Positions 1 through 64,000 of a DNA stretch of 64,000 nucleotides are shown piece by piece. The DNA lies in the NCBI RefSeq assembly GCF_020176715.1, contig NZ_JAIVMF010000002.1, positions 62,001 to 126,000 of the forward strand, read 5' to 3'. A model generated the notes under the pieces. That model was not told the origin of the DNA and searched no databases. It saw only the letters and a list, made by a program, of their open reading frames with translations. Within the stretch, counting starts at the first letter, position 1; every line of letters starts with the position of its first letter. A program made the translations under genes and the position numbers. Source of the DNA: Stappia stellulata. GTDB taxonomy: Bacteria; Pseudomonadota; Alphaproteobacteria; Rhizobiales; Stappiaceae.

Positions 1-402
1 GCGCGGCGGCTCTTCGATCAGCGCGTGGCAGGCCGTTTCCGTGGCAAAGATCAACTCGCGGCGCGCAGCTTCGTGACTGCGCGTGATCGCGCCCAGACGG
101 TTGAGCGCGACCCGCCACGGCGTCTCGGGGCCTAGCACGCCAAAATCGTCGACGATCGCGACCTTGCGCCCGTATCCGGCGCAAAGTGGCGCGCATTGGG
201 CGGCGATCTCGCCTTCCTTGGAATCGGTGACCACGATGGCGCGGCTCGTATCGGCGATCAGCGATTGCAGCCAGGGAATGGCGCCGGAGGTGGTCTTGCC
301 CCCGCCTGCGGCGGCAAGCAGCAGCGAATGCGCGTGCCTGGGCGCGAAGATCGGCCTGCCGTCGAAGTCGAGGCCGAGGATGCGGCGGACGGACCCGGCC
401 AT
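1..402 (-). CDS. VirD4/TraG-type conjugative coupling protein, 3' part outside the window
   Basis: The minus strand is open from an ATG at 402 to the window edge (134 codons seen, no stop). The product has a Walker A motif (AAGGGKTTSG, about residues 28-37), followed by a beta strand reading AIVVTDSKEGEIA that matches the VirD4/TraG pattern in which a strand ends in TD-K-E. Coupling proteins are hexameric ATPases at the inner membrane that hand the relaxase-DNA complex to a type IV secretion channel. The start overlaps the stop of the upstream gene (TGATG), so translation is coupled. No membrane segment precedes the Walker A motif, so membrane anchoring may come from the small membrane proteins encoded just upstream. 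The family is clear; the exact subfamily is not, because the C-terminal part is missing. Confidence 0.8.
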   Translation of the reverse strand, partial: MAGSVRRILGLDFDGRPIFAPRHAHSLLLAAAGGGKTTSGAIPWLQSLIADTSRAIVVTDSKEGEIAAQCAPLCAGYGRKVAIVDDFGVLGPETPWRVALNRLGAITRSHEAARRELIFATETACHALIEEPPR

Positions 403-746
403 CAGCGCATCCCCGCTTTTATCTGATCGTCCAGACCGGCAAGCCGGGCGGATTTGAGCGCCCCGCCCATCGCCTCCAGCCGCGCAAGTTCCACCGCGCG
501 GGCCCGAAGGGCGATCATCGTCTTCACCGCGACGATCAGGGTTCCAAGGCCTGCAATCGCGCTTCCAATCGACAGCAGGTAAAGCGGCCACCACAGATAT
601 CCGTTCTCCGGCCAGATCGCCCAGGCAAAACCGGCAAATAGCGCGGCGGCCAGCAAATTGACGTTGATCGCGATCACCGCGCCCGTCCGGCTGCGGGCAA
701 AGGGCAAGGGTGACGGCGATGCGTTCGCTCGCGGCGCGCCGGTCAT
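402..746 (-). CDS. small two-helix membrane protein of the conjugation operon
   Basis: A 114-residue product with two hydrophobic stretches (about residues 25-48 and 52-75), followed by a charged helix rich in Ala, Arg and Glu. It overlaps the coupling-protein start by 1 nt downstream and overlaps the end of the next upstream gene by 4 nt, so it sits inside a translationally coupled operon. No family is recognised. Given the location and the lack of an N-terminal membrane anchor in the coupling protein, it could be a membrane partner of that ATPase. That is inference. Confidence 0.65.
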   Translation of the reverse strand: MTGAPRANASPSPLPFARSRTGAVIAINVNLLAAALFAGFAWAIWPENGYLWWPLYLLSIGSAIAGLGTLIVAVKTMIALRARAVELARLEAMGGALKSARLAGLDDQIKAGMR

Positions 747-1171
747 GATCCCGCCTCCCGGGCGCGCGTTTCGGACGGATCGTCGGCGTGGTCGCTGGCC
801 CGGATCGCATCGACGATCTCGCGGCGCACGGTATTGAGCCGCCCGTAGCGGCCCCAGATCACGCCAGACAAATCCGTGCCCCGCAGATCGCGTGAGAGCA
901 GCTTGAGCTGCCCCGTCTCCCAGCCGATCCCGAGCGCGGCAATTCCGAGAAGGATGGCGGCGGCGATCTCGCCCGGATAGAGCAGATCGCCAAAGGCAAG
1001 TCCGAACCCGGCAAGGCCGGCGCCGAACACGAGCCCGCCGGCAAATAGCGGGCGGCGGACGGACACGACCGTGAGCGCGCGCATGAGATAGCTGTCGCGG
1101 TGGGTGACGACGCAGCCCGCCTTGGTGTCGATGCGAATGGAGCCGAAGATCATGGCGAAGTCTCCTGTCAT
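743..1171 (-). CDS. small membrane protein of the conjugation operon
   Basis: A 142-residue product. Residues 1-32 are polar, two hydrophobic helices cover about residues 36-58 and 63-86, and the C-terminal 50 residues are charged and probably cytosolic. It resembles the next gene downstream in architecture but not in sequence. The stop overlaps the following start by 4 nt (ATGA). No known domain is recognised; it belongs to the membrane module that precedes the VirD4-like gene. Confidence 0.62.
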   Translation of the reverse strand: MTGDFAMIFGSIRIDTKAGCVVTHRDSYLMRALTVVSVRRPLFAGGLVFGAGLAGFGLAFGDLLYPGEIAAAILLGIAALGIGWETGQLKLLSRDLRGTDLSGVIWGRYGRLNTVRREIVDAIRASDHADDPSETRAREAGS

Positions 1172-1206
1172 GGGGTCAAGTCATGGGGCCAAATCACGGG
1201 ACGGAT

Positions 1207-1740
1207 TCACGGGTTCAGGCTGCAGGCGGGGCTTGCAAGCGTGCGGGCGAGCTGCGCATCGAGGCTTTCGACCGCAGGCGGGGTCAGCAGACGCAGCGAT
1301 CCCGCATGCAGGGCAAAGGCGATGCGCTTGTCTTCGAGCAGCGTGGTTTTGGCGCAGGCACAGCGCGTCCCGGCCTCGGACGCCGCATGTTCAAGCCGCT
1401 TTCGCCGGGCGTCCTCGGCTTGTGTCTGAATTTGATCGAGCAGATCGGCGCCCGGCAATCGACCGAAGCGATGGCCATGGACCGCGCAATAGGCATCGCC
1501 GTCGCGGCCGAATATCCCGAAGATCGTGTTGCAGCCGATCTTCGGAAGTCTTGCGGCGGGCGGATCGCGCCGCGCCGCCGCGACGTGCAAGCCTGCTTCG
1601 CAGCGTGGGGCCCAGTCGGCCTTGTCGATCAGACGCGCGCCGACAAGCGGCCCGGTGACAAAGGCCGAGGTCAGGCCGTAGAGAAGAGCGGCGACAAGCG
1701 CGCCGCCCGCGATCGGCAGTCCGTGTCCATCCTGGATCAT
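1207..1740 (-). CDS. hypothetical membrane-anchored cysteine-containing protein
   Basis: A 177-residue product with one N-terminal hydrophobic segment (about residues 9-33), then a domain with six cysteines in all. They lie at about residues 47, 69, 85, 127, 129 and 174 and include a C-x-C pair, which would suit a periplasmic disulfide-bonded domain. It lies 36 nt upstream of the next operon member and 39 nt downstream of the 435-residue membrane protein, all on the minus strand. No family is recognised. Confidence 0.55.
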   Translation of the reverse strand: MIQDGHGLPIAGGALVAALLYGLTSAFVTGPLVGARLIDKADWAPRCEAGLHVAAARRDPPAARLPKIGCNTIFGIFGRDGDAYCAVHGHRFGRLPGADLLDQIQTQAEDARRKRLEHAASEAGTRCACAKTTLLEDKRIAFALHAGSLRLLTPPAVESLDAQLARTLASPACSLNP

Positions 1741-1778
1741 GGGTCTCTCCGTTGGAATGTGTGGGGTTCCGGTTCAGC

Positions 1779-3086
1779 TCAGCGTGTTCCGCCGTTTGGG
1801 CGGTGGCCCGGATCGCGCCAGCGCCCGTTTGCGCGCGGATCGGATCGGTCGCGGCGGCGCGGCCTGTGCGGGGCGCCTGCGTCCGTGCGGTCGTCTGCCG
1901 GCGCTGGGTCGTCCCTCGCGTCGTCGGCATAAAATTCGGCCATCAGATCGACCCTGGTCGCCGGGCGCGGACGGGGGCGCTCGCGGCGGTAGCTCCGCCA
2001 GGAGAGCGTCAGCAGCGTGTAGATCCACAAGGTGAGCGGAAGCACCAGCTCCACCAGCGCGGCGACCGCCGCGACAGGCAGGAAGTGCGGGATATGGCCG
2101 AAGGTGGCGCTGACGCCCGTGCGCCCCGGAAAGGGCGGAAAGGCCGCTGCCTCCGTCTCAGCCGTCGAAAGCACCTCGCGCAGCGCCGCGCCGTGCCTTG
2201 CCAAAACCGCGCTCAGCCGCCGCGTCGCCTCCGTTCGCCCCGGGATGGAGGCGCCTGCCTCAAGGTCCGCCGCATAGGCGCGGATCAGGGCGAGCGGCAA
2301 GGCTTCACGCAGATCGATGGCCCGCTGGCGCAGCCGCGCATCGATGGTTTTGAGCGCGACGCGCCGCGCCGCGATCTCCCGCGTCGTGTCAGACAGAACC
2401 GATTGGTAGTCCGCAATCAGACCGGTGAGCTCCTTGAGCGCCTGCGTGCGCGCCGACCGGCCCCGCGCCATCTCTCCGGCAACGCCTTGCGCGCGTCCGA
2501 GCTTTTCCTCAATGGCCCTAGCGACCGGGCCGTAGCCGCCCGAACCCCGCCCGGAGATACAGGAGGCGCGGATCTCGCACTCCAGCGTGCGCGACAGATC
2601 GGCAACCCCGGCATCGACCACCGGCATGATGCGCGCCGCCCGCCCGGCGGCGGCATTGCGCGCGGCAATCCCCGCACTCAACGCCTCCCCATGGCTCTGC
2701 AGCGCCAAGAACGCCACGTCCTTGTGCACAAGGCCCGGATAGGTCGCGGCGAACATCGTACCGCCGACCGCAAGCATCGAGGCGAGCGAGACCGCGCCGG
2801 CCGAGCGATAGCCGATCACCGTGAGCGGGGCGCCGCGCTCGATCGCGAATTTGTTGACCGCAAAGGCGATCGCCGTCGCGGCCACCGTCACCAGAGAAAC
2901 CTTGGCGGCAAGCCACAGCCCGTCGCCGCTCAAAATGTTCGGCAGGCCGAGCGCCATCATGCCGCCCGAACACACGGCCGTGGTCGCAAGGATCGCCGCC
3001 GTGAACCCCATGGCCGGCCCGCGCTCCCGGCGGGTCGGGGCGGTGGATAGGTCAGTGTGCTGATTTGGCATGATGTATCCCTTCAT
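1779..3086 (-). CDS. polytopic membrane protein with coiled-coil-like centre, first gene of the conjugation operon
   Basis: A 435-residue product. Hydrophobic segments lie at about residues 27-50, 60-80 and 93-113, a long helical and charged region covers about 120-320, another membrane segment lies at about 338-362, and the C-terminus is rich in Arg, Pro and Asp. A second in-frame Met at 3071 (MPNQH...) is an equally good start. It is the first of a run of minus-strand genes leading to the coupling protein. The layout (helices, long soluble loop, helix) suits a membrane scaffold or DNA-transfer accessory factor. No family is recognised. Confidence 0.6.
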   Translation of the reverse strand: MKGYIMPNQHTDLSTAPTRRERGPAMGFTAAILATTAVCSGGMMALGLPNILSGDGLWLAAKVSLVTVAATAIAFAVNKFAIERGAPLTVIGYRSAGAVSLASMLAVGGTMFAATYPGLVHKDVAFLALQSHGEALSAGIAARNAAAGRAARIMPVVDAGVADLSRTLECEIRASCISGRGSGGYGPVARAIEEKLGRAQGVAGEMARGRSARTQALKELTGLIADYQSVLSDTTREIAARRVALKTIDARLRQRAIDLREALPLALIRAYAADLEAGASIPGRTEATRRLSAVLARHGAALREVLSTAETEAAAFPPFPGRTGVSATFGHIPHFLPVAAVAALVELVLPLTLWIYTLLTLSWRSYRRERPRPRPATRVDLMAEFYADDARDDPAPADDRTDAGAPHRPRRRDRSDPRANGRWRDPGHRPNGGTR

Positions 3087-3330
3087 TGCCGATGAGACCG
3101 CGACCGCCGGAACGCAGGCGGACTCCGCCTTTCAAGGCGCGGTCGTTTTTTGAAGGGATTGGAAAAGCGTCGATCTAAATAGTCGGCGCTGGGGCAAGCG
3201 CGATCAAGCACTGCCCGGGTCGATCTAATCAGTTATGGAAGAAAAGCTTCAGGGTGACTGCATTATCGTGCTGAAATGACATTGATTTCTGGATGATGGA
3301 AATTCGAGGCTGTCGAGCGGAACCCAAAGC
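3087..3330. promoter_or_regulatory. divergent intergenic region between the conjugation operon and an HTH gene
   Basis: These 244 nt separate two divergent transcription units and must carry promoters for both. The right half is clearly more AT-rich than the flanking genes. No clear operator palindrome or good -35/-10 pair was found by eye, so no site is marked. Confidence 0.4.
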
Positions 3331-3972
3331 ATGTCGAAGACACCTGCGAGCCAGTTCCGGGCGTCAAGCAAGCTGAGCGACGAAACGCTCATGCGGCTCA
3401 TCTACATGTTTGCGCAAGGGATCAGTATCGAGATCACGGCGCGCTCGACGCGTCTGTCGAAAAAGACGGTTCGCACCGTCTTTCTCAAGTTGCGGGATCG
3501 CCTGACGCGGCCCGTTTTCAATCGCTGGCACGGGACACACAGGCGCCTTCTCAAGCTCGTCGATCCGGGCCATGAGGCCCTTGTCCGTGTGACGTTCTTT
3601 GATGTTCTGGCGGAGTGTTACTTCAATCAGACATGCCACCGGAATTGGACCCTCGGCAATCGCAAGGCGCGTCAGTGCCGCTCCTGCCCCTTGCCCGGAA
3701 AATTCCAGACCGACCAAACGAAAGCCGATGCCCTCGCGTTGATTGACGCCGTTCACGAACTCTACCGGCGGCTGGGTCTGCGTCTTGAAAAAGGGCACGA
3801 TCCGGTTCGGTTGTTTCGGCTTCGATTGCTCCATACCACCGTCGTCGGCACGGTGCTCAACCATTCGCGAAAACTCCAGACCGGTCTCCTCGACCCCACG
3901 GACATGTCCTACCTTGCCTGCGGGTCGTTGATCGATGTGTTCTTGACCGATCTGGCGAATGATCCGCTTTGA
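3331..3972 (+). CDS. helix-turn-helix protein with ISXO2/IS1595-like N-terminal domain
   Basis: A 213-residue product. Residues 14-58 (LSDETLMRLIYMFAQGISI, then a HTH ending in LSKKTVRTVFLKLRDRL) resemble the DNA-binding head of ISXO2/IS1595-type transposases. Cysteines at about residues 96, 101, 114 and 117 (the last two as C-R-S-C-P) could bind a metal. No DDE catalytic region follows: the C-terminal 100 residues are helical and charged. It is divergent from the conjugation operon, so a regulatory role for that operon is plausible. It may be a domesticated transposase fragment or an unrelated regulator. Confidence 0.6.
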   Translation: MSKTPASQFRASSKLSDETLMRLIYMFAQGISIEITARSTRLSKKTVRTVFLKLRDRLTRPVFNRWHGTHRRLLKLVDPGHEALVRVTFFDVLAECYFNQTCHRNWTLGNRKARQCRSCPLPGKFQTDQTKADALALIDAVHELYRRLGLRLEKGHDPVRLFRLRLLHTTVVGTVLNHSRKLQTGLLDPTDMSYLACGSLIDVFLTDLANDPL

Positions 3973-4138
3973 AGGATGGAACGAGGAAAAGTCCCGCTGT
4001 CCCTCATCGCGGATGAGGCCGGGCTCTATTCCGCCGCAGGGAGGCAATGCCCCTGCGGCGTCACCGGGCCGCCTCGGCTTTGTCTTCAGCGTCCCGGCCC
4101 ATGCGGGTGACGATCCCTGACAGAAAAGGCGATGGCTG

Positions 4139-4158
4139 CGGCGGCACATGTGCCGCCG
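4139..4158. repeat. perfect 20-bp palindrome (CGGCGGCACA / TGTGCCGCCG)
   Basis: The two 10-nt arms are exact reverse complements with no loop. It could be an operator for a dimeric regulator or, when single-stranded, a hairpin. It lies between the HTH gene and ardA, 355 nt before the ardA start. Confidence 0.6.
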
Positions 4159-4379
4159 TATATGAAGTTTGCCGCGCGGGATATCCCGCGCTTGGCACCC
4201 GTCCTGCCAGCTTACACCGCCACAGGCCGCCTGATCCAATAGCCCCAGTCCTCCCGGCCCGCTCCCTTCGCCTCGCGTGACGCTCGGCTCCCGTGTGGGT
4301 CGGACCGCGCTTGCGCGCGCGCGCCAAGCGGTGCGGCTTTGGGGCGCCCGTGTTTGCGGTCTCCCGTCCATATGCGGAT

Positions 4380-4410
4380 CGCCCCCGACCGGGGCCGGGG
4401 GCGGCGTTTT
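4380..4410 (+). terminator. GC hairpin with short T run upstream of ardA
   Basis: Arms CGCCCCCG (4380-4387) and CGGGGGCG (4396-4403) flank an 8-nt loop and are followed by GCGTTTT. This has the form of an intrinsic terminator or attenuator for transcription entering the ardA region. The T run is short, so efficiency is doubtful. Confidence 0.45.
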
Positions 4411-4513
4411 ACATGAGTCTGATTGGACGCTCGGCGCTGGCCAAGGGTGCATGCGCGGCGTTTCGTTCGAAGGGCTTCGCTCGATTTCAACCCTTACCCA
4501 AAGCGAGGCCACC

Positions 4514-5023
4514 ATGATGCTTTTCTACGCCCAGCCCTACACCATTTCCGTCGAGGGCTTTTACTTCCAGACGATCGATCAATACCGCGAAAAAATCGCC
4601 AAGCTCACCGACAGTTTCTGCCAGCCGGTCGAGGAAGTCGAACTCCAGGTCATCGAGGGTGGGCAGATCGACCTTGAGCTTTTCGAGGCATGGCAGCCCG
4701 GACAGGCCGGGATCGCGGCCTTCATCGAGGCCATTGACGACTGGAGTTACGAGGACAAGCGCGACGCGATCCTCGCGATCCGTCTTGGCGGCTACCCGCC
4801 TGCGGCGGTGATCGACGCGCCCGGTCGCATCGATCTCACCGTCTACCACACCGCGACCCTCACCGAACTCGCCGAGGAGTTCGTCGACGAGGGGCTCTTC
4901 GGCGACATCCCCGAGCGGCTTGCCCCCTATCTCGATTTCGAGCGCATCGCCCGCGATCTCCAGCATGACGGCTTCGTCGAGGCCATCGTCGCGGGCGAGC
5001 GCCTCATTGTTCGTTTCGACTGA
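4514..5023 (+). CDS. ardA: ArdA-like antirestriction protein
   Basis: A 169-residue acidic protein, rich in Asp and Glu as expected for the DNA-mimic antirestriction family. The C-terminal half carries the typical ArdA pattern ELAEEFVDEGLFGDIPE, then a Y-LDFERIARDL segment. ArdA proteins are early-expressed conjugation functions that imitate B-form DNA and block type I restriction in the recipient. The frame is open further upstream (to about 4277), but the start at 4514 (MMLFYAQPYT) is chosen because it follows a GAGG element and because the extension is Arg- and Gly-rich and unlike the family. It fits the conjugative context of the left end. Confidence 0.75.
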   Translation: MMLFYAQPYTISVEGFYFQTIDQYREKIAKLTDSFCQPVEEVELQVIEGGQIDLELFEAWQPGQAGIAAFIEAIDDWSYEDKRDAILAIRLGGYPPAAVIDAPGRIDLTVYHTATLTELAEEFVDEGLFGDIPERLAPYLDFERIARDLQHDGFVEAIVAGERLIVRFD

Positions 5024-5132
5024 TCCTCGCAGCACAGGACGGCCCGCACGGGTTGCGGCCCCACGAAGCCAAGGCCGTCCGATGGTGCAAGGACGCACCG
5101 ATTTTCAACCGACCAAAAAAGGAGACAGACCC

Positions 5133-6857
5133 ATGAAACTCACCCATCTCACCCTCGACCAACTGAAGCCCGCGCCCGTCAATGTCCGAAAGCGCGGCGG
5201 CAAGGACATTGCCGATCTCCTGCCGAGCATCCGCTCGCTCGGGCTCTTGCAGCCGCTCTTGGTGCGGGCGAATTGTGAAGGATATGAAATCATCGCCGGA
5301 CAGCGCCGCTTTCATGCGCTTGCCAAGCTGGCCGAAAACACCCCATCCGACCCCGTCCCCTGCATCATCATGGAAGACGGCGAAGATGCGCGGGCCGTCG
5401 AGGCATCCTTGGCCGAGAACATCGCCCGCCTGCCGATGGACGAGATCGACCAGTACAAGGCCTTCGCCGCGCTCGCCAAACAGGGCGGCAGCGTGGCCGA
5501 CATCGCGGCCCGGTTCGGCGTGACGGAGCGGCTTGTCACCCAACGCTTGGCAATCGCCAATGTGATCGACCCGATCCTGAACGCCTATCGCCGCGAAGAC
5601 ATCGGCGCGCAGACGATCCGCACCCTCACCATGGCGACAAGGCGCCAGCAAAAGGAATGGTGGGCCTTGTTCAAGGACGAAACCGCCCGCGCCCCGACAG
5701 GATACGCGCTGCGGAACTGGCTGTTTGGCGGGGCGGACATCCCGGTCGAAAACGCGCTTTTCGACGAGGACGCATATGACGGAAGCATCGTATCGGACCT
5801 GTTTGACGATACGCGGCGGTTCGACGATGCGCCGAAATTCTGGGCCTTGCAGAACGCCGCCATTGCCAAACGCAAGGCCGCGTATCTCGCGGATGGCTGG
5901 CAAGAGGTTGTCGTACTGGATATCGGCCGGCACTGGCCAAAATGGGAGCACAGGGAAGCCGATAAGGCCGAGGGAGGCCGCGTCTACATCCAGATCGGCC
6001 ATAACGGCGAGGTCACCTGTCATGAAGGCTGGATCACCGACACCGAAGCCCGGCGGCGCGAGAGGGCAAGAGATGCAGGCGATGGTGCGGACGCACCGGG
6101 CAGGCCCGAACTGACAAAGGCGATGCAGAACTATCTGGCCTTGCACCGTCATGCCGCCGTCCGGCTGGATTTGCTCTCAAATCAGGGCCTTGCCTTGCGC
6201 GTTGCAACAGCGCAGATCATCGCGGGCTCCGCCCTTTGGCAGGTGCACGCCGATCCGCAACGGGCGAACAGCGAGGCCATCGCGCAAAGCCTGCCGGACA
6301 ACACGGCACACACCGCTTTCGACGCCGAGCGGCAGGAGATCCGAACTCTTCTCGGCCTTGAAAAGAGCAACGCCGACATGCTTGTCTGCCGGAAGGCCGA
6401 TTACGGGCGCGGGCACGATCTCGCGGATATCTTCGGGCGGTTGTGCGGGCTGAATGACGACACGGTGCGGCGTATCTTCACCTTCGCCGTCGCCGAAACG
6501 CTGTGCTGCGGCTCCGGTCTCGTGGAGGCCTTGGGCGACAGGCTCGGCACCGACATGCGCAATCACTGGACGCCGGACGAGACGTTCTTCGATCTCCTGC
6601 GCGACAAGGACGCGATCAACGCCATGGTCGAAGAGGTGGCGGGCAAACACACGGCGGAGGCGCACACCGCTTCCACGGCTAAGGTGCAGAAAAGCATCAT
6701 CCGCCAGCATCTGGACGGCTCCCGCAAACCGCGCAAGACCGACTGGCAACCGCGCTACATGGGGTTCCCGATGCGGGGCTACACCGAGCGCGGAGGACTG
6801 GACGCAATCAAAACCGCCAAGCCGTTCGCCGAGGCGATCAAGACACACGCGGCTTAA
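5133..6857 (+). CDS. ParB/RepB-family nuclease-domain protein (large plasmid type)
   Basis: A 574-residue product. Residues about 3-100 form a ParB N-terminal domain (LDQLKPAPVNVRK, LLPSIRSLGLLQPLLVR, GQRRFHAL, SLAENIARLPMDEIDQYKAF). A helix-turn-helix follows at about 110-135 (GSVADIAARFGVTERLVTQRL). The rest is a long charged C-terminal region found in the plasmid and ICE ParB-like proteins that are not linked to a ParA. The start at 5133 follows AAAGGAG; the upstream open frame is ignored. No parA is adjacent, so a role as nuclease or transfer-associated DNA-binding protein is as likely as partitioning. A bidirectional hairpin follows the stop. Confidence 0.8.
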   Translation: MKLTHLTLDQLKPAPVNVRKRGGKDIADLLPSIRSLGLLQPLLVRANCEGYEIIAGQRRFHALAKLAENTPSDPVPCIIMEDGEDARAVEASLAENIARLPMDEIDQYKAFAALAKQGGSVADIAARFGVTERLVTQRLAIANVIDPILNAYRREDIGAQTIRTLTMATRRQQKEWWALFKDETARAPTGYALRNWLFGGADIPVENALFDEDAYDGSIVSDLFDDTRRFDDAPKFWALQNAAIAKRKAAYLADGWQEVVVLDIGRHWPKWEHREADKAEGGRVYIQIGHNGEVTCHEGWITDTEARRRERARDAGDGADAPGRPELTKAMQNYLALHRHAAVRLDLLSNQGLALRVATAQIIAGSALWQVHADPQRANSEAIAQSLPDNTAHTAFDAERQEIRTLLGLEKSNADMLVCRKADYGRGHDLADIFGRLCGLNDDTVRRIFTFAVAETLCCGSGLVEALGDRLGTDMRNHWTPDETFFDLLRDKDAINAMVEEVAGKHTAEAHTASTAKVQKSIIRQHLDGSRKPRKTDWQPRYMGFPMRGYTERGGLDAIKTAKPFAEAIKTHAA

Positions 6858-6863
6858 GGCAAA

Positions 6864-6899
6864 AAATCCGCCCGCTGGCATCGGCCAGCGGGCGGATTT
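6864..6899. terminator. bidirectional intrinsic terminator between convergent genes
   Basis: A perfect 16-bp stem (AAATCCGCCCGCTGGC and its complement) with loop ATCG. It is preceded by A6 on the plus strand, that is, followed by U6 on the minus strand. It lies 6 nt after the ParB-like stop and faces the convergent gene at 7011-7751. Confidence 0.85.
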
Positions 6900-7010
6900 G
6901 CGTTTCGGGTTCACCTTCGTCTTGATTGCAACAAATAACCGCTTTGAGCCCAAAGGAGACGCTCGCTTCGCGTGAAGTCGATCTTTTATGTAACCACTAA
7001 GAAATCGAAT

Positions 7011-7751
7011 CTAATAGAATAGGCGCCATGCTATCGGATCGGTTGTAACCTTGTCGTCAGACCAGGTCAAAAGCCCAAAGCACTCGATTTTGTAACGTCC
7101 GTTGGATTTGATGAAGGCCATAACCCCGTGTTGACTGTTTGATCTAGTGTGTCTCAAGAATATGGGCATCTCAACATAGACAACCGAGTCACTTACAGAT
7201 CTCAAGAGCCAACAAGTATCCTGCGATCCGAAATATTCACTACCTATGTTAGCGTTGTCGTCGTGCGGCGGAACAAGCCTCTCGGCTTCAAAAATTCCCA
7301 GAATCTGCCCTATGTTATCGACCTGATGTTCCGGGCCAATTGTAGTTGAAGGCCAAGATTGAACTAATTGTCCCGGTCGCCTTTCAAGTGATTTCCCTTC
7401 AAATGCGTTTAAGTAGGGAAAAAAATCCTGCGTAAGTGCGTATTGTTCAAGTGCCTTCAATTTTTGATCGAATGGAATTTTTGATAATACTGTTTTCGCT
7501 TTCGAAGAATCAAATTCTCCAGATATTTTACCTTCTATTTCTCCTAACCCTAGAATTGACAAAAATGAACCAAATTTGGCAGCCATTTCCATTTGACTAC
7601 CAACGGACTTCGCCGCGGATTTTTCAAATCCTGTGACTACTTCACCAAATGCCCTACCCAGAAGGTCGTCAAGCTTTTCTGGGTTACCATACATGAAAAG
7701 CGGGTTGTTTTTACCCCACAGCTCAGTCTCAACTATCACCATCTTATCCAT
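7011..7751 (-). CDS. AT-rich orphan protein of unknown function
   Basis: A 246-residue soluble-looking protein encoded by DNA with clearly lower GC than its neighbours. Residues 45-85 contain a helical, Gly/Ser-rich stretch (FGSFLSILGLGEIEGKISGEF). The C-terminal half has alternating strands and aromatic residues (WLLRSVSDSVVYVEMPIFL). No signal peptide or membrane helix is seen, and no family is recognised. Base composition and isolation between a plasmid-type gene and a junk mosaic point to recent transfer. Such orphans often turn out to be defence or counter-defence genes, but nothing in the sequence proves this. Confidence 0.6.
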   Translation of the reverse strand: MDKMVIVETELWGKNNPLFMYGNPEKLDDLLGRAFGEVVTGFEKSAAKSVGSQMEMAAKFGSFLSILGLGEIEGKISGEFDSSKAKTVLSKIPFDQKLKALEQYALTQDFFPYLNAFEGKSLERRPGQLVQSWPSTTIGPEHQVDNIGQILGIFEAERLVPPHDDNANIGSEYFGSQDTCWLLRSVSDSVVYVEMPIFLRHTRSNSQHGVMAFIKSNGRYKIECFGLLTWSDDKVTTDPIAWRLFY

Positions 7752-8011
7752 CCCTAGAATCGGAACTGCGCATCGAACATATATAGTTTTGTAACCATAT
7801 CACGGCAGAGCACCAGATAGTTCAAAGGTCGAGCCGTTACTTCGCGACAAATCGTTGTGACGCTCAGTTCGATGAAATCACAATTTATGAAAATCGGTTG
7901 CAAAGCTCTCTATTCGGAACGACCGCTCTGTCCCGCGCTCCGGTCCTTCGATCGCGCGGTGAATGGCGGCAATGGAGAGCGGGTCACCGGATTGGCCGAC
8001 AACCCGCCGCT

Positions 8012-8223
8012 TCATTGGATTTCGAGGCCCTCCGTGATCGCAAGCGCGTCTTCCAGATTAACACCGAGGTATCGGATTGTGCTGTCCATATTTGTGTGGC
8101 CGAGCAGAAGTTGAATAGCCCTCAAGTTTCCGGTCTTCTTGTAGATCTGAGCCGCCTTGGTCCGTTTTAGCGAATGGGTTCCGTAGCCCCTTGGCCCCAG
8201 GCCGATGGACCCAACCCGATCTT
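8012..8223 (-). pseudogene. C-terminal remnant of a tyrosine recombinase/integrase
   Basis: Reading the minus strand gives YGTHSLKRTKAAQIYKKTGN, then LRAIQLLLGHTNMDSTIRYL, a short tail and a stop at 8012-8014. These are the His-x-x-x-Arg box, the LLGH box and the nucleophile-Tyr region (S-T-I-R-Y) of a phage-integrase-family catalytic domain. Only about 70 residues remain and no start codon is available. The 5' side is replaced by a ParE-like fragment at about 8224. Confidence 0.75.
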
Positions 8224-8376
8224 TTAAAAATCTGGCGCATTATAGATCAACAGATCGAAGCTGTAGAAGAGCCCGTCGGCGTATTCGTCCGCATGCGCCT
8301 CGCCGAAATGCGCGATCGTGTAGCGGATGATCTCCTTGATATCGGTGCGGGCTTGCTCGGAAAGCTGATAGTTCAT
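8224..8376 (-). pseudogene. N-terminal fragment of a ParE/RelE-type toxin
   Basis: A 50-codon frame on the minus strand starts MNYQLSEQARTDIKEIIRYT and continues with IAHFGEAHADEYADGLFYSF. This matches the N-terminal half of ParE toxins (LSE-A--DL--I--YT---FG--QA--Y---L). It runs out of homology at about residue 43 and stops where the integrase remnant begins, so the C-terminal half, which is needed for gyrase inhibition, is gone. Its ATG overlaps the stop of the upstream frame (ATGA), the normal arrangement of an antitoxin-toxin pair. Confidence 0.65.
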
Positions 8377-8590
8377 GCGCCCCGTTCGGCGCGAAGCTCC
8401 GCCAGGATCTCGGCCTTGGTAGCTTTGGTCGCTGCCGGGCCACGCAGGCCGGTCTCGACCTTGCCCATGATCGCCGCGCGGTCTGTTTCAAGGCAAACAC
8501 GGTTGACGATCACGTGCACATGAGGATGCGCGGTATCGTTGTGAGAAACGATCAGGGCTTGCCGATCGGACAAGCCCAAAGCGGCAATCC
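8373..8590 (-). pseudogene. relaxase fragment (motif III region)
   Basis: The minus strand encodes ALGLSDRQALIVSHNDTAHP followed by HVHVIVNRV, the metal-binding H-D-x-H-x-H-V-H box of MobA/VirD2-type relaxases. After about 20 more residues the sequence (ending ATKAEILAELRAERGA) no longer looks like a relaxase and ends in ATGA with the ParE start, so it may carry the tail of the lost antitoxin. The 5' part is missing; upstream lies an unrelated plus-strand gene that starts at 8593. Confidence 0.6.
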
Positions 8591-8592
8591 CG

Positions 8593-8985
8593 ATGGTTAT
8601 TCTCTGCGTTGTTGTCGTTCTGACGATGGTCTGGGCATGGCTGAAAGGCCATCCCAAGCTGAAAATCATTGCCAAGCCGGACACGCTCCAGGTTGCCCAT
8701 TTGATCTTCGATCACCAGCATTATCACGGGATGCGCATCGGCTATGAAGTTCAAGGCGAGGCCGTCAATATCGGCGCATTCAATACGGTGATGGGCGATC
8801 ACTTCATGGGTGTGTCGGGGCTTCGTGTCGCCTATGGCCGATGGGGCGAGGATTTGGATTACATGGTCAACAAGTACCATGCGCCCGAATATGTGGTGTG
8901 GATGAATGAGGTTATTGCCGAGGTCGGCAAACCAGCACCGAAAGAGCATGATCCGTCCCAGGGTGTGAAAAAGGCCGAATTCTGA
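8593..8985 (+). CDS. hypothetical protein with N-terminal membrane anchor
   Basis: A 130-residue product with a hydrophobic segment at residues 2-17, then a mixed alpha/beta domain containing several His and Tyr residues (about residues 38-80) and a Lys-rich tail. Its stop overlaps the start of the next gene (TGATG). No family is recognised. The very start lies where an antisense relaxase remnant fades out, so the natural start may have been altered by recombination. Confidence 0.5.
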   Translation: MVILCVVVVLTMVWAWLKGHPKLKIIAKPDTLQVAHLIFDHQHYHGMRIGYEVQGEAVNIGAFNTVMGDHFMGVSGLRVAYGRWGEDLDYMVNKYHAPEYVVWMNEVIAEVGKPAPKEHDPSQGVKKAEF

Positions 8986-9287
8986 TGGATGAGAGGGGCG
9001 AGGATCTCTACCTGGATGCGGCGGCGAAGTTTGCTCAAAAGCCGGAGGAAAAGGCCTTGCACGTCGCCTGGTCAGCCATGAACGAAGCGATGTTGCAGGC
9101 CATGACCCGCATTCATGCCGGTGAGGATCAGAACGGGACATTGCAGGTGATCGCCAATGCCCTCGATCAGGGACTTGAGGCGATCGGCACGGCAGAGAAA
9201 GCCCTTGGCCTATCCTTTATCCCTAAAAAGCCAGAGAAGCCCTCAGAAGGGCAATCTGGATCGGAATCGGATGAAATCCCGTTTTAG
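8985..9287 (+). CDS. hypothetical small acidic helical protein
   Basis: A 100-residue product, helical over about residues 5-78 and with a Pro/Ser/Glu-rich tail ending DEIPF. That ending resembles the acidic C-terminal tip of single-stranded-DNA-binding proteins (D-D-x-P-F), which recruits partner proteins, although the rest is not an OB fold. It is coupled to the upstream gene by a 1-nt overlap. No family is recognised. Confidence 0.55.
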   Translation: MDERGEDLYLDAAAKFAQKPEEKALHVAWSAMNEAMLQAMTRIHAGEDQNGTLQVIANALDQGLEAIGTAEKALGLSFIPKKPEKPSEGQSGSESDEIPF

Positions 9288-9332
9288 TTCTTGGCGCATT
9301 AGACTAATGCGTTTGTAACAACGATTGAGAGA

Positions 9333-9578
9333 ATGATGTTTTTTGTTCGTATTGGATCAGTGCTGGCGTGGCTGGGGTTTGTATTTGGGGTTCTTTTTCT
9401 GGGGATGGGCATCTTTCTCGGCTTCAACTTACCGACCGATGAGGCCATGGCCCAAGCCCAAGCATTCTATGATCGGCGCTATGGGGCAACGACTGGCGAA
9501 ATGGTGAAGAGAGGATTCTACCTTTTCATTGGATCAGTTATTTGGGGTATTCTGTCTCAGATAGCCCGAAGGGCTTAA
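9333..9578 (+). CDS. small two-helix membrane protein
   Basis: An 81-residue product with hydrophobic helices at about residues 5-30 and 58-77 and a polar loop between them. It follows the previous gene by 45 nt and is probably part of the same unit. Function is unknown. Confidence 0.5.
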   Translation: MMFFVRIGSVLAWLGFVFGVLFLGMGIFLGFNLPTDEAMAQAQAFYDRRYGATTGEMVKRGFYLFIGSVIWGILSQIARRA

Positions 9579-9618
9579 AAGGCCTGAATTTTTCAAATCA
9601 ACACCCGAAAACAAGCTA

Positions 9619-10158
9619 TTAAAACTTACAGCAAGCCACCTTGAATGTGTCTGAACAGCGGTGGTTACCTACTCCGGGATTGATACTTCCTCCGCTAACA
9701 GGCGTTCCCCAAACAGTCCCATGGAAAGTCCACGAACTATCTACTGAAGTCCAAGAGTTACAAGTGGAGATCCAATTTCCACTGTTTGGAGATAACCACA
9801 CCATTTCTGATGGTGATGTTCCTCCATTTTCCATGTATCGAAAAATATTATTACCTGTGCAAACCTGATACCCGGTACATCCATTTGCTTCAATGAAAGA
9901 CTTCATACCAGAAAAACCGCCAAAATTTCCGTTATTTGCCGCAGTCGTTAATTTTACATCAATCGGTACTATTGAAGAACCGCCACCACTGCCACCCATT
10001 TCAACCCAATCCGTATCATTGCAATAATATAATTTATTTGCAGTGAAATCGTAGCGTGTTTGGCTGGCTTGGCCTGGCGGGGAACTGCACGCTGCTTGTG
10101 CAGATGAATTAAAGGAAATAAAAATAAATGCGATATTCAATAAAAATATGAATTTCAT
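9619..10158 (-). CDS. AT-rich secreted cysteine-rich protein, fibre/lectin-like
   Basis: A 179-residue product with a clear signal peptide (residues 1-22, cut near AQA-AC). The mature part begins with a YDFTANKLYYCNDTDWVEMG element, seen in tail-fibre-like and pilin-associated proteins, then a Gly/Ser linker, and then a domain with paired cysteines and Trp-rich strands, ending ACCKF. It is probably disulfide-bonded and exported. Base composition is far more AT-rich than the neighbours and it is monocistronic on the minus strand, which suggests transfer from a distant donor. No enzyme motif is seen. Confidence 0.6.
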   Translation of the reverse strand: MKFIFLLNIAFIFISFNSSAQAACSSPPGQASQTRYDFTANKLYYCNDTDWVEMGGSGGGSSIVPIDVKLTTAANNGNFGGFSGMKSFIEANGCTGYQVCTGNNIFRYMENGGTSPSEMVWLSPNSGNWISTCNSWTSVDSSWTFHGTVWGTPVSGGSINPGVGNHRCSDTFKVACCKF

Positions 10159-10294
10159 AGCTTTATTGTAAGCATTAATTCTTTTTTATGCAAATATTTA
10201 TTTAAACCGAAAAAAAGAGATCGCCTCCCAGGCGGTCGGACGCTTTCATCCTCGAACCAATGGCGGATTGAAAGCGTCTATTCAGGGTTATGCA

Positions 10295-10316
10295 CAAAAC
10301 CACAAATGTGGTTTTG
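10295..10316. repeat. 10-bp perfect inverted repeat with 2-nt loop
   Basis: Arms CAAAACCACA and TGTGGTTTTG flank AA. T-rich on either strand, it could terminate transcription in both directions or serve as a protein-binding palindrome. A TTATGCACA, one mismatch from a DnaA box, overlaps its left arm. Confidence 0.6.
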
Positions 10317-10394
10317 TTGATCTGTGGCTTTTGAATTTCCCTGATCTTCGGAGCCGTCCTCGCCCCCATAAAAAGCCGACAGGCGGACAGACCG

Positions 10395-10424
10395 GACAAG
10401 GGCTTGAGCGAAGCGTCCCTTGTC
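10395..10424. repeat. hairpin GACAAGGG / CCCTTGTC
   Basis: Eight perfectly paired bases enclose a 14-nt loop that can itself pair partly (GCTT with AAGC). No T run follows. Function unknown. Confidence 0.5.
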
Positions 10425-10534
10425 GGGGCTGGCTGACTGGTGGCATGGGGAGCGAGAAGAGGACGGCGGGGAGGTCAAAGGGAAATCCGCCCCCTGATCT
10501 TTGGTGAGTAGGAGCGAACCAAGAGTGAAAATTA

Positions 10535-10561
10535 AAATCGCCCCGCTTTGCAGGGCGATTT
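10535..10561. terminator. terminator-like hairpin (AAATCGCCC / GGGCGATTT)
   Basis: A 9-bp perfect stem with a 9-nt loop, A-rich on the left and T-rich on the right, as in a bidirectional intrinsic terminator. No gene obviously ends here, so it may be left over from a lost gene. Confidence 0.55.
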
Positions 10562-10689
10562 ACCGCCAGAGTAGCGTCTGCCTAGGTTTACAAGCTGAAG
10601 CAAAAGTAGAACTCGAAAAGATCGTTAAAAATATTGAAGCGAATTTTTCAGATCAAACACTGTTTACTTCTGCTTAATCTCGGAAAGAT

Positions 10690-10773
10690 TTTTGCGAAAA
10701 CGATCCTTTTTGCAACGCCACTTGTGGATGAACAAAATCAAACACTTGGGCGTTGCAAAATCTTGTCGCAAAA
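10690..10773. repeat. nested inverted repeats upstream of the truncated serine recombinase
   Basis: An inner perfect pair, TTTTGCAACGCC (10708-10719) and GGCGTTGCAAAA (10749-10760), lies inside an outer pair, TTTTGCGA (10690-10697) and TCGCAAAA (10766-10773). The set ends 7 nt before the recombinase start. Resolvase genes of Tn3-like elements often lie directly next to their res site, built from inverted-repeat subsites, so this is a candidate resolution site. Confidence 0.5.
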
Positions 10774-10780
10774 TATCCGC

Positions 10781-11107
10781 ATGAAAGTCGGATATGCTCG
10801 CGTTTCCACGATCGACCAGAATCCAGACGCACAACGCAACGCACTGACGACGGCGGGATGTGAAACGATCGTGACCGAAACGGCCTCCGGCGCATCGGAG
10901 AAACGGCCGGGGTTGGCAAAGCTGATGCGGTCGCTCGCGCCCGGCGACGTTCTTACTGTTTGGCGGCTCGATCGTCTTGGACGGTCGCTCCCGCATTTGA
11001 TCGGAAGGGTGCGGGATCTCGAAGACAAGGGCGCGTATTGCCCTCAAAATTCGCTATTGCGCGGCCTGGTGCGGCCAGATGGGCGGAATCGCATTTGCTC
11101 ATCTTGA
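10781..11107 (+). pseudogene. truncated serine recombinase (resolvase/invertase N-terminal domain)
   Basis: The frame starts MKVGYARVSTIDQNPDAQRN, with the catalytic Ser at residue 9. It continues through GASEKRPGLAKLM and GDVLTVWRLDRLGRSLPHLI, which carries the conserved catalytic Arg region. After about residue 87 (VRDLEDKGA) homology ends abruptly and the frame closes after 22 unrelated residues. The dimerisation helix and DNA-binding HTH are missing, so it is probably inactive. The start at 10781 is preferred over the longer open frame because it matches the family N-terminus exactly. Confidence 0.8.
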
Positions 11108-11299
11108 GATCGTGAGCTATACCCGCCAAGCTTTGCCGGTCACGGAAACCGGGTACAAATCCCATTTCCCGCCGGTTATTGGCGTCGATCGTGTCAGTCT
11201 TGCTCATCGTTCAACTATACCAGATTTTCGCCGGCCGGTTCCATGGAAATAAACATGTGATTTCATGAGGTTCTTGAAGGCGGCTTCCAAAAATGACTG

Positions 11300-11854
11300 C
11301 TATCCCTGAGGTCGCACCGCCCGCTCCACCGTCCATCTGGATACGCCGAACTCCGTGGCAAGGGTGGCGGCATCGGCGAGCCCGGCGTCGATGCGCCGTC
11401 TGGCGTCCTCGACTTGGTCATGGCTCAAGAGCGGCGGCCTGCCGAGCCGCACGCCGCGCCTGCGGGCGGCTTCCATCCCTTCCCTTGTGCGCTTGGCGAG
11501 ATTGCGCCGCTCGAACTGCGCCGTCGCGGCCATGATCGTGTAGGTGTATTCGCCCGCCGGCGTTTCCGTGTCGATCATCAGCGTGGCGACCTGGAACCCC
11601 ACACCGCGCTCGCGCAAGGCTTCGGCGGTGACGATGGCATCGATGGTCGAGCGAAACGCCCGGTCGAGATCCCAGACGATGAGCCGGTCCCCGGTCGTTA
11701 GTCTGGACAGGAGAGTGTCGAAAACCGGACGATGCGCAGAGACGGCGGAAAGCGTCTCGATATGGAGTTCGTCACACAGGCCGTGCAACCCGTCGATTTG
11801 CCGGTCGGGCCGCTGTTCATGCGTGGATATGCGTAAATATCCAAGTTTTTTCAT
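11300..11854 (-). CDS. serine recombinase (resolvase/invertase family), intact
   Basis: A 184-residue protein of normal length for the family. The start MKKLGYLRISTHEQRPDRQI places the nucleophile Ser at residue 10; catalytic Arg residues follow in GDRLIVWDLDRAFRS. The core ends with AQFERRNLAKRTREGMEAAR, and the C-terminal 45 residues form a HTH (DAATLATEFGVSRWTVERAV). It would invert or resolve DNA between short dimer-binding sites. It faces the truncated paralogue at 10781 and shares little detailed sequence with it, so the two came in separately. Confidence 0.88.
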   Translation of the reverse strand: MKKLGYLRISTHEQRPDRQIDGLHGLCDELHIETLSAVSAHRPVFDTLLSRLTTGDRLIVWDLDRAFRSTIDAIVTAEALRERGVGFQVATLMIDTETPAGEYTYTIMAATAQFERRNLAKRTREGMEAARRRGVRLGRPPLLSHDQVEDARRRIDAGLADAATLATEFGVSRWTVERAVRPQG

Positions 11855-12044
11855 TTCGTTTCAGTCAGATAGCGTTTTTCCGGGACTTCCTTTTCCATCG
11901 AGCAGAATGGAACCCTTCTGCTCATCTTGTGTTTGTCGCTGCCGAACGTCGCATTGCATGCGCGGACCGGCGGTTCTTCCAATGTCTTTTTCGATTCTAC
12001 CATAGCGCGATTGTGTAATGGAAATTTAGCAAAATGGTTCCTTT

Positions 12045-12416
12045 ATGCAGCGCAGAAAGCCACTTTTTATCAATGCGGTAGTCGCGTTTCTGGCGGGCGG
12101 CGTGGTGCTCTCGACAGCGCCCGGCGCTCAGGCAGAAGAAGAGTATGTGACGGCGGGCAAGGTTCTGAAGGAATTGCCACCGAACGAGTTCGTCTGGTTC
12201 GTGGGCGGGATCGTCGAGGGTCTGGCCTACGCACGGTTTCGCAAGGATACGATCGCAGCCGGGGAGAGGGTCACAACCGGATCGAACTGCATCCGCGACT
12301 GGTTTCACGAGAATAGAGGGGTTTCGTTGAGAATTCGAAGCACCTTTGAAAAATACTCGGATTACGCGCCGTGGGTCGTGATCGCGGCCATGGTGAAGAA
12401 GGAGTGCGGCGAATAA
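12045..12416 (+). CDS. small exported protein (Rap1a/Tai-like fold possible)
   Basis: A 123-residue product with a signal peptide (residues 1-30, cut near AQA-EE). The mature part is about 93 residues and contains VWFVGGIVEGLAYARFR, NCIRDWF and a final KKEC. The order of a G-I-V-x-G helix, a mid-chain Cys and a C-terminal Cys resembles small periplasmic Rap1a/Tai-type proteins, where two cysteines form a disulfide. The similarity is weak. Its stop overlaps the next start (TAATG), so the two genes form one unit. Confidence 0.5.
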   Translation: MQRRKPLFINAVVAFLAGGVVLSTAPGAQAEEEYVTAGKVLKELPPNEFVWFVGGIVEGLAYARFRKDTIAAGERVTTGSNCIRDWFHENRGVSLRIRSTFEKYSDYAPWVVIAAMVKKECGE

Positions 12417-13168
12417 TGCAGATCGTGGCGTCAGGGACATTGGGACGGGAATTCACGCGCAGTGCCGACGCCCTGCGCCGTCACCAGCACATGTTTCGCC
12501 TGCACGAGGAGCGGGAGCGCAAGGCCAAGGCGGAAAAAGCCGAAAACGATATGTCCGACATGCTCGATGCGGCGGTTCTGGTCGTAACCGCCGCCGAGAT
12601 CGCGGACTTCCGGGTCGAGCTTGAAACATACGATGCGGCGACCGTTGCCGCCCTGCAGGAAAACGGTCTGGCGCTGGAGCAGGTCCGGGACCGTCTGGAC
12701 GCGATGCTTGCCAGGGCGCATGTCCTGCCGGATGGACGCCGCGTGTTCAAGACCGAAGACGGCCTGCAGGTGTTCGACGAGCACGGCAACGCCATCGAAG
12801 CGCAGACCATCGCACCGCAGGAGATCGACGACGCTCGCCCGCGATGGGAAGCTTACAAGGCTACCTTTGACGAAGAGCAGCATCTCACACAGGAGCGAAT
12901 GGACCTTCTCGACTACCAGGCCCGGCTTGACGGCGCCCGCGACCGTCTCGACGCCGGCGATCTTTCACGGGAGGAGTTCGACGCGCTGCGCGAGGATCTC
13001 AAGGAACACGCCCCGGATGCCGTACGGGCCCGCGTTCCCGGTCTGCAACTCGACGCAGGCGCCGAGAGAGACTTGGCCTCCGGGCGTGCGGACCCTGCAG
13101 CCGCCGAAGACCTCAGCATCAGCCCCGACATGATCTCGACCGGCCCGATCCCGGGCATGGGGCGATAA
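12416..13168 (+). CDS. hypothetical coiled-coil protein of plasmid/ICE type
   Basis: A 250-residue, very charged product. Long helices are predicted over about residues 15-50 (ERERKAKAEKAEN), 60-105 and 140-200 (DEEQHLTQERMDLLDYQARL, then DARDRLDAGDLSREEFDALR-like heptads). A short beta segment at about 103-120 (LPDGRRVFKTEDGLQVFDEH) interrupts them. There is no signal peptide or membrane span. It begins in a 1-nt overlap with the exported-protein gene. No family is recognised; charged coiled-coil proteins like this are common in conjugative accessory clusters. Confidence 0.55.
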   Translation: MQIVASGTLGREFTRSADALRRHQHMFRLHEERERKAKAEKAENDMSDMLDAAVLVVTAAEIADFRVELETYDAATVAALQENGLALEQVRDRLDAMLARAHVLPDGRRVFKTEDGLQVFDEHGNAIEAQTIAPQEIDDARPRWEAYKATFDEEQHLTQERMDLLDYQARLDGARDRLDAGDLSREEFDALREDLKEHAPDAVRARVPGLQLDAGAERDLASGRADPAAAEDLSISPDMISTGPIPGMGR

Positions 13169-13398
13169 GATAAGCGCAGCAGCAAGTGCTAAGCGAGCTG
13201 ACCTTATCCGGTGCAACTCGGGTCATATGAACCACCGATGAGCCTTTTTTGCTATAGAAAAACTGCCACAACGGACCGCGTGAACAGCTCGTTTCCGCAA
13301 CGCGCGCAAGATGTGTCTTGTAGTACAAAACCATCTTGGGAAGGGGGCCCGCTGCGCGCCCCCGTTCCATCCCCCCGGCCAGTCTTTGTAAAATCGGC

Positions 13399-14191
13399 TT
13401 AGTAATTGGTGATAAAAAGTTCGGTTGATTTGGAACGGTAGTTGGCACCGCCTGCGATCATGCTATAGCGGCTCAATCTTCTTTGCGTTCCAAAGCCATC
13501 ATAAAGCTTTCGAATGCTGTAATGATCAGCATTGGTTAGGGCAAACATCACGCCGCGCTCGGATGCTCGCTTTAATGCCTTGCACAGCCGCTCTTGGTCT
13601 TCCCATGCGAAAATGTTCTGGTTGTATTTCACGAACCCGTTGAGGTTGTGCATCACAGTGTAAGGTGGATCCACGAATACAAAACCCCTTCCTATGCGCC
13701 GTCTATCGTTAACTCAAAATCGCAACAAATCAGGTTTGCGTTTTGAAGCGCTGCGGACCAGGCATAAAAATCATCCGTCTCAAACACCACCGTGTCTTTC
13801 GTGCCGATAGGAACCTTGAACTGTCCAAGTTTATTTTCACAATACAGACCATTATAGCAGGTACTGTTCAAGTGCAGATACTGAGTTGCACGCTCCAATT
13901 CGGAGAAAAAATTAGTCGCTTTGACCTCATGGTAGTAGTTTTCAATATTCTCGTCTGAATTTCTCTTTAGGGGTGTTTTGAAAGCAATAGGTTGCACTTT
14001 GACAACGTTATATAGCTCGATTAGGCGCGAATTCGCATCGCTGAGGACGGCGGTTTCAGGAGCAAGCCTGAAAAAAATACAGCGCCGTCACCCAAAAACG
14101 GTTCGATGTAACTGCCGTCAAATTGGGGAGCTTCAAACTGTTCACTATCAAACAGCCAGCGCTTTCCAGTTGCCCATTTTGACCTGCCACG
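13399..14191 (-). pseudogene. broken DNA adenine methylase (Dam/D12 class)
   Basis: Three frames on the minus strand must be joined. The first gives KWATGKRWLFDS and SYIEPFLGDGAVFF (the SAM-binding F-x-G-x-G-like motif). The second gives RLAPETAVLSDANSRLIELY to NLICCDFELTIDGA (13692-13997 and upstream). The third gives GRGFVFVDPPYTVMHNLNGF to the C-terminus at 13399, with the catalytic DPPY. The first shift is at a run of seven T near 14068 and the second near 13695. No start is found before the IS3 element at about 14200. It probably methylated adenine in a palindrome and is now inactive. Confidence 0.75.
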
Positions 14192-14199
14192 GGTAATTT

Positions 14200-15137
14200 C
14201 CTCCAGATTGGATTAGAGTCCGGCCTCGTTTTGAAGGATGGACGGATGAAGCGAAAGCGATTTACGGAAGAGCAGATTATCGCGGTTTTGCGCGAGCATG
14301 AGGCGGGAGCGAGGCGGGCGATCTTGCGCGCAAGCACGGTATCTCCGAGGCGACGCTGTACAACTGGAAAGCGAAGTATGGCGGGATGGACGTTTCCGAC
14401 GCCAAGCGCTTGAAGGCTCTGGAGGACGAGAGCGCGAAGCTGAAGAAGCTGCTTGCCGATCAGATGCTGGAAGCCTCGGCACTTAGCGATCTGCTTGCAA
14501 AAAAATGCTAGGGCCCGCTGCAAAACGCGACGCCGTCGCGCATCTGAGGTCCGCCATGGGCCTGTCGGAGCGGCGGGCCTGCACGATCGTTGGTGCCGAT
14601 CGCAAGATGATCCGCTACCGACCCTGCCGGCCGCCTGAGACGGAGCTGCGCGGCCGGCTGCGTGATCTTGCCAATGAACGGCGGCGTTTCGGTTACCGCC
14701 GGCTGTTCATCCTGCTCAGGCGCGAGGGCGAACCGTCCGGCATCAACCGCATCTATTGGCTCTACCGTGAGGAAGGTTTGGCGGTGCGCAAGCAACGGGC
14801 ACGACGACGCGGAGTCGGTACACGCGCCCCCATCCTGGTCGAGGCGCTGCCCAATGCCCGCTGGTCGTTGGACTTTGTCCACGACCAGTTCGCCTGCGGC
14901 CGGCGCTTTCGCGTTCTCAACATCGTCGATGACGTGACGCGCGAGTGTCTGGCTGCCATCCCGGACACCTCGATCTCCGGTAGACGCGTCGCACGGGAAT
15001 TGACAAATCTGATCGGCCGCCGCGGCAAGCCAGGCATGATCGTTTCCGACCACGGCACCGAGTTCACCTCGAACGCCATCCTCGCCTGGTCGAAGGATCA
15101 TCGGGTGGAATTGCACTACATCGCATCCGGAAAACGG
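14200..15137 (+). mobile_element. IS3-family element, 3'-truncated
   Basis: An orfA/orfB pair typical of IS3-family elements with a KRKRFTEEQIIAVLREHEAG N-terminus. The 3' part, including the last catalytic Glu and the right inverted repeat, is missing: homology ends at about 15137, where a dehydrogenase-like gene begins. The left end is only approximate because no matching right end exists to define it. It also truncates the Dam-like gene on its left. Confidence 0.75.
14246..14511 (+). pseudogene. IS3 orfA with a 1-nt deletion
   Basis: The first 22 residues (MKRKRFTEEQIIAVLREHEA...) are normal, then one base is missing near 14312. Homology continues in the next frame with GDLARKHGISEATLYNWKAK to the C-terminal leucine-zipper part (KRLKALEDESAKLKKLLADQ). 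It ends in GCAAAAAAATGCTAG, the usual slippery A7 run for -1 frameshifting into orfB. With the deletion, no full OrfA or OrfAB can be made. Confidence 0.75.
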
Positions 15138-15140
15138 CTC
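14505..15140 (+). pseudogene. IS3 orfB (transposase) truncated after the second catalytic Asp
   Basis: The integrase core is present from about residue 115: WSLDFVHDQF carries the first Asp of the DDE triad and VSDHGTEF the second. The frame then leaves IS homology at about HRVELHYIASGK and runs without a stop into the downstream dehydrogenase frame, giving one 525-codon chimeric frame to 16082. The third catalytic residue (Glu) is lost, so it cannot transpose. Confidence 0.8.
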
Positions 15141-16379
15141 ATGTCCCGAAGCGTCCATGATGTTCATGTCATCGGAGGTGGGATCGTCGGTGCCAGCGTC
15201 GCGCAACTTTGCCAGAAGCTGGGTTTGTCCGTCGCCCTGATCGAAGCCGACCTCGGGGCCGGCGGCTGCTCGGCGGGCAATGCGGGCAACATCGGGATCG
15301 GCTCTTTCATGCCCATTCCGAGACCGTCCATACGGCTGAACGCGCTCTCGTACTTGCTCGACCGTCATCATCCGCTCGATGTGCGCCTGATGCAGTTGCC
15401 CTGGACAGCCGAATGGCTGATGCGATTCTGGAACTCCTGCGACAAGCTGCAGTGCAAGGCTCTCTGGAGCCTCACGTCACGGGCGTTCGAGGGCTATGAC
15501 GATCTGTTGTCGCCGGCGGAACGAGCGGAGTTCATCAGCAGTTGCGGGCGCCTCGTCGTCTTCCGGACCAAGGAAAAGTTCGACGCCGCGCATTCAGCTC
15601 AACGGCGCCGGCAGGAGCGGGGCATCGTTGTCCGCCGTCTGACAGGCGACGAGGCCCACGAGATCGAGCCCGGTATATCACCGTCGATCCGCTATGCTTA
15701 CTTCAACGCCGACGGCGGGTATTTGCGTGATCCCGCCGGATTGGTGTGGGCCATCGTCGACGCCTTTCGCCGCAACGGTGGAAGCGTCGTCGCGGATCAG
15801 GCAACCGGGCTGACCAGCTCGGAGGGCCGGATCTCGCACGTGGATTTTTCAGCCCGATCGACTGCGGTCAACCATGTGGTGATCGCGGCCGCCGCCGCTT
15901 CGCGTGATCTCACACGCCCGTTGGGCATTGCGACCCCGGTTCAGGCCGAACGCGGCTATCACTTCACATTCGCTCCCGCGGCCGGTAACATCCGCATCCT
16001 GGTCATTGCATCCGATGACCGAGTGGTGATCAGTCCGATGCACGATGGTCTGCGGTTCACCACCGGCTCCGAACTGTGCTGACGCACGTCCCCTCCGAAA
16101 TGGGCGCTCTCCCGGAGGCTGGTCGAGCGTGCCTTCCGCGTTTTGAACAGGCCCGCGGGCTCGGTCGTTTCGAGATGGTACGGAGACCGGGATTCGTCCT
16201 CGGACTGCTTGCCGATCTTGGGGCGCCCTGGTGGCTGGGACAATCTTTTCATCGCCTCCGGTCACGGCCACATCGGCATGGTCGTCGGGCCAGCGAGCGC
16301 GGCGCAGATTGCACGTCTGATCGCCGGCTTGCCTCCTACCTTGGACCTCGCTCCCTTCTCGCCGGATCGCTTCCGATAA
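15141..16379 (+). pseudogene. D-amino-acid dehydrogenase-like FAD oxidoreductase with an internal stop
   Basis: From the ATG at 15141 the product reads MSRSVHDVHVIGGGIVGASV, a dinucleotide-binding G-G-G-I-V-G motif, then FAD contacts (SAGNAGNIG) and the DadA-type body. At 16080-16082 a TGA interrupts the frame (after TTGSELC). Homology resumes in the same frame (PPKWALSRRL ... RWYGDRDSSSDCLPILG ... LFIASGHGHIGMVVGPASAA) to 16379. The family oxidises D-amino acids or glycine-like amines in the membrane. One nonsense change, or a small compensating indel near the stop, separates it from an intact gene of 412 codons. Confidence 0.75.
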
Positions 16380-16596
16380 CGGCAAACGAACTTGCCCGGT
16401 CAACCATCGTTCTCCGGGTCCGCGCATGATGATCGTGGCGATTGCACGCTGAGGCAAACCTTTGTGCATCGGCTGCCGCGTGCGGGAAGACGCCTTCGGC
16501 ATCCACCGGCGGCACCACACGTCGCGCACGTGCGGTTCCGGACGCGCCTGACATCACGCCTCCGCGGGGTATGGGTGCCCTGTTTCGGCTGCGCAG

Positions 16597-17478
16597 CTAA
16601 AAGATCGCCCCCCGAAGCGGGTTCGACATGCGGCCGCCAGCGGTCAGGTGTTCGCGTATCCCCGATGGTATTTCAGGCGAACCGACACGGTAAATGCTGC
16701 AGCCGGACATTGCCTCTCTGCGGTTCACCGAGCCTCCGATGAACTCCAAGACAATGCGCGACGCCACCGGCTCGTGTCCATCCGCGCCTGAAACGCCCAT
16801 CCGCAAGCCCGACAAGTAGGACACGCGGTTTCGGTAGCTCTGGAACAAAATCGTTTGGGATAGCTCAGAGCCGGTAATCGACTCTTGATCGAACAGGTAG
16901 AAGCGGTCGCCGACATTGGTGACGATCCCCTCGTACTTGTAGACATCGGGCGGGCCGTCCTGACCATCCATCCGCAATCTCTCGATGCGTTTGAAGAAGG
17001 TGTAGGTGTCCGATGGGTAAATGTGGATCAGCGCGCGCAAAATGTGCTGGGGCGTCGAGAACGACAGATAATACTCGTAGTAGTACCCATGGATCTTCGC
17101 GACCTGGCTGCGTTGCTGGGGTGAGAGAGACAGAAGATCGGGAACCGTGCTCAAAACCGGGGGCAAGTCGGATTTCTTGGTCGGACGGAGCGCGATGATC
17201 TTTCGAAACTGATCCGGCGGCAGCAGCAGTTCGAACTCATCGACGCCCAGAAAGTCGCAGATCGTACGTAGGCTCCTGCGGGAAGGATACGCGGCGCCGG
17301 AGAGGTACTTCATGAACTGTTGCCGGTTGATTCCCAGCCTGCGGCACAGCTCGGACACCGACGGATAGTAACCCGCGGCGAATTTCAGATTCATCGGCAG
17401 GAACGAAAACTCATCGTCGGACATGTCGCTGCTTGATCCTTGAATCGCGTCAACAAGCGACATGGTCATATTCGTCAT
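16597..17478 (-). CDS. Cro/C1-type HTH transcriptional regulator
   Basis: A 293-residue product. Residues about 38-82 form the HTH (PSVSELCRRLGINRQQFMKY to LRTICDFLGVDEFELL). The remaining 200 residues form a mixed alpha/beta domain with YYYEYYLSFS and aromatic-rich strands, probably a ligand-sensing or dimerisation domain. It lies 139 nt away from, and divergent to, the HAAT ABC transporter operon and is the obvious local regulator of it. A TTCGTC-N17-GACGAA inverted repeat (17471-17499) covers its own start region and may be the operator. Confidence 0.72.
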   Translation of the reverse strand: MTNMTMSLVDAIQGSSSDMSDDEFSFLPMNLKFAAGYYPSVSELCRRLGINRQQFMKYLSGAAYPSRRSLRTICDFLGVDEFELLLPPDQFRKIIALRPTKKSDLPPVLSTVPDLLSLSPQQRSQVAKIHGYYYEYYLSFSTPQHILRALIHIYPSDTYTFFKRIERLRMDGQDGPPDVYKYEGIVTNVGDRFYLFDQESITGSELSQTILFQSYRNRVSYLSGLRMGVSGADGHEPVASRIVLEFIGGSVNRREAMSGCSIYRVGSPEIPSGIREHLTAGGRMSNPLRGAIF

Positions 17479-17617
17479 GTCGTTGCAATACGCGACGAAC
17501 GGATTCGATACTGGTCCCGTCAGTTCGCGGGCAGTTTAGGCGCGAACTGTCGTCAGCTGCAGACTGTTTGGCCGGGGCAAATCACCTTGGGCATCCAACA
17601 CAACAGATGGAGGTAAC

Positions 17618-18844
17618 ATGTCTATTCTCAGGAAGGCGACGCTTGCCTTGGCCATGGTATCAATCGGCGCCCTTGCAAGCGCGGATATCACTATGGCGCA
17701 GGAACCGATCAAGATCGGCATGACCGTTTCGCAAACCGGTCGTTTTGCTCTGGCCGCGCAATCGGGCGAACGCGGCCTCCAGATTTGGCTGGACGACGTG
17801 AACGCGCGCGGTGGCATCGAAGTCGGCGGCGAGAAGCGTCCGGTCGAATTGGTTGCGCTTGACGATCGTTCGGACAAGGCGCTTGTCCCGCGGGTGTATG
17901 AAACGCTGATCAAGGAAGAAGGGGTCGATATCCTCTTCGGACCCTTCGGATCGACGTTGACCGGTGCCGCCGCAAACACGACAGAGCAGTTCGACAAATT
18001 CCTGATGATCTGGTCCGCGTCCGCCGACAGCATCTATGCCCAGGGGTACCGGAACGTTGTGTCCGGCACGCAGCTTGCCGCATCCCTTCTGGGACTGCCG
18101 ACCATCAAGGCGATGCACGCCAATGGTGTGAAGTCCGTGGCCATTGCTTATCTGGACGAACCTTTCCCGGCGGGCATCGCCAAGGGTCAGCAGGCATGGG
18201 CTGAAGCGAATGGCATTGAGGTGACCATGGTGGAGAGCTTCTCGACCGGCACCAAGGACTACTCGATCCTGATCCAGAAGGCGCTGGCCTCCGGCGCGCA
18301 GGCGTTCATTCCGACGTCCTACGAGGGCGATCAGATGATTATCGCCCGCCAGTTGCGCGAGCTGGATGCGAACTTCGACGCTGTCGGTATGTTCTATGGC
18401 GCGCAGCCGCAGTTCCTCGAAATCGGTGAGGATGCGGAGTTCCTTTTCTCGCAAACGCTGATCAATCCCAAGGTCAACTGGGACGTTACCGCAGGCCTGA
18501 CACGTGCCGAGATGATGGAGCGGTATGAGGCGCTCTTCCCCGATGCGGCTTATGAGCCGGACTTCCAGACGGCCTTGGCTTACGGTGCGGGCGTCGTTTT
18601 GGAGGAAGTCATCAAGGCGGCCGACTCCACCGACCCGGCAGAGATGAAACAGGCTGCCATCGACCTGTCGGGCAACCTGACCGTGATGACCGGTCCCTAC
18701 GCGATCGAGGAAACGGGCAAGCAGGTGTCCATGGAGTTCGTTGTCATGCAGAACCAAGGCGAGGGAAACCTAGAGGTGATTTTTCCGCCTGCGGTCGCCA
18801 CTGCGGACCCCGTCTTCCCGGCGCCGGCCTATAGCGACCGGTGA
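17618..18844 (+). CDS. periplasmic binding protein of a branched-chain-amino-acid-type ABC transporter
   Basis: A 408-residue protein with a signal peptide (residues 1-27, cut near MAQ-EPIKIGM). The mature part begins with the family pattern PIKIGMTVSQTGRFALAAQS and contains DDRSDKALVPRVYETLIKEE and ILFGPFGSTLTGAA, typical of type I periplasmic binding folds (Peripla_BP_6, LivK-like). It should capture the substrate for the two permeases and two ATPases encoded next. The amidase in the same operon suggests an amide or amino-acid-like ligand. The start follows GGAGG by 6 nt. Confidence 0.9.
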   Translation: MSILRKATLALAMVSIGALASADITMAQEPIKIGMTVSQTGRFALAAQSGERGLQIWLDDVNARGGIEVGGEKRPVELVALDDRSDKALVPRVYETLIKEEGVDILFGPFGSTLTGAAANTTEQFDKFLMIWSASADSIYAQGYRNVVSGTQLAASLLGLPTIKAMHANGVKSVAIAYLDEPFPAGIAKGQQAWAEANGIEVTMVESFSTGTKDYSILIQKALASGAQAFIPTSYEGDQMIIARQLRELDANFDAVGMFYGAQPQFLEIGEDAEFLFSQTLINPKVNWDVTAGLTRAEMMERYEALFPDAAYEPDFQTALAYGAGVVLEEVIKAADSTDPAEMKQAAIDLSGNLTVMTGPYAIEETGKQVSMEFVVMQNQGEGNLEVIFPPAVATADPVFPAPAYSDR

Positions 18845-18861
18845 CCGGCGGCATCCCATGA

Positions 18862-18884
18862 GGCCGCCGCGCAACGCGGCGGCC
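18862..18884 (+). other. stable stem-loop between binding-protein and permease genes
   Basis: A perfect 10-bp GC stem (GGCCGCCGCG / CGCGGCGGCC) with loop CAA, 17 nt after the binding-protein stop and with no T run. Hairpins at this place in ABC operons usually protect the upstream mRNA and lower downstream expression, so that the binding protein is made in excess. Confidence 0.6.
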
Positions 18885-18937
18885 ACTTGGACATTTCTGA
18901 CCTTTCCTCAATCTCATGGATGCAGGGCAAGCGCTCA

Positions 18938-19939
18938 ATGGCTGATCTTTCCCAAACGGCCCCCACCGCGACAGGCGCGCTGGGGCGAGGCAGTGACATC
19001 AAACGACAGCGCCGGATCCGACGCGCGATCTGGTACGCGTTGATCCTGGCCATTGTCATTTGGTGCGCGATGGTGCCCGTCCGTGACGGCAACCTGTCGA
19101 TCTACTTCGCCTTCATGCTGGGGGCGACGATGGCGACGGGACTGAACTTCGTTGCGGGTTTCACAGGGTATATGCCCTTCGGCTACGTCGCCTTCTACGG
19201 CCTGGGCTCCTATGTCACCGGGATCGCCGTGAAACTCTTGGGCATTCCGGTCTATCTGGCAGTGCCGATGGGCGGTTGTGCGGGCATCCTCCTGGCGCTG
19301 GCGTTCGCGCCCACGCTTCGGCTGTCGGGGATATACTTCGCGATCGTGAGCCTGTCGCTGGCAATTATCTTGCAGCGCAGCATCGCATTGATGCCAGAAG
19401 AGATCACCGGCGGCAGCCTCGGCATGAACATCGGCGTGCTCACAGATCGCATCCAGGGCTACTACGCGATGCTGGTCGTCCTGGTCATGGCGCTTTTGAC
19501 CGCATCCTGGCTGGCCGAGTCCCGTTTGGGACGATCGCTCAAGGCAATCCGCGAAGATGCCGAGGCCGCGGACGCCATGGGCGTGAACGTGGTGCGCTCG
19601 CGACTATACGCGTGGCTGGTGTCTGCATTCTTCGCCTCGCTTGTCGGCGGAGTGCAGGCTTGGTTTACCGGAGCCTTCGACACATTCACGGCGTTCGATG
19701 TGCTGGTTACGGCCAAGGCGATCATCTACGCCATGGCGGGCGGCCTGGGCACGGTGATCGGCCCTGTCGTGGGCACGGTTGTGCTGGTCTGGGCGGACGA
19801 GCTCGTCTGGCGCGCCTTCCCCGAGCTCAACAGCTTCCTGTTGGGACTGGTGATCGCACTTCTCATTCTCTTTGCGCCGCGCGGAATCATCGGCACGCTG
19901 ATCCGCCGCTATCCGCGCCTGCGCAACTACTTCATGTGA
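18938..19939 (+). CDS. HAAT ABC transporter permease (LivM type)
   Basis: About 333 residues, with eight or more hydrophobic helices from residue 30 on. It carries the family signatures FVAGFTGYMPFGYVAFYGLG and LRLSGIYFAIVSLSLAIILQ and the cytoplasmic coupling loop LGRSLKAIREDAEAADAMGV. It forms the translocation channel with the next gene's product. The start is uncertain: in-frame starts exist at 18887 (TTG), 18920 and 18938. The last is preferred because an AGGG precedes it at a fair distance. Confidence 0.88.
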   Translation: MADLSQTAPTATGALGRGSDIKRQRRIRRAIWYALILAIVIWCAMVPVRDGNLSIYFAFMLGATMATGLNFVAGFTGYMPFGYVAFYGLGSYVTGIAVKLLGIPVYLAVPMGGCAGILLALAFAPTLRLSGIYFAIVSLSLAIILQRSIALMPEEITGGSLGMNIGVLTDRIQGYYAMLVVLVMALLTASWLAESRLGRSLKAIREDAEAADAMGVNVVRSRLYAWLVSAFFASLVGGVQAWFTGAFDTFTAFDVLVTAKAIIYAMAGGLGTVIGPVVGTVVLVWADELVWRAFPELNSFLLGLVIALLILFAPRGIIGTLIRRYPRLRNYFM

Positions 19940-19946
19940 GGACACC

Positions 19947-20867
19947 ATGAGCTCTATCCTTCTCTACAATGCGCTCATCGGCGGTCTGGTGTTCGGCGCG
20001 ATCTACGCACTGATCGGAGCAAGCCTGAACGTAATGATGGGCGTCCTGCGCGTTGTGAATTTCGCCCACGGTGAATTTGTCCTCATCGGGTCGTTCCTGG
20101 CCTACTCGGTGTTCAGTCTGACCGGACTGAACCCGCTCGCTGCGTTGCCGGTGGTGGCGATCGCGATGTTCTTCGGTGGCGTTGCGGCTTACTACCTGCT
20201 GATTCCGCGCCTGCGATACTCAGACGACGCCGAGACATCGAGCTTTCTTTTGATGTTCGGTGTGTCGCTGATGCTGGTTTCTTCGATCACCTGGATTTAC
20301 GGCGCCGATATCCGTCCGGTGAACTTCAGTTTTGATCCGGTGAATATCGCGCTGCTCACGGTGGAGGACGCCTATGGCAAGGGCCGCGACGGCAAAGTTC
20401 TCGTGCCCACCGCACGTCTGGTGGCGCTGGTGATCAACCTGGCGATCATCGCCGCGATGACCTGGTTCATATACCGAACGCTTCCCGGCAAGGCGCTGCG
20501 CGGTGCGATCATGAACCGGGATGCCATCCAGGTGGTGGGCATCGACATTGATCGTCTTTCGGCGAACGCGTTCGGGTTGGCCGCAGCCCTTGCTGGTGTC
20601 ACCGGCGTGATCCTTACCTTGGTCATCCCCTCGGTCGACCCCAACGGCGGCGCTCCGCTGACGCTCTTTGCGTTCATCGTGATCGTGCTGGGCGGCCTTG
20701 GCCACCCGATCGGTGCGCTGCTCGCCGGGATGCTGTTTGGCATGGTCGAGCAGTTCTCGAATGTCCTTCTACCGCAGTCGGCCGCCCAGATGGTCGGCTT
20801 CGTGATGCTGGTGGCCGTGGTCATGTTCAAACCCGAAGGCCTCTTCGGACGGAAGGTGATGCGATGA
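19947..20867 (+). CDS. HAAT ABC transporter permease (LivH type)
   Basis: A 306-residue integral membrane protein. The N-terminus (LVFGAIYALIGASLNVMMGV, VVNFAHGEFVLIGSF) is diagnostic for LivH permeases, and the C-terminal IVIVLGGLGHPIGALLAGML is the conserved EAA-like end. It starts 7 nt after the LivM-type stop and overlaps the following ATPase start by 4 nt. Confidence 0.92.
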   Translation: MSSILLYNALIGGLVFGAIYALIGASLNVMMGVLRVVNFAHGEFVLIGSFLAYSVFSLTGLNPLAALPVVAIAMFFGGVAAYYLLIPRLRYSDDAETSSFLLMFGVSLMLVSSITWIYGADIRPVNFSFDPVNIALLTVEDAYGKGRDGKVLVPTARLVALVINLAIIAAMTWFIYRTLPGKALRGAIMNRDAIQVVGIDIDRLSANAFGLAAALAGVTGVILTLVIPSVDPNGGAPLTLFAFIVIVLGGLGHPIGALLAGMLFGMVEQFSNVLLPQSAAQMVGFVMLVAVVMFKPEGLFGRKVMR

Positions 20868-21589
20868 GCTGGACAAGTGACCCAATTCTCGTGGTCGATG
20901 GCCTTGTGAAACGCTTCGGCGGCAACGTGGCGGTGAACCAGGCCACGTTGGAGGTCGGACGCGGGACCATCGTCGGGCTGATCGGCATCAACGGTGCCGG
21001 CAAATCGACGTTGATGAACTGCATTGCAGGCATGTACAGGGCCGACGAGGGGCGTGTGGAGTTCGATGGTCAAAACCTTATCGGACTCACGCCGCACGAG
21101 ATTGCTGCGGCCGGCATCGGACGAACCTTCCAGGTTCCCCGGACCTTCGAGCGACTGACGCTGATCGACAATCTGATGATCCCCATGTTGAACCGGCCGG
21201 AGTCGGAAGACGAACTGATCGCCCTCGCCGAGGCGGGGTTGGCGGAAGTCAACCTTCACGACTTGAAGATGAACAACGGCGAGGAACTTTCGGGCGGCCA
21301 GCAAAAGCTGTTGGAGCTGGCCCGCGTCATGATGCTGGAGCCGAAGCTGATCCTGTTGGATGAACCCTTTGCCGGCGTGAACCCCACGCTTTGCACCCTG
21401 ATTACCGACAAGATCCTGCAAATGAAAGAAGCGGGTATCAGCTTTCTTCTGGTGAGCCACGACCTGACTTCCATCTATCGCCTGTCCGATCACATCTATG
21501 TCCTCAATCAGGGCGAAGTGATCTGCGAAGGCGGTGTCGACGACATCCGCGACGACCCCAAGGTGGTCGAAGCCTATTTGGGAGGTTAG
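20864..21589 (+). CDS. HAAT ABC transporter ATPase (LivG type)
   Basis: A 241-residue ATPase with Walker A GINGAGKSTLM (about residues 42-52), signature LSGGQQKLLELARVM, Walker B LILLDEPFAGV and a H-loop LVSHDLTS. The insertion IGRTFQVPRTFERLTLIDNL is characteristic of LivG rather than LivF. It pairs with the next ATPase to power the importer. Confidence 0.93.
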   Translation: MSWTSDPILVVDGLVKRFGGNVAVNQATLEVGRGTIVGLIGINGAGKSTLMNCIAGMYRADEGRVEFDGQNLIGLTPHEIAAAGIGRTFQVPRTFERLTLIDNLMIPMLNRPESEDELIALAEAGLAEVNLHDLKMNNGEELSGGQQKLLELARVMMLEPKLILLDEPFAGVNPTLCTLITDKILQMKEAGISFLLVSHDLTSIYRLSDHIYVLNQGEVICEGGVDDIRDDPKVVEAYLGG

Positions 21590-21592
21590 GCC

Positions 21593-22357
21593 ATGAACGC
21601 CACTGTCCGGAGACTTGACGGCCCCGTGCCATTGGAACTGAAAGACGTCTACGCCGCCTATCATGGCGATATTTCCGTCCTGAACGGACTGAATATCAAA
21701 GTTCGCGAGGGGATTGTCACCGGGATTATCGGCCCTAACGGCGCAGGCAAATCGACAGCCTTGAAAACGTTCTACGGCTTCTTGAAGGTTTCTCGAGGCG
21801 AAGTTCGTCACAACGGTCAGCGCATCAACGGGACCAAACCTTCCGATATGGTGGGGCGCGGGGTCAGTTTCGTTCCGCAGAACCGGAGCCTGTTCAACGA
21901 TCTCACGGTCGAGGACAATCTGCGTCTGGGCTGTTGGGGGATCCGGAGCGACAAGGCACGCATTCAAGAAGCGCTTGAGCGGTCCTACGAAATGTTCCCT
22001 ATCCTCAAGGACAAGCGACACGATTCCGCCGGTTCCATGTCGGGCGGTCAGCAACGCTTTCTGGAGCTCGCCCGCGCGCTGGTGATCGATCCCGATATCA
22101 TCATGCTGGACGAACCCACCGCCATGCTGGCGCCAAAGGTAAGCCGGGAATTGTACGACTTTATCTCGGGCCTGCCGGAAAAAGGCGTCACCGTCGTTCT
22201 GGTCGATCAGAACGTCCGTCAGTGCGCGGCGGTTTCGGATTACCTCTACGTTCTTGATTTGGGCGCAAACCGCGCCGAAGGCGCCAGCGCCGATTTCGGC
22301 GATGACGAGGGCTTGAAGGCGATGATCCAGGAATGGCTGGACTATCAGATCGACTGA
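21593..22357 (+). CDS. HAAT ABC transporter ATPase (LivF type)
   Basis: A 254-residue ATPase with Walker A GPNGAGKSTAL, the LivF-type VSFVPQNRSLFNDLTVEDNL Q-loop, signature MSGGQQRFLELARAL and Walker B IIMLDEPTAML. The usual H-loop His is replaced: the sequence reads VVLVDQNVRQ, a Gln-Asn variant common in LivF proteins. It starts 3 nt after the LivG stop. Confidence 0.93.
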   Translation: MNATVRRLDGPVPLELKDVYAAYHGDISVLNGLNIKVREGIVTGIIGPNGAGKSTALKTFYGFLKVSRGEVRHNGQRINGTKPSDMVGRGVSFVPQNRSLFNDLTVEDNLRLGCWGIRSDKARIQEALERSYEMFPILKDKRHDSAGSMSGGQQRFLELARALVIDPDIIMLDEPTAMLAPKVSRELYDFISGLPEKGVTVVLVDQNVRQCAAVSDYLYVLDLGANRAEGASADFGDDEGLKAMIQEWLDYQID

Positions 22358-22381
22358 TGCGTTGAGAGACGGAAGATTGAC

Positions 22382-23683
22382 ATGGTACTCGAAGTAGCAC
22401 CCCAATCAGAAACTGGACCGAGCGCGCGCGAACGGGTCGACGCATGTATCGCTTTGATTAATGATTGCAACTCGAAGCTGAACGCCGTCTCGACCGTGTT
22501 TGCCGAGGCCGCGAGACAAAGGGCCGACGCGCTGGATCGGGACGCTCGCGAGGGGAAGCCGCTTGGCGCTCTGCATGGCGTTCCGGTCCTGATCAAGGAC
22601 CTGGTCGACATCGTCGGCCACCCCACGGGGTTCGGCTCCTTGTGTTATGCGAGCGGACCGGCCGCGCGCAACGCCCCGCTCATCGACCGACTGGAAGCGG
22701 CAGGCGCCATTATTCTTGGCACGACCAACATGGTCGAGTTCGCGGTGGGCAGTTGGGGGACGAACGCGGTTCAGGGCTCGCCGTGGAATCCGGCGGACAA
22801 GGAGAACCATCGTATCACGGGCGGATCGAGCAGCGGTTCGGCCGTCGCGGTCGCGGCGGGCTTCGCGCCCGTTGCCTTTGGAAGCGATACGGGCGGCTCC
22901 ATTCGGATCCCCGCAACCCTGTGTGGGGTGGTGGGCTACAAACCGAGTTACGGCCTCATTCCCTTGCAGGGCGTCGCGGCGACCGGCCCCAGCTTCGACA
23001 CGCTGGGCCCGCTGGCACGTTCGATCGCCGATGCCAAGCGCGCCGCCGAAGCCGCGGCAGGCGTTCGTTTCGAACACCCCGCCGTCGCTCTAGACGGTCT
23101 TTGCATGATCCGCGTGTCCGAGGCGGATCTGGCGCCGATCGAACCTGCCGTACTCGAGGGATATCGACGGGTGCTCGCGCAACTCTGCGAGGCGGGCGTG
23201 ACCTTTAAGGAAGTCAAGCTGCCGATGTCATTCGTCGAGTTCCAGCAGTTGAACGGCGATATCGTCGCCTTCGAAGCGTATCGTCAGCTCAGGGCCCTCG
23301 TGGACGACCACGCGGCCGAATTGGACCAGTTCGTGCGGCAGCGGGTGCAATATGGCGCCACGATCAGCGAGGCAACATATCGTCAAAGGTTGATCGAGTT
23401 GCAGGCGATGCGGCAAGAGAGTCTCGGTTTGTTTGAAGGTGTCGACGCTCTGCTCTTGCCGGGCACGCCGATGGTGGCGCCGACCGTTGATCGCGTGGAT
23501 GAAAGCAAAGTCCCGATGTCGCGCTACACGCGTTTGGGCAATTGCCTGAACTTCTGCGCCATCGCGTTGCCGGTGCCGACGCAGTCTCTGCCGATCGGGA
23601 TCCAACTCGCGTTGCCGCACGGACAAGACCCAAAGCTTCTGGCGATTGCAGATGAAGTCGAAAAATTATTGAACAGGTCATGA
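22382..23683 (+). CDS. amidase-signature hydrolase
   Basis: A 433-residue amidase of the GatA/AS family. The catalytic triad is visible: Lys in VPVLIKDLVDIVG, the cis-Ser in GGSSSGSA and the nucleophile Ser in GSDTGGSIRIPA. It hydrolyses a carboxamide to an acid and ammonia. It lies 24 nt after the transporter ATPase, so the imported compound is probably its substrate. There is no GatC partner, so tRNA-dependent transamidation is unlikely. Confidence 0.9.
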   Translation: MVLEVAPQSETGPSARERVDACIALINDCNSKLNAVSTVFAEAARQRADALDRDAREGKPLGALHGVPVLIKDLVDIVGHPTGFGSLCYASGPAARNAPLIDRLEAAGAIILGTTNMVEFAVGSWGTNAVQGSPWNPADKENHRITGGSSSGSAVAVAAGFAPVAFGSDTGGSIRIPATLCGVVGYKPSYGLIPLQGVAATGPSFDTLGPLARSIADAKRAAEAAAGVRFEHPAVALDGLCMIRVSEADLAPIEPAVLEGYRRVLAQLCEAGVTFKEVKLPMSFVEFQQLNGDIVAFEAYRQLRALVDDHAAELDQFVRQRVQYGATISEATYRQRLIELQAMRQESLGLFEGVDALLLPGTPMVAPTVDRVDESKVPMSRYTRLGNCLNFCAIALPVPTQSLPIGIQLALPHGQDPKLLAIADEVEKLLNRS

Positions 23684-23811
23684 ATGCAGGTTGTTCTGAT
23701 CGGGGCGAACTGAACGAGTACAGTCACTAGGTTCAACAACCTTTGATAGCATTGATTTGATGTAGCTAATCAGATTCAAATTGCGAAATCAGTGATTTGG
23801 AGGCATCGATT

Positions 23812-23943
23812 GGACACCTGTTTTGGCTGTCGGATAGACAATGGGCCGTGATTGAGCCGATCTTACCGAGGAACGGCGGTGGCGATCGCAGGGTGATCCC
23901 TGGCATCATCCATGTTCTTAGGGCCGGCGGTGCGTCCGCCTGA
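23812..23943 (+). pseudogene. IS5-family transposase N-terminal remnant
   Basis: The plus strand reads LFWLSDRQWAVIEPILPRNG and DRRVIPGIIHVLRAGGAS before a stop. This matches the N-terminus of IS5/IS427-group transposases (WL-D-QW--IEP-LP ... DDRRVISGIIHVLR-G). Nothing of the DDE core remains. It marks an old insertion between the amidase and acetamidase genes. Confidence 0.7.
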
Positions 23944-24018
23944 TGATGACGCTGAAGACCATAGGATCGGGGTGCACTGTGCCAATTTGCGCACCCCAAC
24001 AGAACAAGGAATGCCGGT

Positions 24019-24942
24019 ATGATGGTCGATGCGGGACCCGACACTTGCCATTGGGGGTATTTTGACGCCACGCGAAAACCTGTCGCTACGGTGCCAAGCG
24101 GAGCGGAGGTGACGATCAATACGGTGTCCGGCGGACCTGAAGTACTTCCCGGTGATGGCTTTCATGTCCCGCCCGAACTGCGCGCAATTCATGCCGCGGG
24201 CGCGCCGTCTGTCCCGGGCCATCTTTTGACAGGGCCAGTGGCCGTCGAAAGTGCCAAAGCCGGCGATGTGCTTCAGATTGATATTCTTGATGTGAAGCTT
24301 CGGCAGGACTGGGGCTATACGTATGTGAGGCCTTTAGCTGGAACACTGCCACTGGACTTTCCAGAGCGACACATGATGATCCTGCCTTTGGATCCAGAGG
24401 CGGGCGAGGCGACGCTGCCGTGGGGAAAGACACTGCCTCTTGCGCCATTTTTCGGTGTGATGGCGGTGGCGCCGCCTTTGTCTTGGGGACGGATTTCAAC
24501 GATCGAACCGCGCGTGCATGGCGGCAATCTTGACAATAAGGAACTTGTCGCGGGGACGACGCTGTATCTGCCGGTCTTCAATGACGGCGCGCTTTTCTCA
24601 TGCGGCGACGGGCATGGCGCACAGGGCGATGGCGAGGTCTGCGTGACTGCCGTCGAGACGGCGTTGCAAGGCCGGTTCCGCCTGACGGTGCGCCGGGATC
24701 TGGACATCACTTACCCCGAGGCTGAAACACCCACCCATCTGATCACCATGGGCATGCATGCCGATCTGGATACCTGTGTCGAAATCGCAGTGCGCCGTAT
24801 GATTGACGTCGTTTCCAAACGCGCAGCGATTGGCGCGGCAGAGGCCTACATGCTGTGTTCGCTGGCCGGAAACCTTCGCGTGACACAGACGGTGAACCGC
24901 GAAAAAGGGGTGCATATGATGATGGAAAAAGCGTTGCTCTGA
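24019..24942 (+). CDS. acetamidase/formamidase family hydrolase
   Basis: A 307-residue protein of the FmdA/AmdA family. It opens with a H-W-G-Y-F-D strand, then PVATVPSGAEVTINTVSGG, and has LLTGPVAVESAKAGDVLQID, PRVHGGNLDNKELVAGTTLY and GDGHGAQGDGEVCVTAVE, which supply the His and Asp ligands of the zinc site. It hydrolyses short amides. It may share a unit with the oxidoreductase downstream, though 325 nt separate them. The substrate is not predictable from sequence. Confidence 0.88.
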   Translation: MMVDAGPDTCHWGYFDATRKPVATVPSGAEVTINTVSGGPEVLPGDGFHVPPELRAIHAAGAPSVPGHLLTGPVAVESAKAGDVLQIDILDVKLRQDWGYTYVRPLAGTLPLDFPERHMMILPLDPEAGEATLPWGKTLPLAPFFGVMAVAPPLSWGRISTIEPRVHGGNLDNKELVAGTTLYLPVFNDGALFSCGDGHGAQGDGEVCVTAVETALQGRFRLTVRRDLDITYPEAETPTHLITMGMHADLDTCVEIAVRRMIDVVSKRAAIGAAEAYMLCSLAGNLRVTQTVNREKGVHMMMEKALL

Positions 24943-25267
24943 CCTGTGATCTCAGGTCGGTGCCGGCAAAGCGCCGGCGGACTGCAAGGTCGCGCGGTGG
25001 CGGTCCGGGGGACACCAAGGCCAAGCGCTTCGACACCGGAAGCCGCCGTTCGTGTTCCGTCAGACAGCGTCATGGCAACAGACGGGGGCGTCAACGAGGC
25101 CTAGTCATTTTTGCGCGCAGGCCCACTGATCGGCATCGCATCAGAGGCTGCACTTGGCTGCGGCGATTTGCGAACAAGTTGCCCGGATAGCAAGTCTTCA
25201 CGGGCGAAACCCATGGGACACTTCATCGAATATTATTTCAAAAATCAGCAAATAGAGGCGACAGCGC
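24943..25267. other. 325-nt gap with one short hairpin
   Basis: No gene is seen. A stem GCCGGC-AAAGC-GCCGGC (24962-24978) lies 19 nt after the acetamidase stop and could end its transcript, though no T run follows. An AT-rich patch just before 25268 probably carries the next gene's promoter. Confidence 0.4.
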
Positions 25268-26230
25268 ATGGCGACTAAAACCGCGATCATCGGATTGGGC
25301 ATCATGGGGCAACGCATGCTGGAGCACATGCGGGTGCATGAGGAATATGCACCCGATATCCTGTGGGATCCGAACCCAAAGGCTTGCGCGGCCGCATTGG
25401 CCCTCGCGCCCGAGGCATCGGTCGCGCCAAGCGCGGACGACGCGATCGAGGCCGCGGATCTTGTCTATCTTGCGTGTCCGCCCCAACCGCGCAAAACCTA
25501 TGCGTTGAAAGCCGCCGCCGGGGGGAAGGCGTTGTTTCTTGAAAAACCGCTCGGCGTCAATGTCGCGGCAAGCGAAACCCTCGTGGCGGGGCTGGACCGG
25601 CTTGGTGTTCCGGCCGCGGTCAATTTCACCCAAGCTGCCGGTTCCGCCTTGGCACAAGTGTCCGAGGCCGCACAGTCCGGCGCCATGGGAGACGTCGTCG
25701 GCGTGGATATCGTCGTGACCTATCCTGCATGGCCGCGGGCCTGGCAAAAGGCTGCGGACTGGCTGCGGTTTCGCGCCGAGGGCGGGATGACGCGCGAGGT
25801 CCTGTCGCATTTCCTGTTCTTCTCCGAACGCGTCGTCGGGCCATTGACCCTTATGTGGGCGAAGCCGTCCTATCCCGCCGATCCGTCGCTCTGTGAAACC
25901 CATATGCAGGCCCGGCTCGAGGCCGCTGCGGGCGTTCCCGTCACCGTGATGGCCAGCGTCGGCGGAGCTCAGCCGGATCGGCAGGAGGTCACCGTCAAGG
26001 GCGCGCGCGCCAGCTACCGGATCAGCGAGTTCAGCATCCTGACGCGCTCCGACGGCGGCCCCTTCGCGCCGCTGGAGCCTGCGCCCTCCGACACCCGCGC
26101 GGCGAGCCTCAAGGCGCAACTCGACGCCCTGGCGCTGTGCCTGAAGGGCCAGCCGCACCCACTCGCCACACCGCAAGAGGCGCTCAGCGTACAGCGCCTC
26201 ATCGAGGCGATGCTGGTCGGCAAGGCCTGA
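25268..26230 (+). CDS. Gfo/Idh/MocA-type NAD(P)-binding oxidoreductase
   Basis: A 320-residue protein. The N-terminus TAIIGLGIMGQRMLEHM is a Rossmann G-x-G-x-x-G; ALFLEKPLGVNVAASETL holds the E-K-P-L motif with the catalytic Lys of this family; the C-terminal part is the alpha/beta substrate domain. Members oxidise or reduce sugars, inositols and related carbonyl compounds. It is convergent with the next amidase (30 nt between stops). Confidence 0.82.
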   Translation: MATKTAIIGLGIMGQRMLEHMRVHEEYAPDILWDPNPKACAAALALAPEASVAPSADDAIEAADLVYLACPPQPRKTYALKAAAGGKALFLEKPLGVNVAASETLVAGLDRLGVPAAVNFTQAAGSALAQVSEAAQSGAMGDVVGVDIVVTYPAWPRAWQKAADWLRFRAEGGMTREVLSHFLFFSERVVGPLTLMWAKPSYPADPSLCETHMQARLEAAAGVPVTVMASVGGAQPDRQEVTVKGARASYRISEFSILTRSDGGPFAPLEPAPSDTRAASLKAQLDALALCLKGQPHPLATPQEALSVQRLIEAMLVGKA

Positions 26231-26260
26231 TATCGGCGGCGGCGGACCGCGTTCCCCGTC

Positions 26261-27910
26261 CTATGCCGGACCGGCAGCCGGTGGGCGCCGGTCCGCCACG
26301 TCGAAGGCGCGCTCCAGCGCCAGCCCCAGGGACAGGATCCGGTCCTCGCGAAACAGCCCGGACCAAAGCGAGATGCCCATCGGGACGGTATGGAGCGGCT
26401 CGCCGGGTTCGGCCGGGCGATCGGGGCCGGAGGGCGGTCGGTTGGGACGCTCTTCGAAACCGGCGCGCAGGTGCAGGCAGGGGTGTCCGGTGAAGTTCGA
26501 GGCGACCATCATCGGACCCGTCGACAGCGGACCGATCAACACGTCGACGTCGCGGAACAGGGCGTCGAGCGCCTGCATCGTCAGGTATCGCAGCTTGTCG
26601 AGTTGCACGTGATCCGGGGCGGACAGGAAGCGCGCGCGGCGAAAGGTGTTGGGCCAGGCCTCGTCGGTCTGCACCGTCAGCAACTCGTCGCGGTCGCTGA
26701 AGGTCAGGTCCTCGAAGTTCGCGGCCGCCTCGGCGATCAGGATATGGCGGAGCGCGTCGTAGGGCAGATCGGGCAAGGCGGTCTCGACGACCGTGCAGCC
26801 GAGCCCTCGCACGGTCTCCAGGGCTCGGCGGTCGGTGGCGGTCGCCCCATCGCCGAACGCCTCCGGCAGATAGCCGACGCGCAGGTCGTCGATGCGCGCG
26901 TTGGCGTCGAAATGGAACGGGGCCGAAATCGACCCCCGGTCATCGGGATCGACGCCGTTCAGTGCCGACAGGACCATGGCCGTGTCCTCGACCGCACGGC
27001 ATATCGGCCCGACCTTGTCCAGCGTGGCGGCCAGAACCATGGCGCCGCGGCGCGACACCCGGCCGAAGGTCGGGCGCAGGCCGGTGGTGCCGCAGCGCTG
27101 TGACGGGCTCATGATCGAGCCCAGCGTTTCGGTCCCGATGGAAAAGCCGCACAAGCCCGCCGCGGTGGCCGAGGCGGAGCCCGCGCTCGATCCGCTGGAG
27201 CCTTCGTTCAGGTTCCATGGATTGTTCGTGCGGCCGCCATACCACACGTCGTTGCGGGCCAGCGCACCCAGAGAGGACTTGCCCAGCAAAACCGCGCCGG
27301 CCTCGCGCATCCTCGAAACGAGTGCGGCATCCTCCTCCGGTATCCGGTCGCGATAGGGCTCGGCCCCCCAACCGGTGACGATTCCCTTGGTATCGAAAAG
27401 ATCCTTGAGCACATAGGGAACGCCGAGAAGCGGACCGGGGATATCGCCCCGCGCGCGCCGGGCGTCCGCCATCGCTGCCTGTTCCCGCGCCAGATCGGCG
27501 GTGACGGCGGCCATGCATCTGAGCATCGGCGCGATCCTGTCGATCCGATCGAGGTAGATTTCGGTCAGTCCGGCGCTGTCGATCGCGCCAGAGGCCAGCC
27601 ATGCGGACAGCCGCGTGACCGGGGCAAAGGCGATATCGGCGGGGTCGGCGGGCAGGGGGCCGGGATCGATCGCGCTGTACACTTGGGTGTCGGCGAGATC
27701 CGGCATCCGGAACCCCGGCAGGCGCGGATCGAACCGACAGGCCATCGGAACGCCGTTCCCGATGCCCAGCGCCCGCAGCCGCCGGGTGGCCTCCTTCTGC
27801 TGGGGCATGAGGACCGCGATCTGCGCCCGCTCGGCATCGGAAAAGTCGACGCCTGCCAGCGGCTCCGCGGCGGCGACGGTCTCGGGGGTGATGTCTTCTC
27901 GCTCCATCAT
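26261..27910 (-). CDS. amidase-signature hydrolase, long form
   Basis: A 549-residue amidase. About 120 residues precede the catalytic part, longer than in the family average. The triad is Lys in VPYVLKDLFDTKG, cis-Ser in EGSSGSSAGSA and nucleophile Ser in TETLGSIMSPS. It overlaps the upstream peptidase gene by 4 nt, so the two products are made together, which suggests that it acts on a product of the peptidase or on the same peptide-like substrate. Confidence 0.88.
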   Translation of the reverse strand: MMEREDITPETVAAAEPLAGVDFSDAERAQIAVLMPQQKEATRRLRALGIGNGVPMACRFDPRLPGFRMPDLADTQVYSAIDPGPLPADPADIAFAPVTRLSAWLASGAIDSAGLTEIYLDRIDRIAPMLRCMAAVTADLAREQAAMADARRARGDIPGPLLGVPYVLKDLFDTKGIVTGWGAEPYRDRIPEEDAALVSRMREAGAVLLGKSSLGALARNDVWYGGRTNNPWNLNEGSSGSSAGSASATAAGLCGFSIGTETLGSIMSPSQRCGTTGLRPTFGRVSRRGAMVLAATLDKVGPICRAVEDTAMVLSALNGVDPDDRGSISAPFHFDANARIDDLRVGYLPEAFGDGATATDRRALETVRGLGCTVVETALPDLPYDALRHILIAEAAANFEDLTFSDRDELLTVQTDEAWPNTFRRARFLSAPDHVQLDKLRYLTMQALDALFRDVDVLIGPLSTGPMMVASNFTGHPCLHLRAGFEERPNRPPSGPDRPAEPGEPLHTVPMGISLWSGLFREDRILSLGLALERAFDVADRRPPAAGPA

Positions 27911-30681
27911 GCGCTCCTCGCACGGGTTTCCACGAACCGCATCATTGCGCCGAAGACCTTTTCGCGGTTGGTCCGGCGCGTGAACCCATGCCCTTCATGG
28001 TCGATGCGGATCAGTTCGCAATCGTGGCCCCGTCCGCGGAGCGACGCATACACCAACTCGCTTTCGGCCGGGGTGACGCGCGGATCGTCGCCGCCATGGG
28101 CCAGAAACAGCGGTGTGCGGATCTCGTTCACCTTGCGATAGGGCGACAGGGCGGCCAGCATGGCGCGGCCATCCTCCGTATCCGGGTCGCCATATTCCAC
28201 CGCGCGCAGCTTGCGCCGCCAGGGGCCGGTCGCGGCGAGCAACGTGTTGAAATCGGCGATGCCGTAAAGATCGACCGCCGCACACCAGTCGTCGGGATAC
28301 TCGGTGATGGCTGCGAGGACCATGAAACCGCCGTAGCTTTGCCCGGAGACCACCATGCGCCGGTCATCCACGTCGGTACGGGCCGCCACGGCGTCGCGCA
28401 TCGCCTTGAGATCGCGCACCGGATCCATTCGCCGCTCGAGATCGTCGCCGGCCTGCCAGTCGCGCCCGTAGCCGGTAGAGCCGCGCACATTCGGCGCGAC
28501 AACCAGCCATCCACGCCGCACAAGATACTGCACGTCCGATCGCCAATGTGCCGCATATTGCGATTCCGGCCCGCCGTGGACGATGAAGAACACAGGCCTC
28601 CCCTCAGGCGGTGCCGCTGTGGTGGGTGTGAACACAAAGGCGGGAACATCGGCCCCGTCGAAACTCGTGAACTGCGCGATCTCAGGCTCGACCGTGTCCT
28701 GCGGTGCAAGGACGGGCGCGCCCTGGCACAGGGATGTGGCGGTCTGGCCGTCCAGCGGGAGGCGCACAATCCGCGAGGGCGCCTGAAACCCGGTGAGCGC
28801 GACGATCAGTGCCGCCTGATCGGGCGCGAACACCAGCGTCGTCACCCTGCCGGGGGCCGGCAGGGACAGCTCGGTCTCGGTCCCCGTCGCGCGATCGAGC
28901 CGCACGATTCGGCTGTAGCCCCGATCGTTCCAGGCATAGGCGATGGTGGCGTTGTCCTGGCTGACGGCCATCGCCTCCACATCGCCGTCGGGCTGTGCAA
29001 GCCAGGTGAGGGCGGCGCTCTGCGGATCGATCTGGGCAACGCCGTGAAAGGCCTGCCCGTGATCGGTGGCCAGTAGCAGTCCCGCGCCCTTGTCGACCCA
29101 GCGCGCCGCATTGATGTGCGCGCCCTTGCCGTGTCCTTGCTTGCCCGCGAGCAACTCCTTCGATGGACCGCCGTCGAGCGGCAGCAGATGGAGAGCCGCA
29201 TCATACATGCCGTCGCGGTTGTCCTCGATCAGCAGGGCGCATCCATCGGGGGTGAAGTTGCGCGGCGTGCGGTAGCCAGGGCCGCTCAGGATCACCCGAT
29301 CCTCGCCACTTTCCAGATCACGCACATGGATCTGCATCGCCGTGGCGTCGATCGCGTTGCTGGCATAGGCAATCCGCTTGCCGCTGGCATCGAAGCAGCC
29401 CCAGTTGTGCACAACGCCCGGCGCCTCCGTCAGCGGTTCGGCCGTGGCAGCCCCCTCGCGCAGAAGGCTGAGCTGGTGATGCTCGTCGCCGCCGCTGTCG
29501 GTGGTGAACAGGATGTCGCGGCTGCCGGGGCGGAAGGCGAACCCGCAGACCCTTTCGGTGAGGGAGGTGCGCAGAACCGCTGGCGCATCCGCGACGGTCA
29601 AATCGCGCGACCAGAGCTGATCGAACCCGGTTTCGTCGGACAGCCAAGCCAACACGGTGCCATCCTCGGACACGGCCGGGGAATGGTGGGCGCGCGCGGC
29701 GAGGTAGGTTTCGATCGGCGGCAGGTCCGTCCCATCGGCCAACCTGTCGGAGGCCGCGCGCAACGCGGTGCTGAGATCGGGGGCTTCGGGGGTTGCCACA
29801 TGGTTGGCGAGCGCGACCGGCGTAAAGCGCGCCTCGGGCCAGGCGCGGTGCAGATCCCATGCTCCTTGCATGGGCGTCACGACGTCGTAGCGGCCTTGTA
29901 CGATCTCGCAGGGCAGGTGCCGGATGCGCGCGATGTTGTCCAGAACGTGGTTTTCGGGAAGGAAGAACCCGTTCGCGCAGTAATGCGCGAAGATGCGCGA
30001 AATCTCCAACGCCGCCTTTGGCTGCGTCAGCGCGTTCACATGCGCATCGCTGGGCAACAGGGTCTGCGTGCGGGCGGAAAATCCGCGCAGCGCCTGCGCG
30101 GCGGGCATGTGCACCTGCGGATCCGGGTCGATCAGACGCGTATGATACGCCGTCAGCAAATCGCCTCGCTCGTGCGGTTCGACATGATTCGCGAAGGCCT
30201 CGAACGCATCGGGAAACAGGGTGCCGATGCCATAGAACCAGAAACGGACCTCCTGCGGGCGGCCCAGAAAGATACCGTGCACACGCAGGGCGCGGCATCT
30301 GTCGGGGTGGGCGATGGCGTAGGCCAAAGACAGCAAGCTGCCCCAGGACCCGCCCGCGACCATCCATCTGTCGATCCCGAGGTGGTCGCGGATCCGCTCG
30401 ATATCGCCGATCAGAGCCTGGGTGTCGTTGCCCTCCAGCGTGGCCGAGGGGGAGGAGCGGCCGCAGCCGCGCTGGTCGAACAGCACGATTCGATAGCGGG
30501 CGGGATCGAAGCTTCGTCGCTGCGCGGGTTTGCAGCCGGCGCCCGGCCCGCCATGCAGAAACACCACCGGAACCCCGTCCGGGTTTCCCGATTCCTCGAC
30601 ATAAAGAACATGAGGCGCCGCGACCGAAATCTCATGCATCGCGAAGGGCTGGATCGGTGGATAAAGTGCCTCATTGTTCAT
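27907..30681 (-). CDS. fused proline iminopeptidase and S9 prolyl-oligopeptidase
   Basis: A 924-residue protein with two complete hydrolase units. Residues 1 to about 305 form a proline iminopeptidase (alpha/beta hydrolase, S33): HGGPGAGCKPAQRRSFDP, DQRGCGRSS, nucleophile in GGSWGS (about Ser 111), Asp in GRYDVVTP and His in ALANHVAT. From about residue 325 (IETYLAARAHHSPAVSEDG) begins an S9 peptidase with a seven-bladed propeller and a C-terminal catalytic domain: Ser in SGQSYGGF, Asp in HGGDDPRVTP, His in DHEGHGF. These are usually two separate enzymes. No signal peptide is present, so it works in the cytosol on imported peptides. Confidence 0.85.
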   Translation of the reverse strand: MNNEALYPPIQPFAMHEISVAAPHVLYVEESGNPDGVPVVFLHGGPGAGCKPAQRRSFDPARYRIVLFDQRGCGRSSPSATLEGNDTQALIGDIERIRDHLGIDRWMVAGGSWGSLLSLAYAIAHPDRCRALRVHGIFLGRPQEVRFWFYGIGTLFPDAFEAFANHVEPHERGDLLTAYHTRLIDPDPQVHMPAAQALRGFSARTQTLLPSDAHVNALTQPKAALEISRIFAHYCANGFFLPENHVLDNIARIRHLPCEIVQGRYDVVTPMQGAWDLHRAWPEARFTPVALANHVATPEAPDLSTALRAASDRLADGTDLPPIETYLAARAHHSPAVSEDGTVLAWLSDETGFDQLWSRDLTVADAPAVLRTSLTERVCGFAFRPGSRDILFTTDSGGDEHHQLSLLREGAATAEPLTEAPGVVHNWGCFDASGKRIAYASNAIDATAMQIHVRDLESGEDRVILSGPGYRTPRNFTPDGCALLIEDNRDGMYDAALHLLPLDGGPSKELLAGKQGHGKGAHINAARWVDKGAGLLLATDHGQAFHGVAQIDPQSAALTWLAQPDGDVEAMAVSQDNATIAYAWNDRGYSRIVRLDRATGTETELSLPAPGRVTTLVFAPDQAALIVALTGFQAPSRIVRLPLDGQTATSLCQGAPVLAPQDTVEPEIAQFTSFDGADVPAFVFTPTTAAPPEGRPVFFIVHGGPESQYAAHWRSDVQYLVRRGWLVVAPNVRGSTGYGRDWQAGDDLERRMDPVRDLKAMRDAVAARTDVDDRRMVVSGQSYGGFMVLAAITEYPDDWCAAVDLYGIADFNTLLAATGPWRRKLRAVEYGDPDTEDGRAMLAALSPYRKVNEIRTPLFLAHGGDDPRVTPAESELVYASLRGRGHDCELIRIDHEGHGFTRRTNREKVFGAMMRFVETRARSA

Positions 30682-30755
30682 CGGTTTTCCTTTGAGCTGA
30701 AAACGGGCCAGGCGGGAGTACGGAGCGGGTCTCCAAAGCGACGAACTGTCTATCC

Positions 30756-30789
30756 TTGACTACCCCCATCGCACATGTATTGTCATACA
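30756..30789 (+). promoter_or_regulatory. probable promoter and operator of the dipeptide-type ABC operon
   Basis: TTGACT (30756-30761) and TATTGT (30778-30783) are spaced by 16 nt as -35 and -10. The palindrome TGTAT-TGTC-ATACA (30776-30789) overlaps the -10. GntR/FadR-type repressors bind palindromes of this size, and such a regulator is encoded at the end of this operon (37616). Confidence 0.45.
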
Positions 30790-30873
30790 AAGTTTGGGAC
30801 GCAAGGCTTCTGTAGCAAGAATCTTTCGTTCGGTCCGCACAAAGAGCAATTTTTCACACGAGGGGAGCCGACC

Positions 30874-32475
30874 ATGAATAGGTTTTGGAATTTTGCGGGG
30901 TGCGTGGCCGTGGCGGCGTTTGTGGGCGCGCCAACCGCGCTTGCGGAAACGCCGACCGACACGCTGATCATGGCGCGCAACATAGACGCGATCAGCACCT
31001 TCGACCCCGCCCAGATCGGCGAGGTCGTCACCAATGAGATCGTTCTGAACATCTGCGACAGCCTGGTTGAAATCGACCCCGAGGACGAGGCCGCTGTTGT
31101 CCCTTCGATCGCCAAGGACTGGACGGTGTCGGATGACGGCTTGAAGATCACCTTCAACCTGGTTGAAGGCGCGGCCTTTCCGTCGGGCAATCCGGTCACC
31201 GCGTCCGACGTGGCGTGGTCCCTGCAGCGCGTTCTGACGCTTGGTTTCGGCAATGCGGCAACGCTGACCGAGTACGGGTTCACCGCCGAGAACGCGGAGA
31301 CCGATTTCGTCGCGATCGACGATGCGACGTTCGAGATGAACCTGTCGCGACCGTATCCGGTCATGCTGATTCTTCAGGCCATTGCCGCAAACCGGGTGGC
31401 CAATGTGCTCGACAGCAAATATCTGATGGACAAGGAAGTCGACGGAGATCTCGGCAACAAGTACCTCACCACCCAGAGCGCATGTGTCGGACCATATGCG
31501 CTGCGCCAGTGGAATGCCGGCGAAGTTGTCATTCTCGAGGCAAACGAGAATTACTACGGTCCGGCGCCCAAGATGAACCGCATCATTATCCGGCATGTGG
31601 CCGAAGCGCAGGCGCAGCGCCTGTTGCTGGAGCAGGGCGATATCGATGTGGCGCGCGACCTCGGAGCCGAAGATCTTCGCGATCTGAACGAAAACCCTGA
31701 CATCGAGGTCGTCTCGGCGCCGATGCATCAGCTGTACTACATGGGGTTCAACAACGCCGATCCCAAGTTCGCCGATGACCGCGTCAGGCTGGCGTTCAAG
31801 TATCTGATGGACTACGACGCGATGTCCGAGACGGTCATGGCCTTTCTCGGGATGCCGCGCGCAAGCGTGGTGCCCTTGGGGGCGCTCGGCGCGCTCGATG
31901 AAGCCGAGGGACAGCCGTTCTCGCTCGATCTGGATAAGGCCAAGGCGCTGCTGACCGAGGCGGGCTACGGCGATGGCTTCTCGGCCCGGCTGTTTATCGG
32001 GACGCTTCCCTATGCGTCGCCAATCGCGCAGCACGTGCAAGAAAACGCCGCCCAGGTCGGCATCGATCTCGAAATCGAGCAGATGGCCAACGCGCAGCTC
32101 TTCTCGGCCTTCCGGGGGCGTGAGTTCGACACCGTCATGTTGTCGTGGCAGACCGCCGTTCCGCATGCGCACGGCATGCTGTCGCGTCATGCCGTGAACC
32201 CGGACAATTCGGCCGAAGCCTCCCTGACGATGTTCCCGACCTGGCGCGCCTCGTGGTTCAGCGAGGACTTCAACCGGCGCATCGACGAGGCGCTGTTCGA
32301 GCGGGACGAGGCCAAGCAGATCGAGATGTACAAGCAGATTCAGAGGGATCATATGCAGAAGGGGCCCTTTGCCTACTCCTTCCAGCTTCTCGATACCGCG
32401 GCCTTGAGCAAGGCCGTGACGACGTGGAAATGGAATGCGTTCCGCGCTTACTACTCCGACGTCGAGAAAGACTGA
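30874..32475 (+). CDS. periplasmic binding protein of a dipeptide/oligopeptide-type ABC transporter
   Basis: A 533-residue SBP of family 5 (DppA/OppA type). The signal peptide covers residues 1-24 (cut near ALA-ETPTD). The mature part has the family pattern DAISTFDPAQIGEVVTNEIV, a PSIAKDWTVSDDGLKITFNL segment and YMGFNNADPKFADDRVRLAF. The start at 30874 is chosen because AGGGGAG lies 7 nt before it; the longer open frame lacks a signal peptide. First gene of a six-gene unit with permeases, ATPases and an AbgB-like hydrolase. Confidence 0.9.
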   Translation: MNRFWNFAGCVAVAAFVGAPTALAETPTDTLIMARNIDAISTFDPAQIGEVVTNEIVLNICDSLVEIDPEDEAAVVPSIAKDWTVSDDGLKITFNLVEGAAFPSGNPVTASDVAWSLQRVLTLGFGNAATLTEYGFTAENAETDFVAIDDATFEMNLSRPYPVMLILQAIAANRVANVLDSKYLMDKEVDGDLGNKYLTTQSACVGPYALRQWNAGEVVILEANENYYGPAPKMNRIIIRHVAEAQAQRLLLEQGDIDVARDLGAEDLRDLNENPDIEVVSAPMHQLYYMGFNNADPKFADDRVRLAFKYLMDYDAMSETVMAFLGMPRASVVPLGALGALDEAEGQPFSLDLDKAKALLTEAGYGDGFSARLFIGTLPYASPIAQHVQENAAQVGIDLEIEQMANAQLFSAFRGREFDTVMLSWQTAVPHAHGMLSRHAVNPDNSAEASLTMFPTWRASWFSEDFNRRIDEALFERDEAKQIEMYKQIQRDHMQKGPFAYSFQLLDTAALSKAVTTWKWNAFRAYYSDVEKD

Positions 32476-32477
32476 GC

Positions 32478-33551
32478 ATGTCGGCAAGCGATCCTGCCGG
32501 CTTGGAATCGTCCCCCCATCTTGTCTCATCGCTTCGATGGGGCAGGATAGGGGGACAGTTTCTGAGGACCGTTGTTTCCGTTTCCGTAACGATCCTCGGC
32601 CTGCTTGTGTTGACCTTTTTCATCGGGCGGCTGCTGCCGCTCGATCCGGTTCTGGCTATCCTGGGCGACGATGCCAGTCAGGAAGCTTATGACCGGATGG
32701 TGCAAAAATTGGGTCTCGAAAAACCGTTGTGGGAACAGTTCCTGAACTACGTTTGGAACAGCCTGCAGTTCGATTTCGGAACGTCGCTGACCAGCGGCCG
32801 ACCCGTTATCGAGGATATCCTCCGGGTGTTTCCGGCCACACTGGAGCTTGCCACGCTGGCGATGATCCTAGGAACAGGGCTCGGTATTCCGCTGGGCGTG
32901 TTGGCTGCTGCCAACCGCGACACTTGGGTCGATCAATTTGTGCGCGTCGTGTCCCTGATCGGGTACTCCGCGCCGATCTTCTGGCTCGGCCTCCTCGGAC
33001 TGACGGTTTTTTACGCCGGCCTTGGCTGGGTCGGGGCGCCGGGGCGCATCGGCATCGTCTATCAGTACGATCTGGAGGTCAGGACGGGTCTTTACCTGAT
33101 CGACTCGGCGATATCCGGACACTGGGATATCTTTGCAGACGTCTTCAGCCGCATCGTGCTGCCTGCCTCCATCCTGGCCTATGGGGCAATGGCCTACATA
33201 AGTCGCATGACACGCAGTTTCATGCTTGAGCAGCTCAGCCAGGAATACATCATCGCAGCACGCGCCAAGGGCGCCTCGCGCTCGAGCGTCATCTGGTGGC
33301 ATGCTTTTCCGAACATCGCCGTGCAACTCGTCACCGTGGTCGCCCTGTCCTATGCCTTCCTTCTGGAAGGGGCTGTGCTGACAGAAACCGTCTTCGCCTG
33401 GCCGGGGTTTGGACGTTACCTCACGACGGCCCTGCTGCGCGCGGACATGAACGCCGTCCTGGGCTGCACGATGCTCGTCGGTCTGATCTTCATCACCCTC
33501 AACCTTCTCAGCGATGTGTTCTATCGCATGTTCGATCCGAGAACCCGATAA
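32478..33551 (+). CDS. dipeptide-type ABC transporter permease (DppB type)
   Basis: A 357-residue membrane protein. The N-terminal helix (VSVTILGLLVLTFFIGRLLP) followed by DPVLAILGDDAS and LGLEKPLWEQF is diagnostic for DppB, and EYIIAARAKGASRSSVIWWH is the EAA loop that docks on the ATPase. The start lies 2 nt after the binding-protein stop; the open frame extends upstream but inside the previous gene. Confidence 0.92.
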   Translation: MSASDPAGLESSPHLVSSLRWGRIGGQFLRTVVSVSVTILGLLVLTFFIGRLLPLDPVLAILGDDASQEAYDRMVQKLGLEKPLWEQFLNYVWNSLQFDFGTSLTSGRPVIEDILRVFPATLELATLAMILGTGLGIPLGVLAAANRDTWVDQFVRVVSLIGYSAPIFWLGLLGLTVFYAGLGWVGAPGRIGIVYQYDLEVRTGLYLIDSAISGHWDIFADVFSRIVLPASILAYGAMAYISRMTRSFMLEQLSQEYIIAARAKGASRSSVIWWHAFPNIAVQLVTVVALSYAFLLEGAVLTETVFAWPGFGRYLTTALLRADMNAVLGCTMLVGLIFITLNLLSDVFYRMFDPRTR

Positions 33552-34471
33552 TGGATGCACCCGCAACACCCGCGCGCGAAAGCTTGCGCGACTGGCTGCA
33601 GGCACCGACCGCGAACTCGCCCAGGCAAGCCCGGGCGCAGGTCGTCTGGCGCGGCTGGCTACGCCTGATCTCCAATCGTGCGGCCCTGGCCGGGCTGGTC
33701 GTGTTGGCATTATTGGTAGCATTGGCGGCAGTCGGACCGTGGCTGACACCGTACTCGGCGCTTGGGCAGGACCTGGGCACGCGGCTGCAACCGCCCTCCG
33801 CGCTGCACTGGCTGGGCACCGACGATCTGGGCAGGGATATCCTGACCCGCATCCTGCACGGTGCGCGGATCACGCTGATGATGGCGCTCCTGGTAGCGGC
33901 GATCGCGGGGCCGGTCGGCCTGGCGGTCGGAGCGACCGCCGGGTATCTCGGAGGCTGGTTCGATATCGTTTCCATGCGGCTGGTCGATATCTTCTTGTCC
34001 TTTCCCTCGCTTATTCTGGCACTGGCGTTCGTGGCCGCGCTGGGCCCGGGCATCGAGAATGCCGTGATCGCCATCTCGCTTTCAGCCTGGCCGCCGATCG
34101 CGCGGCTCGCGCGCGCCGAAGCGCTGACCGTGCGAAAATCCGACTACATCGCCGCGGCCCGACTTCAGGGGGCGAGCTCCATGCGGTTGATCCTGAAGCA
34201 TGTGATGCCGATCTGCCTACCCTCCGTGGTGGTGCGTGTGACATTGAACATGGCAGGCATCATTCTCACCGCAGCCGGGCTCGGCTTTCTCGGCCTCGGC
34301 GCGCAGCCGCCCAGCCCGGAGTGGGGTGCAATGCTGGCCTCGGGCCGTCAGTTCATGTTGACGAGCTGGTGGCTGGCGGCAACCCCCGGTGCCGCGATCA
34401 TGCTTGTCAGCCTTTCGTTCAACCTGTTGGGCGACGGCCTGCGCGATGTTCTGGACCCGCGAAATGACTGA
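33551..34471 (+). CDS. dipeptide-type ABC transporter permease (DppC type)
   Basis: A 306-residue membrane protein. HWLGTDDLGRDILTRILHGA is the DppC hallmark and SDYIAAARLQGASSMRLILK is the EAA loop. It overlaps the DppB-type stop by 1 nt (TAATG) and the following ATPase start by 8 nt. Confidence 0.93.
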   Translation: MDAPATPARESLRDWLQAPTANSPRQARAQVVWRGWLRLISNRAALAGLVVLALLVALAAVGPWLTPYSALGQDLGTRLQPPSALHWLGTDDLGRDILTRILHGARITLMMALLVAAIAGPVGLAVGATAGYLGGWFDIVSMRLVDIFLSFPSLILALAFVAALGPGIENAVIAISLSAWPPIARLARAEALTVRKSDYIAAARLQGASSMRLILKHVMPICLPSVVVRVTLNMAGIILTAAGLGFLGLGAQPPSPEWGAMLASGRQFMLTSWWLAATPGAAIMLVSLSFNLLGDGLRDVLDPRND

Positions 34472-35327
34472 TCCCTTGCTCGAGGTACGCAATCTTCGCG
34501 TCGCTTACCCATCGGCCCACGGTTACTCGGACGCACTGCGGGGCATTTCCTTCACCCTCGGGCGCGAGAAACTGGGCATCGTCGGTGAATCCGGCTCGGG
34601 CAAGTCGACGGCGGGGCGCGCGATCATGCGGTTGTTGCCGGCCAAGGCACGGGTCACCGCCGATGTTCTTCGACTGTCAGATGTCGATCTCCTGGCGGCG
34701 CGCGAAAGCGAAATGCGTGATATTCGCGGTGGTCGTGTCGCCATGATCCTTCAGGATCCGCGGTATGCGCTCAATCCGCTCAAGACGGCCGGGTCCCAGA
34801 TCATGGAGTCCTATCGCATCCACACCAAGGCAAGTCGGGCAGAGGCGCGCGACCGCATGCTGGCGATGCTGGAGGATGTTCATATCCACAATCCAGGGCG
34901 GGTGGCCGGCCTCTATCCGCATGAGCTTTCCGGCGGCATGGGGCAGCGGGTCATGATTGCTATGATGCTGATCGCCTCTCCGGAAATTGTGATTGCGGAT
35001 GAGCCAACGTCGGCGCTTGACGTGACAGTGCGCGGGCAGATCCTCGAAATCCTGAACGAACGCGTCGAGGCGCAGGGTGCCGGACTGATCCTGATCTCCC
35101 ATGACTTGCCGCTCGTGAGCGACTTCTGCGACAGGGTTCTGGTCATGTATGGCGGTCAGGTCATGGAGGAACTCGCCGCGCGAGATCTGTCCCGAGCCCG
35201 CCATCCCTACACCGTGTCCCTGCACGCAAGTCTGCCGCCGCTCGATCACGCCGTGGAAGAGTTGATTGTGCCTGAGTACGACCCATCCTGGTTGACCGAG
35301 ACAACGAATGAGCATCCCAAGCCTTGA
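34464..35327 (+). CDS. dipeptide-type ABC transporter ATPase (DppD type)
   Basis: A 287-residue ATPase with Walker A GESGSGKSTAG, signature LSGGMGQRVMIAMM and Walker B EIVIADEPTSALD. The C-terminal HPYTVSLHASLPPLDHA is the oligopeptide-transporter ATPase tail, although it lacks the usual Fe-S cysteines. The start at 34464 is set by an 8-nt overlap with the permease gene, a common spacing in this operon type. Confidence 0.92.
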   Translation: MTDPLLEVRNLRVAYPSAHGYSDALRGISFTLGREKLGIVGESGSGKSTAGRAIMRLLPAKARVTADVLRLSDVDLLAARESEMRDIRGGRVAMILQDPRYALNPLKTAGSQIMESYRIHTKASRAEARDRMLAMLEDVHIHNPGRVAGLYPHELSGGMGQRVMIAMMLIASPEIVIADEPTSALDVTVRGQILEILNERVEAQGAGLILISHDLPLVSDFCDRVLVMYGGQVMEELAARDLSRARHPYTVSLHASLPPLDHAVEELIVPEYDPSWLTETTNEHPKP

Positions 35328-36072
35328 AATCAAAAACCTCTCCATCTCCTTCGGAGTTGGACGCTCGGGCGTCCTGGCGGTGGATCGGGCGAATTTTCGT
35401 GTCGGCTCCGGCGAGGCCTTTGGCATCATCGGCGAGTCGGGCAGCGGCAAGTCCACCATCCTGCGTGCCATCACCGGGTTGCATGACAACTACGACGGCG
35501 ATGTGCTGATCGATGGCCAGATGGCGCCGCGGCCGCGCAACCGGGACTTCTTCAAGACGGTCCAGATGGTGTTTCAGGATCCCTACAGCTCTCTGCATCC
35601 GCGCCGCATGATCCGCGCGACGTTGATGGAGCCGTTGGAGATCTACGGTCTCGACCGCCGCGATGCGCGGATCGCTCAGGCTCTGTCGGACGTCGGGCTG
35701 GCGCCCGAGTATGCCTATCGCTATCCGCATCAACTATCCGGCGGGCAACGTCAGCGGGTCGCCGTGGCGCGCGCGTTGCTGCTGGAGCCGCGTATCCTGC
35801 TGTTGGACGAGCCGACATCGGCACTCGATGTTTCGGTTCAGGCCGGTGTTCTCAACGTCTTGAACGCGCTGCGCCGCGCGCGCGGCCTGACCTACGTGAT
35901 GGTCAGTCATGACCTGCGGGTCGTGGCGCATATGTGCAGCCGCATTGCCGTGATGACCCATGGCCGCATCGTCGAGGAATTGAGCGTCGAGGACCTGCGG
36001 GCTCAGCGCGCAGAAGAGCCATACACACGCACGTTAATCGCGGCGAGCCGTGCGGCCGTGACCGCAGATTGA
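35308..36072 (+). CDS. dipeptide-type ABC transporter ATPase (DppF type)
   Basis: A 254-residue ATPase with Walker A GESGSGKSTIL, signature LSGGQRQRVAVARAL and Walker B ILLLDEPTSALD. MVFQDPYSSLHPRRMI is the DppF-type Q-loop. It overlaps the DppD-type gene by 20 nt. It is shorter than many DppF proteins because the C-terminal oligopeptide tail is reduced. Confidence 0.92.
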   Translation: MSIPSLEIKNLSISFGVGRSGVLAVDRANFRVGSGEAFGIIGESGSGKSTILRAITGLHDNYDGDVLIDGQMAPRPRNRDFFKTVQMVFQDPYSSLHPRRMIRATLMEPLEIYGLDRRDARIAQALSDVGLAPEYAYRYPHQLSGGQRQRVAVARALLLEPRILLLDEPTSALDVSVQAGVLNVLNALRRARGLTYVMVSHDLRVVAHMCSRIAVMTHGRIVEELSVEDLRAQRAEEPYTRTLIAASRAAVTAD

Positions 36073-36106
36073 TCAATCACCTTGCAGGAAGGGTAAGAAT
36101 AGCAAG

Positions 36107-37525
36107 ATGTCAACAAACGAAAATCCGATCTGGCCCTACGTGGAAGCCAAGGTGGAAGAGTTTATCGGCCTGTCGGACCGTGTCTTCGACATGCCCGAGA
36201 TCGCCTATACAGAAACCCGCTCCTGCGCCGAACACACCGCGATGCTCCGGGCGGAAGGCTTTCGCGTGCGTCAGAACGTGGCGGGTATTCCCACGGCAGT
36301 GATCGGCGAGGCGGGCGAGGGTGGCCCCGTGATCGCCATCCTCGGGGAGTACGATGCCCTGCCGGGCCTGAGCCAGGAAGCCGGTCTTGCCGAGCCCAGG
36401 AGCGTCAACGACACCGGCTACGGCCACGGGTGCGGTCACAACCTGCTGGGCTCTGCCGCGATGCTGGCGGCCACCGCGGTGAAGGACTGGATTGCCTCCA
36501 AGGGTATCGAGGCGCGCGTGCGGTATTATGGCTGTCCGGCCGAAGAAGGCGGAGCCGCGAAAACCTACATGGTGCGGGACGGGCTCTTCGACGATGTCGA
36601 TGTCGCCATTACCTGGCATCCGGCCAGCTTCAATGGCGTGGACGATGCCCGATCGCTTGCGAACACCCGCATCGACTTCACATTCACCGGCAAGGCGGCA
36701 CATGCCGCGGGCGCGCCCGAACTGGGGCGTAGCGCGCTCGACGCGGTGGAGTTGATGAACATCGGCGTCAACTACATGCGCGAGCACATGCCCGATGATG
36801 CGCGGGTCCACTATGCCTATCTCGATGCCGGCGGACCTGCGCCCAACGTCGTGCAGGCCAAGGCGACTGTTCGCCAGTTGGTCCGGAGCCGCGACTTGCA
36901 GGGGCTGGCGGATCTGGTTGCGCGCGTGCGCGCGATCGGAGACGGCGCGGCACAGATGTCGGGCACGCAAGTGCAGTCGAAAGTCTATTCCGCGGTGTCA
37001 AACCTGATCGGCAACCGCCCCCTCGAGGAGGCGATGCAGGCCGAGTTCGAGGCACTCGGACCGGTGCGGTTCGACGAGGACGATCTCGCGTTCGCCCGCC
37101 AGATCCGCGAGACGCTGACGCGGGACGATATCGCCGATACGTTCGAACGCCTCAGCATGAAACCCGATTTCGATATGGCGCTTTGCGACTTCGTCGCGCC
37201 GCTGGATCGGCCGTTTGCCGGCGGCATGGGGTCGACCGATGTCGGCGACGTCAGTTGGGCGGTTCCCACGGTTCAGGCGCGCGTCGCCACCTGCGCGATG
37301 GGAACGCCGTTCCACACGTGGCAGTTGACGGCCCAGGGAAAACAGCCGTTCGCGCACAAGGGCATGGAGCACGCCGCCAAGGTGATGGCGGCCACGGCGC
37401 GCCGTGTGATCGCCGACGAAGCGCTTCTGGCGAGCGCGAAGAAGGTGCATGAGGAGTATTTGGCGGATTATCCCTATGCCTGCCCGATCCCGCCCGACAC
37501 GCGCCCGCCGATCGCCGTTGGCTGA
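36107..37525 (+). CDS. M20 amidohydrolase, AbgB-like (p-aminobenzoyl-glutamate hydrolase subunit B type)
   Basis: A 472-residue metallohydrolase of the M20D family. Metal-site motifs are EYDALPGLSQEAG, GHGCGHN (residues 106-112) and CPAEEGGAAK (about 143-152); the lid/dimer domain starts near HAAGAPELGRSALDAVELMN. It cleaves amide bonds of N-acyl amino acids or p-aminobenzoyl-glutamate-like compounds. It lies 34 nt after the transporter ATPase, so the likely pathway is import followed by amide hydrolysis. The A-subunit partner known for E. coli AbgB is not encoded nearby. Confidence 0.87.
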   Translation: MSTNENPIWPYVEAKVEEFIGLSDRVFDMPEIAYTETRSCAEHTAMLRAEGFRVRQNVAGIPTAVIGEAGEGGPVIAILGEYDALPGLSQEAGLAEPRSVNDTGYGHGCGHNLLGSAAMLAATAVKDWIASKGIEARVRYYGCPAEEGGAAKTYMVRDGLFDDVDVAITWHPASFNGVDDARSLANTRIDFTFTGKAAHAAGAPELGRSALDAVELMNIGVNYMREHMPDDARVHYAYLDAGGPAPNVVQAKATVRQLVRSRDLQGLADLVARVRAIGDGAAQMSGTQVQSKVYSAVSNLIGNRPLEEAMQAEFEALGPVRFDEDDLAFARQIRETLTRDDIADTFERLSMKPDFDMALCDFVAPLDRPFAGGMGSTDVGDVSWAVPTVQARVATCAMGTPFHTWQLTAQGKQPFAHKGMEHAAKVMAATARRVIADEALLASAKKVHEEYLADYPYACPIPPDTRPPIAVG

Positions 37526-37615
37526 CGTTCGTTTGATCCCGGGCAGATGAAACGATACATAGCGTCTGCCCGGCCACGATTGGTGGGCCGTAACACGCGA
37601 AAAAAACGAGAGCCC

Positions 37616-38308
37616 ATGCCTGAGACACGTCGCGCCGCGCAGGAGTTGGACGGCGCATCCCGCTCCGATCTTCTGCGTCAGAAAGTCTTGGGCAAGGTGC
37701 GCCGTGCCATAGCGTCCGGAGATCTCAAGCCGGGCGCGCGCGTTACGGAGAGAAGCTTGTGCGAGGCGTATGGTGTCAGCCGAACCGTCGCACGCGAAGT
37801 GATCCGTCAACTGGATGCCGAGCGCCTCGGCGAGGTCGTGCCGCACCAGGGGCTGCGAATCGTCCGGCTGACCGAGAAAATGGTCCGCGAGATCTACGAG
37901 GTTCGCGCCGAGTTGGAGGTCATGATCCTTCGGGCGTTTGTCGTCAAGGCAACCGATCGCCAGATAGACCATCTCAACGAGATTTTGAAGCGCATCAGGA
38001 AGGCGGCGCTGGAGGAGGATGTCGAGAGGATCATCGAGCATTCCGCTCGCTTCATCACCTTTATGAACGAGACCGCCGATAACCATCTTGCGGGCGAGAT
38101 CCTGGCGCATTTGAACGCGCGGATCGAATTGCTGCGTTCGCTTGCGATCTCCTGGCCCGGGCAATCCATGGCCGGCGTGGATCAGTTCGATCGGATCTTT
38201 CAGAAAGTCGCAGAGCGGGACGTGGTGAACGCCGAGATCGAATTGCGTCGCTATTTGCAGATGGCGTTGAAATCCGCGCTCCGCCAGTTGAATCGAGACA
38301 CGGCTTGA
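37616..38308 (+). CDS. GntR-family regulator, FCD (FadR) subfamily
   Basis: About 230 residues. The winged HTH spans about residues 13-78 (SDLLRQKVLGKVRRAIASGD, CEAYGVSRTVAREVIRQLDA). The FCD all-helical ligand domain follows (EIYEVRAELEVMILRAFV, MAGVDQFDRIF). An in-frame start at 37547 would add 23 Lys/Arg-rich residues; 37616 is preferred because homology begins soon after it. It closes the dipeptide-transporter operon and is the likely regulator; the palindrome at 30776 is a candidate site. Confidence 0.82.
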   Translation: MPETRRAAQELDGASRSDLLRQKVLGKVRRAIASGDLKPGARVTERSLCEAYGVSRTVAREVIRQLDAERLGEVVPHQGLRIVRLTEKMVREIYEVRAELEVMILRAFVVKATDRQIDHLNEILKRIRKAALEEDVERIIEHSARFITFMNETADNHLAGEILAHLNARIELLRSLAISWPGQSMAGVDQFDRIFQKVAERDVVNAEIELRRYLQMALKSALRQLNRDTA

Positions 38309-38861
38309 GGCTTGGTCGCGGCTTCCTTGCGGAGCCGAGGCCGCATTCAAGTCGCGCGGGATTGGGACCTACATCGGATCTTACGAATGCTCGCCGACCG
38401 GAGGTGCGACGGTAGGCTCTCCCGTAGTGCCGACGATGCGCGCGGTCAGACCGTTTGATGCAGACGGTATGTCTCCGGTCCGCCCAAGGGCGGAGCATGC
38501 GCGCGCCAAACCGGCGGCAGCGCGGCGCGGCCTCGCTGTGCGCGGGGCGGGCGCTGGCTCCCGCCGGAGCACGCCAACGCCGCTCGCCATCACATCACCG
38601 GTCTTGCGTCCAGGCGGCGACCGCGCCGCATCGAGGGGACTTCGGCCAACGGTTGGGCTTGATCATCCTTCCGCATTGCACGCGCGCATGACGTGCGACG
38701 GCCCGGCCGCCATCGACGAAGGTTCGTGCCCGAACGCAGCGCGCCTTGCAGGCGCGGTATGGTTTCGCTTCCTCGCGAGAAAAGGCAATGTGGTAGGATA
38801 GGCAATCTTAATCGAATCGTTGTCTCCTGCACCCTCCTATCGTCCCCACCGGATTATTTTC
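38309..38861. other. 553-nt gap, no supported gene
   Basis: Open frames on both strands are rich in Arg, Ala and Pro and have no recognisable domain. Small inverted repeats are present (for example CCGCCC-AA-GGGCGG near 38480), which could form the operon terminator. Nothing else is seen. Confidence 0.4.
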
Positions 38862-39149
38862 ATGACCAGATCTGCGATGTCGCGACCGGTCGCCCTGCCG
38901 GTCCTGGCCGTCCTTCTTTCGGCCACGAGCCTGACCCCGGCCGCAGAGGCGGGCTGTGTGACAAGCAGCGGGGCGACCACCTGCACGGAGGTCATCGACT
39001 ATTGGGTCTACGACGGTTCCGGCACGGTCAAATCGGTCGATATCCGAGACCTGTCGGAGGATTTTGCCAGTGATAATCAGTGGCCCTACATCCACCTCGA
39101 ACATGTCGTCCCGGCGGCCGAGCCGGAGAAAAAACCGGCCGGAGGCTGA
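38862..39149 (+). CDS. small exported protein, 3' end created by an IS3 element
   Basis: A 95-residue product with a signal peptide (residues 1-30, cut near AEA-GC). A Cys follows the cleavage site, though the L-A-G-C form of a lipobox is only approximate. The mature part is about 65 residues, acidic and Thr/Ser-rich. The last codons (KKPAGG and the stop) lie in GCCGGAGGCTGA, which equals the inner end of the IS3 inverted repeat, so the natural C-terminus may have been lost. Confidence 0.5.
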   Translation: MTRSAMSRPVALPVLAVLLSATSLTPAAEAGCVTSSGATTCTEVIDYWVYDGSGTVKSVDIRDLSEDFASDNQWPYIHLEHVVPAAEPEKKPAGG

Positions 39150-39159
39150 ATGCGGTTAG

Positions 39160-40065
39160 TTACGCGGTCATGCCTTTCGTTTCCAGAGCCGCGTAAGAGT
39201 TGGCCTCAGCCTTGGCTGGCGGGATGTTCCCGATGCGCTCGAGGATGCGACGATTGTTGAACCAGTCGACCCATTCCAACGTCGCGTATTCGACCGCCTC
39301 GAAGCTGCGCCAGGGAGCGCGGCGATGGATGACTTCCGCTTTGAAGAGGCCGTTGATGGTTTCGGTCAGGGCGTTATCATAGCTGTCACCGACGCTGCCC
39401 ACCGAAGGTTCGATGCCGGCATCGGCCAGTCGCTCGGTGTTGCGAATGGACAGGTACTGCGAACCGCGGTCGCTATGATGAACCAGCCCCATGGCCTTCG
39501 TCGGCCGTCGATCATGGACCGCCTGTTCCAGGGCATCCAGCACGAAACCAGTCTGCGCTGACGTGCTGGCGCGCCAACCAACGATCTTTCGCGCATAGGC
39601 ATCGATGACGAAGGCGACATAGACGAAGCCCTTCCACGTTGCGACGTAGGTGAAATCGCTGACCCAGAGCATGTTGGGCTCTGGGACCCGGAACTCACGG
39701 TTAACCTTGACCAGCGGACACGGCGTCTTCTTGTCCGGGATCGTCGTTCGGTGTGGCTTGCCACGGATGATGTCCTGAATGCCCATATCCTTCGTCAGCC
39801 GAGCCACCGCGCAACGCGCAACGTCGAACCCTTCGCGGACGAGCTGCCGCCAGACTTGCGGACACCGCAGACCTGCCAGTTCTCTTCGCAAACGCGCCGG
39901 ATCTCGGGCCGCAGGCGACATCACGACGGGCACGGTCTGACAGACGCGTCGGATCGACCCGCTTCGCCAAACGATCGTAGTAGGTGAAAGGGCGATCGGC
40001 AGCACCGCGCAGATCGGCTCGACCCCATGCGCATCTCGATGCGCGTCAATGAACCCCACCATCAC
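39160..40065 (-). pseudogene. IS3 orfB transposase with compensating frameshifts
   Basis: A 301-codon frame. Residues 1-25 (MMVGFIDAHRDAHGVEPICA) and everything after about residue 70 match IS3 OrfB, including the DDE residues in WVSDFTYVAT, HHSDRGSQY and NALTETINGLFKAE. Between residues about 27 and 70 the expected sequence (LAKRVDPTRLSDRARRD ... EIRRVCEENWQVCGVRK) lies in another frame. Two or more indels therefore cancel out, and the protein made would have a scrambled segment before the catalytic core. Confidence 0.75.
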
Positions 40066-40385
40066 TTCGACCGGCGGTCGAGCTCCGCCATCGCAAAATA
40101 CGCTGACGCCTTGCGCAGGATCTCGGTCGCCTGGTGAAGCTCGCGGTTCTCGCGTTCCATCGCCTTCATCTTCTCGGCTGTCTCGGTGGAGACGCCCGCG
40201 CGTCGGCCGCTGTCGACCTCTGCCTTCTTGACCCGCTCGAGGAGGGTCTGCGGCGTGCAGCCCATCTTCGTCGCAATCGACACGATCGCCTGCTACCGCG
40301 ACGGGCGCTGACCCTCAGTGTCGAGAACCAACCAAACCGCACGCTCGCGCACTTCAGGGGAAAACTTATTCGTCGTCTTGCTCAT
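40062..40385 (-). pseudogene. IS3 orfA with an in-frame amber stop
   Basis: From 40385 the frame reads MSKTTNKFSPEVRERAVWLV, then a TAG after GQRPSR where the family has Trp (GQRPSRWQAI), and continues with [20 protein letters not shown] to the end. The stop at codon 31 removes the HTH from any product. The downstream part overlaps orfB by 4 nt. Confidence 0.75.
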
Positions 40386-40547
40386 GATACTCCATCCTAC
40401 TCAGGAGCTGGAGCCTCCGGCAAACCCGGCGCGGTTCAAACGAGTTGCTGCATGCTTCGAAATTGAGGCTGCTAGCATGGATGTTTCCGTCACGCCTAGC
40501 CTGTTCAGTCGCCTTTCTGAGCCGGAGCTGCTTGCTTCTTGGGAAGT

Positions 40548-41864
40548 TTATGGCTCAAAGCCCCTGCGGCGACGTGGGTGCTGATCGCGCGTTCGCCGTT
40601 TGCGCTCATCATCATTGTCACGGCAGCCTTCGTGCCGATGGTCGCGGTCATAGAGTTCAAGATTTCGATAGTTTGTCACATCCTCTCGCAACCGCATCAA
40701 CGCCTCATGCGCCGTTGCGCGTTGAGCTTTGATGTCTTGCTGGAGCGTTTTTCGCTCCTCAAGCTGCCTGAAGATCAGCTTATCTTTTTCCGCAAGGTCG
40801 CGACGATGTGCTTCGAGCGCTTCATGCTCGTTCCGCGCCTTCACTTTTGAATACTGCCCCGTCAGACGATACCAGATGCCGGAAAGGCCTTTTGGAACGC
40901 GGCGCGATCGGCGGATCGCTTCGGCCTGCCAGCGCTTTTCGTGTGCGTCCCGGAGGTTTCTGCGTTCGTCCCGCTGCCGTGCGATCATTTCCATCTTGCG
41001 AAACGCCAGCACGGCAAACCGCTGCTTTGCATTGCGCTCTGCCTCTTCGATAAAACCCGCGAGCTTCTGGGGCATGCCGCTCGCGATTTCGGCCTTGATT
41101 TTATCGACCGATGACAGCCGCTCGCGATCACCGAGCCTTGCTTCGATGTCCTTGGTTTTGACCCCGGCATAGCGGGAGAGCGAATAGATCTCGCCGCGAT
41201 AGTCGACGGCGACAAAGCCGCGTCGATCGCCTCTTGCGAGCCAGAAACCGCGCTCCTTGAGTGCCCGTTCGAATGATGCCCGATTGTCGGACCTCTCCCA
41301 GCATTGTCGAACGGCGGCCTTTATTTCGCGGGGATCGCGGTCGACACGTTTCGCGTGCTGCCACTCTTCGCGCGTTAAGTTAAGCGGATCGCGCAAGCTG
41401 CGATCCTGCAGGCCGCGCGGCATTGTCCAGCCATGTTCCAGGTAGAGTTTTCGGGATACATCGCGGAGCTTGATCTTGTAATGCGCAAGGTTGATCGCGC
41501 GCATGCGCTGAGGGTCGATCCGCGACCAGACCGCATGGGCGTGACGCCGACCGTCTTTCTCGTGGAAGACGATGGCGCGAGGCTGGTTTGTCAGCCCAAG
41601 CTTATCTTCGATCTTTGCGATCGCTTGCTCAAAAGCGTCGACGCCAACCCTTGCACCCATCGGCGGATTCAGGCTCATCGAAAAAAGGTGGTTCTTGCAT
41701 CGCGTGCCCGATGCGATGGCATCTGCCTCGTGGAAAGCGCCTCGCAAATCGTCACTGGCAAAGCCGCGCACGTCATGCAGTTCGACATGCTCGTTTTCGC
41801 GTATCGCCAGCAGGTAGCCGGCCAGTTGCCGGGCATCGCCGCGCTCTTTGGCCTTGAGTATCAC
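40548..41864 (-). CDS. relaxase/mobilization nuclease
   Basis: A 438-residue protein. The metal-binding motif is HEKDGRRHAHAVWSRID (residues 101-117, His 101, 108 and 110). The N-terminal half is the relaxase fold with SMSLNPPMGA; the probable catalytic Tyr is near residue 18 (AGYLLA). From residue 250 on, the protein is a long charged helix (RKMEMIARQRDERRNLRDAH), as in MobA proteins of mobilizable plasmids. It nicks oriT and pilots the strand into a recipient. It overlaps the MobC-like gene by 4 nt. The C-terminal 20 residues are unusually Arg-rich and may be affected by the adjacent IS. Confidence 0.82.
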   Translation of the reverse strand: MILKAKERGDARQLAGYLLAIRENEHVELHDVRGFASDDLRGAFHEADAIASGTRCKNHLFSMSLNPPMGARVGVDAFEQAIAKIEDKLGLTNQPRAIVFHEKDGRRHAHAVWSRIDPQRMRAINLAHYKIKLRDVSRKLYLEHGWTMPRGLQDRSLRDPLNLTREEWQHAKRVDRDPREIKAAVRQCWERSDNRASFERALKERGFWLARGDRRGFVAVDYRGEIYSLSRYAGVKTKDIEARLGDRERLSSVDKIKAEIASGMPQKLAGFIEEAERNAKQRFAVLAFRKMEMIARQRDERRNLRDAHEKRWQAEAIRRSRRVPKGLSGIWYRLTGQYSKVKARNEHEALEAHRRDLAEKDKLIFRQLEERKTLQQDIKAQRATAHEALMRLREDVTNYRNLELYDRDHRHEGCRDNDDERKRRTRDQHPRRRRGFEP

Positions 41865-42304
41865 TCGCTGTCCCCCGGGTGCCTACCGAGCGCACGCAAA
41901 AGATCGGCCCGCAGGTCAGCCACTTTTCGGCAAGCGTCTTTCAGTTCGGCTTCGGTTTCCGGTGTAACCGGCAAGGAGCCGGTGTTCGCGGCTCTGGCAA
42001 GCTGGTTGAGATTCGATGGAAGATGCGACTGGCCCAAGGCCCCCAGGACGCGGCCCAGGGCCTCGGCATCTTTCAGAGGATCATTGCCGCGCTTCTTACG
42101 CGGCGCGGCGCCCTCGCCGAACAGCCGTTCGCGAACATAGACGCTTAGTGGCTTGTTGCCCCGTTCATCGTCCAGCCGCGCCCTTTCCTCGAAAGAGAAG
42201 CGTATTGAAAAGGGAGCCGGACACCGAAGCCCCTTTTCTACCGTCGCCGACCTACCGGAGCGATTGCTTTGGCGTGTCCCGCTCGCGTCATCTACCGCGG
42301 TCAT
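41861..42304 (-). CDS. MobC-like relaxosome accessory protein
   Basis: A 147-residue protein. A ribbon-helix-helix-like start (PFSIRFSFEERARLDDERGN, KPLSVYVRERL) is followed by a helical region with LGQSHLPSNLNQLARAANTG, the conserved L-x-x-N-L-N-Q-x-A-R/K box of MobC proteins. It binds oriT and helps melt it for the relaxase. It lies between a small gene and the relaxase with ATGA overlaps at both ends. Confidence 0.8.
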   Translation of the reverse strand: MTAVDDASGTRQSNRSGRSATVEKGLRCPAPFSIRFSFEERARLDDERGNKPLSVYVRERLFGEGAAPRKKRGNDPLKDAEALGRVLGALGQSHLPSNLNQLARAANTGSLPVTPETEAELKDACRKVADLRADLLRALGRHPGDSE

Positions 42305-42444
42305 GGTGACGGCCCTCTGCGGCGCGGGGTACGCGGTGCCTTGGCAATCTGATTGAACTTATGATTTTCAGCTTTAAGCTGCCTATTCCAGTCTTCAAGT
42401 ATTTCGAATAGGGAGTTCGAAGTTACTACTTCGGTCTCCGCCAT
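42301..42444 (-). CDS. 47-residue first gene of the mobilization operon
   Basis: Starting at the ATG at 42444 (MAETEVVTSNSLFEILEDWN) the product ends RTPRRRGPSP and its stop overlaps the MobC-like start (ATGA). The tight coupling supports it as a real gene. A longer frame from 42501 is possible. Residues 1-24 resemble the start of the small product at 43629-43778 (MAE---TSN---L-FE--E-W---L). Confidence 0.5.
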   Translation of the reverse strand: MAETEVVTSNSLFEILEDWNRQLKAENHKFNQIAKAPRTPRRRGPSP

Positions 42445-42640
42445 TTTCCATAAAACGATGTTGTCTCCGGCGTGAGTGATCCCACCGGAGCAAAGTTGCA
42501 AGATTTTCGAGACACGATAATCCTGTCTACTTTTGTAAGTGGGCGTTCTCCGGGCGACAACGCAAAAACTCTCAATCAGACGCTTTGCGCCCCGTGGTAA
42601 CCTTTAGACGCACACACACGAATGGCAGCTAAGCGCCGCC
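42445..42640. other. possible oriT region upstream of the mobilization operon
   Basis: In mobilizable elements oriT lies next to mobC. This stretch is non-coding and relatively AT-rich. It contains CTCCGG-N12-CACCGGAG (an inverted repeat, about 42466-42490) and AATCCTGTC near 42521, which resembles the YATCCTGY nick core of RP4-type origins with one mismatch. The assignment rests on position and this weak match. Confidence 0.35.
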
Positions 42641-42828
42641 ATTGCGGCCGTTCACGCAGACCGGAAATTTTCCCCAAAGCAGCCGTGTGCGTGCTTGGGA
42701 TCGATGTCGTGGTTGGGTGGTTCGCGCCGGGACAGCTTCAGGGCCTGAACGGGCAAAGGCGACGTTGCGTGTGCCAGCCAAGCTGCTATGCGCGAGATCC
42801 CCGAGAGTAATAGTACGGGGCTAGTGCG

Positions 42829-43497
42829 TCACCGTTGGTCAAGATCGACATGCCCCTTGTAGACAGCACCTTTCCGATATCTCATCGGAAGTTCGGGCGC
42901 AGGCAGATCGTGCGCCTCGAAGGGTTTCCCGCTGGACCAGGGGAGCGCGTGCAACACCACGGCGAACCCTACGCTAAGAAGCCCCGCCACGAGCTTCCCA
43001 AGGGAATTCTTCCCCGCGATTGCAAAAAACCCGGCCGGCACCTTTAGGATCAAGAATGGGAGGAAAATGAGCGGGGCTGCGATGAGGCTCAGCACCAGCG
43101 GTATCACTGTTTCCAACAACGGGTCGCCGCCGTATCGCAAGCGGAGCAGTGGGTTCCGTGCGGCCGCAACCGGAATCAGTTCTTCCATGAAGCGAACGTA
43201 CTCCGCGGATCGATCAACCGCCGTTTCTCCGAGCCAATCGAGTGAGGAGATTTCCCATGACATGAAACGCGTCCTCAGACGCGCGCTGTAGACTGGAAAG
43301 CCAGTGGTGCCGACCCCACTCGTGACATGGAGGTGCAGGAATCGAAGCGACGTCCACGGGACGAGGCGGACGGCCCTCCCTTGCATCACCGACAGGCCCC
43401 GGCGCTCGATGACGTAGGCCATCTCGACCTTTTGCGCGGCATCGCGCCCCTGGACCTTCGCAGTGAAGCGGTAGCTGGGAGGATCGTCCGTCTGCAA
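42829..43497 (-). CDS. hypothetical membrane protein
   Basis: A 222-residue product. An N-terminal domain of about 115 residues with beta-rich content (YRFTAKVQGRDAAQKVEMAY) precedes two hydrophobic helices at about residues 124-150 and 157-180 (VIPLVLSLIAAPLIFLPFLI). No family is recognised. It is cargo between the two mobile-element remnants. Confidence 0.5.
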   Translation of the reverse strand: MQTDDPPSYRFTAKVQGRDAAQKVEMAYVIERRGLSVMQGRAVRLVPWTSLRFLHLHVTSGVGTTGFPVYSARLRTRFMSWEISSLDWLGETAVDRSAEYVRFMEELIPVAAARNPLLRLRYGGDPLLETVIPLVLSLIAAPLIFLPFLILKVPAGFFAIAGKNSLGKLVAGLLSVGFAVVLHALPWSSGKPFEAHDLPAPELPMRYRKGAVYKGHVDLDQR

Positions 43498-43628
43498 TCG
43501 AGCCCTCCACTACGGTCCGCTAGTCGAAATTCTGCCTATCCCGCGATGGGATTGAACATCTGATTTACACGCATTTATTCTGCTGGGAATGATCGCTTGC
43601 AGCCCCGAAACTACCGTTCACGACATCT

Positions 43629-43778
43629 TTAATTCAGTTCCTGGATTGGTATGCAATTTTCATCCACTTCCAAATCAGGCAGCGCATTCAATATCGCTTC
43701 CCAATTCTCCAGTTCCTTGAAAAGGTCGTCTTCAAGATAACCAAGGCGGTTCGAAGTCTCTCCTCGGCTCTCCGCCAT
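43629..43778 (-). CDS. small acidic protein, relative of the first mob-operon gene
   Basis: About 49 residues from MAESRGETSNRLGYLEDDLF to the end; a start at 43814 inside an IS-like repeat is also possible. It shares the MAE---TSN opening, and the L-FE-LE-W pattern, with the product at 42301-42444. The nucleotides around both starts are similar too (CCGCCATTTTCC on the plus strand). Function unknown. Confidence 0.4.
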   Translation of the reverse strand: MAESRGETSNRLGYLEDDLFKELENWEAILNALPDLEVDENCIPIQELN

Positions 43779-43804
43779 TTTCCCTTTTTGCATATCTGTC
43801 CGAT

Positions 43805-44260
43805 CCGGAGACATAGGTCACGGTTTGTACCGGAGACATGGGTTACAACCTCGTGCCGAACGGGTTGTCGATTGTCTTGTAGCGCGTAAAATCAGATCGC
43901 GCGGCGCTCTCGATCAAATGGCAAAAAAATCGATTGAGCGATTGGGTCCTATGGAGCGATCGGGGCGTGACCGCCGGCTAGCTGTGATGCCTCATAAGGC
44001 TGTTCATCCGAGCTGACCACCTGAAGCTGGCTGTTGCGAGACAGTCAGCAGTGAGGGGAGAGCCCGGATGAATAGTCATATCAATGCCAGAACGACGCCT
44101 TATGCGCGAACCCGAATGGTGGCGCGTTACAATGCGGGCGTCCTGGTGCGTGAGATCGCGGCGGCGTTCGAGGTGTCTGAGCGCACGGTGTTCAATTGGC
44201 GCGCGCGCTTTCGGGCCGAGGGCGAAGCTGGGTTCGCGAACCTCTCGAGGCTGCCGCTTC
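43805..44260 (+). mobile_element. IS481-type remnant with end repeats and transposase N-terminus
   Basis: Two direct repeats, CCGGAGACATAGGTCAC (43805-43821) and CCGGAGACATGGGTTAC (43830-43846), are of the kind found at ends of IS481-like elements. At 44068 a frame starts MNSHINARTTPYARTRMVAR, then a HTH (IAAAFEVSERTVFNWRARFR) and EGEAGFANLSRLP, matching the N-terminus of IS481 transposases. Homology ends at about 44260; the DDE core is missing. Confidence 0.6.
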
Positions 44261-44532
44261 GTTCTGGCGGCGAAAGCCTGGCGCGAGGCGGCGCTTTCGA
44301 CGCTCTGGTCGGTGACGAAGGTGACGGGACAGGAATGGTGGGCACGCTGAGCGCGATGCCGCTGCAATGCTGCAGGCTCATTAGAGCGGACGTGACTCGG
44401 CGACTCTTGCCGATCGGCACCGACTCGATAAGACCGCCGAAGCATGCTGCGAGAAGGCCGTCGGCAGATCGTAACCGCCGAGGCGATGGAAAACGGCGAA
44501 GTTCACCAGTTGCATCGTTTAGATAAACGGTA
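44261..44532. other. degenerate sequence after the IS481-type fragment
   Basis: The transposase frame stays open to 44526 but no longer resembles a transposase. No other gene is seen. This is the likely junction between the mobile debris and the truncated AbrB-like gene. Confidence 0.4.
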
Positions 44533-44823
44533 CTAGCAGCATGTGGCTCGGCCACCACTCCAGAGAGCGGAGAAGACGTCGGCGCTGACGCTCGCGCCGA
44601 TTGTGACGCAGATCACCGGCACGGCGATCGGACGGATCCGTTCGGGAAAGGCCGTGGGCTCGCCCGCAATCCGAAAGCCGCTGACGGCGAGGATGGCGGT
44701 CCCGATCAGGGACCCAAGGAGCCACGGCAAAGGCCGGCCGGGGAGGCTCGCTCCGAGCCCTGCCGCAGCAGCAATGACAAGCGTTGTGGTGGCGACGACG
44801 ACCATGCGCCAGCCATCGGCCAA
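44533..44823 (-). pseudogene. AbrB/ammonia-monooxygenase-like membrane protein, truncated
   Basis: A 96-codon frame starting MADGWRMVVVATTTLVIAAA. The helix pair followed by PLPWLLGSLIGTAILAVSGF and IRPIAVPVICVTIGASVS matches the first repeat of AbrB-family (Gneg_AbrB_dup) membrane proteins, which are normally about 350 residues with two repeats. Homology stops at about residue 88, where the mobile remnant begins. It follows ubiX by 3 nt and was probably part of the same unit. Confidence 0.65.
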
Positions 44824-44826
44824 GGA

Positions 44827-45399
44827 TCAGCCCCGCCCCGCCCAGCGACCGGCAATGCCGGCATCGATATCGAACAGATCGAGAAGCCGGCCGACCGAAT
44901 GGTCGATGATCTGCGTGATCTCAGTGGGACGGGTGTAGAAGGCCGGCACCAGCGGGGCAACGATCGCGCCGGCCTCCGTGACGGCCGTCATGGACCGCAT
45001 ATGGCCGAGATGAAGCGGCGTTTCCCTGAGGCCGAGCACCAGCCTGCGACGCTCCTTGAGGATGACGTCGGCGGCGCGGGGCAGAAGCGACGACGTCACG
45101 CCCGTGGCGATCTCGCCCATCGTGCGGATCGAGCAGGGCAGGATCAGCATGCCGCGCGTGCGGAACGATCCAGACGCGATCGATGCGCCGACATCGCCGA
45201 TTGGATGGCAGTGATCGGCAAGCGCCTTCACGTCGCGCGGCGCGATGTCGACCTCGGAGCGCATGGTCATTTCCGCCGACTTGGTGACCACAAGATGCGT
45301 CTCGATGCCAAGCGTGCGCAGGATTTCCAGGGCCCGGATCCCGTAAATGACGCCAGAGGCTCCCGAAATGCCGACGATCATGGGCAGCGATGCTGTCAT
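44827..45399 (-). CDS. ubiX: UbiX/Pad1-type flavin prenyltransferase
   Basis: A 190-residue protein of normal length. It has the FMN-binding ISGASGVIYGIRALEIL (residues 8-24), VVTKSAEMTM, and the signature LPCSIRTMGEIATGVTSSLL followed by RAADVILKERRRLVLGLRET. It attaches a dimethylallyl group to reduced FMN to make prenyl-FMN, the cofactor of UbiD decarboxylases; a UbiD homologue is encoded at 53802-55298. The start at 45399 is chosen over a longer open frame because the N-terminus then fits the family. Confidence 0.9.
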   Translation of the reverse strand: MTASLPMIVGISGASGVIYGIRALEILRTLGIETHLVVTKSAEMTMRSEVDIAPRDVKALADHCHPIGDVGASIASGSFRTRGMLILPCSIRTMGEIATGVTSSLLPRAADVILKERRRLVLGLRETPLHLGHMRSMTAVTEAGAIVAPLVPAFYTRPTEITQIIDHSVGRLLDLFDIDAGIAGRWAGRG

Positions 45400-45965
45400 G
45401 AAGGGACCACGCGCTGATCGGAAGCGGCGGGGAGCGTGAAAGCGCAAGGCAATGCGGGGGGAACGATGGCGCCTGCGGGAAGGTCCCATTCGCGAAAGGC
45501 CGCGGATGCATGGACTGCTCCAGGCCGACCGAAAGCCAGTTGCCTGAGCGGCCGCATTCCTTCGGATCGGACAACGGCAAGAACCATGAGCAAACTGCGG
45601 AAAAGTTGACCGTTTCTTCCTACGACAACATGCTTCAAGGCATTGGACTTGCGTGAATTTTTTTCGATCAGACGATTCCATCCGGTCGAAACACGCGCCA
45701 AGTGCCGGCTGTCATGCGCCGTGGCAAGGCCTGTCCGCCAGGCTGGTCGTTCGCAATCCATGCGCTGTCTCCCTCTGTGTCCTTCGCAATAGCCTGCGGG
45801 TCTGTACCAGCCTGATAGACGTGACGGCACATTGCTTGAAAAGTGTTGACACTTTAATCAAGGCGGTACCGGATGGAAAGGCCCAAGCTGGCAAGGCATG
45901 TGCGTCTGGGCGCGCACCATGCCGGTCCTTCAAGGGGCGGGGGGAGACAGGAAGGGAGGCAGGAC
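45400..45965. promoter_or_regulatory. 566-nt divergent region between ubiX and the amidase unit
   Basis: No gene is supported. The region must hold promoters for ubiX (minus) and for the small gene plus amidase (plus). It contains the best copy of the cluster palindrome at 45840-45855. Confidence 0.5.
45840..45855. promoter_or_regulatory. operator-like palindrome AAAGTGT-TG-ACACTTT
   Basis: Both 7-nt arms pair perfectly. It contains TTGACA, so it would overlap a -35 box. Five further copies occur near the transcription units of this block (47666, 47977, 50754, 55355, 55482). The HutC-type GntR regulator at 52911 is the likely binder. Confidence 0.65.
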
Positions 45966-46244
45966 ATGACGAGAGACGATGACAACACGACAGAAGGCGG
46001 GGATGGCACCGGCGCGCGGACGGGCGGGCTGGAGACGATCGGCCAGGGGCCGGCAGGGCAGTCGGCCGCGAAGGCCCGGCAGACCGGTCCGATCGCTGAG
46101 GCCATGGGCCGTTTGGTCCGACCGGACGGCGGACGCGATCACCGCGCCCTGTTCGATCCCGGAATTGCGCTCGATCCGACTGCCGAGCCGGCCTACCGGT
46201 TCGTGCCTAACTTCGCGCCAGACAATGGGACGGGCGCATCATGA
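45966..46244 (+). CDS. small protein translationally coupled to the amidase
   Basis: A 92-residue polar product starting MTRDDDNTTEGGDGTGARTG, disordered in its first 35 residues and ending with a segment PTAEPAYRFVPNFAP. The stop overlaps the amidase start by 4 nt (ATGA). Some amidases have a small GatC-like or AtzG-like partner encoded in this position, but no helical GatC pattern is visible, so that role is only a guess. Confidence 0.5.
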   Translation: MTRDDDNTTEGGDGTGARTGGLETIGQGPAGQSAAKARQTGPIAEAMGRLVRPDGGRDHRALFDPGIALDPTAEPAYRFVPNFAPDNGTGAS

Positions 46245-47653
46245 CCTCGTACCCGACCATTGCCGAGGCCGGCCGCCTCATGCGCGCCGGCGCGATCACC
46301 AGTGTCGACCTGACCCGGCTTCATCTCGACCGGATTGCGCGACTTGATAATCGGGTCGATGCCTATCTGGTCGTTATGGAAGAGCAGGCGCTTTCCGCGG
46401 CCGAACGGGCCGACGCCGCTTTTCGCGCCGGCATGGACCATGGCCCGATGCACGGTATCCCCTATTGCCTGAAGGACATCTTCGACGTCGCGGGCATGGT
46501 CACAACATGCCATTCGCGGATTGTGCCCGAAGAGCCGGCGACCGCTGACGCCGCCGTTGTCGCCCGGCTCGCCGCGGCCGGAGGCGTTCTCCTGGGCAAG
46601 ACCGCCCTGCACGAATTCGGCACGGGCGGCCCAACCTTCGACCTGCCTTTTCCGCCGGCGCGCAATCCATGGAACCGGGACCATCATCCGGGCGGTTCGA
46701 CCAGCGGGTCGGGCGCTGCCGTCTCCGCCGGGCTCGCCATGGCGGGGATTGGCACGGATACGCTGGGATCCGTGCGCAGTCCAGCCACGGCCTGCGGCCT
46801 CGTCGGCCTGAAGCCCACCTATGATGTGGTGCCGCGCCGGGGCTGTTTCCCGCTTGCCTTTTCGCTCGACCATGTCGGGCCGCTGACCCGCACTGTGGAG
46901 GACTGCGCGCTCGTCATGGACGTTATCGCCGAGCCCGCCCGAGGGGGCCGCTCCTATGGTTCGGAACTCGGGCACGGCCTCAAGGGTCTGCGCATCGGCA
47001 CGCTCGACCCCTTTCACGAGGCGGCCGGGGGAGCGGTCGACCCGGAGATCGAGGCGGGTTTCGACAATGCCCTTGCCGCCCTGCGTGATGCCGGCGCCGA
47101 GATCGTCGTGATCAACAATTTGCCGCCCTTTGCTGCGTTTCAGGCCACGGCGCTGACGATCCACCGCGCGGAGGCCTATACGGTGCACCGGGCCTGGCTT
47201 GCTGAGCGGCCCGACGACTATTGCGCCATCAGCCGCGAAAAACTGCAGGCCGGTGCGACCCTCGGCGCGTCCGACTTCATCATCGCACAACAGGCGCGCG
47301 CCGAGCTTATCGCGCGCTATCGGCATGCGACGGCGGAGGTCGACGCCGTGGTCGGCCTGTCTTCCTTCACGCTTCCCTGCCGGATCGACGATCCGGCCGC
47401 GCTCGGCGCGACCTATCGGCGCCACATGCGCACGCCCTTCAATGTTCTCGGTGATCCGGCGCTGTCGATGCCCGTCGGACTGTCCAGGACCGGTCTGCCG
47501 CTCGCTGTTCAGCTCTCGGCGCATCCCTATGGCGAGGCACGCCTGCTGCGGATCGCCGACGGCCTGGAGCGGGCTCTCGGCCGGATGAGCACGCCGCCGG
47601 GTTTTGCCTGGGAGGAGGGGTTGCCAACCGCACTGCCGGATCCGGCGGGCTGA
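46241..47653 (+). CDS. amidase-signature hydrolase
   Basis: A 470-residue amidase: Lys in IPYCLKDIFDVAG, cis-Ser in GGSTSGSGAA and nucleophile Ser in GTDTLGSVRSPA. It is the first enzyme gene of catabolic block 2 and probably removes an amide from the imported compound to give the acid used by the decarboxylase or the oxidative enzymes. It is not closely similar to the two amidases of block 1. Confidence 0.88.
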   Translation: MTSYPTIAEAGRLMRAGAITSVDLTRLHLDRIARLDNRVDAYLVVMEEQALSAAERADAAFRAGMDHGPMHGIPYCLKDIFDVAGMVTTCHSRIVPEEPATADAAVVARLAAAGGVLLGKTALHEFGTGGPTFDLPFPPARNPWNRDHHPGGSTSGSGAAVSAGLAMAGIGTDTLGSVRSPATACGLVGLKPTYDVVPRRGCFPLAFSLDHVGPLTRTVEDCALVMDVIAEPARGGRSYGSELGHGLKGLRIGTLDPFHEAAGGAVDPEIEAGFDNALAALRDAGAEIVVINNLPPFAAFQATALTIHRAEAYTVHRAWLAERPDDYCAISREKLQAGATLGASDFIIAQQARAELIARYRHATAEVDAVVGLSSFTLPCRIDDPAALGATYRRHMRTPFNVLGDPALSMPVGLSRTGLPLAVQLSAHPYGEARLLRIADGLERALGRMSTPPGFAWEEGLPTALPDPAG

Positions 47654-47665
47654 TCGCGATCTCCA

Positions 47666-47681
47666 AAATTGTTAACACTTT
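47666..47681. promoter_or_regulatory. operator-like palindrome AAATTGT-TA-ACACTTT
   Basis: One arm mismatch relative to the best copy at 45840. Located 13 nt after the amidase stop. Confidence 0.55.
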
Positions 47682-47976
47682 TGGTTTGTATAGGGTTGAG
47701 TGCTCGAAATTCTGCAGCCAGGCGAGAGGCCCTCGTGCCGCGCTTGATCCGGCCGGAAGCCGGACGCTCAGGACGGATGGTGGAAGTGCAAAGGCTCTTG
47801 AAGAAGTTATAATATTCAATTTACTACAATGACATATGACGGATTCTTGTTGCACCTAACGCCGTTTGCAGCGCATTTAATTCCCGGCGGGGTCATGCGC
47901 TCATGGCATTTGCGCGATCAGGATATGGCGCATTGCCGCTGCGTCATGTTGACCCATGTCATAGGGTTGTGATAGC

Positions 47977-47992
47977 AAAGTGTTAACAGATT
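47977..47992. promoter_or_regulatory. operator-like palindrome AAAGTGT-TA-ACAGATT
   Basis: The left arm is identical to the best copy; the right arm has two differences. Located 161 nt before the aldehyde dehydrogenase start. Confidence 0.5.
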
Positions 47993-48152
47993 GAGGCGGC
48001 CAAGGCATGATCATCGTGCTGTGGTTGTCGTTGCCCCGGGCATGCGCATTGTCGCGTGGCTGCGGCGCGGTGCGAGGGGCTCGATCGAGGCGGCTTCTGC
48101 GCAGATTGTCGACACCAAGCGGGAGGATAAGAATGAAGATGGGCGAGGGACG

Positions 48153-49652
48153 ATGAAGCTGCCGCTTGCTGACAGCGATATCCGGCAAACGGTGACGGCG
48201 CTGATCGATGGTGCGCCGGTGCGCGGCGGTGGGGCTGAGATCCCGGTCTTCTATCCGGCAACCGGAGGCCGGGTCGCGACGCTGATCGAGGACGGGGCTG
48301 CCGATATCGACCGCGCCGTTGCTGCGGCACGCCGCGCCTTCGATCACGGACCTTGGCCGCATCTCGGCGTGGAGGAACGGCAGGACCGTCTCTGCCGTTT
48401 TTCCGAGGTCATCGAGGACAACATCCCGCTTCTCGCCGGCCTCGAATGCCTCGATACCGGCAAGCCGATGCGCGATCTCCTGACGCGCTATCTGAAGCGC
48501 ACGGCCCATTGCTTCCGATTCTTCGCCGACTATATCGGCCAGTCCTCCGGAGTGGTCTATGACCAGGTTAAGGGCTACCGCACTGTTGTGGCGCGTGAGC
48601 CCATCGGTGTCGCCGCTCTACTTGCGCCGTGGAACTCGCCGATCTCGCTCGGCTCCATGAAAGTCGCCGCCGCGCTTGCCTTCGGCAATACCTGTGTGCT
48701 TAAGCCGTCCGAGCAGACGCCCATGGCGCTTGTCCGTTTGGTGGAGCTCCTCCATGAGGCGGGATTGCCGGAGGGCGCTGTCAACGTTGTCAACGGTCGC
48801 GGGCCGGTTACGGGCGCGGCGCTGGTTGCCCATCCGGACGTCGACCTCATCTCTTTCACCGGGGGCACGGAGACCGGCCGCGCCATCATGGCCGCCGCCG
48901 CCCGCAATCTCATACCCTGCATGACGGAACTCGGCGGCAAGTCCGCCAATCTCGTCTTTGCGTCCGCCGATCTCGACCAGGCGCTCGATGGCGCGCTGCT
49001 CGGCATCTACACCAATGCCGGTCAGCAATGTCTTGCCGGCTCCCGCATCCTTGTGGAGCGGCCGGTCTTCGACGCCTTCGTGGCGCGCTTCGCCGAGCGT
49101 GCCGAGCGCATCCGGCTCGGCGATCCGACCGACGATGCGACCGAGATGGGGCCGGTGGCCTCCGAGGCTCATATGAAGCACGTTCTGTCCTATGCCGGAC
49201 TGGCGCGGGAGGAGGGTGGCCGGCTCGTGGCGGGCGGCGTCCGCGACGAGAGCCTGGGCAATGGCTATTTCGTTAGGCCGACAGCCGTCGTCGCCCCGTC
49301 CAACGATACGCGCGTGGCGCAGGAGGAGATCTTCGGCCCGTTCGCCACCTTCCTGCCCTTCGACGGGGTCGAGGAGGCGGTGGCGATCGCCAACGGCACC
49401 GATTTCGGCCTCATGTCCTATGTCTGGTCGGACCATCTGCCGACCGTCAACGCCGTCGTTCCGCGCCTGCGTTCCGGTGGTATCATGGTCAATGCCACCA
49501 TGATGCGCGACCTGCGCGCGCCCTTCGGCGGCTTCAAGGAATCGGGTGTCGGCCGCGAAGGCGGCGAGGCCTGCGAGCGCTTCTACACGCATGAGAAATT
49601 CGTCTCCACCCGGCTCGCGCCGGGGCCGTTGCGCCAGCTCGGCGCGGCTTAG
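48153..49652 (+). CDS. NAD(P)-dependent aldehyde dehydrogenase
   Basis: A 499-residue member of the ALDH superfamily. LLAPWNSPISLGSMKVAAAL, SFTGGTETGRAI, the general base Glu 259 (MTELGGKSANLVF) and the nucleophile Cys 293 (NAGQQCLAGSRIL) are all present. It oxidises an aldehyde to an acid; the closest look is to betaine-aldehyde and 2-hydroxymuconic-semialdehyde dehydrogenases. The start at 48153 is preferred because GAGGGA lies just before it. Confidence 0.9.
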   Translation: MKLPLADSDIRQTVTALIDGAPVRGGGAEIPVFYPATGGRVATLIEDGAADIDRAVAAARRAFDHGPWPHLGVEERQDRLCRFSEVIEDNIPLLAGLECLDTGKPMRDLLTRYLKRTAHCFRFFADYIGQSSGVVYDQVKGYRTVVAREPIGVAALLAPWNSPISLGSMKVAAALAFGNTCVLKPSEQTPMALVRLVELLHEAGLPEGAVNVVNGRGPVTGAALVAHPDVDLISFTGGTETGRAIMAAAARNLIPCMTELGGKSANLVFASADLDQALDGALLGIYTNAGQQCLAGSRILVERPVFDAFVARFAERAERIRLGDPTDDATEMGPVASEAHMKHVLSYAGLAREEGGRLVAGGVRDESLGNGYFVRPTAVVAPSNDTRVAQEEIFGPFATFLPFDGVEEAVAIANGTDFGLMSYVWSDHLPTVNAVVPRLRSGGIMVNATMMRDLRAPFGGFKESGVGREGGEACERFYTHEKFVSTRLAPGPLRQLGAA

Positions 49653-49657
49653 AGCAT

Positions 49658-49690
49658 GTTGCGGACAAGTTGCCCGACTTGTCCGGCAAC
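49658..49690 (+). other. hairpin between two dehydrogenase genes
   Basis: GTTGCGGACAAGT (49658-49670) pairs with ACTTGTCCGGCAAC (49677-49690) with one bulged base and a 6-nt loop. It starts 6 nt after the ALDH stop and could act as terminator or mRNA stabiliser. No T run follows. Confidence 0.5.
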
Positions 49691-49779
49691 ACCATTCTCC
49701 ACGTAGTTGAGCTTGCGCGGGTTCTCTTCGGGCAGGTGAGACCACCCGTAAAGACAGGCGCGCCAAGGGAGCATCGGGA

Positions 49780-50589
49780 ATGCCGGCTGTCGGGATGGTT
49801 GGACTGGGCCGGATGGGGATGGGGATCGCTCGCTCCTTGTGCCGTGCGGGCTTCGACGTGCATGGCGTGGACGCAAACCCGGCAAGGACCGAAGCCGGGC
49901 GCCGTGCCGGCGTGACAATCTGTGCCAGACCCGCCGAACTCGCCCGAAGCTGCGACCTGATCGTGATCATGGTCGGCTTCGAAGCGGATGTGGAGGCGGT
50001 CCTGTTCGGTGACGGTGACCTGATACCTGCGGCCTCGAACGGCCTCATCATCGCCATCGCGTCGACCGTTCCGCCCACTGCAATCAAGCGACTGGGCGAG
50101 CGCCTTGCCGGCACCGGGGTCGCGCTGGTTGACGCGCCGGTTTTCCGCGGTGAGGCGGCCGCCGCCGACGGCACGCTTCTGATGTTTGTCGGTGGCCCGG
50201 ATGCGGCGGTCGCCGCCTGTCGCCCGGCTTTCGAAAGCTTTTGTTCCGATATCGTTCATGTCGGCCCGCTCGGTGCGGGGCAGGTCGCCAAGATGGTCAG
50301 CAACATGATCCTCTGGGCCTGCCTCACGGCAACGGTCGAGGGGCTCGACCTCGCCGAGGCCATGGGCGTCGACCGGGAGCGTCTGCGCGCGGCGCTGGCG
50401 CTTGGCAGTGCCGACAACTGGGCCCTGCGCACACGCGCCGACGAACGCGCTATGCTGTGGGCGGAGAAGGATCTGATGATCCTGCTGTCCGAGGCAGATG
50501 CCGCCCGGCGCGCCCTGCCGCTCGCCGGAGCGCTGAAGGAAGCGGTCAAGGCGCTGAAGATCTCGCGCGATCTGCCGATGCCGGACTGA
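49780..50589 (+). CDS. 3-hydroxyisobutyrate dehydrogenase-like oxidoreductase
   Basis: A 269-residue beta-hydroxyacid dehydrogenase. VGMVGLGRMGMGIARSL (residues 4-20) is the NAD(P) motif, LVDAPVFRGEAAAADGTL (about 116-133) is the substrate-binding D-A-P-V-x-G loop and GAGQVAKMVSNM carries the catalytic Lys 171. It oxidises a 3-hydroxy acid or reduces an aldehyde-acid. It follows the aldehyde dehydrogenase with a hairpin between. Confidence 0.88.
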   Translation: MPAVGMVGLGRMGMGIARSLCRAGFDVHGVDANPARTEAGRRAGVTICARPAELARSCDLIVIMVGFEADVEAVLFGDGDLIPAASNGLIIAIASTVPPTAIKRLGERLAGTGVALVDAPVFRGEAAAADGTLLMFVGGPDAAVAACRPAFESFCSDIVHVGPLGAGQVAKMVSNMILWACLTATVEGLDLAEAMGVDRERLRAALALGSADNWALRTRADERAMLWAEKDLMILLSEADAARRALPLAGALKEAVKALKISRDLPMPD

Positions 50590-50865
50590 GCCGTCCGGTC
50601 GCTAAATGTCCTGCGTCCGACTCGTGTCAGTGTCGACAATACATTTGGTTTTATCTTGGGAGTCCTGTGAAAAATTGCATAACGATCGAATAAAATAGCG
50701 AAAGAGAGCAGTTTTTCCTTATCGAGATCTTGCATCCCTTCCCCTGATCAGCAAAACTGTTGACAGTAAAGTCTTTCAAAGGTCGTGCAATCGGAGTGTG
50801 TCCGACGCGTTTGAAGCGCACGGACCGTGTCTCCGGCGCCGATAAGCTTCGCAGGAGGGAACGGG
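50590..50865. promoter_or_regulatory. leader of the FAD-monooxygenase unit with operator-like site
   Basis: A 276-nt non-coding, AT-richer stretch with the palindrome at 50754-50769 and a weaker partial match (CAGTGT-CG-ACAATAC, 50628-50642). A good ribosome-binding site (GGAGGGA, 50853-50859) precedes the next start. Confidence 0.5.
50754..50769. promoter_or_regulatory. operator-like palindrome AAACTGT-TG-ACAGTAA
   Basis: Two differences in paired positions relative to the best copy keep the symmetry (C...G in place of G...C). It contains TTGACA, so binding would cover a -35 box. Confidence 0.6.
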
Positions 50866-52086
50866 ATGATGTCAGGTGCGCGACATGCCGCCATCGCGAA
50901 CCGGGTGATCGTTGCGGGGGCGGGGCCGGTCGGTCTGGCCGCAGCCGTCGCGCTGGCCGATCGTGGTGTGCCGGTCCTCGTCCTTGAAAAGCGCGACAGC
51001 CTGACGGCCGCCTCCAAGGCGTCCACCTTCCATCCCTCGACGCTCGAAATCCTCGATGCGCTCGGCGTCATCGAGCCGATCCTGACGAAAGGCCAGCGTA
51101 TCGACCGGATCCAGTATCGCACGATCGATGCGGGGATCATCGCCGAATACGATCTCGGGCTTCTGGCCGGAGAGACGCGCTATCCGTTCCGGCTGCATCT
51201 CGAGCAGTCGCGTGTCACGCCGCTTCTTCTCGCGCGCCTTTCCGGACACGAACACGCCGAAGTCCGCTTCGATGCCGAGGTCATCGATGCCGTAAACGAG
51301 GATGGCGGCGTGGCGGCCACGGTCGTCGGTGCGGCAGGCTCGGAGACCGTGCGAGGCCGCTATCTGATTGCCGCCGACGGTGCCCGCTCGGCCATTCGCG
51401 ACCGGCTCGGGATTGCCTTTGACGGCAGCGCCTATTCCACCAAGGTACTGCGCCTCATGACCGATATGGATCTTGAGGCTTGGTTGCCGGGCCTGGCGCC
51501 CGTCACCTATGTGTTCAACGGCGAGAGGTCGATCAGCCTGCTTCGCATGCCGGATTGCTGGCGCATCATCATCCGCCTGCCGGTCTCCGTGCCCGACGAA
51601 GAGGCGCTGCAGCCCGACTGGATGCTGGCTCGGTTGCGCGAGGTTTTGCCGATGGCCGACAGGTTGCCGCCGCTGCTCAATACCGACATCTATTCGGCGT
51701 CCAAGCGTGTTGCGTCTCGCTACAGAGACGGTGGGATCTTTCTCGCCGGCGACAGCGTGCACGTCACCAATACGCGCGGCGGCATGAACATGAATTGCGG
51801 GCTGCACGATGCCTGGCATCTCGCCGCCGCCATGGCGGAGGCGATGAAGACCGGTCGTCATGCCGCTCTCGACGGCTATGCCGAGGAACGCCATCGCATC
51901 GCCACCGACTTCCTGATCCCGCGCACCGACCGCAGCGTCGGAGACGCTGCCACCTGGCTCGACACCGTCAGGAACCGCGCCGCCGATCCGGAGGCGACTC
52001 GCGCCTTTCTTGTCGAGGGCGCCATGCTCGATATCGCGCCGCGCCCTTTCGGCGCCGGCGCAAGGTCAGGGGAGGTTGTGCAATGA
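50866..52086 (+). CDS. FAD-dependent aromatic-type monooxygenase (PHBH fold)
   Basis: A 406-residue flavoprotein. VAGAGPVGLAAAVALADRGV (about residues 15-34) is the G-x-G-x-x-G FAD motif, AADGARSAIRDRLG is the second (DG) motif and FLAGDSVHVTNTRGGMNMNC then GLHDAWHLA is the third (GD) motif. Such enzymes hydroxylate aromatic or enolic acids with NAD(P)H and oxygen. It overlaps the next gene by 4 nt. In the block it is the likely ring-oxidising step. Confidence 0.88.
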   Translation: MMSGARHAAIANRVIVAGAGPVGLAAAVALADRGVPVLVLEKRDSLTAASKASTFHPSTLEILDALGVIEPILTKGQRIDRIQYRTIDAGIIAEYDLGLLAGETRYPFRLHLEQSRVTPLLLARLSGHEHAEVRFDAEVIDAVNEDGGVAATVVGAAGSETVRGRYLIAADGARSAIRDRLGIAFDGSAYSTKVLRLMTDMDLEAWLPGLAPVTYVFNGERSISLLRMPDCWRIIIRLPVSVPDEEALQPDWMLARLREVLPMADRLPPLLNTDIYSASKRVASRYRDGGIFLAGDSVHVTNTRGGMNMNCGLHDAWHLAAAMAEAMKTGRHAALDGYAEERHRIATDFLIPRTDRSVGDAATWLDTVRNRAADPEATRAFLVEGAMLDIAPRPFGAGARSGEVVQ

Positions 52087-52844
52087 CGACAACGCTGAAG
52101 CTGAAGGCAACCATACCGCCCGAACTCGACCTTTCGCGCCGGCTCGCCGTAGCGACGCCGCCGGCCAATCCGACGGTCGAACCGGAGCTCCACTATCTTC
52201 TGCCCGCCGGGGTGACCCTCTATACGACGCGCCTTCCAGTGTCCGCCTCGACTCGTCTCGAGACCCGCAACGAAGGCTATGTCCATAACTATGACGCTCT
52301 TTACGAGAGCTTCGGCGCGCTCAAGCCGTCCTCGCTGCTGATCGGTCTGACCGGCCCGAGCTACCGGCTCGGTCCCGACGGCGACGAGGAACTCGCGGCG
52401 CGCCTGACCGCGGCGGCGGGCGCTCCGGTGCTCACCGTGAGCCTGGCGATCCGCAAGGCGCTAGTCGCGCTCGGCGCCGAGCGCCTCAATCTGGTCTCGC
52501 CCTATCCCGGCTGGCTGACGGACAAGGCCGTTGCCTATTGGGAGGCGGCGGGGTTCACCGTCCGCAACGTCGTCAAGGATCAAGAGGATTTCCGAGCTTA
52601 TGATCTGACGACAGAGGATGTTGTTGCGCTACTGGAGCGGGTGCCGTTCGAGGATGCGGATGCCACGGTGATGAGCGGCACCGGAATGATCACTATTCCC
52701 GCCATTCAGGGGGCACGGCAGGACGTGGCGCGGCCGATCCTGTCGTCGAATCTCTGCGGAGCCTGGTGGTTGACGGGTCAGGCGGGCCTTGCGGCATCCG
52801 AAGCCCTCCGTCGATCATGTCCCGAACTGGCCGGGGCGCTGTAA
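52083..52844 (+). CDS. Asp/Glu-racemase-superfamily protein (maleate isomerase/AMDase type) without the catalytic cysteines
   Basis: A 253-residue protein with the maleate cis-trans isomerase/arylmalonate decarboxylase layout: SLLIGLTGPSYRLG (about 84-97), PVLTVSLAIRKALVALGAER (about 115-134), YPGWLTDKAVAYWEAAGFTV, SGTGMITIPAI (198-208) and SSNLCGAWWL. At the two sites where racemases and isomerases carry Cys it has Thr-Gly-Pro (90-92) and Gly-Thr-Gly (199-201). Its only cysteines, 225 and 246, lie outside these motifs. It may use another mechanism, such as hydration or retro-aldol chemistry. Coupled to the monooxygenase by ATGA. Confidence 0.78.
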   Translation: MTTTLKLKATIPPELDLSRRLAVATPPANPTVEPELHYLLPAGVTLYTTRLPVSASTRLETRNEGYVHNYDALYESFGALKPSSLLIGLTGPSYRLGPDGDEELAARLTAAAGAPVLTVSLAIRKALVALGAERLNLVSPYPGWLTDKAVAYWEAAGFTVRNVVKDQEDFRAYDLTTEDVVALLERVPFEDADATVMSGTGMITIPAIQGARQDVARPILSSNLCGAWWLTGQAGLAASEALRRSCPELAGAL

Positions 52845-52910
52845 CCACCTGTCGGAGACCTCGGTCGCCCGATCCCACGACGACCGGCCGTCGATTTCGG
52901 AGAACCGTTC

Positions 52911-53780
52911 ATGCCGATCGCGAAATCTCGGACCTCCCTCTTCTCCGGCGTGGCTCGGACGAGCACCGACTGGAGCCCCGCCGCCCCGTCGGGGGGAACG
53001 GTGGCCCAGGCCGGCGGCGAACCAGCAGGCGGCGAGGTCCCACGCTACTACCGGCTCTATGCCGCCTTGCGTCAAAAGATCATCGCCGGTGTCTGGCCGC
53101 CACCGCGGCCTTTGCCGACGGAAGCGGAACTGGCCGCCTTCTACGGCGTGTCGCGCGTGACCGTGCGCAGGGCCATGGTGCTTCTGGAGGAGCAGAGCCT
53201 CATCTGGCGCCAGCGCGGCCGCGGCACATTCGTCAACGATGCCGTTCTGGGTGGCGACGACCGCTCGAACTTTGGCGGCTTACTAGAGAACATCAACGAC
53301 TTCCAGCTCGCCACGACCGTCCAGCCGATCCGTTTTGCCACCCTTGCCGCCGATGCCGAGGTGGCACGGCGCCTGGAAGTGGCGGGCGGCTCGGACGTTC
53401 TCCAGGTCGTGCGGGTCCGGCACCGCCCAGATGGTCCGATCTCGCACATCACCTGTTATGTGCGCTTTCCGGAGGCAGGCAGTCTCGACCCGGATCTGCT
53501 CGGCAACCGCCCGGTGCTCGCCGCGCTGGAAGCCGCCGGCATTCGCGTCGACCGGGTGGAGCAGGGTCTGTCCGCCGTCAATGCCGAGGGAGAGGTCGCC
53601 GCGCGCCTTGACGTGCCGGTCGGCACGGCACTTGTCTCCATGTGGCGGGTCGTGCGTGACACGGTCGGTCGGCCCGTTCAGTTCATCCGCTCGCTCTACC
53701 GTCCGGACCGCTACGAATACCGTGTGGCCCTGTCGCGCCACACCGGGGCGACGCCGCCACGCTGGGTGCCTCTCGACTGA
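52911..53780 (+). CDS. GntR-family regulator, HutC (UTRA) subfamily
   Basis: A 289-residue product. After a disordered start of about 42 residues, the winged HTH covers residues 44-110 (PRYYRLYAALRQKIIAGVWP, TEAELAAFYGVSRVTVRRAM, RQRGRGTFVND). The C-terminal UTRA ligand domain follows (VLQVVRVRHRPDGPISHITC, VSMWRVVRDTVGRPVQFIRS, YRPDRYEYRVALSR). It lies in the middle of block 2 and is the natural candidate to bind the six palindromes of the block. The effector is presumably a pathway intermediate. Confidence 0.85.
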   Translation: MPIAKSRTSLFSGVARTSTDWSPAAPSGGTVAQAGGEPAGGEVPRYYRLYAALRQKIIAGVWPPPRPLPTEAELAAFYGVSRVTVRRAMVLLEEQSLIWRQRGRGTFVNDAVLGGDDRSNFGGLLENINDFQLATTVQPIRFATLAADAEVARRLEVAGGSDVLQVVRVRHRPDGPISHITCYVRFPEAGSLDPDLLGNRPVLAALEAAGIRVDRVEQGLSAVNAEGEVAARLDVPVGTALVSMWRVVRDTVGRPVQFIRSLYRPDRYEYRVALSRHTGATPPRWVPLD

Positions 53781-53801
53781 GGCGTCAGACAAAAGTGGCG
53801 T

Positions 53802-55298
53802 TCATCGCAAGAGATGCCCGAAACGCACTTTGGCCGCGGCGCGCTGTTCCGGCGTCGGCCGGGAACTGGCCGGAAACTGGTCGCGCCAGTGAAATGGGAT
53901 GCAGGCGTCGATGATCATCCGGGAATTGGTGATATCACCGGCCGCGCGCTGCTCCGGCGGAATGCGCGGATCGGCCGGTGACGTCCATGCCCCGCGGATG
54001 AAGTCGGTGGAGGTTGCCGGGTCCGAGCGGGTCAGCGCCGCCCAGATCACTTCGTCCAGATTGGACGGATCGATATCGTCGTCGACGACGATCACCCATT
54101 TGCCGCCATAGGCGCCGGCATGACACTGACAGGCAATGTGGCCGGCCTGGCGCGCATGGCCTGGATGGCGCTGCTCAATGGCGACGACGGTGAGCATACG
54201 GGCGCCGCCCACTTCATGGCACCATACGCCCGCAATGCCGGGAATGCCGCTAGCCTCGATGTTGCGCCGCACGATTGCCGTCCGCGTGATCGCCCGGAAA
54301 CGCGAATATTCGTCCGGCAGGCTTTGGGGAATGAAGCCGAGCAGGATCGGATCGCTTCGGTGATAAATCGCAGAAACCCGGACAAGCGGCCGCTTGCGCC
54401 CGGCTTCTGTATAGGTGCCAGTCCAGTCTCCGAACGGTCCCTCGGGCACCACGGCTTCGGGGTCGACGAAGCCTTCGATGACGATTTCGGCATTGGCGGG
54501 GAAGGGCAGGCCGGTATGGCGGCCGCGGACGAGTTCGAGCGGCCGGCCTCGCATGCCGCCGGCAATGTCGTATTCGCTGATCTCGGCCGGTGCCTCGATG
54601 CCGGAGAGGAGGAAGGTGAGGGGATCGCCGCCGACGACGATAGCGACCGGCATATGTTCGCCGCGCGCGGCATATTTCTGATGGTGCAGGCGGCCGTGCT
54701 TGCCCGGCCCGGCATTGTAGGACAGGCTCTGGCGATCATTCAGCATCACCCTGTAGCAGCCGAGATTGAGCCAGCCGCTGTCGGGATCGCGGGTCAGGTT
54801 GAAGCTGCCGGTGCCGATATAGCGGCCGCCGTCTCCCGGATGCCAGAGTGGTGTCGGGAAGATGTTGAGGTCGATCGCGTCGCCCTCCAGCACCGTGTCG
54901 AGGATCGGTCCGGTATCCACGATCGTCGGCGGGATCAATGCGTCGTTCGGCCGGTAGATCTCGGAAAAGCCGTTGCTCAGCGCCTGCTTGTCATAGTGTG
55001 CGGGAAAGCCGAGGGTCATCGCCTTGCGTTTGCCGCCGAAGATGTTGGTGAGCACCCGGAAGCCTTTGGCGTGGCCGGGGATCTCGTCGAACATGAGGGC
55101 CGGCGTTGAATCGGAATGACTGACGAGTTCGGTGGCCGCGCCGATGCCTTCCTGCCAGTCGACGCCGGTCAGCACTTCCAACTCCCCGAGTGCCTCCGCC
55201 TCGGCGATCCAGTCGCGCAGATCCGAATAAGCGACGTCGAAGCGTTGCCTGTCGGTTGGACCTTCCACAGCGTGACCGTTGTCGCCTGCCTGAGCCAT
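53802..55298 (-). CDS. UbiD-family prFMN-dependent decarboxylase
   Basis: A 498-residue member of the UbiD family. The N-terminal half has LNLGCYRVMLNDRQSLSYNA with GPGKHGRLHHQKY, as in UbiD prFMN sites, and EGPFGDWTGTYTEAGRKRPL carries the conserved Glu (about 286) of the E-G-P-F-G motif. It is convergent with the regulator gene. The cofactor would come from the UbiX homologue at 44827. UbiD enzymes reversibly (de)carboxylate aromatic, heteroaromatic or alpha,beta-unsaturated acids; this one lies next to an importer for carboxylates. Confidence 0.88.
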   Translation of the reverse strand: MAQAGDNGHAVEGPTDRQRFDVAYSDLRDWIAEAEALGELEVLTGVDWQEGIGAATELVSHSDSTPALMFDEIPGHAKGFRVLTNIFGGKRKAMTLGFPAHYDKQALSNGFSEIYRPNDALIPPTIVDTGPILDTVLEGDAIDLNIFPTPLWHPGDGGRYIGTGSFNLTRDPDSGWLNLGCYRVMLNDRQSLSYNAGPGKHGRLHHQKYAARGEHMPVAIVVGGDPLTFLLSGIEAPAEISEYDIAGGMRGRPLELVRGRHTGLPFPANAEIVIEGFVDPEAVVPEGPFGDWTGTYTEAGRKRPLVRVSAIYHRSDPILLGFIPQSLPDEYSRFRAITRTAIVRRNIEASGIPGIAGVWCHEVGGARMLTVVAIEQRHPGHARQAGHIACQCHAGAYGGKWVIVVDDDIDPSNLDEVIWAALTRSDPATSTDFIRGAWTSPADPRIPPEQRAAGDITNSRMIIDACIPFHWRDQFPASSRPTPEQRAAAKVRFGHLLR

Positions 55299-55354
55299 GT
55301 CGCGCTCTCCTCCCTCACTGTCTGACCGTTCCGCATGTGAGCGCAGTGATGTTC

Positions 55355-55370
55355 AAAGTGTCAACAGAAA
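55355..55370. promoter_or_regulatory. operator-like palindrome AAAGTGT-CA-ACAGAAA
   Basis: Located 57 nt before the start of the UbiD-type gene (minus strand). The left arm is identical to the best copy; the right arm matches at the ACA core. Confidence 0.55.
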
Positions 55371-55481
55371 AGGGAAGTTAGCTGCAGAAAATCATTGAAC
55401 ACCATTTCATGCTGTAGAAAAGCCCGCGAAAAACCAAATGTATATGAATTGACATTGCTTGGTTTATTGCAAGACTTTGAA

Positions 55482-55497
55482 AAACTGTCAGCAGTTT
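55482..55497. promoter_or_regulatory. operator-like palindrome AAACTGT-CA-GCAGTTT
   Basis: Located 76 nt before the TctC-type start. Arms pair at six of seven positions. A TTGACA at 55449-55454 lies upstream, so the site would fall just after the promoter core. Together with the site at 55355 it occupies the divergent region between the decarboxylase and the transporter. Confidence 0.55.
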
Positions 55498-55572
55498 GGA
55501 GGATGCGAGCTGCCGTCCCGGCGCGTAAACCCGCACCAGACGTCCCTGAGCAAATGTGAGGAGGAAAGAGCC

Positions 55573-56655
55573 ATGAGTGCACCGAACAGGATTGCCGCGA
55601 CGGCGGTACTTGCCATGGGGCTGGCATCTGTGCCGGCCCTTGCCGAGACGCCGTTCTACGAGGGCAAGACCATCGAGGTTTTGATCAACTATTCCGCCGG
55701 CGGCCCGACCGATGTCGAGGCACGGCTGATCGCCCGGTATCTGGGAAAACATATTCCCGGCAATCCGACGATTATCGCCCGCAACCGCGCTGGTGCTGGC
55801 GGCATGATCGGCATGAACTACATGGCGGATGTGGCCAAGCCAGACGGGTTGACCGTGGCAATCTTCTCGCCGCCGGTCTTCACCGAAGTGCTCGGCGATG
55901 CGGGACTTGATACCCGCTTCAAGGACTTCGTCTGGTTGTCCTCGCTCGCCGTGCCGCAGATCTGCTACGTGCGCCGCGACACGCCGCCGGGCATCGAGGA
56001 TCCAGCCGATCTCCTGCAGGCCGAGACTTTCAACGCGTCCGGCATCCGTCCCACCAGCACGCACGACATCCGCATGCGCCTGTCACTCGATGTGCTGGGC
56101 GTCGACTACAATTACGTGACCGGCTATAAGGGTCTGGCAGGTGCCTCTGCCGCAGTCCTCCAGAACGAGGCGCAGTATTCCTGTGGCTCGATCGCCAGCT
56201 ACCGGTCCTCCGTGGTGCCGTCGATGGTGGAGACCGGCATTGCCCTGCCGCTCTTCTATTATGCGGTCGTCGATGCGGAGGGGAACGACGTCCTCGATCC
56301 GAGCCTGCCTGACATCCCGACATTCCGGGACTATTACCGGTCCGTCCACGGCGAAGACCCGTCCGGTGAGGTCTATGAGGTCTTCGAGGCGGTCAACAAT
56401 CTGAAGACCAGCCTGCAGCGCGGCTCCTTCGTTCCGCTCGGCACGCCCGAGGAGGCGGTCGACGCCCTGCGTCAGGCCTGGAAGGCGCTCGAGACCGATG
56501 AGGAATTCCTTGGCGCGTACGAGGAGGCGTTCCAGGCGAAGCCGGTCATTGCGCACGGTGAGGAGACGATGGCGCTGATCGAATCCCTTGATGACATCGA
56601 CGCCGACCTCGTGAGCTTCCTTAGCGACTACATCGCCGCCGGCTCCGACAACTGA
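55573..56655 (+). CDS. tctC: TctC-type periplasmic binding protein of a tripartite tricarboxylate transporter
   Basis: A 360-residue exported protein. The signal peptide spans residues 1-24 (cut near ALA-ETPFY). The mature part has the family pattern IEVLINYSAGGPTDVEARLI, NRAGAGGMIGMNYMADVAKP and DGLTVAIFSPPV, which form the two loops that hold a carboxylate. The start at 55573 is set by GAGGAAAGA before it. It delivers the substrate to the TctA-TctB protein encoded next. Confidence 0.88.
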   Translation: MSAPNRIAATAVLAMGLASVPALAETPFYEGKTIEVLINYSAGGPTDVEARLIARYLGKHIPGNPTIIARNRAGAGGMIGMNYMADVAKPDGLTVAIFSPPVFTEVLGDAGLDTRFKDFVWLSSLAVPQICYVRRDTPPGIEDPADLLQAETFNASGIRPTSTHDIRMRLSLDVLGVDYNYVTGYKGLAGASAAVLQNEAQYSCGSIASYRSSVVPSMVETGIALPLFYYAVVDAEGNDVLDPSLPDIPTFRDYYRSVHGEDPSGEVYEVFEAVNNLKTSLQRGSFVPLGTPEEAVDALRQAWKALETDEEFLGAYEEAFQAKPVIAHGEETMALIESLDDIDADLVSFLSDYIAAGSDN

Positions 56656-56828
56656 CCAGCTCCGGCCGGGCGATCGCATGGCGGTCGGCCGGCCGGTCCG
56701 GGACTGTTTAGAGCCTGACTGCCCGGCTTGCATCATCCCCGGTTGCGTGGAGCGGGCGGGAGTTAAGCGGCGCCGGCCCGTTCGCGATGGCGGCGGCACG
56801 GTGTCCGGCGAGTGTCACGGAGACCACG

Positions 56829-58808
56829 ATGTATGACATGATCCTGAGCAGCCTTGCGGCTGTCGTTGCCTGGCCGGCCATTGGATATCTTGTGCTAGGC
56901 ACGATCCTGGGTCTCTTTTTTGGCGCGGTGCCGGGCCTGTCCGGCCTCGTCGGCATGGCGATCCTGTTGCCCTTCACCTTCACCATGGAGCCGGTCGCGG
57001 CCTTCGCCTTCCTGCTCGGCATGTACGCTGTCACCACGACGAGCGACACGCTGGCCTCGGTGCTGCTCGGCATCCCGGGCACCTCCGCATCCCAGGCCAC
57101 CATCCTCGACGGGTATCCAATGGCAAAAAAGGGCGAGGCGGCGCGGGCTCTCGGCGCCGCCTTCTTTGTCTCCGCTGTCGGGGGGCTGCTCGGCGCGCTG
57201 TTCCTCGGCCTGTCGATTCCGGTCCTGCAGCCAGTCATTCTCGCCTTCGCCCAGCCGGAATTCTTCATGCTCGGTGTTCTGGCACTCACCATGGTGGCGT
57301 CGCTGTCGGGGGGCTCGATCCTGCTCGGCCTCGTCTCCGCCCTGCTTGGGCTCTTGATCTCCTATGTCGGCTATTCGCCGACCGACGCGATCCCGCGCTA
57401 CACCTTCGATGTCATCTATCTGTTCGAGGGCCTGCCGCTCATTCCGGTGATCCTCGGCCTGTTCGCCCTGCCGGAATTGCTGGCGCTGGCCGTCGGCAAT
57501 ACCTCGATCTCCCGCGTCGACCAGACCGAAACGCGCTCGCGCATGCTCGACGGAGTGTACGATGCCATCCGCAACTGGTGGCTCGTCCTGCGCTCCAGCG
57601 CGATCGGCTGTTATGTCGGGCTGTTGCCCGGGCTCGGCGGCTCCATCGTCGACTGGATCGCCTACGGCCATGTCGTGCAAAGCTCCCGGGACAAGAGCAG
57701 GTTCGGCGAGGGCGACATCCGCGGCGTGATCGCGCCGGAAGCGGCCAACAACGCCCAGAAGGGCGCCGCCCTCATCCCGACGGTCACCTTCGGTATTCCC
57801 GGCAGCGCGCCGATGGCGATCCTGCTCGGCGCCCTGCTCATTCAGGGCCTGCAGCCGGGCCCGCAAATGCTGACCACCAAGCTCGACATCACCTTATCCA
57901 TGATGTGGACGATGGTGATCGCCAACGTGCTCGGGGCCGGGCTACTGTTCCTGTTCGGCCGCTATCTCGTCCGGCTCACCTTCGTCCCCGGCCATCTCAT
58001 CGTGCCGGGCGTTTGCCTGTTTCTGTTCATGGGAGCCTGGCTTGCCACCAGCAATATGGGCGACTGGGTCGCGCTGCTCCTGTTCGGCATGCTTGGCTAT
58101 CTGATGAAGTGCGGTGGCATCCCGCGTGCCCCGCTGGTTCTCGGTATCATTCTTGGCCCGATCATGGAGAACGCGCTCGCCATCTCGCTGTCTGCCTATA
58201 ACGGATATGGCTGGATAGGCCGACCGATAGTCGTGGTCCTCGCCGTGATGGTCGTCGTATCGCTCGGCTATGCAATCTGGAACCACGCCTGGCGAGGGAG
58301 CGCCACTTCCCCCGTGGATGGCCTTGACGCGCACATGCCGCGACCGGGCGTGGTTGCGGCTCGGCCGGTCGACCAGCTCCTGCCGCTTGTCATCCTCACT
58401 GGCGCCTTTGTCGCTGCGGCGGTTCTTGCCGTGGACTGGCCCGCAAACAGCGCCCGCTTCCCGCTTATGACCGGCATTCCCGGAGCGGTCCTTGCCGTTG
58501 TGGCTCTGGGTGTCGCGTTTCGCCATCTGCAGGCCGATCGCGCTGCGGGCAGGGGGCTCGGCGCGCCGCCGCAGCCGCTCGGTCGTGTCCTGCATTTCGC
58601 CTTCTGGTTGTTGGCCATCGTCGGCGTCACGATCCTGCTCGGTCAGCGCATCGCCCTGCCGCTCTTTGCCGGACTCTATCTTGTGGTCTGGGGTGGTTAC
58701 GGCTGGCGGGTTGCCGTGCCCTATGCGCTCGGCTGCCTTTCGGTCCTTATGCTGATCTTCGATCAAGTCGTGGCCGTCAGTTGGTATCCGGCATTGGTTC
58801 TGCGATAG
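56829..58808 (+). CDS. tctA: tripartite tricarboxylate transporter, TctA fused to a TctB-like domain
   Basis: A 659-residue membrane protein. Residues 1 to about 495 are TctA: GAVPGLSGLVGMAILLPFTF, GIPGTSASQATILDGYPMAK and the second repeat LLPGLGGSIVDWIAYGHV with TFGIPGSAPMAILLGALL. The final 145 residues, after a polar linker, have four hydrophobic helices (LLPLVILTGAFVAAAVLAVD, ARFPLMTGIPGAVLAVVALG, FWLLAIVGVTILLG, LGCLSVLMLIFDQVV) in the TctB pattern. No separate tctB is present. The start at 56829 (GGAG upstream) is preferred over 56787. Import is driven by a sodium or proton gradient. Confidence 0.85.
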   Translation: MYDMILSSLAAVVAWPAIGYLVLGTILGLFFGAVPGLSGLVGMAILLPFTFTMEPVAAFAFLLGMYAVTTTSDTLASVLLGIPGTSASQATILDGYPMAKKGEAARALGAAFFVSAVGGLLGALFLGLSIPVLQPVILAFAQPEFFMLGVLALTMVASLSGGSILLGLVSALLGLLISYVGYSPTDAIPRYTFDVIYLFEGLPLIPVILGLFALPELLALAVGNTSISRVDQTETRSRMLDGVYDAIRNWWLVLRSSAIGCYVGLLPGLGGSIVDWIAYGHVVQSSRDKSRFGEGDIRGVIAPEAANNAQKGAALIPTVTFGIPGSAPMAILLGALLIQGLQPGPQMLTTKLDITLSMMWTMVIANVLGAGLLFLFGRYLVRLTFVPGHLIVPGVCLFLFMGAWLATSNMGDWVALLLFGMLGYLMKCGGIPRAPLVLGIILGPIMENALAISLSAYNGYGWIGRPIVVVLAVMVVVSLGYAIWNHAWRGSATSPVDGLDAHMPRPGVVAARPVDQLLPLVILTGAFVAAAVLAVDWPANSARFPLMTGIPGAVLAVVALGVAFRHLQADRAAGRGLGAPPQPLGRVLHFAFWLLAIVGVTILLGQRIALPLFAGLYLVVWGGYGWRVAVPYALGCLSVLMLIFDQVVAVSWYPALVLR

Positions 58809-59202
58809 CGCTGTCAGGTCAGGGCAGTGGTGAGCCCAAGCGGGTGTCTGCGTGCCATCCAGGCTCTGTCCTGGCGCCAGATCGACCCTGCCGGGCGGGC
58901 CCGGCAGGGTGTGGCCGTCGACCGGATGCGACGCCTGTTCGCGCTTGTGTTTCAATGTCCTTTCATTCCCCGAAATGTCAAAAAGTCGATCCGAACGCCT
59001 GAAGCAGTTTGCCCGTGCGCGCTTGATGCAGATGTGCGGTGGACTCAGCTTCGCGTCTATCTGGATAGGCCCAGCTGTTTCGCCAGGATCGTTTCAAAAT
59101 TCATCAGACCGCTCCGCTGCCCGCTCGTTTCTTCGCCTTCATAGTCGGGGCAGGGGCCTGGTGCCCCGGTCGGAGGCGGAGGCGCGGCGGTCCCGCTGTC
59201 CA
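58809..59202. other. 394-nt convergent gap
   Basis: No gene is supported. It lies between the transporter and the convergent operon. A strong perfect inverted repeat sits at 58885-58910; the rest shows nothing notable. Confidence 0.5.
58885..58910. terminator. perfect 12-bp GC inverted repeat
   Basis: ACCCTGCCGGGC and GCCCGGCAGGGT flank GG. It lies 77 nt after the TctA-type stop, between convergent genes, so a transcription-blocking role is likely although T runs are missing. Confidence 0.55.
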
Positions 59203-59733
59203 TCAGCCGCCGACCAGGAAGGACTGATCGCGCGCGACGAAGCTGCGCGGGGTGAAGCGCACGAAGACGTTGGTCCGGGACTCCGGTGCGTCGGCGAAAC
59301 GGGGATCCCAGCCGGCGCGGTTGGACCCGAGATATTTGGACAGGAGCGCGATCGCGGTGTCGGCGTCCCAGGGGTGAGGCCGGGCAATGCCGCGAAAGCC
59401 AAGATGCAGGAAGCGCCCGGTGGGCTTGTCGAAGTCGACGATGCCGACGGCGGCATTGGGGGCCTGTCTCACCTTGTCGGGAAACGTGTCGCCCCGGTTG
59501 GCGCTGATGAACCAGAGATCGCGCCCGTCATGATGGAACCACAGCGGGGAATCGCAGGCCGTCTCCGGTTTCCACGTGGCGAGATGGGCAACCAGCGGCC
59601 GCTTGAGGAATTCCACCACGTCGAAGGCCGGCTTGCGCCCGTCGTGGGTCAGTCCCGCGAGATCAAGCGCCGTCGTATCTGTCGCGGCTGTCACGTCTGA
59701 CATGTCTGTCGTGTTTGGCGGGCTGTCGTTCAC
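59203..59733 (-). CDS. PNPOx/FMN-binding split-barrel protein
   Basis: A 176-residue protein. KRPLVAHLATWKPETACDSP, LWFHHDGRDLWFISANRGDT and the charged KVRQAPNAAVGIVDFDKPTG follow the pyridoxamine-phosphate-oxidase-like split-barrel pattern in which strands alternate with an FMN- or F420-binding loop. A disordered N-terminus of about 30 residues precedes it. It is the last gene of the five-gene operon and overlaps the gene before it by 4 nt. A role as flavin reductase or redox partner is possible. Confidence 0.78.
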   Translation of the reverse strand: MNDSPPNTTDMSDVTAATDTTALDLAGLTHDGRKPAFDVVEFLKRPLVAHLATWKPETACDSPLWFHHDGRDLWFISANRGDTFPDKVRQAPNAAVGIVDFDKPTGRFLHLGFRGIARPHPWDADTAIALLSKYLGSNRAGWDPRFADAPESRTNVFVRFTPRSFVARDQSFLVGG

Positions 59734-60830
59734 GGTGCGCGCCCTCCCGTGGGCATGCTGTCCGGCGCTGTGGCGCTTGCGTCGAGACCGCGGACCGCGA
59801 TCCGGGGCAGGAGATCTTCAATCCATGCCCGGTTCCAGCCGGTCCGGGCGCTGGTGAGCACCATGAGCGGAACGGCGCCTTGCGGGTCGCGGATCGCCGT
59901 ATAGGCGCCATGCGTGTCCGACACGAAGGACAACAGGCTGCCGTCAGAGAGCCTCTCTGTGCGGCAGGGGTGTTTTTCCTCCGTCCATGGCCGCAGGCGG
60001 TCGTAGGCGTCGGGGTGGTCGAAGAGGATCGCCCGCAGCTCGTGACCCTTGTCGGGACCTGTGTCGAAGACGAACTCGAACTCCCGGTGGGCCGGGTAGT
60101 CGAAGACGATCACGCTGTCGAGCGCAAGGCCCGTGTCGGCCGGCAGCTCCACGCCGATGTCGAGGCCGTCGGCCTCGCCAGCAGTCAACCAGGTCGTGCG
60201 CCGGGGGCGCCGGTCGCGCCGCCAGCGCAGGAAGCCGATCGGCGCGTTGACCGGGTCGGGAGCATGGCGGGCCCAATAGCTGAGCCTTGCGTAGGGTGTC
60301 GCCAGCAGGGCACGGGCGCGTACGGTGTCGAGCCGGGCGAGGGAGCGGAAGACGTCGGCCGCGCCGTCGGCGCCCAGCTCGCCCGATGTCACGGCCAGTT
60401 CGCAGGAGGTGCGGGAAAGCCGCGCATAGCCGCCCTCTCGCCCCTGGAAATCGCGGCCGTGCCAGCCGACGTAGCCGCCGGGGAGGTCGAAGGACGTAGC
60501 CGCAGAGCCCCACAGGCACGGCAGGTCGCCGGCCGCCGGACCCCAGTCGTAGAGAAACTGCTTGAGCCGGAAGGTCGTGGCGCCGCGTCTTGCCTCAAAA
60601 CGCAGGGAACAGGGATTGGCCGTGCCCCAATTGGCGCGATGTCCGCTGCCGTCGCCGCGTCCGCCCGGCGGTTGCTCCCTGCGCAATGTCCAGGTGATGT
60701 CCCAGCCCGCAAGGCCGTCGGGCGCGAAGATCGGAAAATTCACATCCTCCTGGATGTCCGCAAGCGGCAGGTCGTGCAAAAGACCGTCGGCCGGGGCGGT
60801 TGCGGGGCGGGTGTCTTTGGTGTCGGCCAT
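59730..60830 (-). CDS. unrecognised 366-residue protein of the FGE-like operon
   Basis: Start at the ATG 60830 (MADTKDTRPATAPADGLLHD). The sequence is rich in Trp, Arg and Asp and seems beta-rich: GLAGWDITWTLRREQPPGG, RLKQFLYDWGPAAGDLPCLW, FDLPGGYVGWHGRDFQGREG, VIVFDYPAHREFEFVF. No signal peptide or membrane helix is present. No domain is recognised. Its place between the PNPOx-like and GTPase genes suggests that it is a dedicated part of the system. An upstream extension of the frame to 61145 is rejected because it overlaps the GTPase gene and is Arg-rich. Confidence 0.65.
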   Translation of the reverse strand: MADTKDTRPATAPADGLLHDLPLADIQEDVNFPIFAPDGLAGWDITWTLRREQPPGGRGDGSGHRANWGTANPCSLRFEARRGATTFRLKQFLYDWGPAAGDLPCLWGSAATSFDLPGGYVGWHGRDFQGREGGYARLSRTSCELAVTSGELGADGAADVFRSLARLDTVRARALLATPYARLSYWARHAPDPVNAPIGFLRWRRDRRPRRTTWLTAGEADGLDIGVELPADTGLALDSVIVFDYPAHREFEFVFDTGPDKGHELRAILFDHPDAYDRLRPWTEEKHPCRTERLSDGSLLSFVSDTHGAYTAIRDPQGAVPLMVLTSARTGWNRAWIEDLLPRIAVRGLDASATAPDSMPTGGRAP

Positions 60831-60856
60831 GCGCTCTTGTCCGGGTTTGCAAGGGG

Positions 60857-61888
60857 TCACGCGAGTGACAGGGCATCGATGCTCGGCAGGCCGGAGCCGG
60901 GGTCCGAGTGGCGCGACAGCGCCAGATCGAGCGCACCGCGCAGCGCGTCCGGGTCGAGATTGCGTCCGATCACGGTGGCGCTCAGCGGCGCGGCCGGGCG
61001 GTCCGTTTCGGTGACCGGCTCGAGCGGAAAGAGCACGCCGTTGACGACGTGAAAGGCGACCGGGGCGGATGCATCGCGGCAGGCGGCGATCCCCTTCAGG
61101 CGGATGAGATCCTGCCCCAGGATGGTGGAGAGGGCGAAGAGCCATTCACCGATGACCGCCGATGTGATGTTTCCGTCATGGCGCAGTGAAAAGGCGGCGA
61201 TATCGGTGTGGCGATGTCCGTGGGGCGCCGTGCCCGGATCGGGAAGCGAGGCCTCGCGGTCTTGCCAGCCCGGTGCGAAGAGCTCGCAGACGGCATCGTC
61301 GCGTTCGATGATCCGGGCCGCGGGGTTAAGATCGCCAAGCCGCCGTTCGAAACGGGCGCGCTCCGTGCCGACCGCAAGGTCGGTCTTGGTGAGCGCAAGC
61401 GTGTCGGCCGTGCGGATCTGGTCGTGCAGGATGTCTTCCGGCATGCCGGTGCCGCGCCAGGCGGTGAGGTCGGCGCAGGCCAGGACCCTGCGAATGGCGA
61501 GACGCGCCGACAGCAGCGGGTCTGCGGCGATCGCCCCGATCAGTGCGGATGTCTCGGCAAGACCCGACGCCTCGACCACGATGCCGCGAAAGGGACGGTC
61601 CGGTCGCGACAGGTCGGCAAGTGCTGCCACCATGCCCTCAAGCCCGGTGCAGCACATGCAATCGCCGGAAATGCCCACATTGATATAGCCGGCGCGGGCG
61701 AAGAGGTCGGAATCGATGCTCTCCTCGCCGATGTCGCCAACCACCATGTCGACATCGACCGGGGCCGCGCGGTCGAGGGCATCGCGCAGCAGCGAGGTCT
61801 TGCCGCTGCCGAGCGGGCCGGTGACGATCACCAGCGGTCGCCGTTGATTGCCCCCGGCGCCGCCGCTGCGCTCCTCCAGGCGGCTCAT
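60857..61888 (-). CDS. COG0523/CobW-family metal-chaperone GTPase
   Basis: A 343-residue P-loop GTPase. Walker A is GPLGSGKTS (residues 24-32); the family mark is the metal-binding C-x-C-C in GDCMCC (Cys 77, 79, 80); the base-recognition motif is LTKTD (about 166-170); the C-terminal CobW_C domain follows (SLRHDGNITSAVIGEWLFAL). A short His patch (PHGHRHTD) precedes it. These proteins load metals into client enzymes. Overlap of 4 nt with the FGE-like gene makes that protein the first candidate client. Confidence 0.88.
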   Translation of the reverse strand: MSRLEERSGGAGGNQRRPLVIVTGPLGSGKTSLLRDALDRAAPVDVDMVVGDIGEESIDSDLFARAGYINVGISGDCMCCTGLEGMVAALADLSRPDRPFRGIVVEASGLAETSALIGAIAADPLLSARLAIRRVLACADLTAWRGTGMPEDILHDQIRTADTLALTKTDLAVGTERARFERRLGDLNPAARIIERDDAVCELFAPGWQDREASLPDPGTAPHGHRHTDIAAFSLRHDGNITSAVIGEWLFALSTILGQDLIRLKGIAACRDASAPVAFHVVNGVLFPLEPVTETDRPAAPLSATVIGRNLDPDALRGALDLALSRHSDPGSGLPSIDALSLA

Positions 61889-63261
61889 GAGGTCTTCGGC
61901 GGCTGCCAGACGCAGCGAAAGCCGATCTCGCAGTGCCGGTCGGTGAGCAGGTCCTTGCCGCGGTAGTAGCCGCGCAGCATTTCCGGGCGGGAGGTGAAGC
62001 AGCCGCCGCGAATGACGGCGAAGGCTGCCGGCCGGTTCATGAACTCGCGCGGATGGCGTCCCTTGAAGAAGGGATCCATGTCCTTGTGGTCGTAGAAGTT
62101 TGTCCTGGTCCATTCCCAGGTGTTGCCGGCCAGGCCGCGCACGCCGTAGACGCTTTCGGAGCCTTTGCGGGCAGTCGCCGGCTGGACGGTGCGTGCGGGC
62201 GTTTCGTCGCTGTAGGTCCGCAGCAGGTCTTCCCAGTCGGCCATGGACGCGACCGGACGGCCGAAACAGGTTTCGACGTAATTCGCCATTTCGGGCTCGA
62301 ATGTATCGCCCCAGGGGTAGACGTGGCCGTCGGGGCCGCGCGCCGCCTTTTCCCATTGGGTTTCGTCGGGCAGGGCCTTGCCGGCCCAGTCGGCATAGGC
62401 CCAGGCGTCGTACCAGTCGACGCCGGTCACCGGCAGGGCGGGATCGGCGAAGCGCGGGTCGCGCCAGTGGGACGGCGTATAGTCCTTGTTGGGGGGCGCG
62501 TCCGGGTGACCGACCTTGTCGGGATGGGCGCGGGCGTAGTCGAGAAAGACGGCATAGTCGGCATTTGAGACGGGATCGCGGTCGATGTAGAAGGCGTCGA
62601 CATGGACCTCGCGCCGGGGCAGGAAGTCCTTGTAGAAGAACGGGAAATCCTCGACGGAATCGACGCCGGTCACCGCCGGGCCTTCCGGGATGTGAACCAT
62701 GGTGGAAAGATCGGGCTCGCGCGCCCGCTTGCGGTCGAGAAGCGCGCGATAGGGGGCGAGAAAGTCGTTTTCGCGCGCCTTGAGTTCCGTCGGGTCGGTG
62801 CTGTCGAAAATCGTGGTCAAGGCATGTTTGGTGAGCGAGGCGCCGATGCCGACCGGCTTGCGCTTGTAGTCCTCGCGGGTGAAATAGCTCGGCCAGCCGG
62901 AAATGCGCACCAGATGCGAGACGGCGCGCGGTTCGCGCAGCGCGCCGCAGTGGCGAATGGCGCGGAAGGCGACCGCGTCGACCGCGTCATGGGTGGCCTC
63001 GCAGAGGAGCTCGCGCGCCGGCAGATAGTGCGACCAGGCATGGGCAATGTCGCAACCGACGACGCGCACCTGCCAGATCGGGTGGTTGATCGCCGCCTCC
63101 AGGCGCGCCATGCCCTCTTCCGGGCTGGGCGCGGCTTCAAGCTCCGCGCGCACCGCCTCGACCTGTTTCCAGAAGGCCGTGTCATCGAGCGCGTGAAAGG
63201 CCTCGGCCGTCTCGGTGTCGGACGTCTTTTGCGGCGTTCGCGTCATGGTGGCGGTCGTCAT
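61885..63261 (-). CDS. FGE-sulfatase-domain (SUMF1/EgtB-like) protein with a HEAT-like N-terminus
   Basis: A 458-residue protein. Residues about 45-160 look like HEAT/PBS repeats (EEGMARLEAAINHPIWQVRV, HDAVDAVAFRAIRHCGALRE). Residues 188-452 are an FGE domain: TMVHIPEG, FYIDRDPVSNADYAVFLDYA, PVTGVDWYDAWAYADWAGKA, LPDETQWEKAARG, GVRGLAGNTWEWTRTNFYD, RGGCFTSRPEML and CEIGFRCV. The copper-binding Cys pair of true FGE (GGS-x-x-C-x4-C) is absent: only Cys 421 lies in that loop, with Cys 444 and 450 near the end. A His pair as in EgtB is not obvious. Overlaps both neighbours by 4 nt. Confidence 0.85.
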   Translation of the reverse strand: MTTATMTRTPQKTSDTETAEAFHALDDTAFWKQVEAVRAELEAAPSPEEGMARLEAAINHPIWQVRVVGCDIAHAWSHYLPARELLCEATHDAVDAVAFRAIRHCGALREPRAVSHLVRISGWPSYFTREDYKRKPVGIGASLTKHALTTIFDSTDPTELKARENDFLAPYRALLDRKRAREPDLSTMVHIPEGPAVTGVDSVEDFPFFYKDFLPRREVHVDAFYIDRDPVSNADYAVFLDYARAHPDKVGHPDAPPNKDYTPSHWRDPRFADPALPVTGVDWYDAWAYADWAGKALPDETQWEKAARGPDGHVYPWGDTFEPEMANYVETCFGRPVASMADWEDLLRTYSDETPARTVQPATARKGSESVYGVRGLAGNTWEWTRTNFYDHKDMDPFFKGRHPREFMNRPAAFAVIRGGCFTSRPEMLRGYYRGKDLLTDRHCEIGFRCVWQPPKTS

Positions 63262-64000
63262 GCGGACATCTCCCTTTTTGCCGGCAGCGCACTGTCCGGT
63301 TCATCGCGTGACATGCTCGGGGGCACGGCGGTGTGCCGGCGCCTCAGATGGGTGACGAAGAAGGACGGATGGTGAAAGATCTCGGTCAGCAGATTGTCGT
63401 TCGAGACCCACAGTCCGAAGGCGTTCGGAAACAGGATTTCCGCGTCGAAAAGGCCTTTCAGTGTCGAGGGATGGAGCCAGCTGTAGCCGCCGGCCGGAGG
63501 TCCTTTTGCAGGACGCGTGCTGAATGAGCCGCCGGCGATGTCGAGGGCGTAGTCGACATCCAGCCCGTTGCCGTCGCTGAGCCGCAGGGTGACGGGGCGC
63601 GGGCTTGCGCAATGCCGGCTCCAGTAATAGGTGCCGACGAGGCGGGCCAGAACCGCGCGAACGAGATCGTCCGGGTCGCCTTCGAAGGCGGCTTCACCAT
63701 AGGACCCCGGCCGGAATTGCGGAATGGCGGCATCGGGATCGAGTTCCAGGTCCGCATAGCTTTCGGCCACCTCGTCCGCCCGGTGGTGTCCGGCCGGCTG
63801 GATCTCGACGGGGCGCCCGGCGGAAAGCACGAAGCGATCGCCCGGGCCGGGCAGGTGGCTGCGGTTGCCGCGCTCCTGCAGCGCCTCATGCGCCTGAAGG
63901 GGCGTGAAGGGGAAGATCTTGCGGTTGACCCAGGCGAAGCGGTCCGCGGCATCGATGCCGTCGACCCGCCAGCCGAAGGACGAGGGCACGGTGAGCTCCG
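63258..64000 (-). CDS. MBL-fold-like protein, 5' end outside the window
   Basis: The frame is open to the window edge (at least 247 codons). A GTG at 63989 could be a start but lies in an open frame that continues upstream. The visible part has SHLPGPGDRFVLSAGRPVEI, a Rossmann-like polar middle and a C-terminus GGYSWLHPSTLKGLFDAEIL followed by FPNAFGLWVSNDNLLTEIFH. That last part resembles the tail of MBL-fold proteins of the Rieske-MBL/UlaG-like type (W-x-x-P-x-x-L--L--G-I). The His ligands would lie outside the window, so the assignment is tentative. Confidence 0.5.
   Translation of the reverse strand, partial: ELTVPSSFGWRVDGIDAADRFAWVNRKIFPFTPLQAHEALQERGNRSHLPGPGDRFVLSAGRPVEIQPAGHHRADEVAESYADLELDPDAAIPQFRPGSYGEAAFEGDPDDLVRAVLARLVGTYYWSRHCASPRPVTLRLSDGNGLDVDYALDIAGGSFSTRPAKGPPAGGYSWLHPSTLKGLFDAEILFPNAFGLWVSNDNLLTEIFHHPSFFVTHLRRRHTAVPPSMSRDEPDSALPAKREMSA

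Follow-up and report, generated by a model that had tools for sequence, protein, structure and literature searches.

The five-gene operon at positions 59203 to 64000 of the window (the whole 64,000-nucleotide stretch of Stappia stellulata DNA analyzed here) is one half of a larger, peptide-type orphan nonribosomal peptide synthetase (NRPS) cluster, which is cut by the window edge. We propose, with a probability of roughly 0.6, that this half of the cluster carries its tailoring functions and that a protein combining a HEAT-like part with a formylglycine-generating enzyme (FGE) fold, termed HEAT-FGE, oxidizes an amino-acid or peptide intermediate together with a split-barrel partner. Considering the genomic context, HEAT-FGE and the split-barrel protein are best read as a mobile oxidative tailoring module for such intermediates. 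In our judgment, the most interesting element of this locus is the family of HEAT-FGE proteins, together with its association with PNPOx proteins and peptide ligases.

The operon comprises the following genes.

59203-59733, minus strand: PNPOx-like split-barrel protein, 176 amino acids, GTG start, PNPOx_N match below cut-off
59730-60830, minus strand: UNK, a protein without sequence family, 366 amino acids, ATG at 60830
60857-61888, minus strand: COG0523 (cobW) GTPase, 343 amino acids, with a GDCMCC motif
61885-63261, minus strand: HEAT-FGE fusion protein, 458 amino acids, HEAT-like at about residues 27-177 and FGE fold at residues 186-452
63258-64646 (window numbering), minus strand: MBL-fold protein, 462 amino acids, of which the part inside the window (63258-64000) is C-terminal

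The tight five-gene arrangement described in the earlier note was confirmed, with three 4-nt overlaps (63258-63261, 61885-61888, and 59730-59733) and one 26-nt gap between the COG0523 and UNK genes. The families were likewise as named there, that is, MBL-, FGE-, COG0523-, and PNPOx-like proteins plus an unrecognized 366-residue protein, and the C-x-C-C of the metal GTPase is present within GDCMCC. Pfam matches were obtained to FGE-sulfatase (2.6e-45), to cobW (2e-29) and CobW_C (1.5e-9) for the GTPase, and to Lactamase_B_3 (3.9e-12) for the MBL protein, while PNPOx_N was matched at only 7.9e-5. Since orthologues of all five genes occur in the same order in a Stappia stellulata locus (L018, strain DSM 5886, 73-88% identity) and in a near-identical metagenome-assembled genome (MAG; locus L017, 93-99% identity), the five open reading frames are not a product of chance. 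Because the window breaks off at 64000, the interval 59203-64000 includes neither the start of the MBL gene nor the remaining cluster genes. The neighborhood on both sides of the operon contains the following genes.

65117-66022, plus strand: SAM methyltransferase, 301 amino acids, about 470 bp past the MBL start and divergent from the operon
65982-72218, plus strand: NRPS open reading frame, up to 2078 amino acids, with in-frame ATGs at 66009 and 66015 as likelier starts
72252-73316, plus strand: UNK2, a paralogue of UNK, 354 amino acids, 34% identity to UNK (E 3.5e-42)
73261-74541, plus strand: MFS transporter
55459-58808, other flank of the operon: a TctC-like gene (25.9 bits, cut-off 27) and a TctA gene

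We judge the cluster to extend from 59203 to about 74541. Pfam detected two AMP-binding, two Condensation, and two carrier domains in the NRPS, and the order A-T-C-A-T-C was read from motif positions. Adenylation domains for alpha-amino acids are marked by an Asp that contacts the alpha-amino group of the substrate. This residue is kept in the A2 motif FDAY, whereas in the A1 motif FAVS, compared with FDGS in LgrA, it is replaced by Ala. The first condensation domain has the motif HHAICDG and the second the damaged motif HNIMVSG; a thioesterase domain was not reported by Pfam. The simplest reading of these motifs is that the NRPS would make a dipeptide-like core whose first acid is unusual. 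Orthologues of the NRPS were seen in the Stappia group only.

In the proposed pathway, the substrate of NRPS module 1 would be a carboxylic acid that is bound without the usual contact to an alpha-amino group, and module 2 would activate an amino acid. HEAT-FGE would oxidize an amino-acid or peptide intermediate using O2 and a His/Asp/Glu metal site, with the PNPOx-like protein supplying or accepting electrons through flavin, and the MBL protein may act as a CmlA-like diiron hydroxylase. UNK might bind substrate, intermediate, or partner, the GTPase might help to load metal in the Stappia lineage, and the MFS protein would export the product. The oxidative modification of a small molecule envisaged in the earlier note fits the context, given the adjacent NRPS and methyltransferase genes and the occurrence of HEAT-FGE near PNPOx and peptide-ligase genes elsewhere; the metal dependence and the reaction are putative.

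The two halves of the cluster are divergent and about 470 bp apart, and UNK alone is widespread, as would be expected if the five genes formed a separate operon with another role that lies beside the NRPS by chance. We give this alternative only a slim chance, considering that a UNK paralogue, on the strand opposite to the operon, immediately follows the NRPS and that S. stellulata keeps both halves together as far as locus L018 reaches (it ends inside the NRPS, before the positions of UNK2 and the transporter). Moreover, HEAT-FGE was found in 1 of 385 sampled genomes of the class at E<=1e-60, its own, and in none of the other 384, with a few best candidates scored per genome.

Unusual oxygen chemistry is a known trait of FGE-fold enzymes, which convert Cys to formylglycine and form C-S and C-Se bonds. 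The FGE fold of HEAT-FGE, at residues 186 to 452, scored 155.5 bits against PF03781 (cut-off 23.3), and this family was matched in 21/21 members. The N-terminal approximately 180 residues are helical in the AlphaFold model, with HEAT_2 matched in 18/21 members; the model is weak (mean pLDDT 67.5), with residues 379-424 and 428-444 under 50. For the analysis of conservation, 40 of 44 rows were retained after L095, L096, L112, and L113 had been dropped as repeats, their contigs being equal in length to those of L030, L033, L036, and L029. Residues H60, R66, D92, D95, K135-P-V-G138, H252, D282, W317, N380, E383, S424, D441, H443, and E445 are invariant in all 40 loci, and position 91 is His in 36 of them. 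We infer that HEAT-FGE acts as an oxidase or oxygenase that uses O2 and has a putative metal site composed of invariant His, Asp, and Glu residues, such as H60, H252, H443, and E445.

Despite the shared fold (PF03781 at 2.6e-45), HEAT-FGE differs from FGE (SUMF1) in its extra N-terminal HEAT-like part, its location in biosynthetic clusters, and the loss of the copper-binding Cys pair. Of the two positions corresponding to the copper-binding cysteines of human FGE, which we take to be Cys336 and Cys341 (PDB titles name C336S and C341S mutants), the first is Ser424 in 40/40 loci and the second, position 429, is Leu in 34, Val in 4, and Thr and Ala in one each; a single Cys is found at position 428 in most members from actinomycetes. 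With both positions replaced and none of the eight scanned proteins of the cluster being a sulfatase, we rejected a role in sulfatase maturation, and that HEAT-FGE is a genuine formylglycine-generating enzyme is hardly credible in spite of its fold.

The closest solved proteins by profile were CalU17 (1.2e-32), EgtB (1.9e-28), and FGE (1.4e-24), and the best fold match was ToxD (2.4e-10). CalU17 (calicheamicin) and ToxD (toxoflavin) are FGE-like proteins of natural-product clusters, but their chains of 317 to 335 amino acids are shorter than the 458 amino acids of HEAT-FGE. EgtB and SenA were the top NCBIfam matches (5.9e-28 and 1.1e-23), EgtB and OvsA were among the top PDB and fold matches, and the neighborhood of one HEAT-FGE gene (L100) includes a match to the histidine-specific methyltransferase family Methyltransf_33 (8.1e-10), so that an EgtB/OvoA/SenA-like sulfoxide or selenoxide synthase joining an S or Se donor to a building block has to be considered. 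EgtB has an N-terminal domain with a three-His iron site, and EgtB, OvsA, and SenA share with HEAT-FGE a helical part preceding the FGE domain. In HEAT-FGE, however, this part matches HEAT repeats, CalU17 scores better than EgtB, and the NCBIfam scores (98.1 of 360 bits for EgtB and 84.3 of 420 for SenA) are far below the curated cut-offs. On these scores, we rejected membership in the ergothioneine and selenoneine synthases, and a synthase of this general kind appears improbable. A bolder proposal, made tentatively, is that HEAT-FGE represents a third catalytic type within the FGE fold, having neither the Cys2 copper site of FGE nor the His3 iron site of EgtB. It would use a new metal site across the HEAT/FGE interface (H60, D92/D95, H252, and D-x-H-x-E 441-445) and a dedicated split-barrel flavin partner to oxidize amino-acid or dipeptide intermediates of numerous cryptic clusters.

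The PNPOx-like protein matched PNPOx_N (PF01243) with 23.5 bits (E 7.9e-5), under the cut-off of 28.1, and a 33% identical PNPOx-family protein from the HEAT-FGE locus of S. clavuligerus was just over it with 28.5 bits. At E<=1e-80, 392 Streptomyces genomes yielded 18 HEAT-FGE loci, one of which belongs to the seed genome, chosen for having the gene; across the class of the Streptomyces genome G679, HEAT-FGE was found in 4/394 genomes, this seed included. PNPOx genes were counted only where tblastn agreed with the profile, because the pB profile also flagged open reading frames of 300 to 1053 amino acids, probably shadow frames or neighbors. On this basis, PNPOx lies within about 10 kb of HEAT-FGE in 13/18 Streptomyces loci, or 14/18 if L109, with a weak tblastn match only (40% over 111 residues), is counted. 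The others are L096, whose contig of 12.5 kb stops short of where PNPOx would be expected, and three distant loci (L108, L110, and L111). Over all loci, our searches found no PNPOx on the cut contig L033/L096 or in L036/L112, L041, L108, L110, and L111. Since the annotated PNPOx of L065 was missed by the profiles, the counts may be too low for distant types. MBL and UNK genes occur within about 10 kb in 6/18 Streptomyces loci. From these co-occurrence counts, HEAT-FGE and PNPOx form the more constant pair, and MBL and UNK a second, optional one. Points against our preferred explanation are the 12/18 loci with HEAT-FGE and neither MBL nor UNK, the loci in which no PNPOx was found, the UNK loci that lack HEAT-FGE, the sighting of GTPase and NRPS orthologues in the Stappia group only, the weak HEAT-FGE model, the NAPE-PLD match of the MBL protein, and the damaged C2 motif of the NRPS.

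None of 40 control windows of 19.2 kb, set by hand at round coordinates in nine of these genomes, contained these PNPOx types, MBL, UNK, or the ATP-grasp and adenylation types; the PNPOx part of this control covers those subfamilies only, as the profiles had been trained on proteins of HEAT-FGE loci. ATP-grasp or adenylation genes were detected by script in 32/44 HEAT-FGE loci, and in 34/44 when L017 and L018, where the NRPS runs off the locus, are added; excluding the four repeated loci, the figure is 31/40, compared to 0/40 control windows. The loci are not independent, and the Streptomyces matches represent a handful of cluster layouts: a long AsnB/ATP-grasp type with MBL and UNK; an aldolase-luciferase-like-NRPS-aminotransferase-PNPOx type (L101-L104, Pfam domains checked in L101 only); a PNPOx-P450-ATP-grasp type (L105-L107, MFS and methyltransferase checked in L105 only); L100, where PNPOx adjoins FGE and the Methyltransf_33 gene is present; and a tandem HEAT-FGE type (L065 and L109-L111), with PhyH, MFS, and PNPOx annotated in L065. 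The recurrent HEAT-FGE subgroup, which lacks the copper cysteines, is accompanied by PNPOx-type proteins across at least five layouts, and is often located beside peptide ligases, may carry out chemistry not yet described and would provide a handle on new oxidative chemistry and peptide-like products.

The MBL protein carries the metal motif HHHxDH, with H56, H58, D60, and H61 present in 19/19 members, and D153 and H179 are invariant as well (19/19). The region of the third metal motif contains no conserved His but an invariant S-x-V-x-F-P-E136 (19/19). Eight PDB proteins were matched by profile, the best being the non-heme diiron monooxygenase 8a90 (3.5e-11), followed by CmlA (1e-7) and NAPE-PLD (1.2e-7), with UPF0173 hydrolases also among the eight. 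Together, the HxHxDH motif, the third-motif region without conserved His, and the nearby acidic residue resemble the CmlA-type diiron MBL hydroxylases, although Glu136 aligns three columns away from the third-motif Glu of CmlA, presumably Glu377. The domain organization also differs: the MBL match covers residues 3-184 of 462 and is thus N-terminal, followed by a C-terminal extension, whereas in CmlA chains, with an N-terminal partner and a C-terminal MBL domain, the matched part starts near residue 250. On these sequence features we favor an oxygenase over a hydrolase and leave the latter open. Less probable, but of real weight, is the reading of this protein as an ordinary hydrolase of the MBL fold (lactonase, amidase, or thioesterase-like) that might, for example, release the NRPS product: Lactamase_B_3 and Lactamase_B_2 were matched in 19/19 members, the hydrolase NAPE-PLD scored about equal to CmlA, UPF0173 proteins were among the matches, and the last domain of the NRPS is a damaged C domain, a thioesterase not being matched in Pfam. 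The invariant Glu136 in place of a conserved His, the diiron monooxygenase as top match, and scores far under the cut-offs of the NCBIfam MBL hydrolase models UPF0173 and UlaG (26.4 of 144 and 15.9 of 306 bits) speak against the hydrolase.

A search of genome contigs for UNK identified 46 loci, among which FGE, MBL, and UNK occur together in 18. Of the 46, 19 have a clear orthologue of HEAT-FGE with at least 43% identity, and L019 has a further one at 34%. All five genes were found in two loci only (L017 and L018), and a universal five-gene system was therefore rejected. The gene order MBL-FGE-GTPase-UNK-PNPOx of Stappia contrasts with the actinomycete order FGE-MBL-...-UNK: most actinomycete loci (Streptomyces, Kineosporia, Thermomonospora, and Actinacidiphila) read FGE-MBL-esterase-(AsnB)-UNK-aldehyde dehydrogenase-aldolase, also with ATP-grasp, PNPOx, and, mostly, PhyH and MFS genes, and L036 reads MFS-MFS-FGE-MBL-UNK-luciferase-like monooxygenase. 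UNK was found without HEAT-FGE nearby in 29 loci, one of them (L024) from the same MAG as L017; L026, L047, L049, L055, and L060 are short and cover few neighbors. The earlier note had suggested looking for the five families together in other genomes and comparing gene order, and had regarded their separation in most relatives or a match to a described pathway as refuting. The separate occurrence of HEAT-FGE and UNK goes partly against it. No title or abstract opening describing a pathway with this gene set was found in a literature search in which subscription papers are thinly covered, which makes this weak evidence of absence.

The GTPase gave 102.9 bits against cobW (cut-off 20.7) and is one of seven cobW matches in this genome. 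It shares the cobW and CobW_C domains and C-x-C-C with COG0523/CobW GTPases but falls short of the cut-offs of all named NCBIfam equivalogs that were listed and has about 33% identity to its best plasmid homologues. Orthologues were seen in L017 and L018 and in none of the other 16 FGE-MBL-UNK loci within the locus DNA examined; the cobW matches near UNK in L015, L047, and L062 are 25-32% identical, lie kilobases away, and belong to loci without HEAT-FGE. So far, the GTPase thus appears as an addition of the Stappia group. A role as general maturase was rejected on this distribution; the GTPase may be a maturase, as the earlier note had suggested, for the HEAT-FGE protein.

UNK had no family over cut-off in Pfam or NCBIfam and no relative by sequence in the PDB at E<=1, and its model (mean pLDDT 85.6) gave no Foldseek match at E<=0.001. 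The model suggests two domains of a fold that we take to be Mog1/PsbP-like, with matches, among the structures listed, to the C-terminal domain of RseB (Z 9.2, 96 residues, 3.1 angstrom), Tsi3 (7.5), LpqN (6.6), and TplEi (6.5), and of the second half to PsbP (Z 5.4 over 115 residues); these scores are modest, and a Z under 8 may mean merely a common arrangement. RseB/MucB, Tsi3, LpqN, and PsbP resemble the UNK halves in fold, but UNK lacks sequence similarity to them, has two domains, and has its own conserved motif, KQFxYDW. Residues K91, F93, Y95, D96, W97, G126, E145, and R189 are invariant in 46 rows, the numbers referring to the version 59730-60833, one codon longer, and hence being one higher than in the 366-residue protein. 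The resemblance to binding domains, including the immunity proteins Tsi3 and TplEi, together with the occurrence of UNK alone in many genomes and near two MFS genes in Brevibacterium, would also suit a role of UNK and UNK2 in self-resistance or binding, with the FGE-like protein as a noncatalytic scaffold. The strict conservation of polar residues in the latter (H60, H252, H443, and E445 in 40/40 loci) is unlike that of a mere scaffold, and we hold this alternative to be of low probability. In the preferred reading, a tailoring operon, the UNK family gains a biosynthetic context.

In a tree, UNK and UNK2 fell into separate, well-supported groups of three, with deeper joins long-branched and unsure. 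Among 297 genomes of the order, UNK was present only in its own genome, in two copies, and three whole genomes with UNK alone (Brevibacterium, Actinoalloteichus, and a Rhodobacteraceae MAG) contained no HEAT-FGE at E<=1e-30. The UNK family as a whole ranges from haloarchaea to chlamydiae.

Further gene sets were noted beside the operon and on plasmids, as was a paralogue (UNK2) of UNK, the 366-residue operon protein without a sequence family:

55459-58808, plus strand: TctC-like and TctA tripartite transporter genes, adjoining the operon
72252-73316 in window numbering (L008:18252-19316), directly 3' of the NRPS gene: UNK2, 34% identical to UNK
L012:4199-20036, linear Streptomyces plasmid: conserved cluster, shared with a second such plasmid (L013)
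L065:11938-15457, Streptomyces coelicoflavus plasmid: PhyH gene between two HEAT-FGE genes, then MFS and PNPOx genes

The transporter genes are probably unrelated to the operon. Seven cobW-family matches were found in the Stappia genome itself (G000), and thus the operon GTPase is one among several.

A UNK2 copy, 62% identical, is carried by a Rhodobacteraceae MAG (L027), in whose genome HEAT-FGE, the HEAT/FGE fusion protein, was not found at E<=1e-30. UNK homologues with no HEAT-FGE in their vicinity (L014-L016 and L044-L062) occur in haloarchaea, Chlamydiae, Holospora, a Myxococcales MAG, and Bacillaceae. A Pfam scan of UNK (the Stappia copy and two members from other loci) returned no family above the cut-off.

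The cluster on the two linear plasmids comprises genes for ATP-grasp, PhyH, HEAT-FGE, MBL, esterase, AsnB, UNK, ALDH, GntG aldolase, PNPOx, and MFS proteins; we know of no product assigned to it. Four further Streptomyces loci (L101-L104) unite HEAT-FGE with class II aldolase, luciferase-like monooxygenase, NRPS, aminotransferase, and PNPOx in one cluster. A relative with NRPS absent from its annotated neighbours is borne by an S. clavuligerus plasmid (L063).
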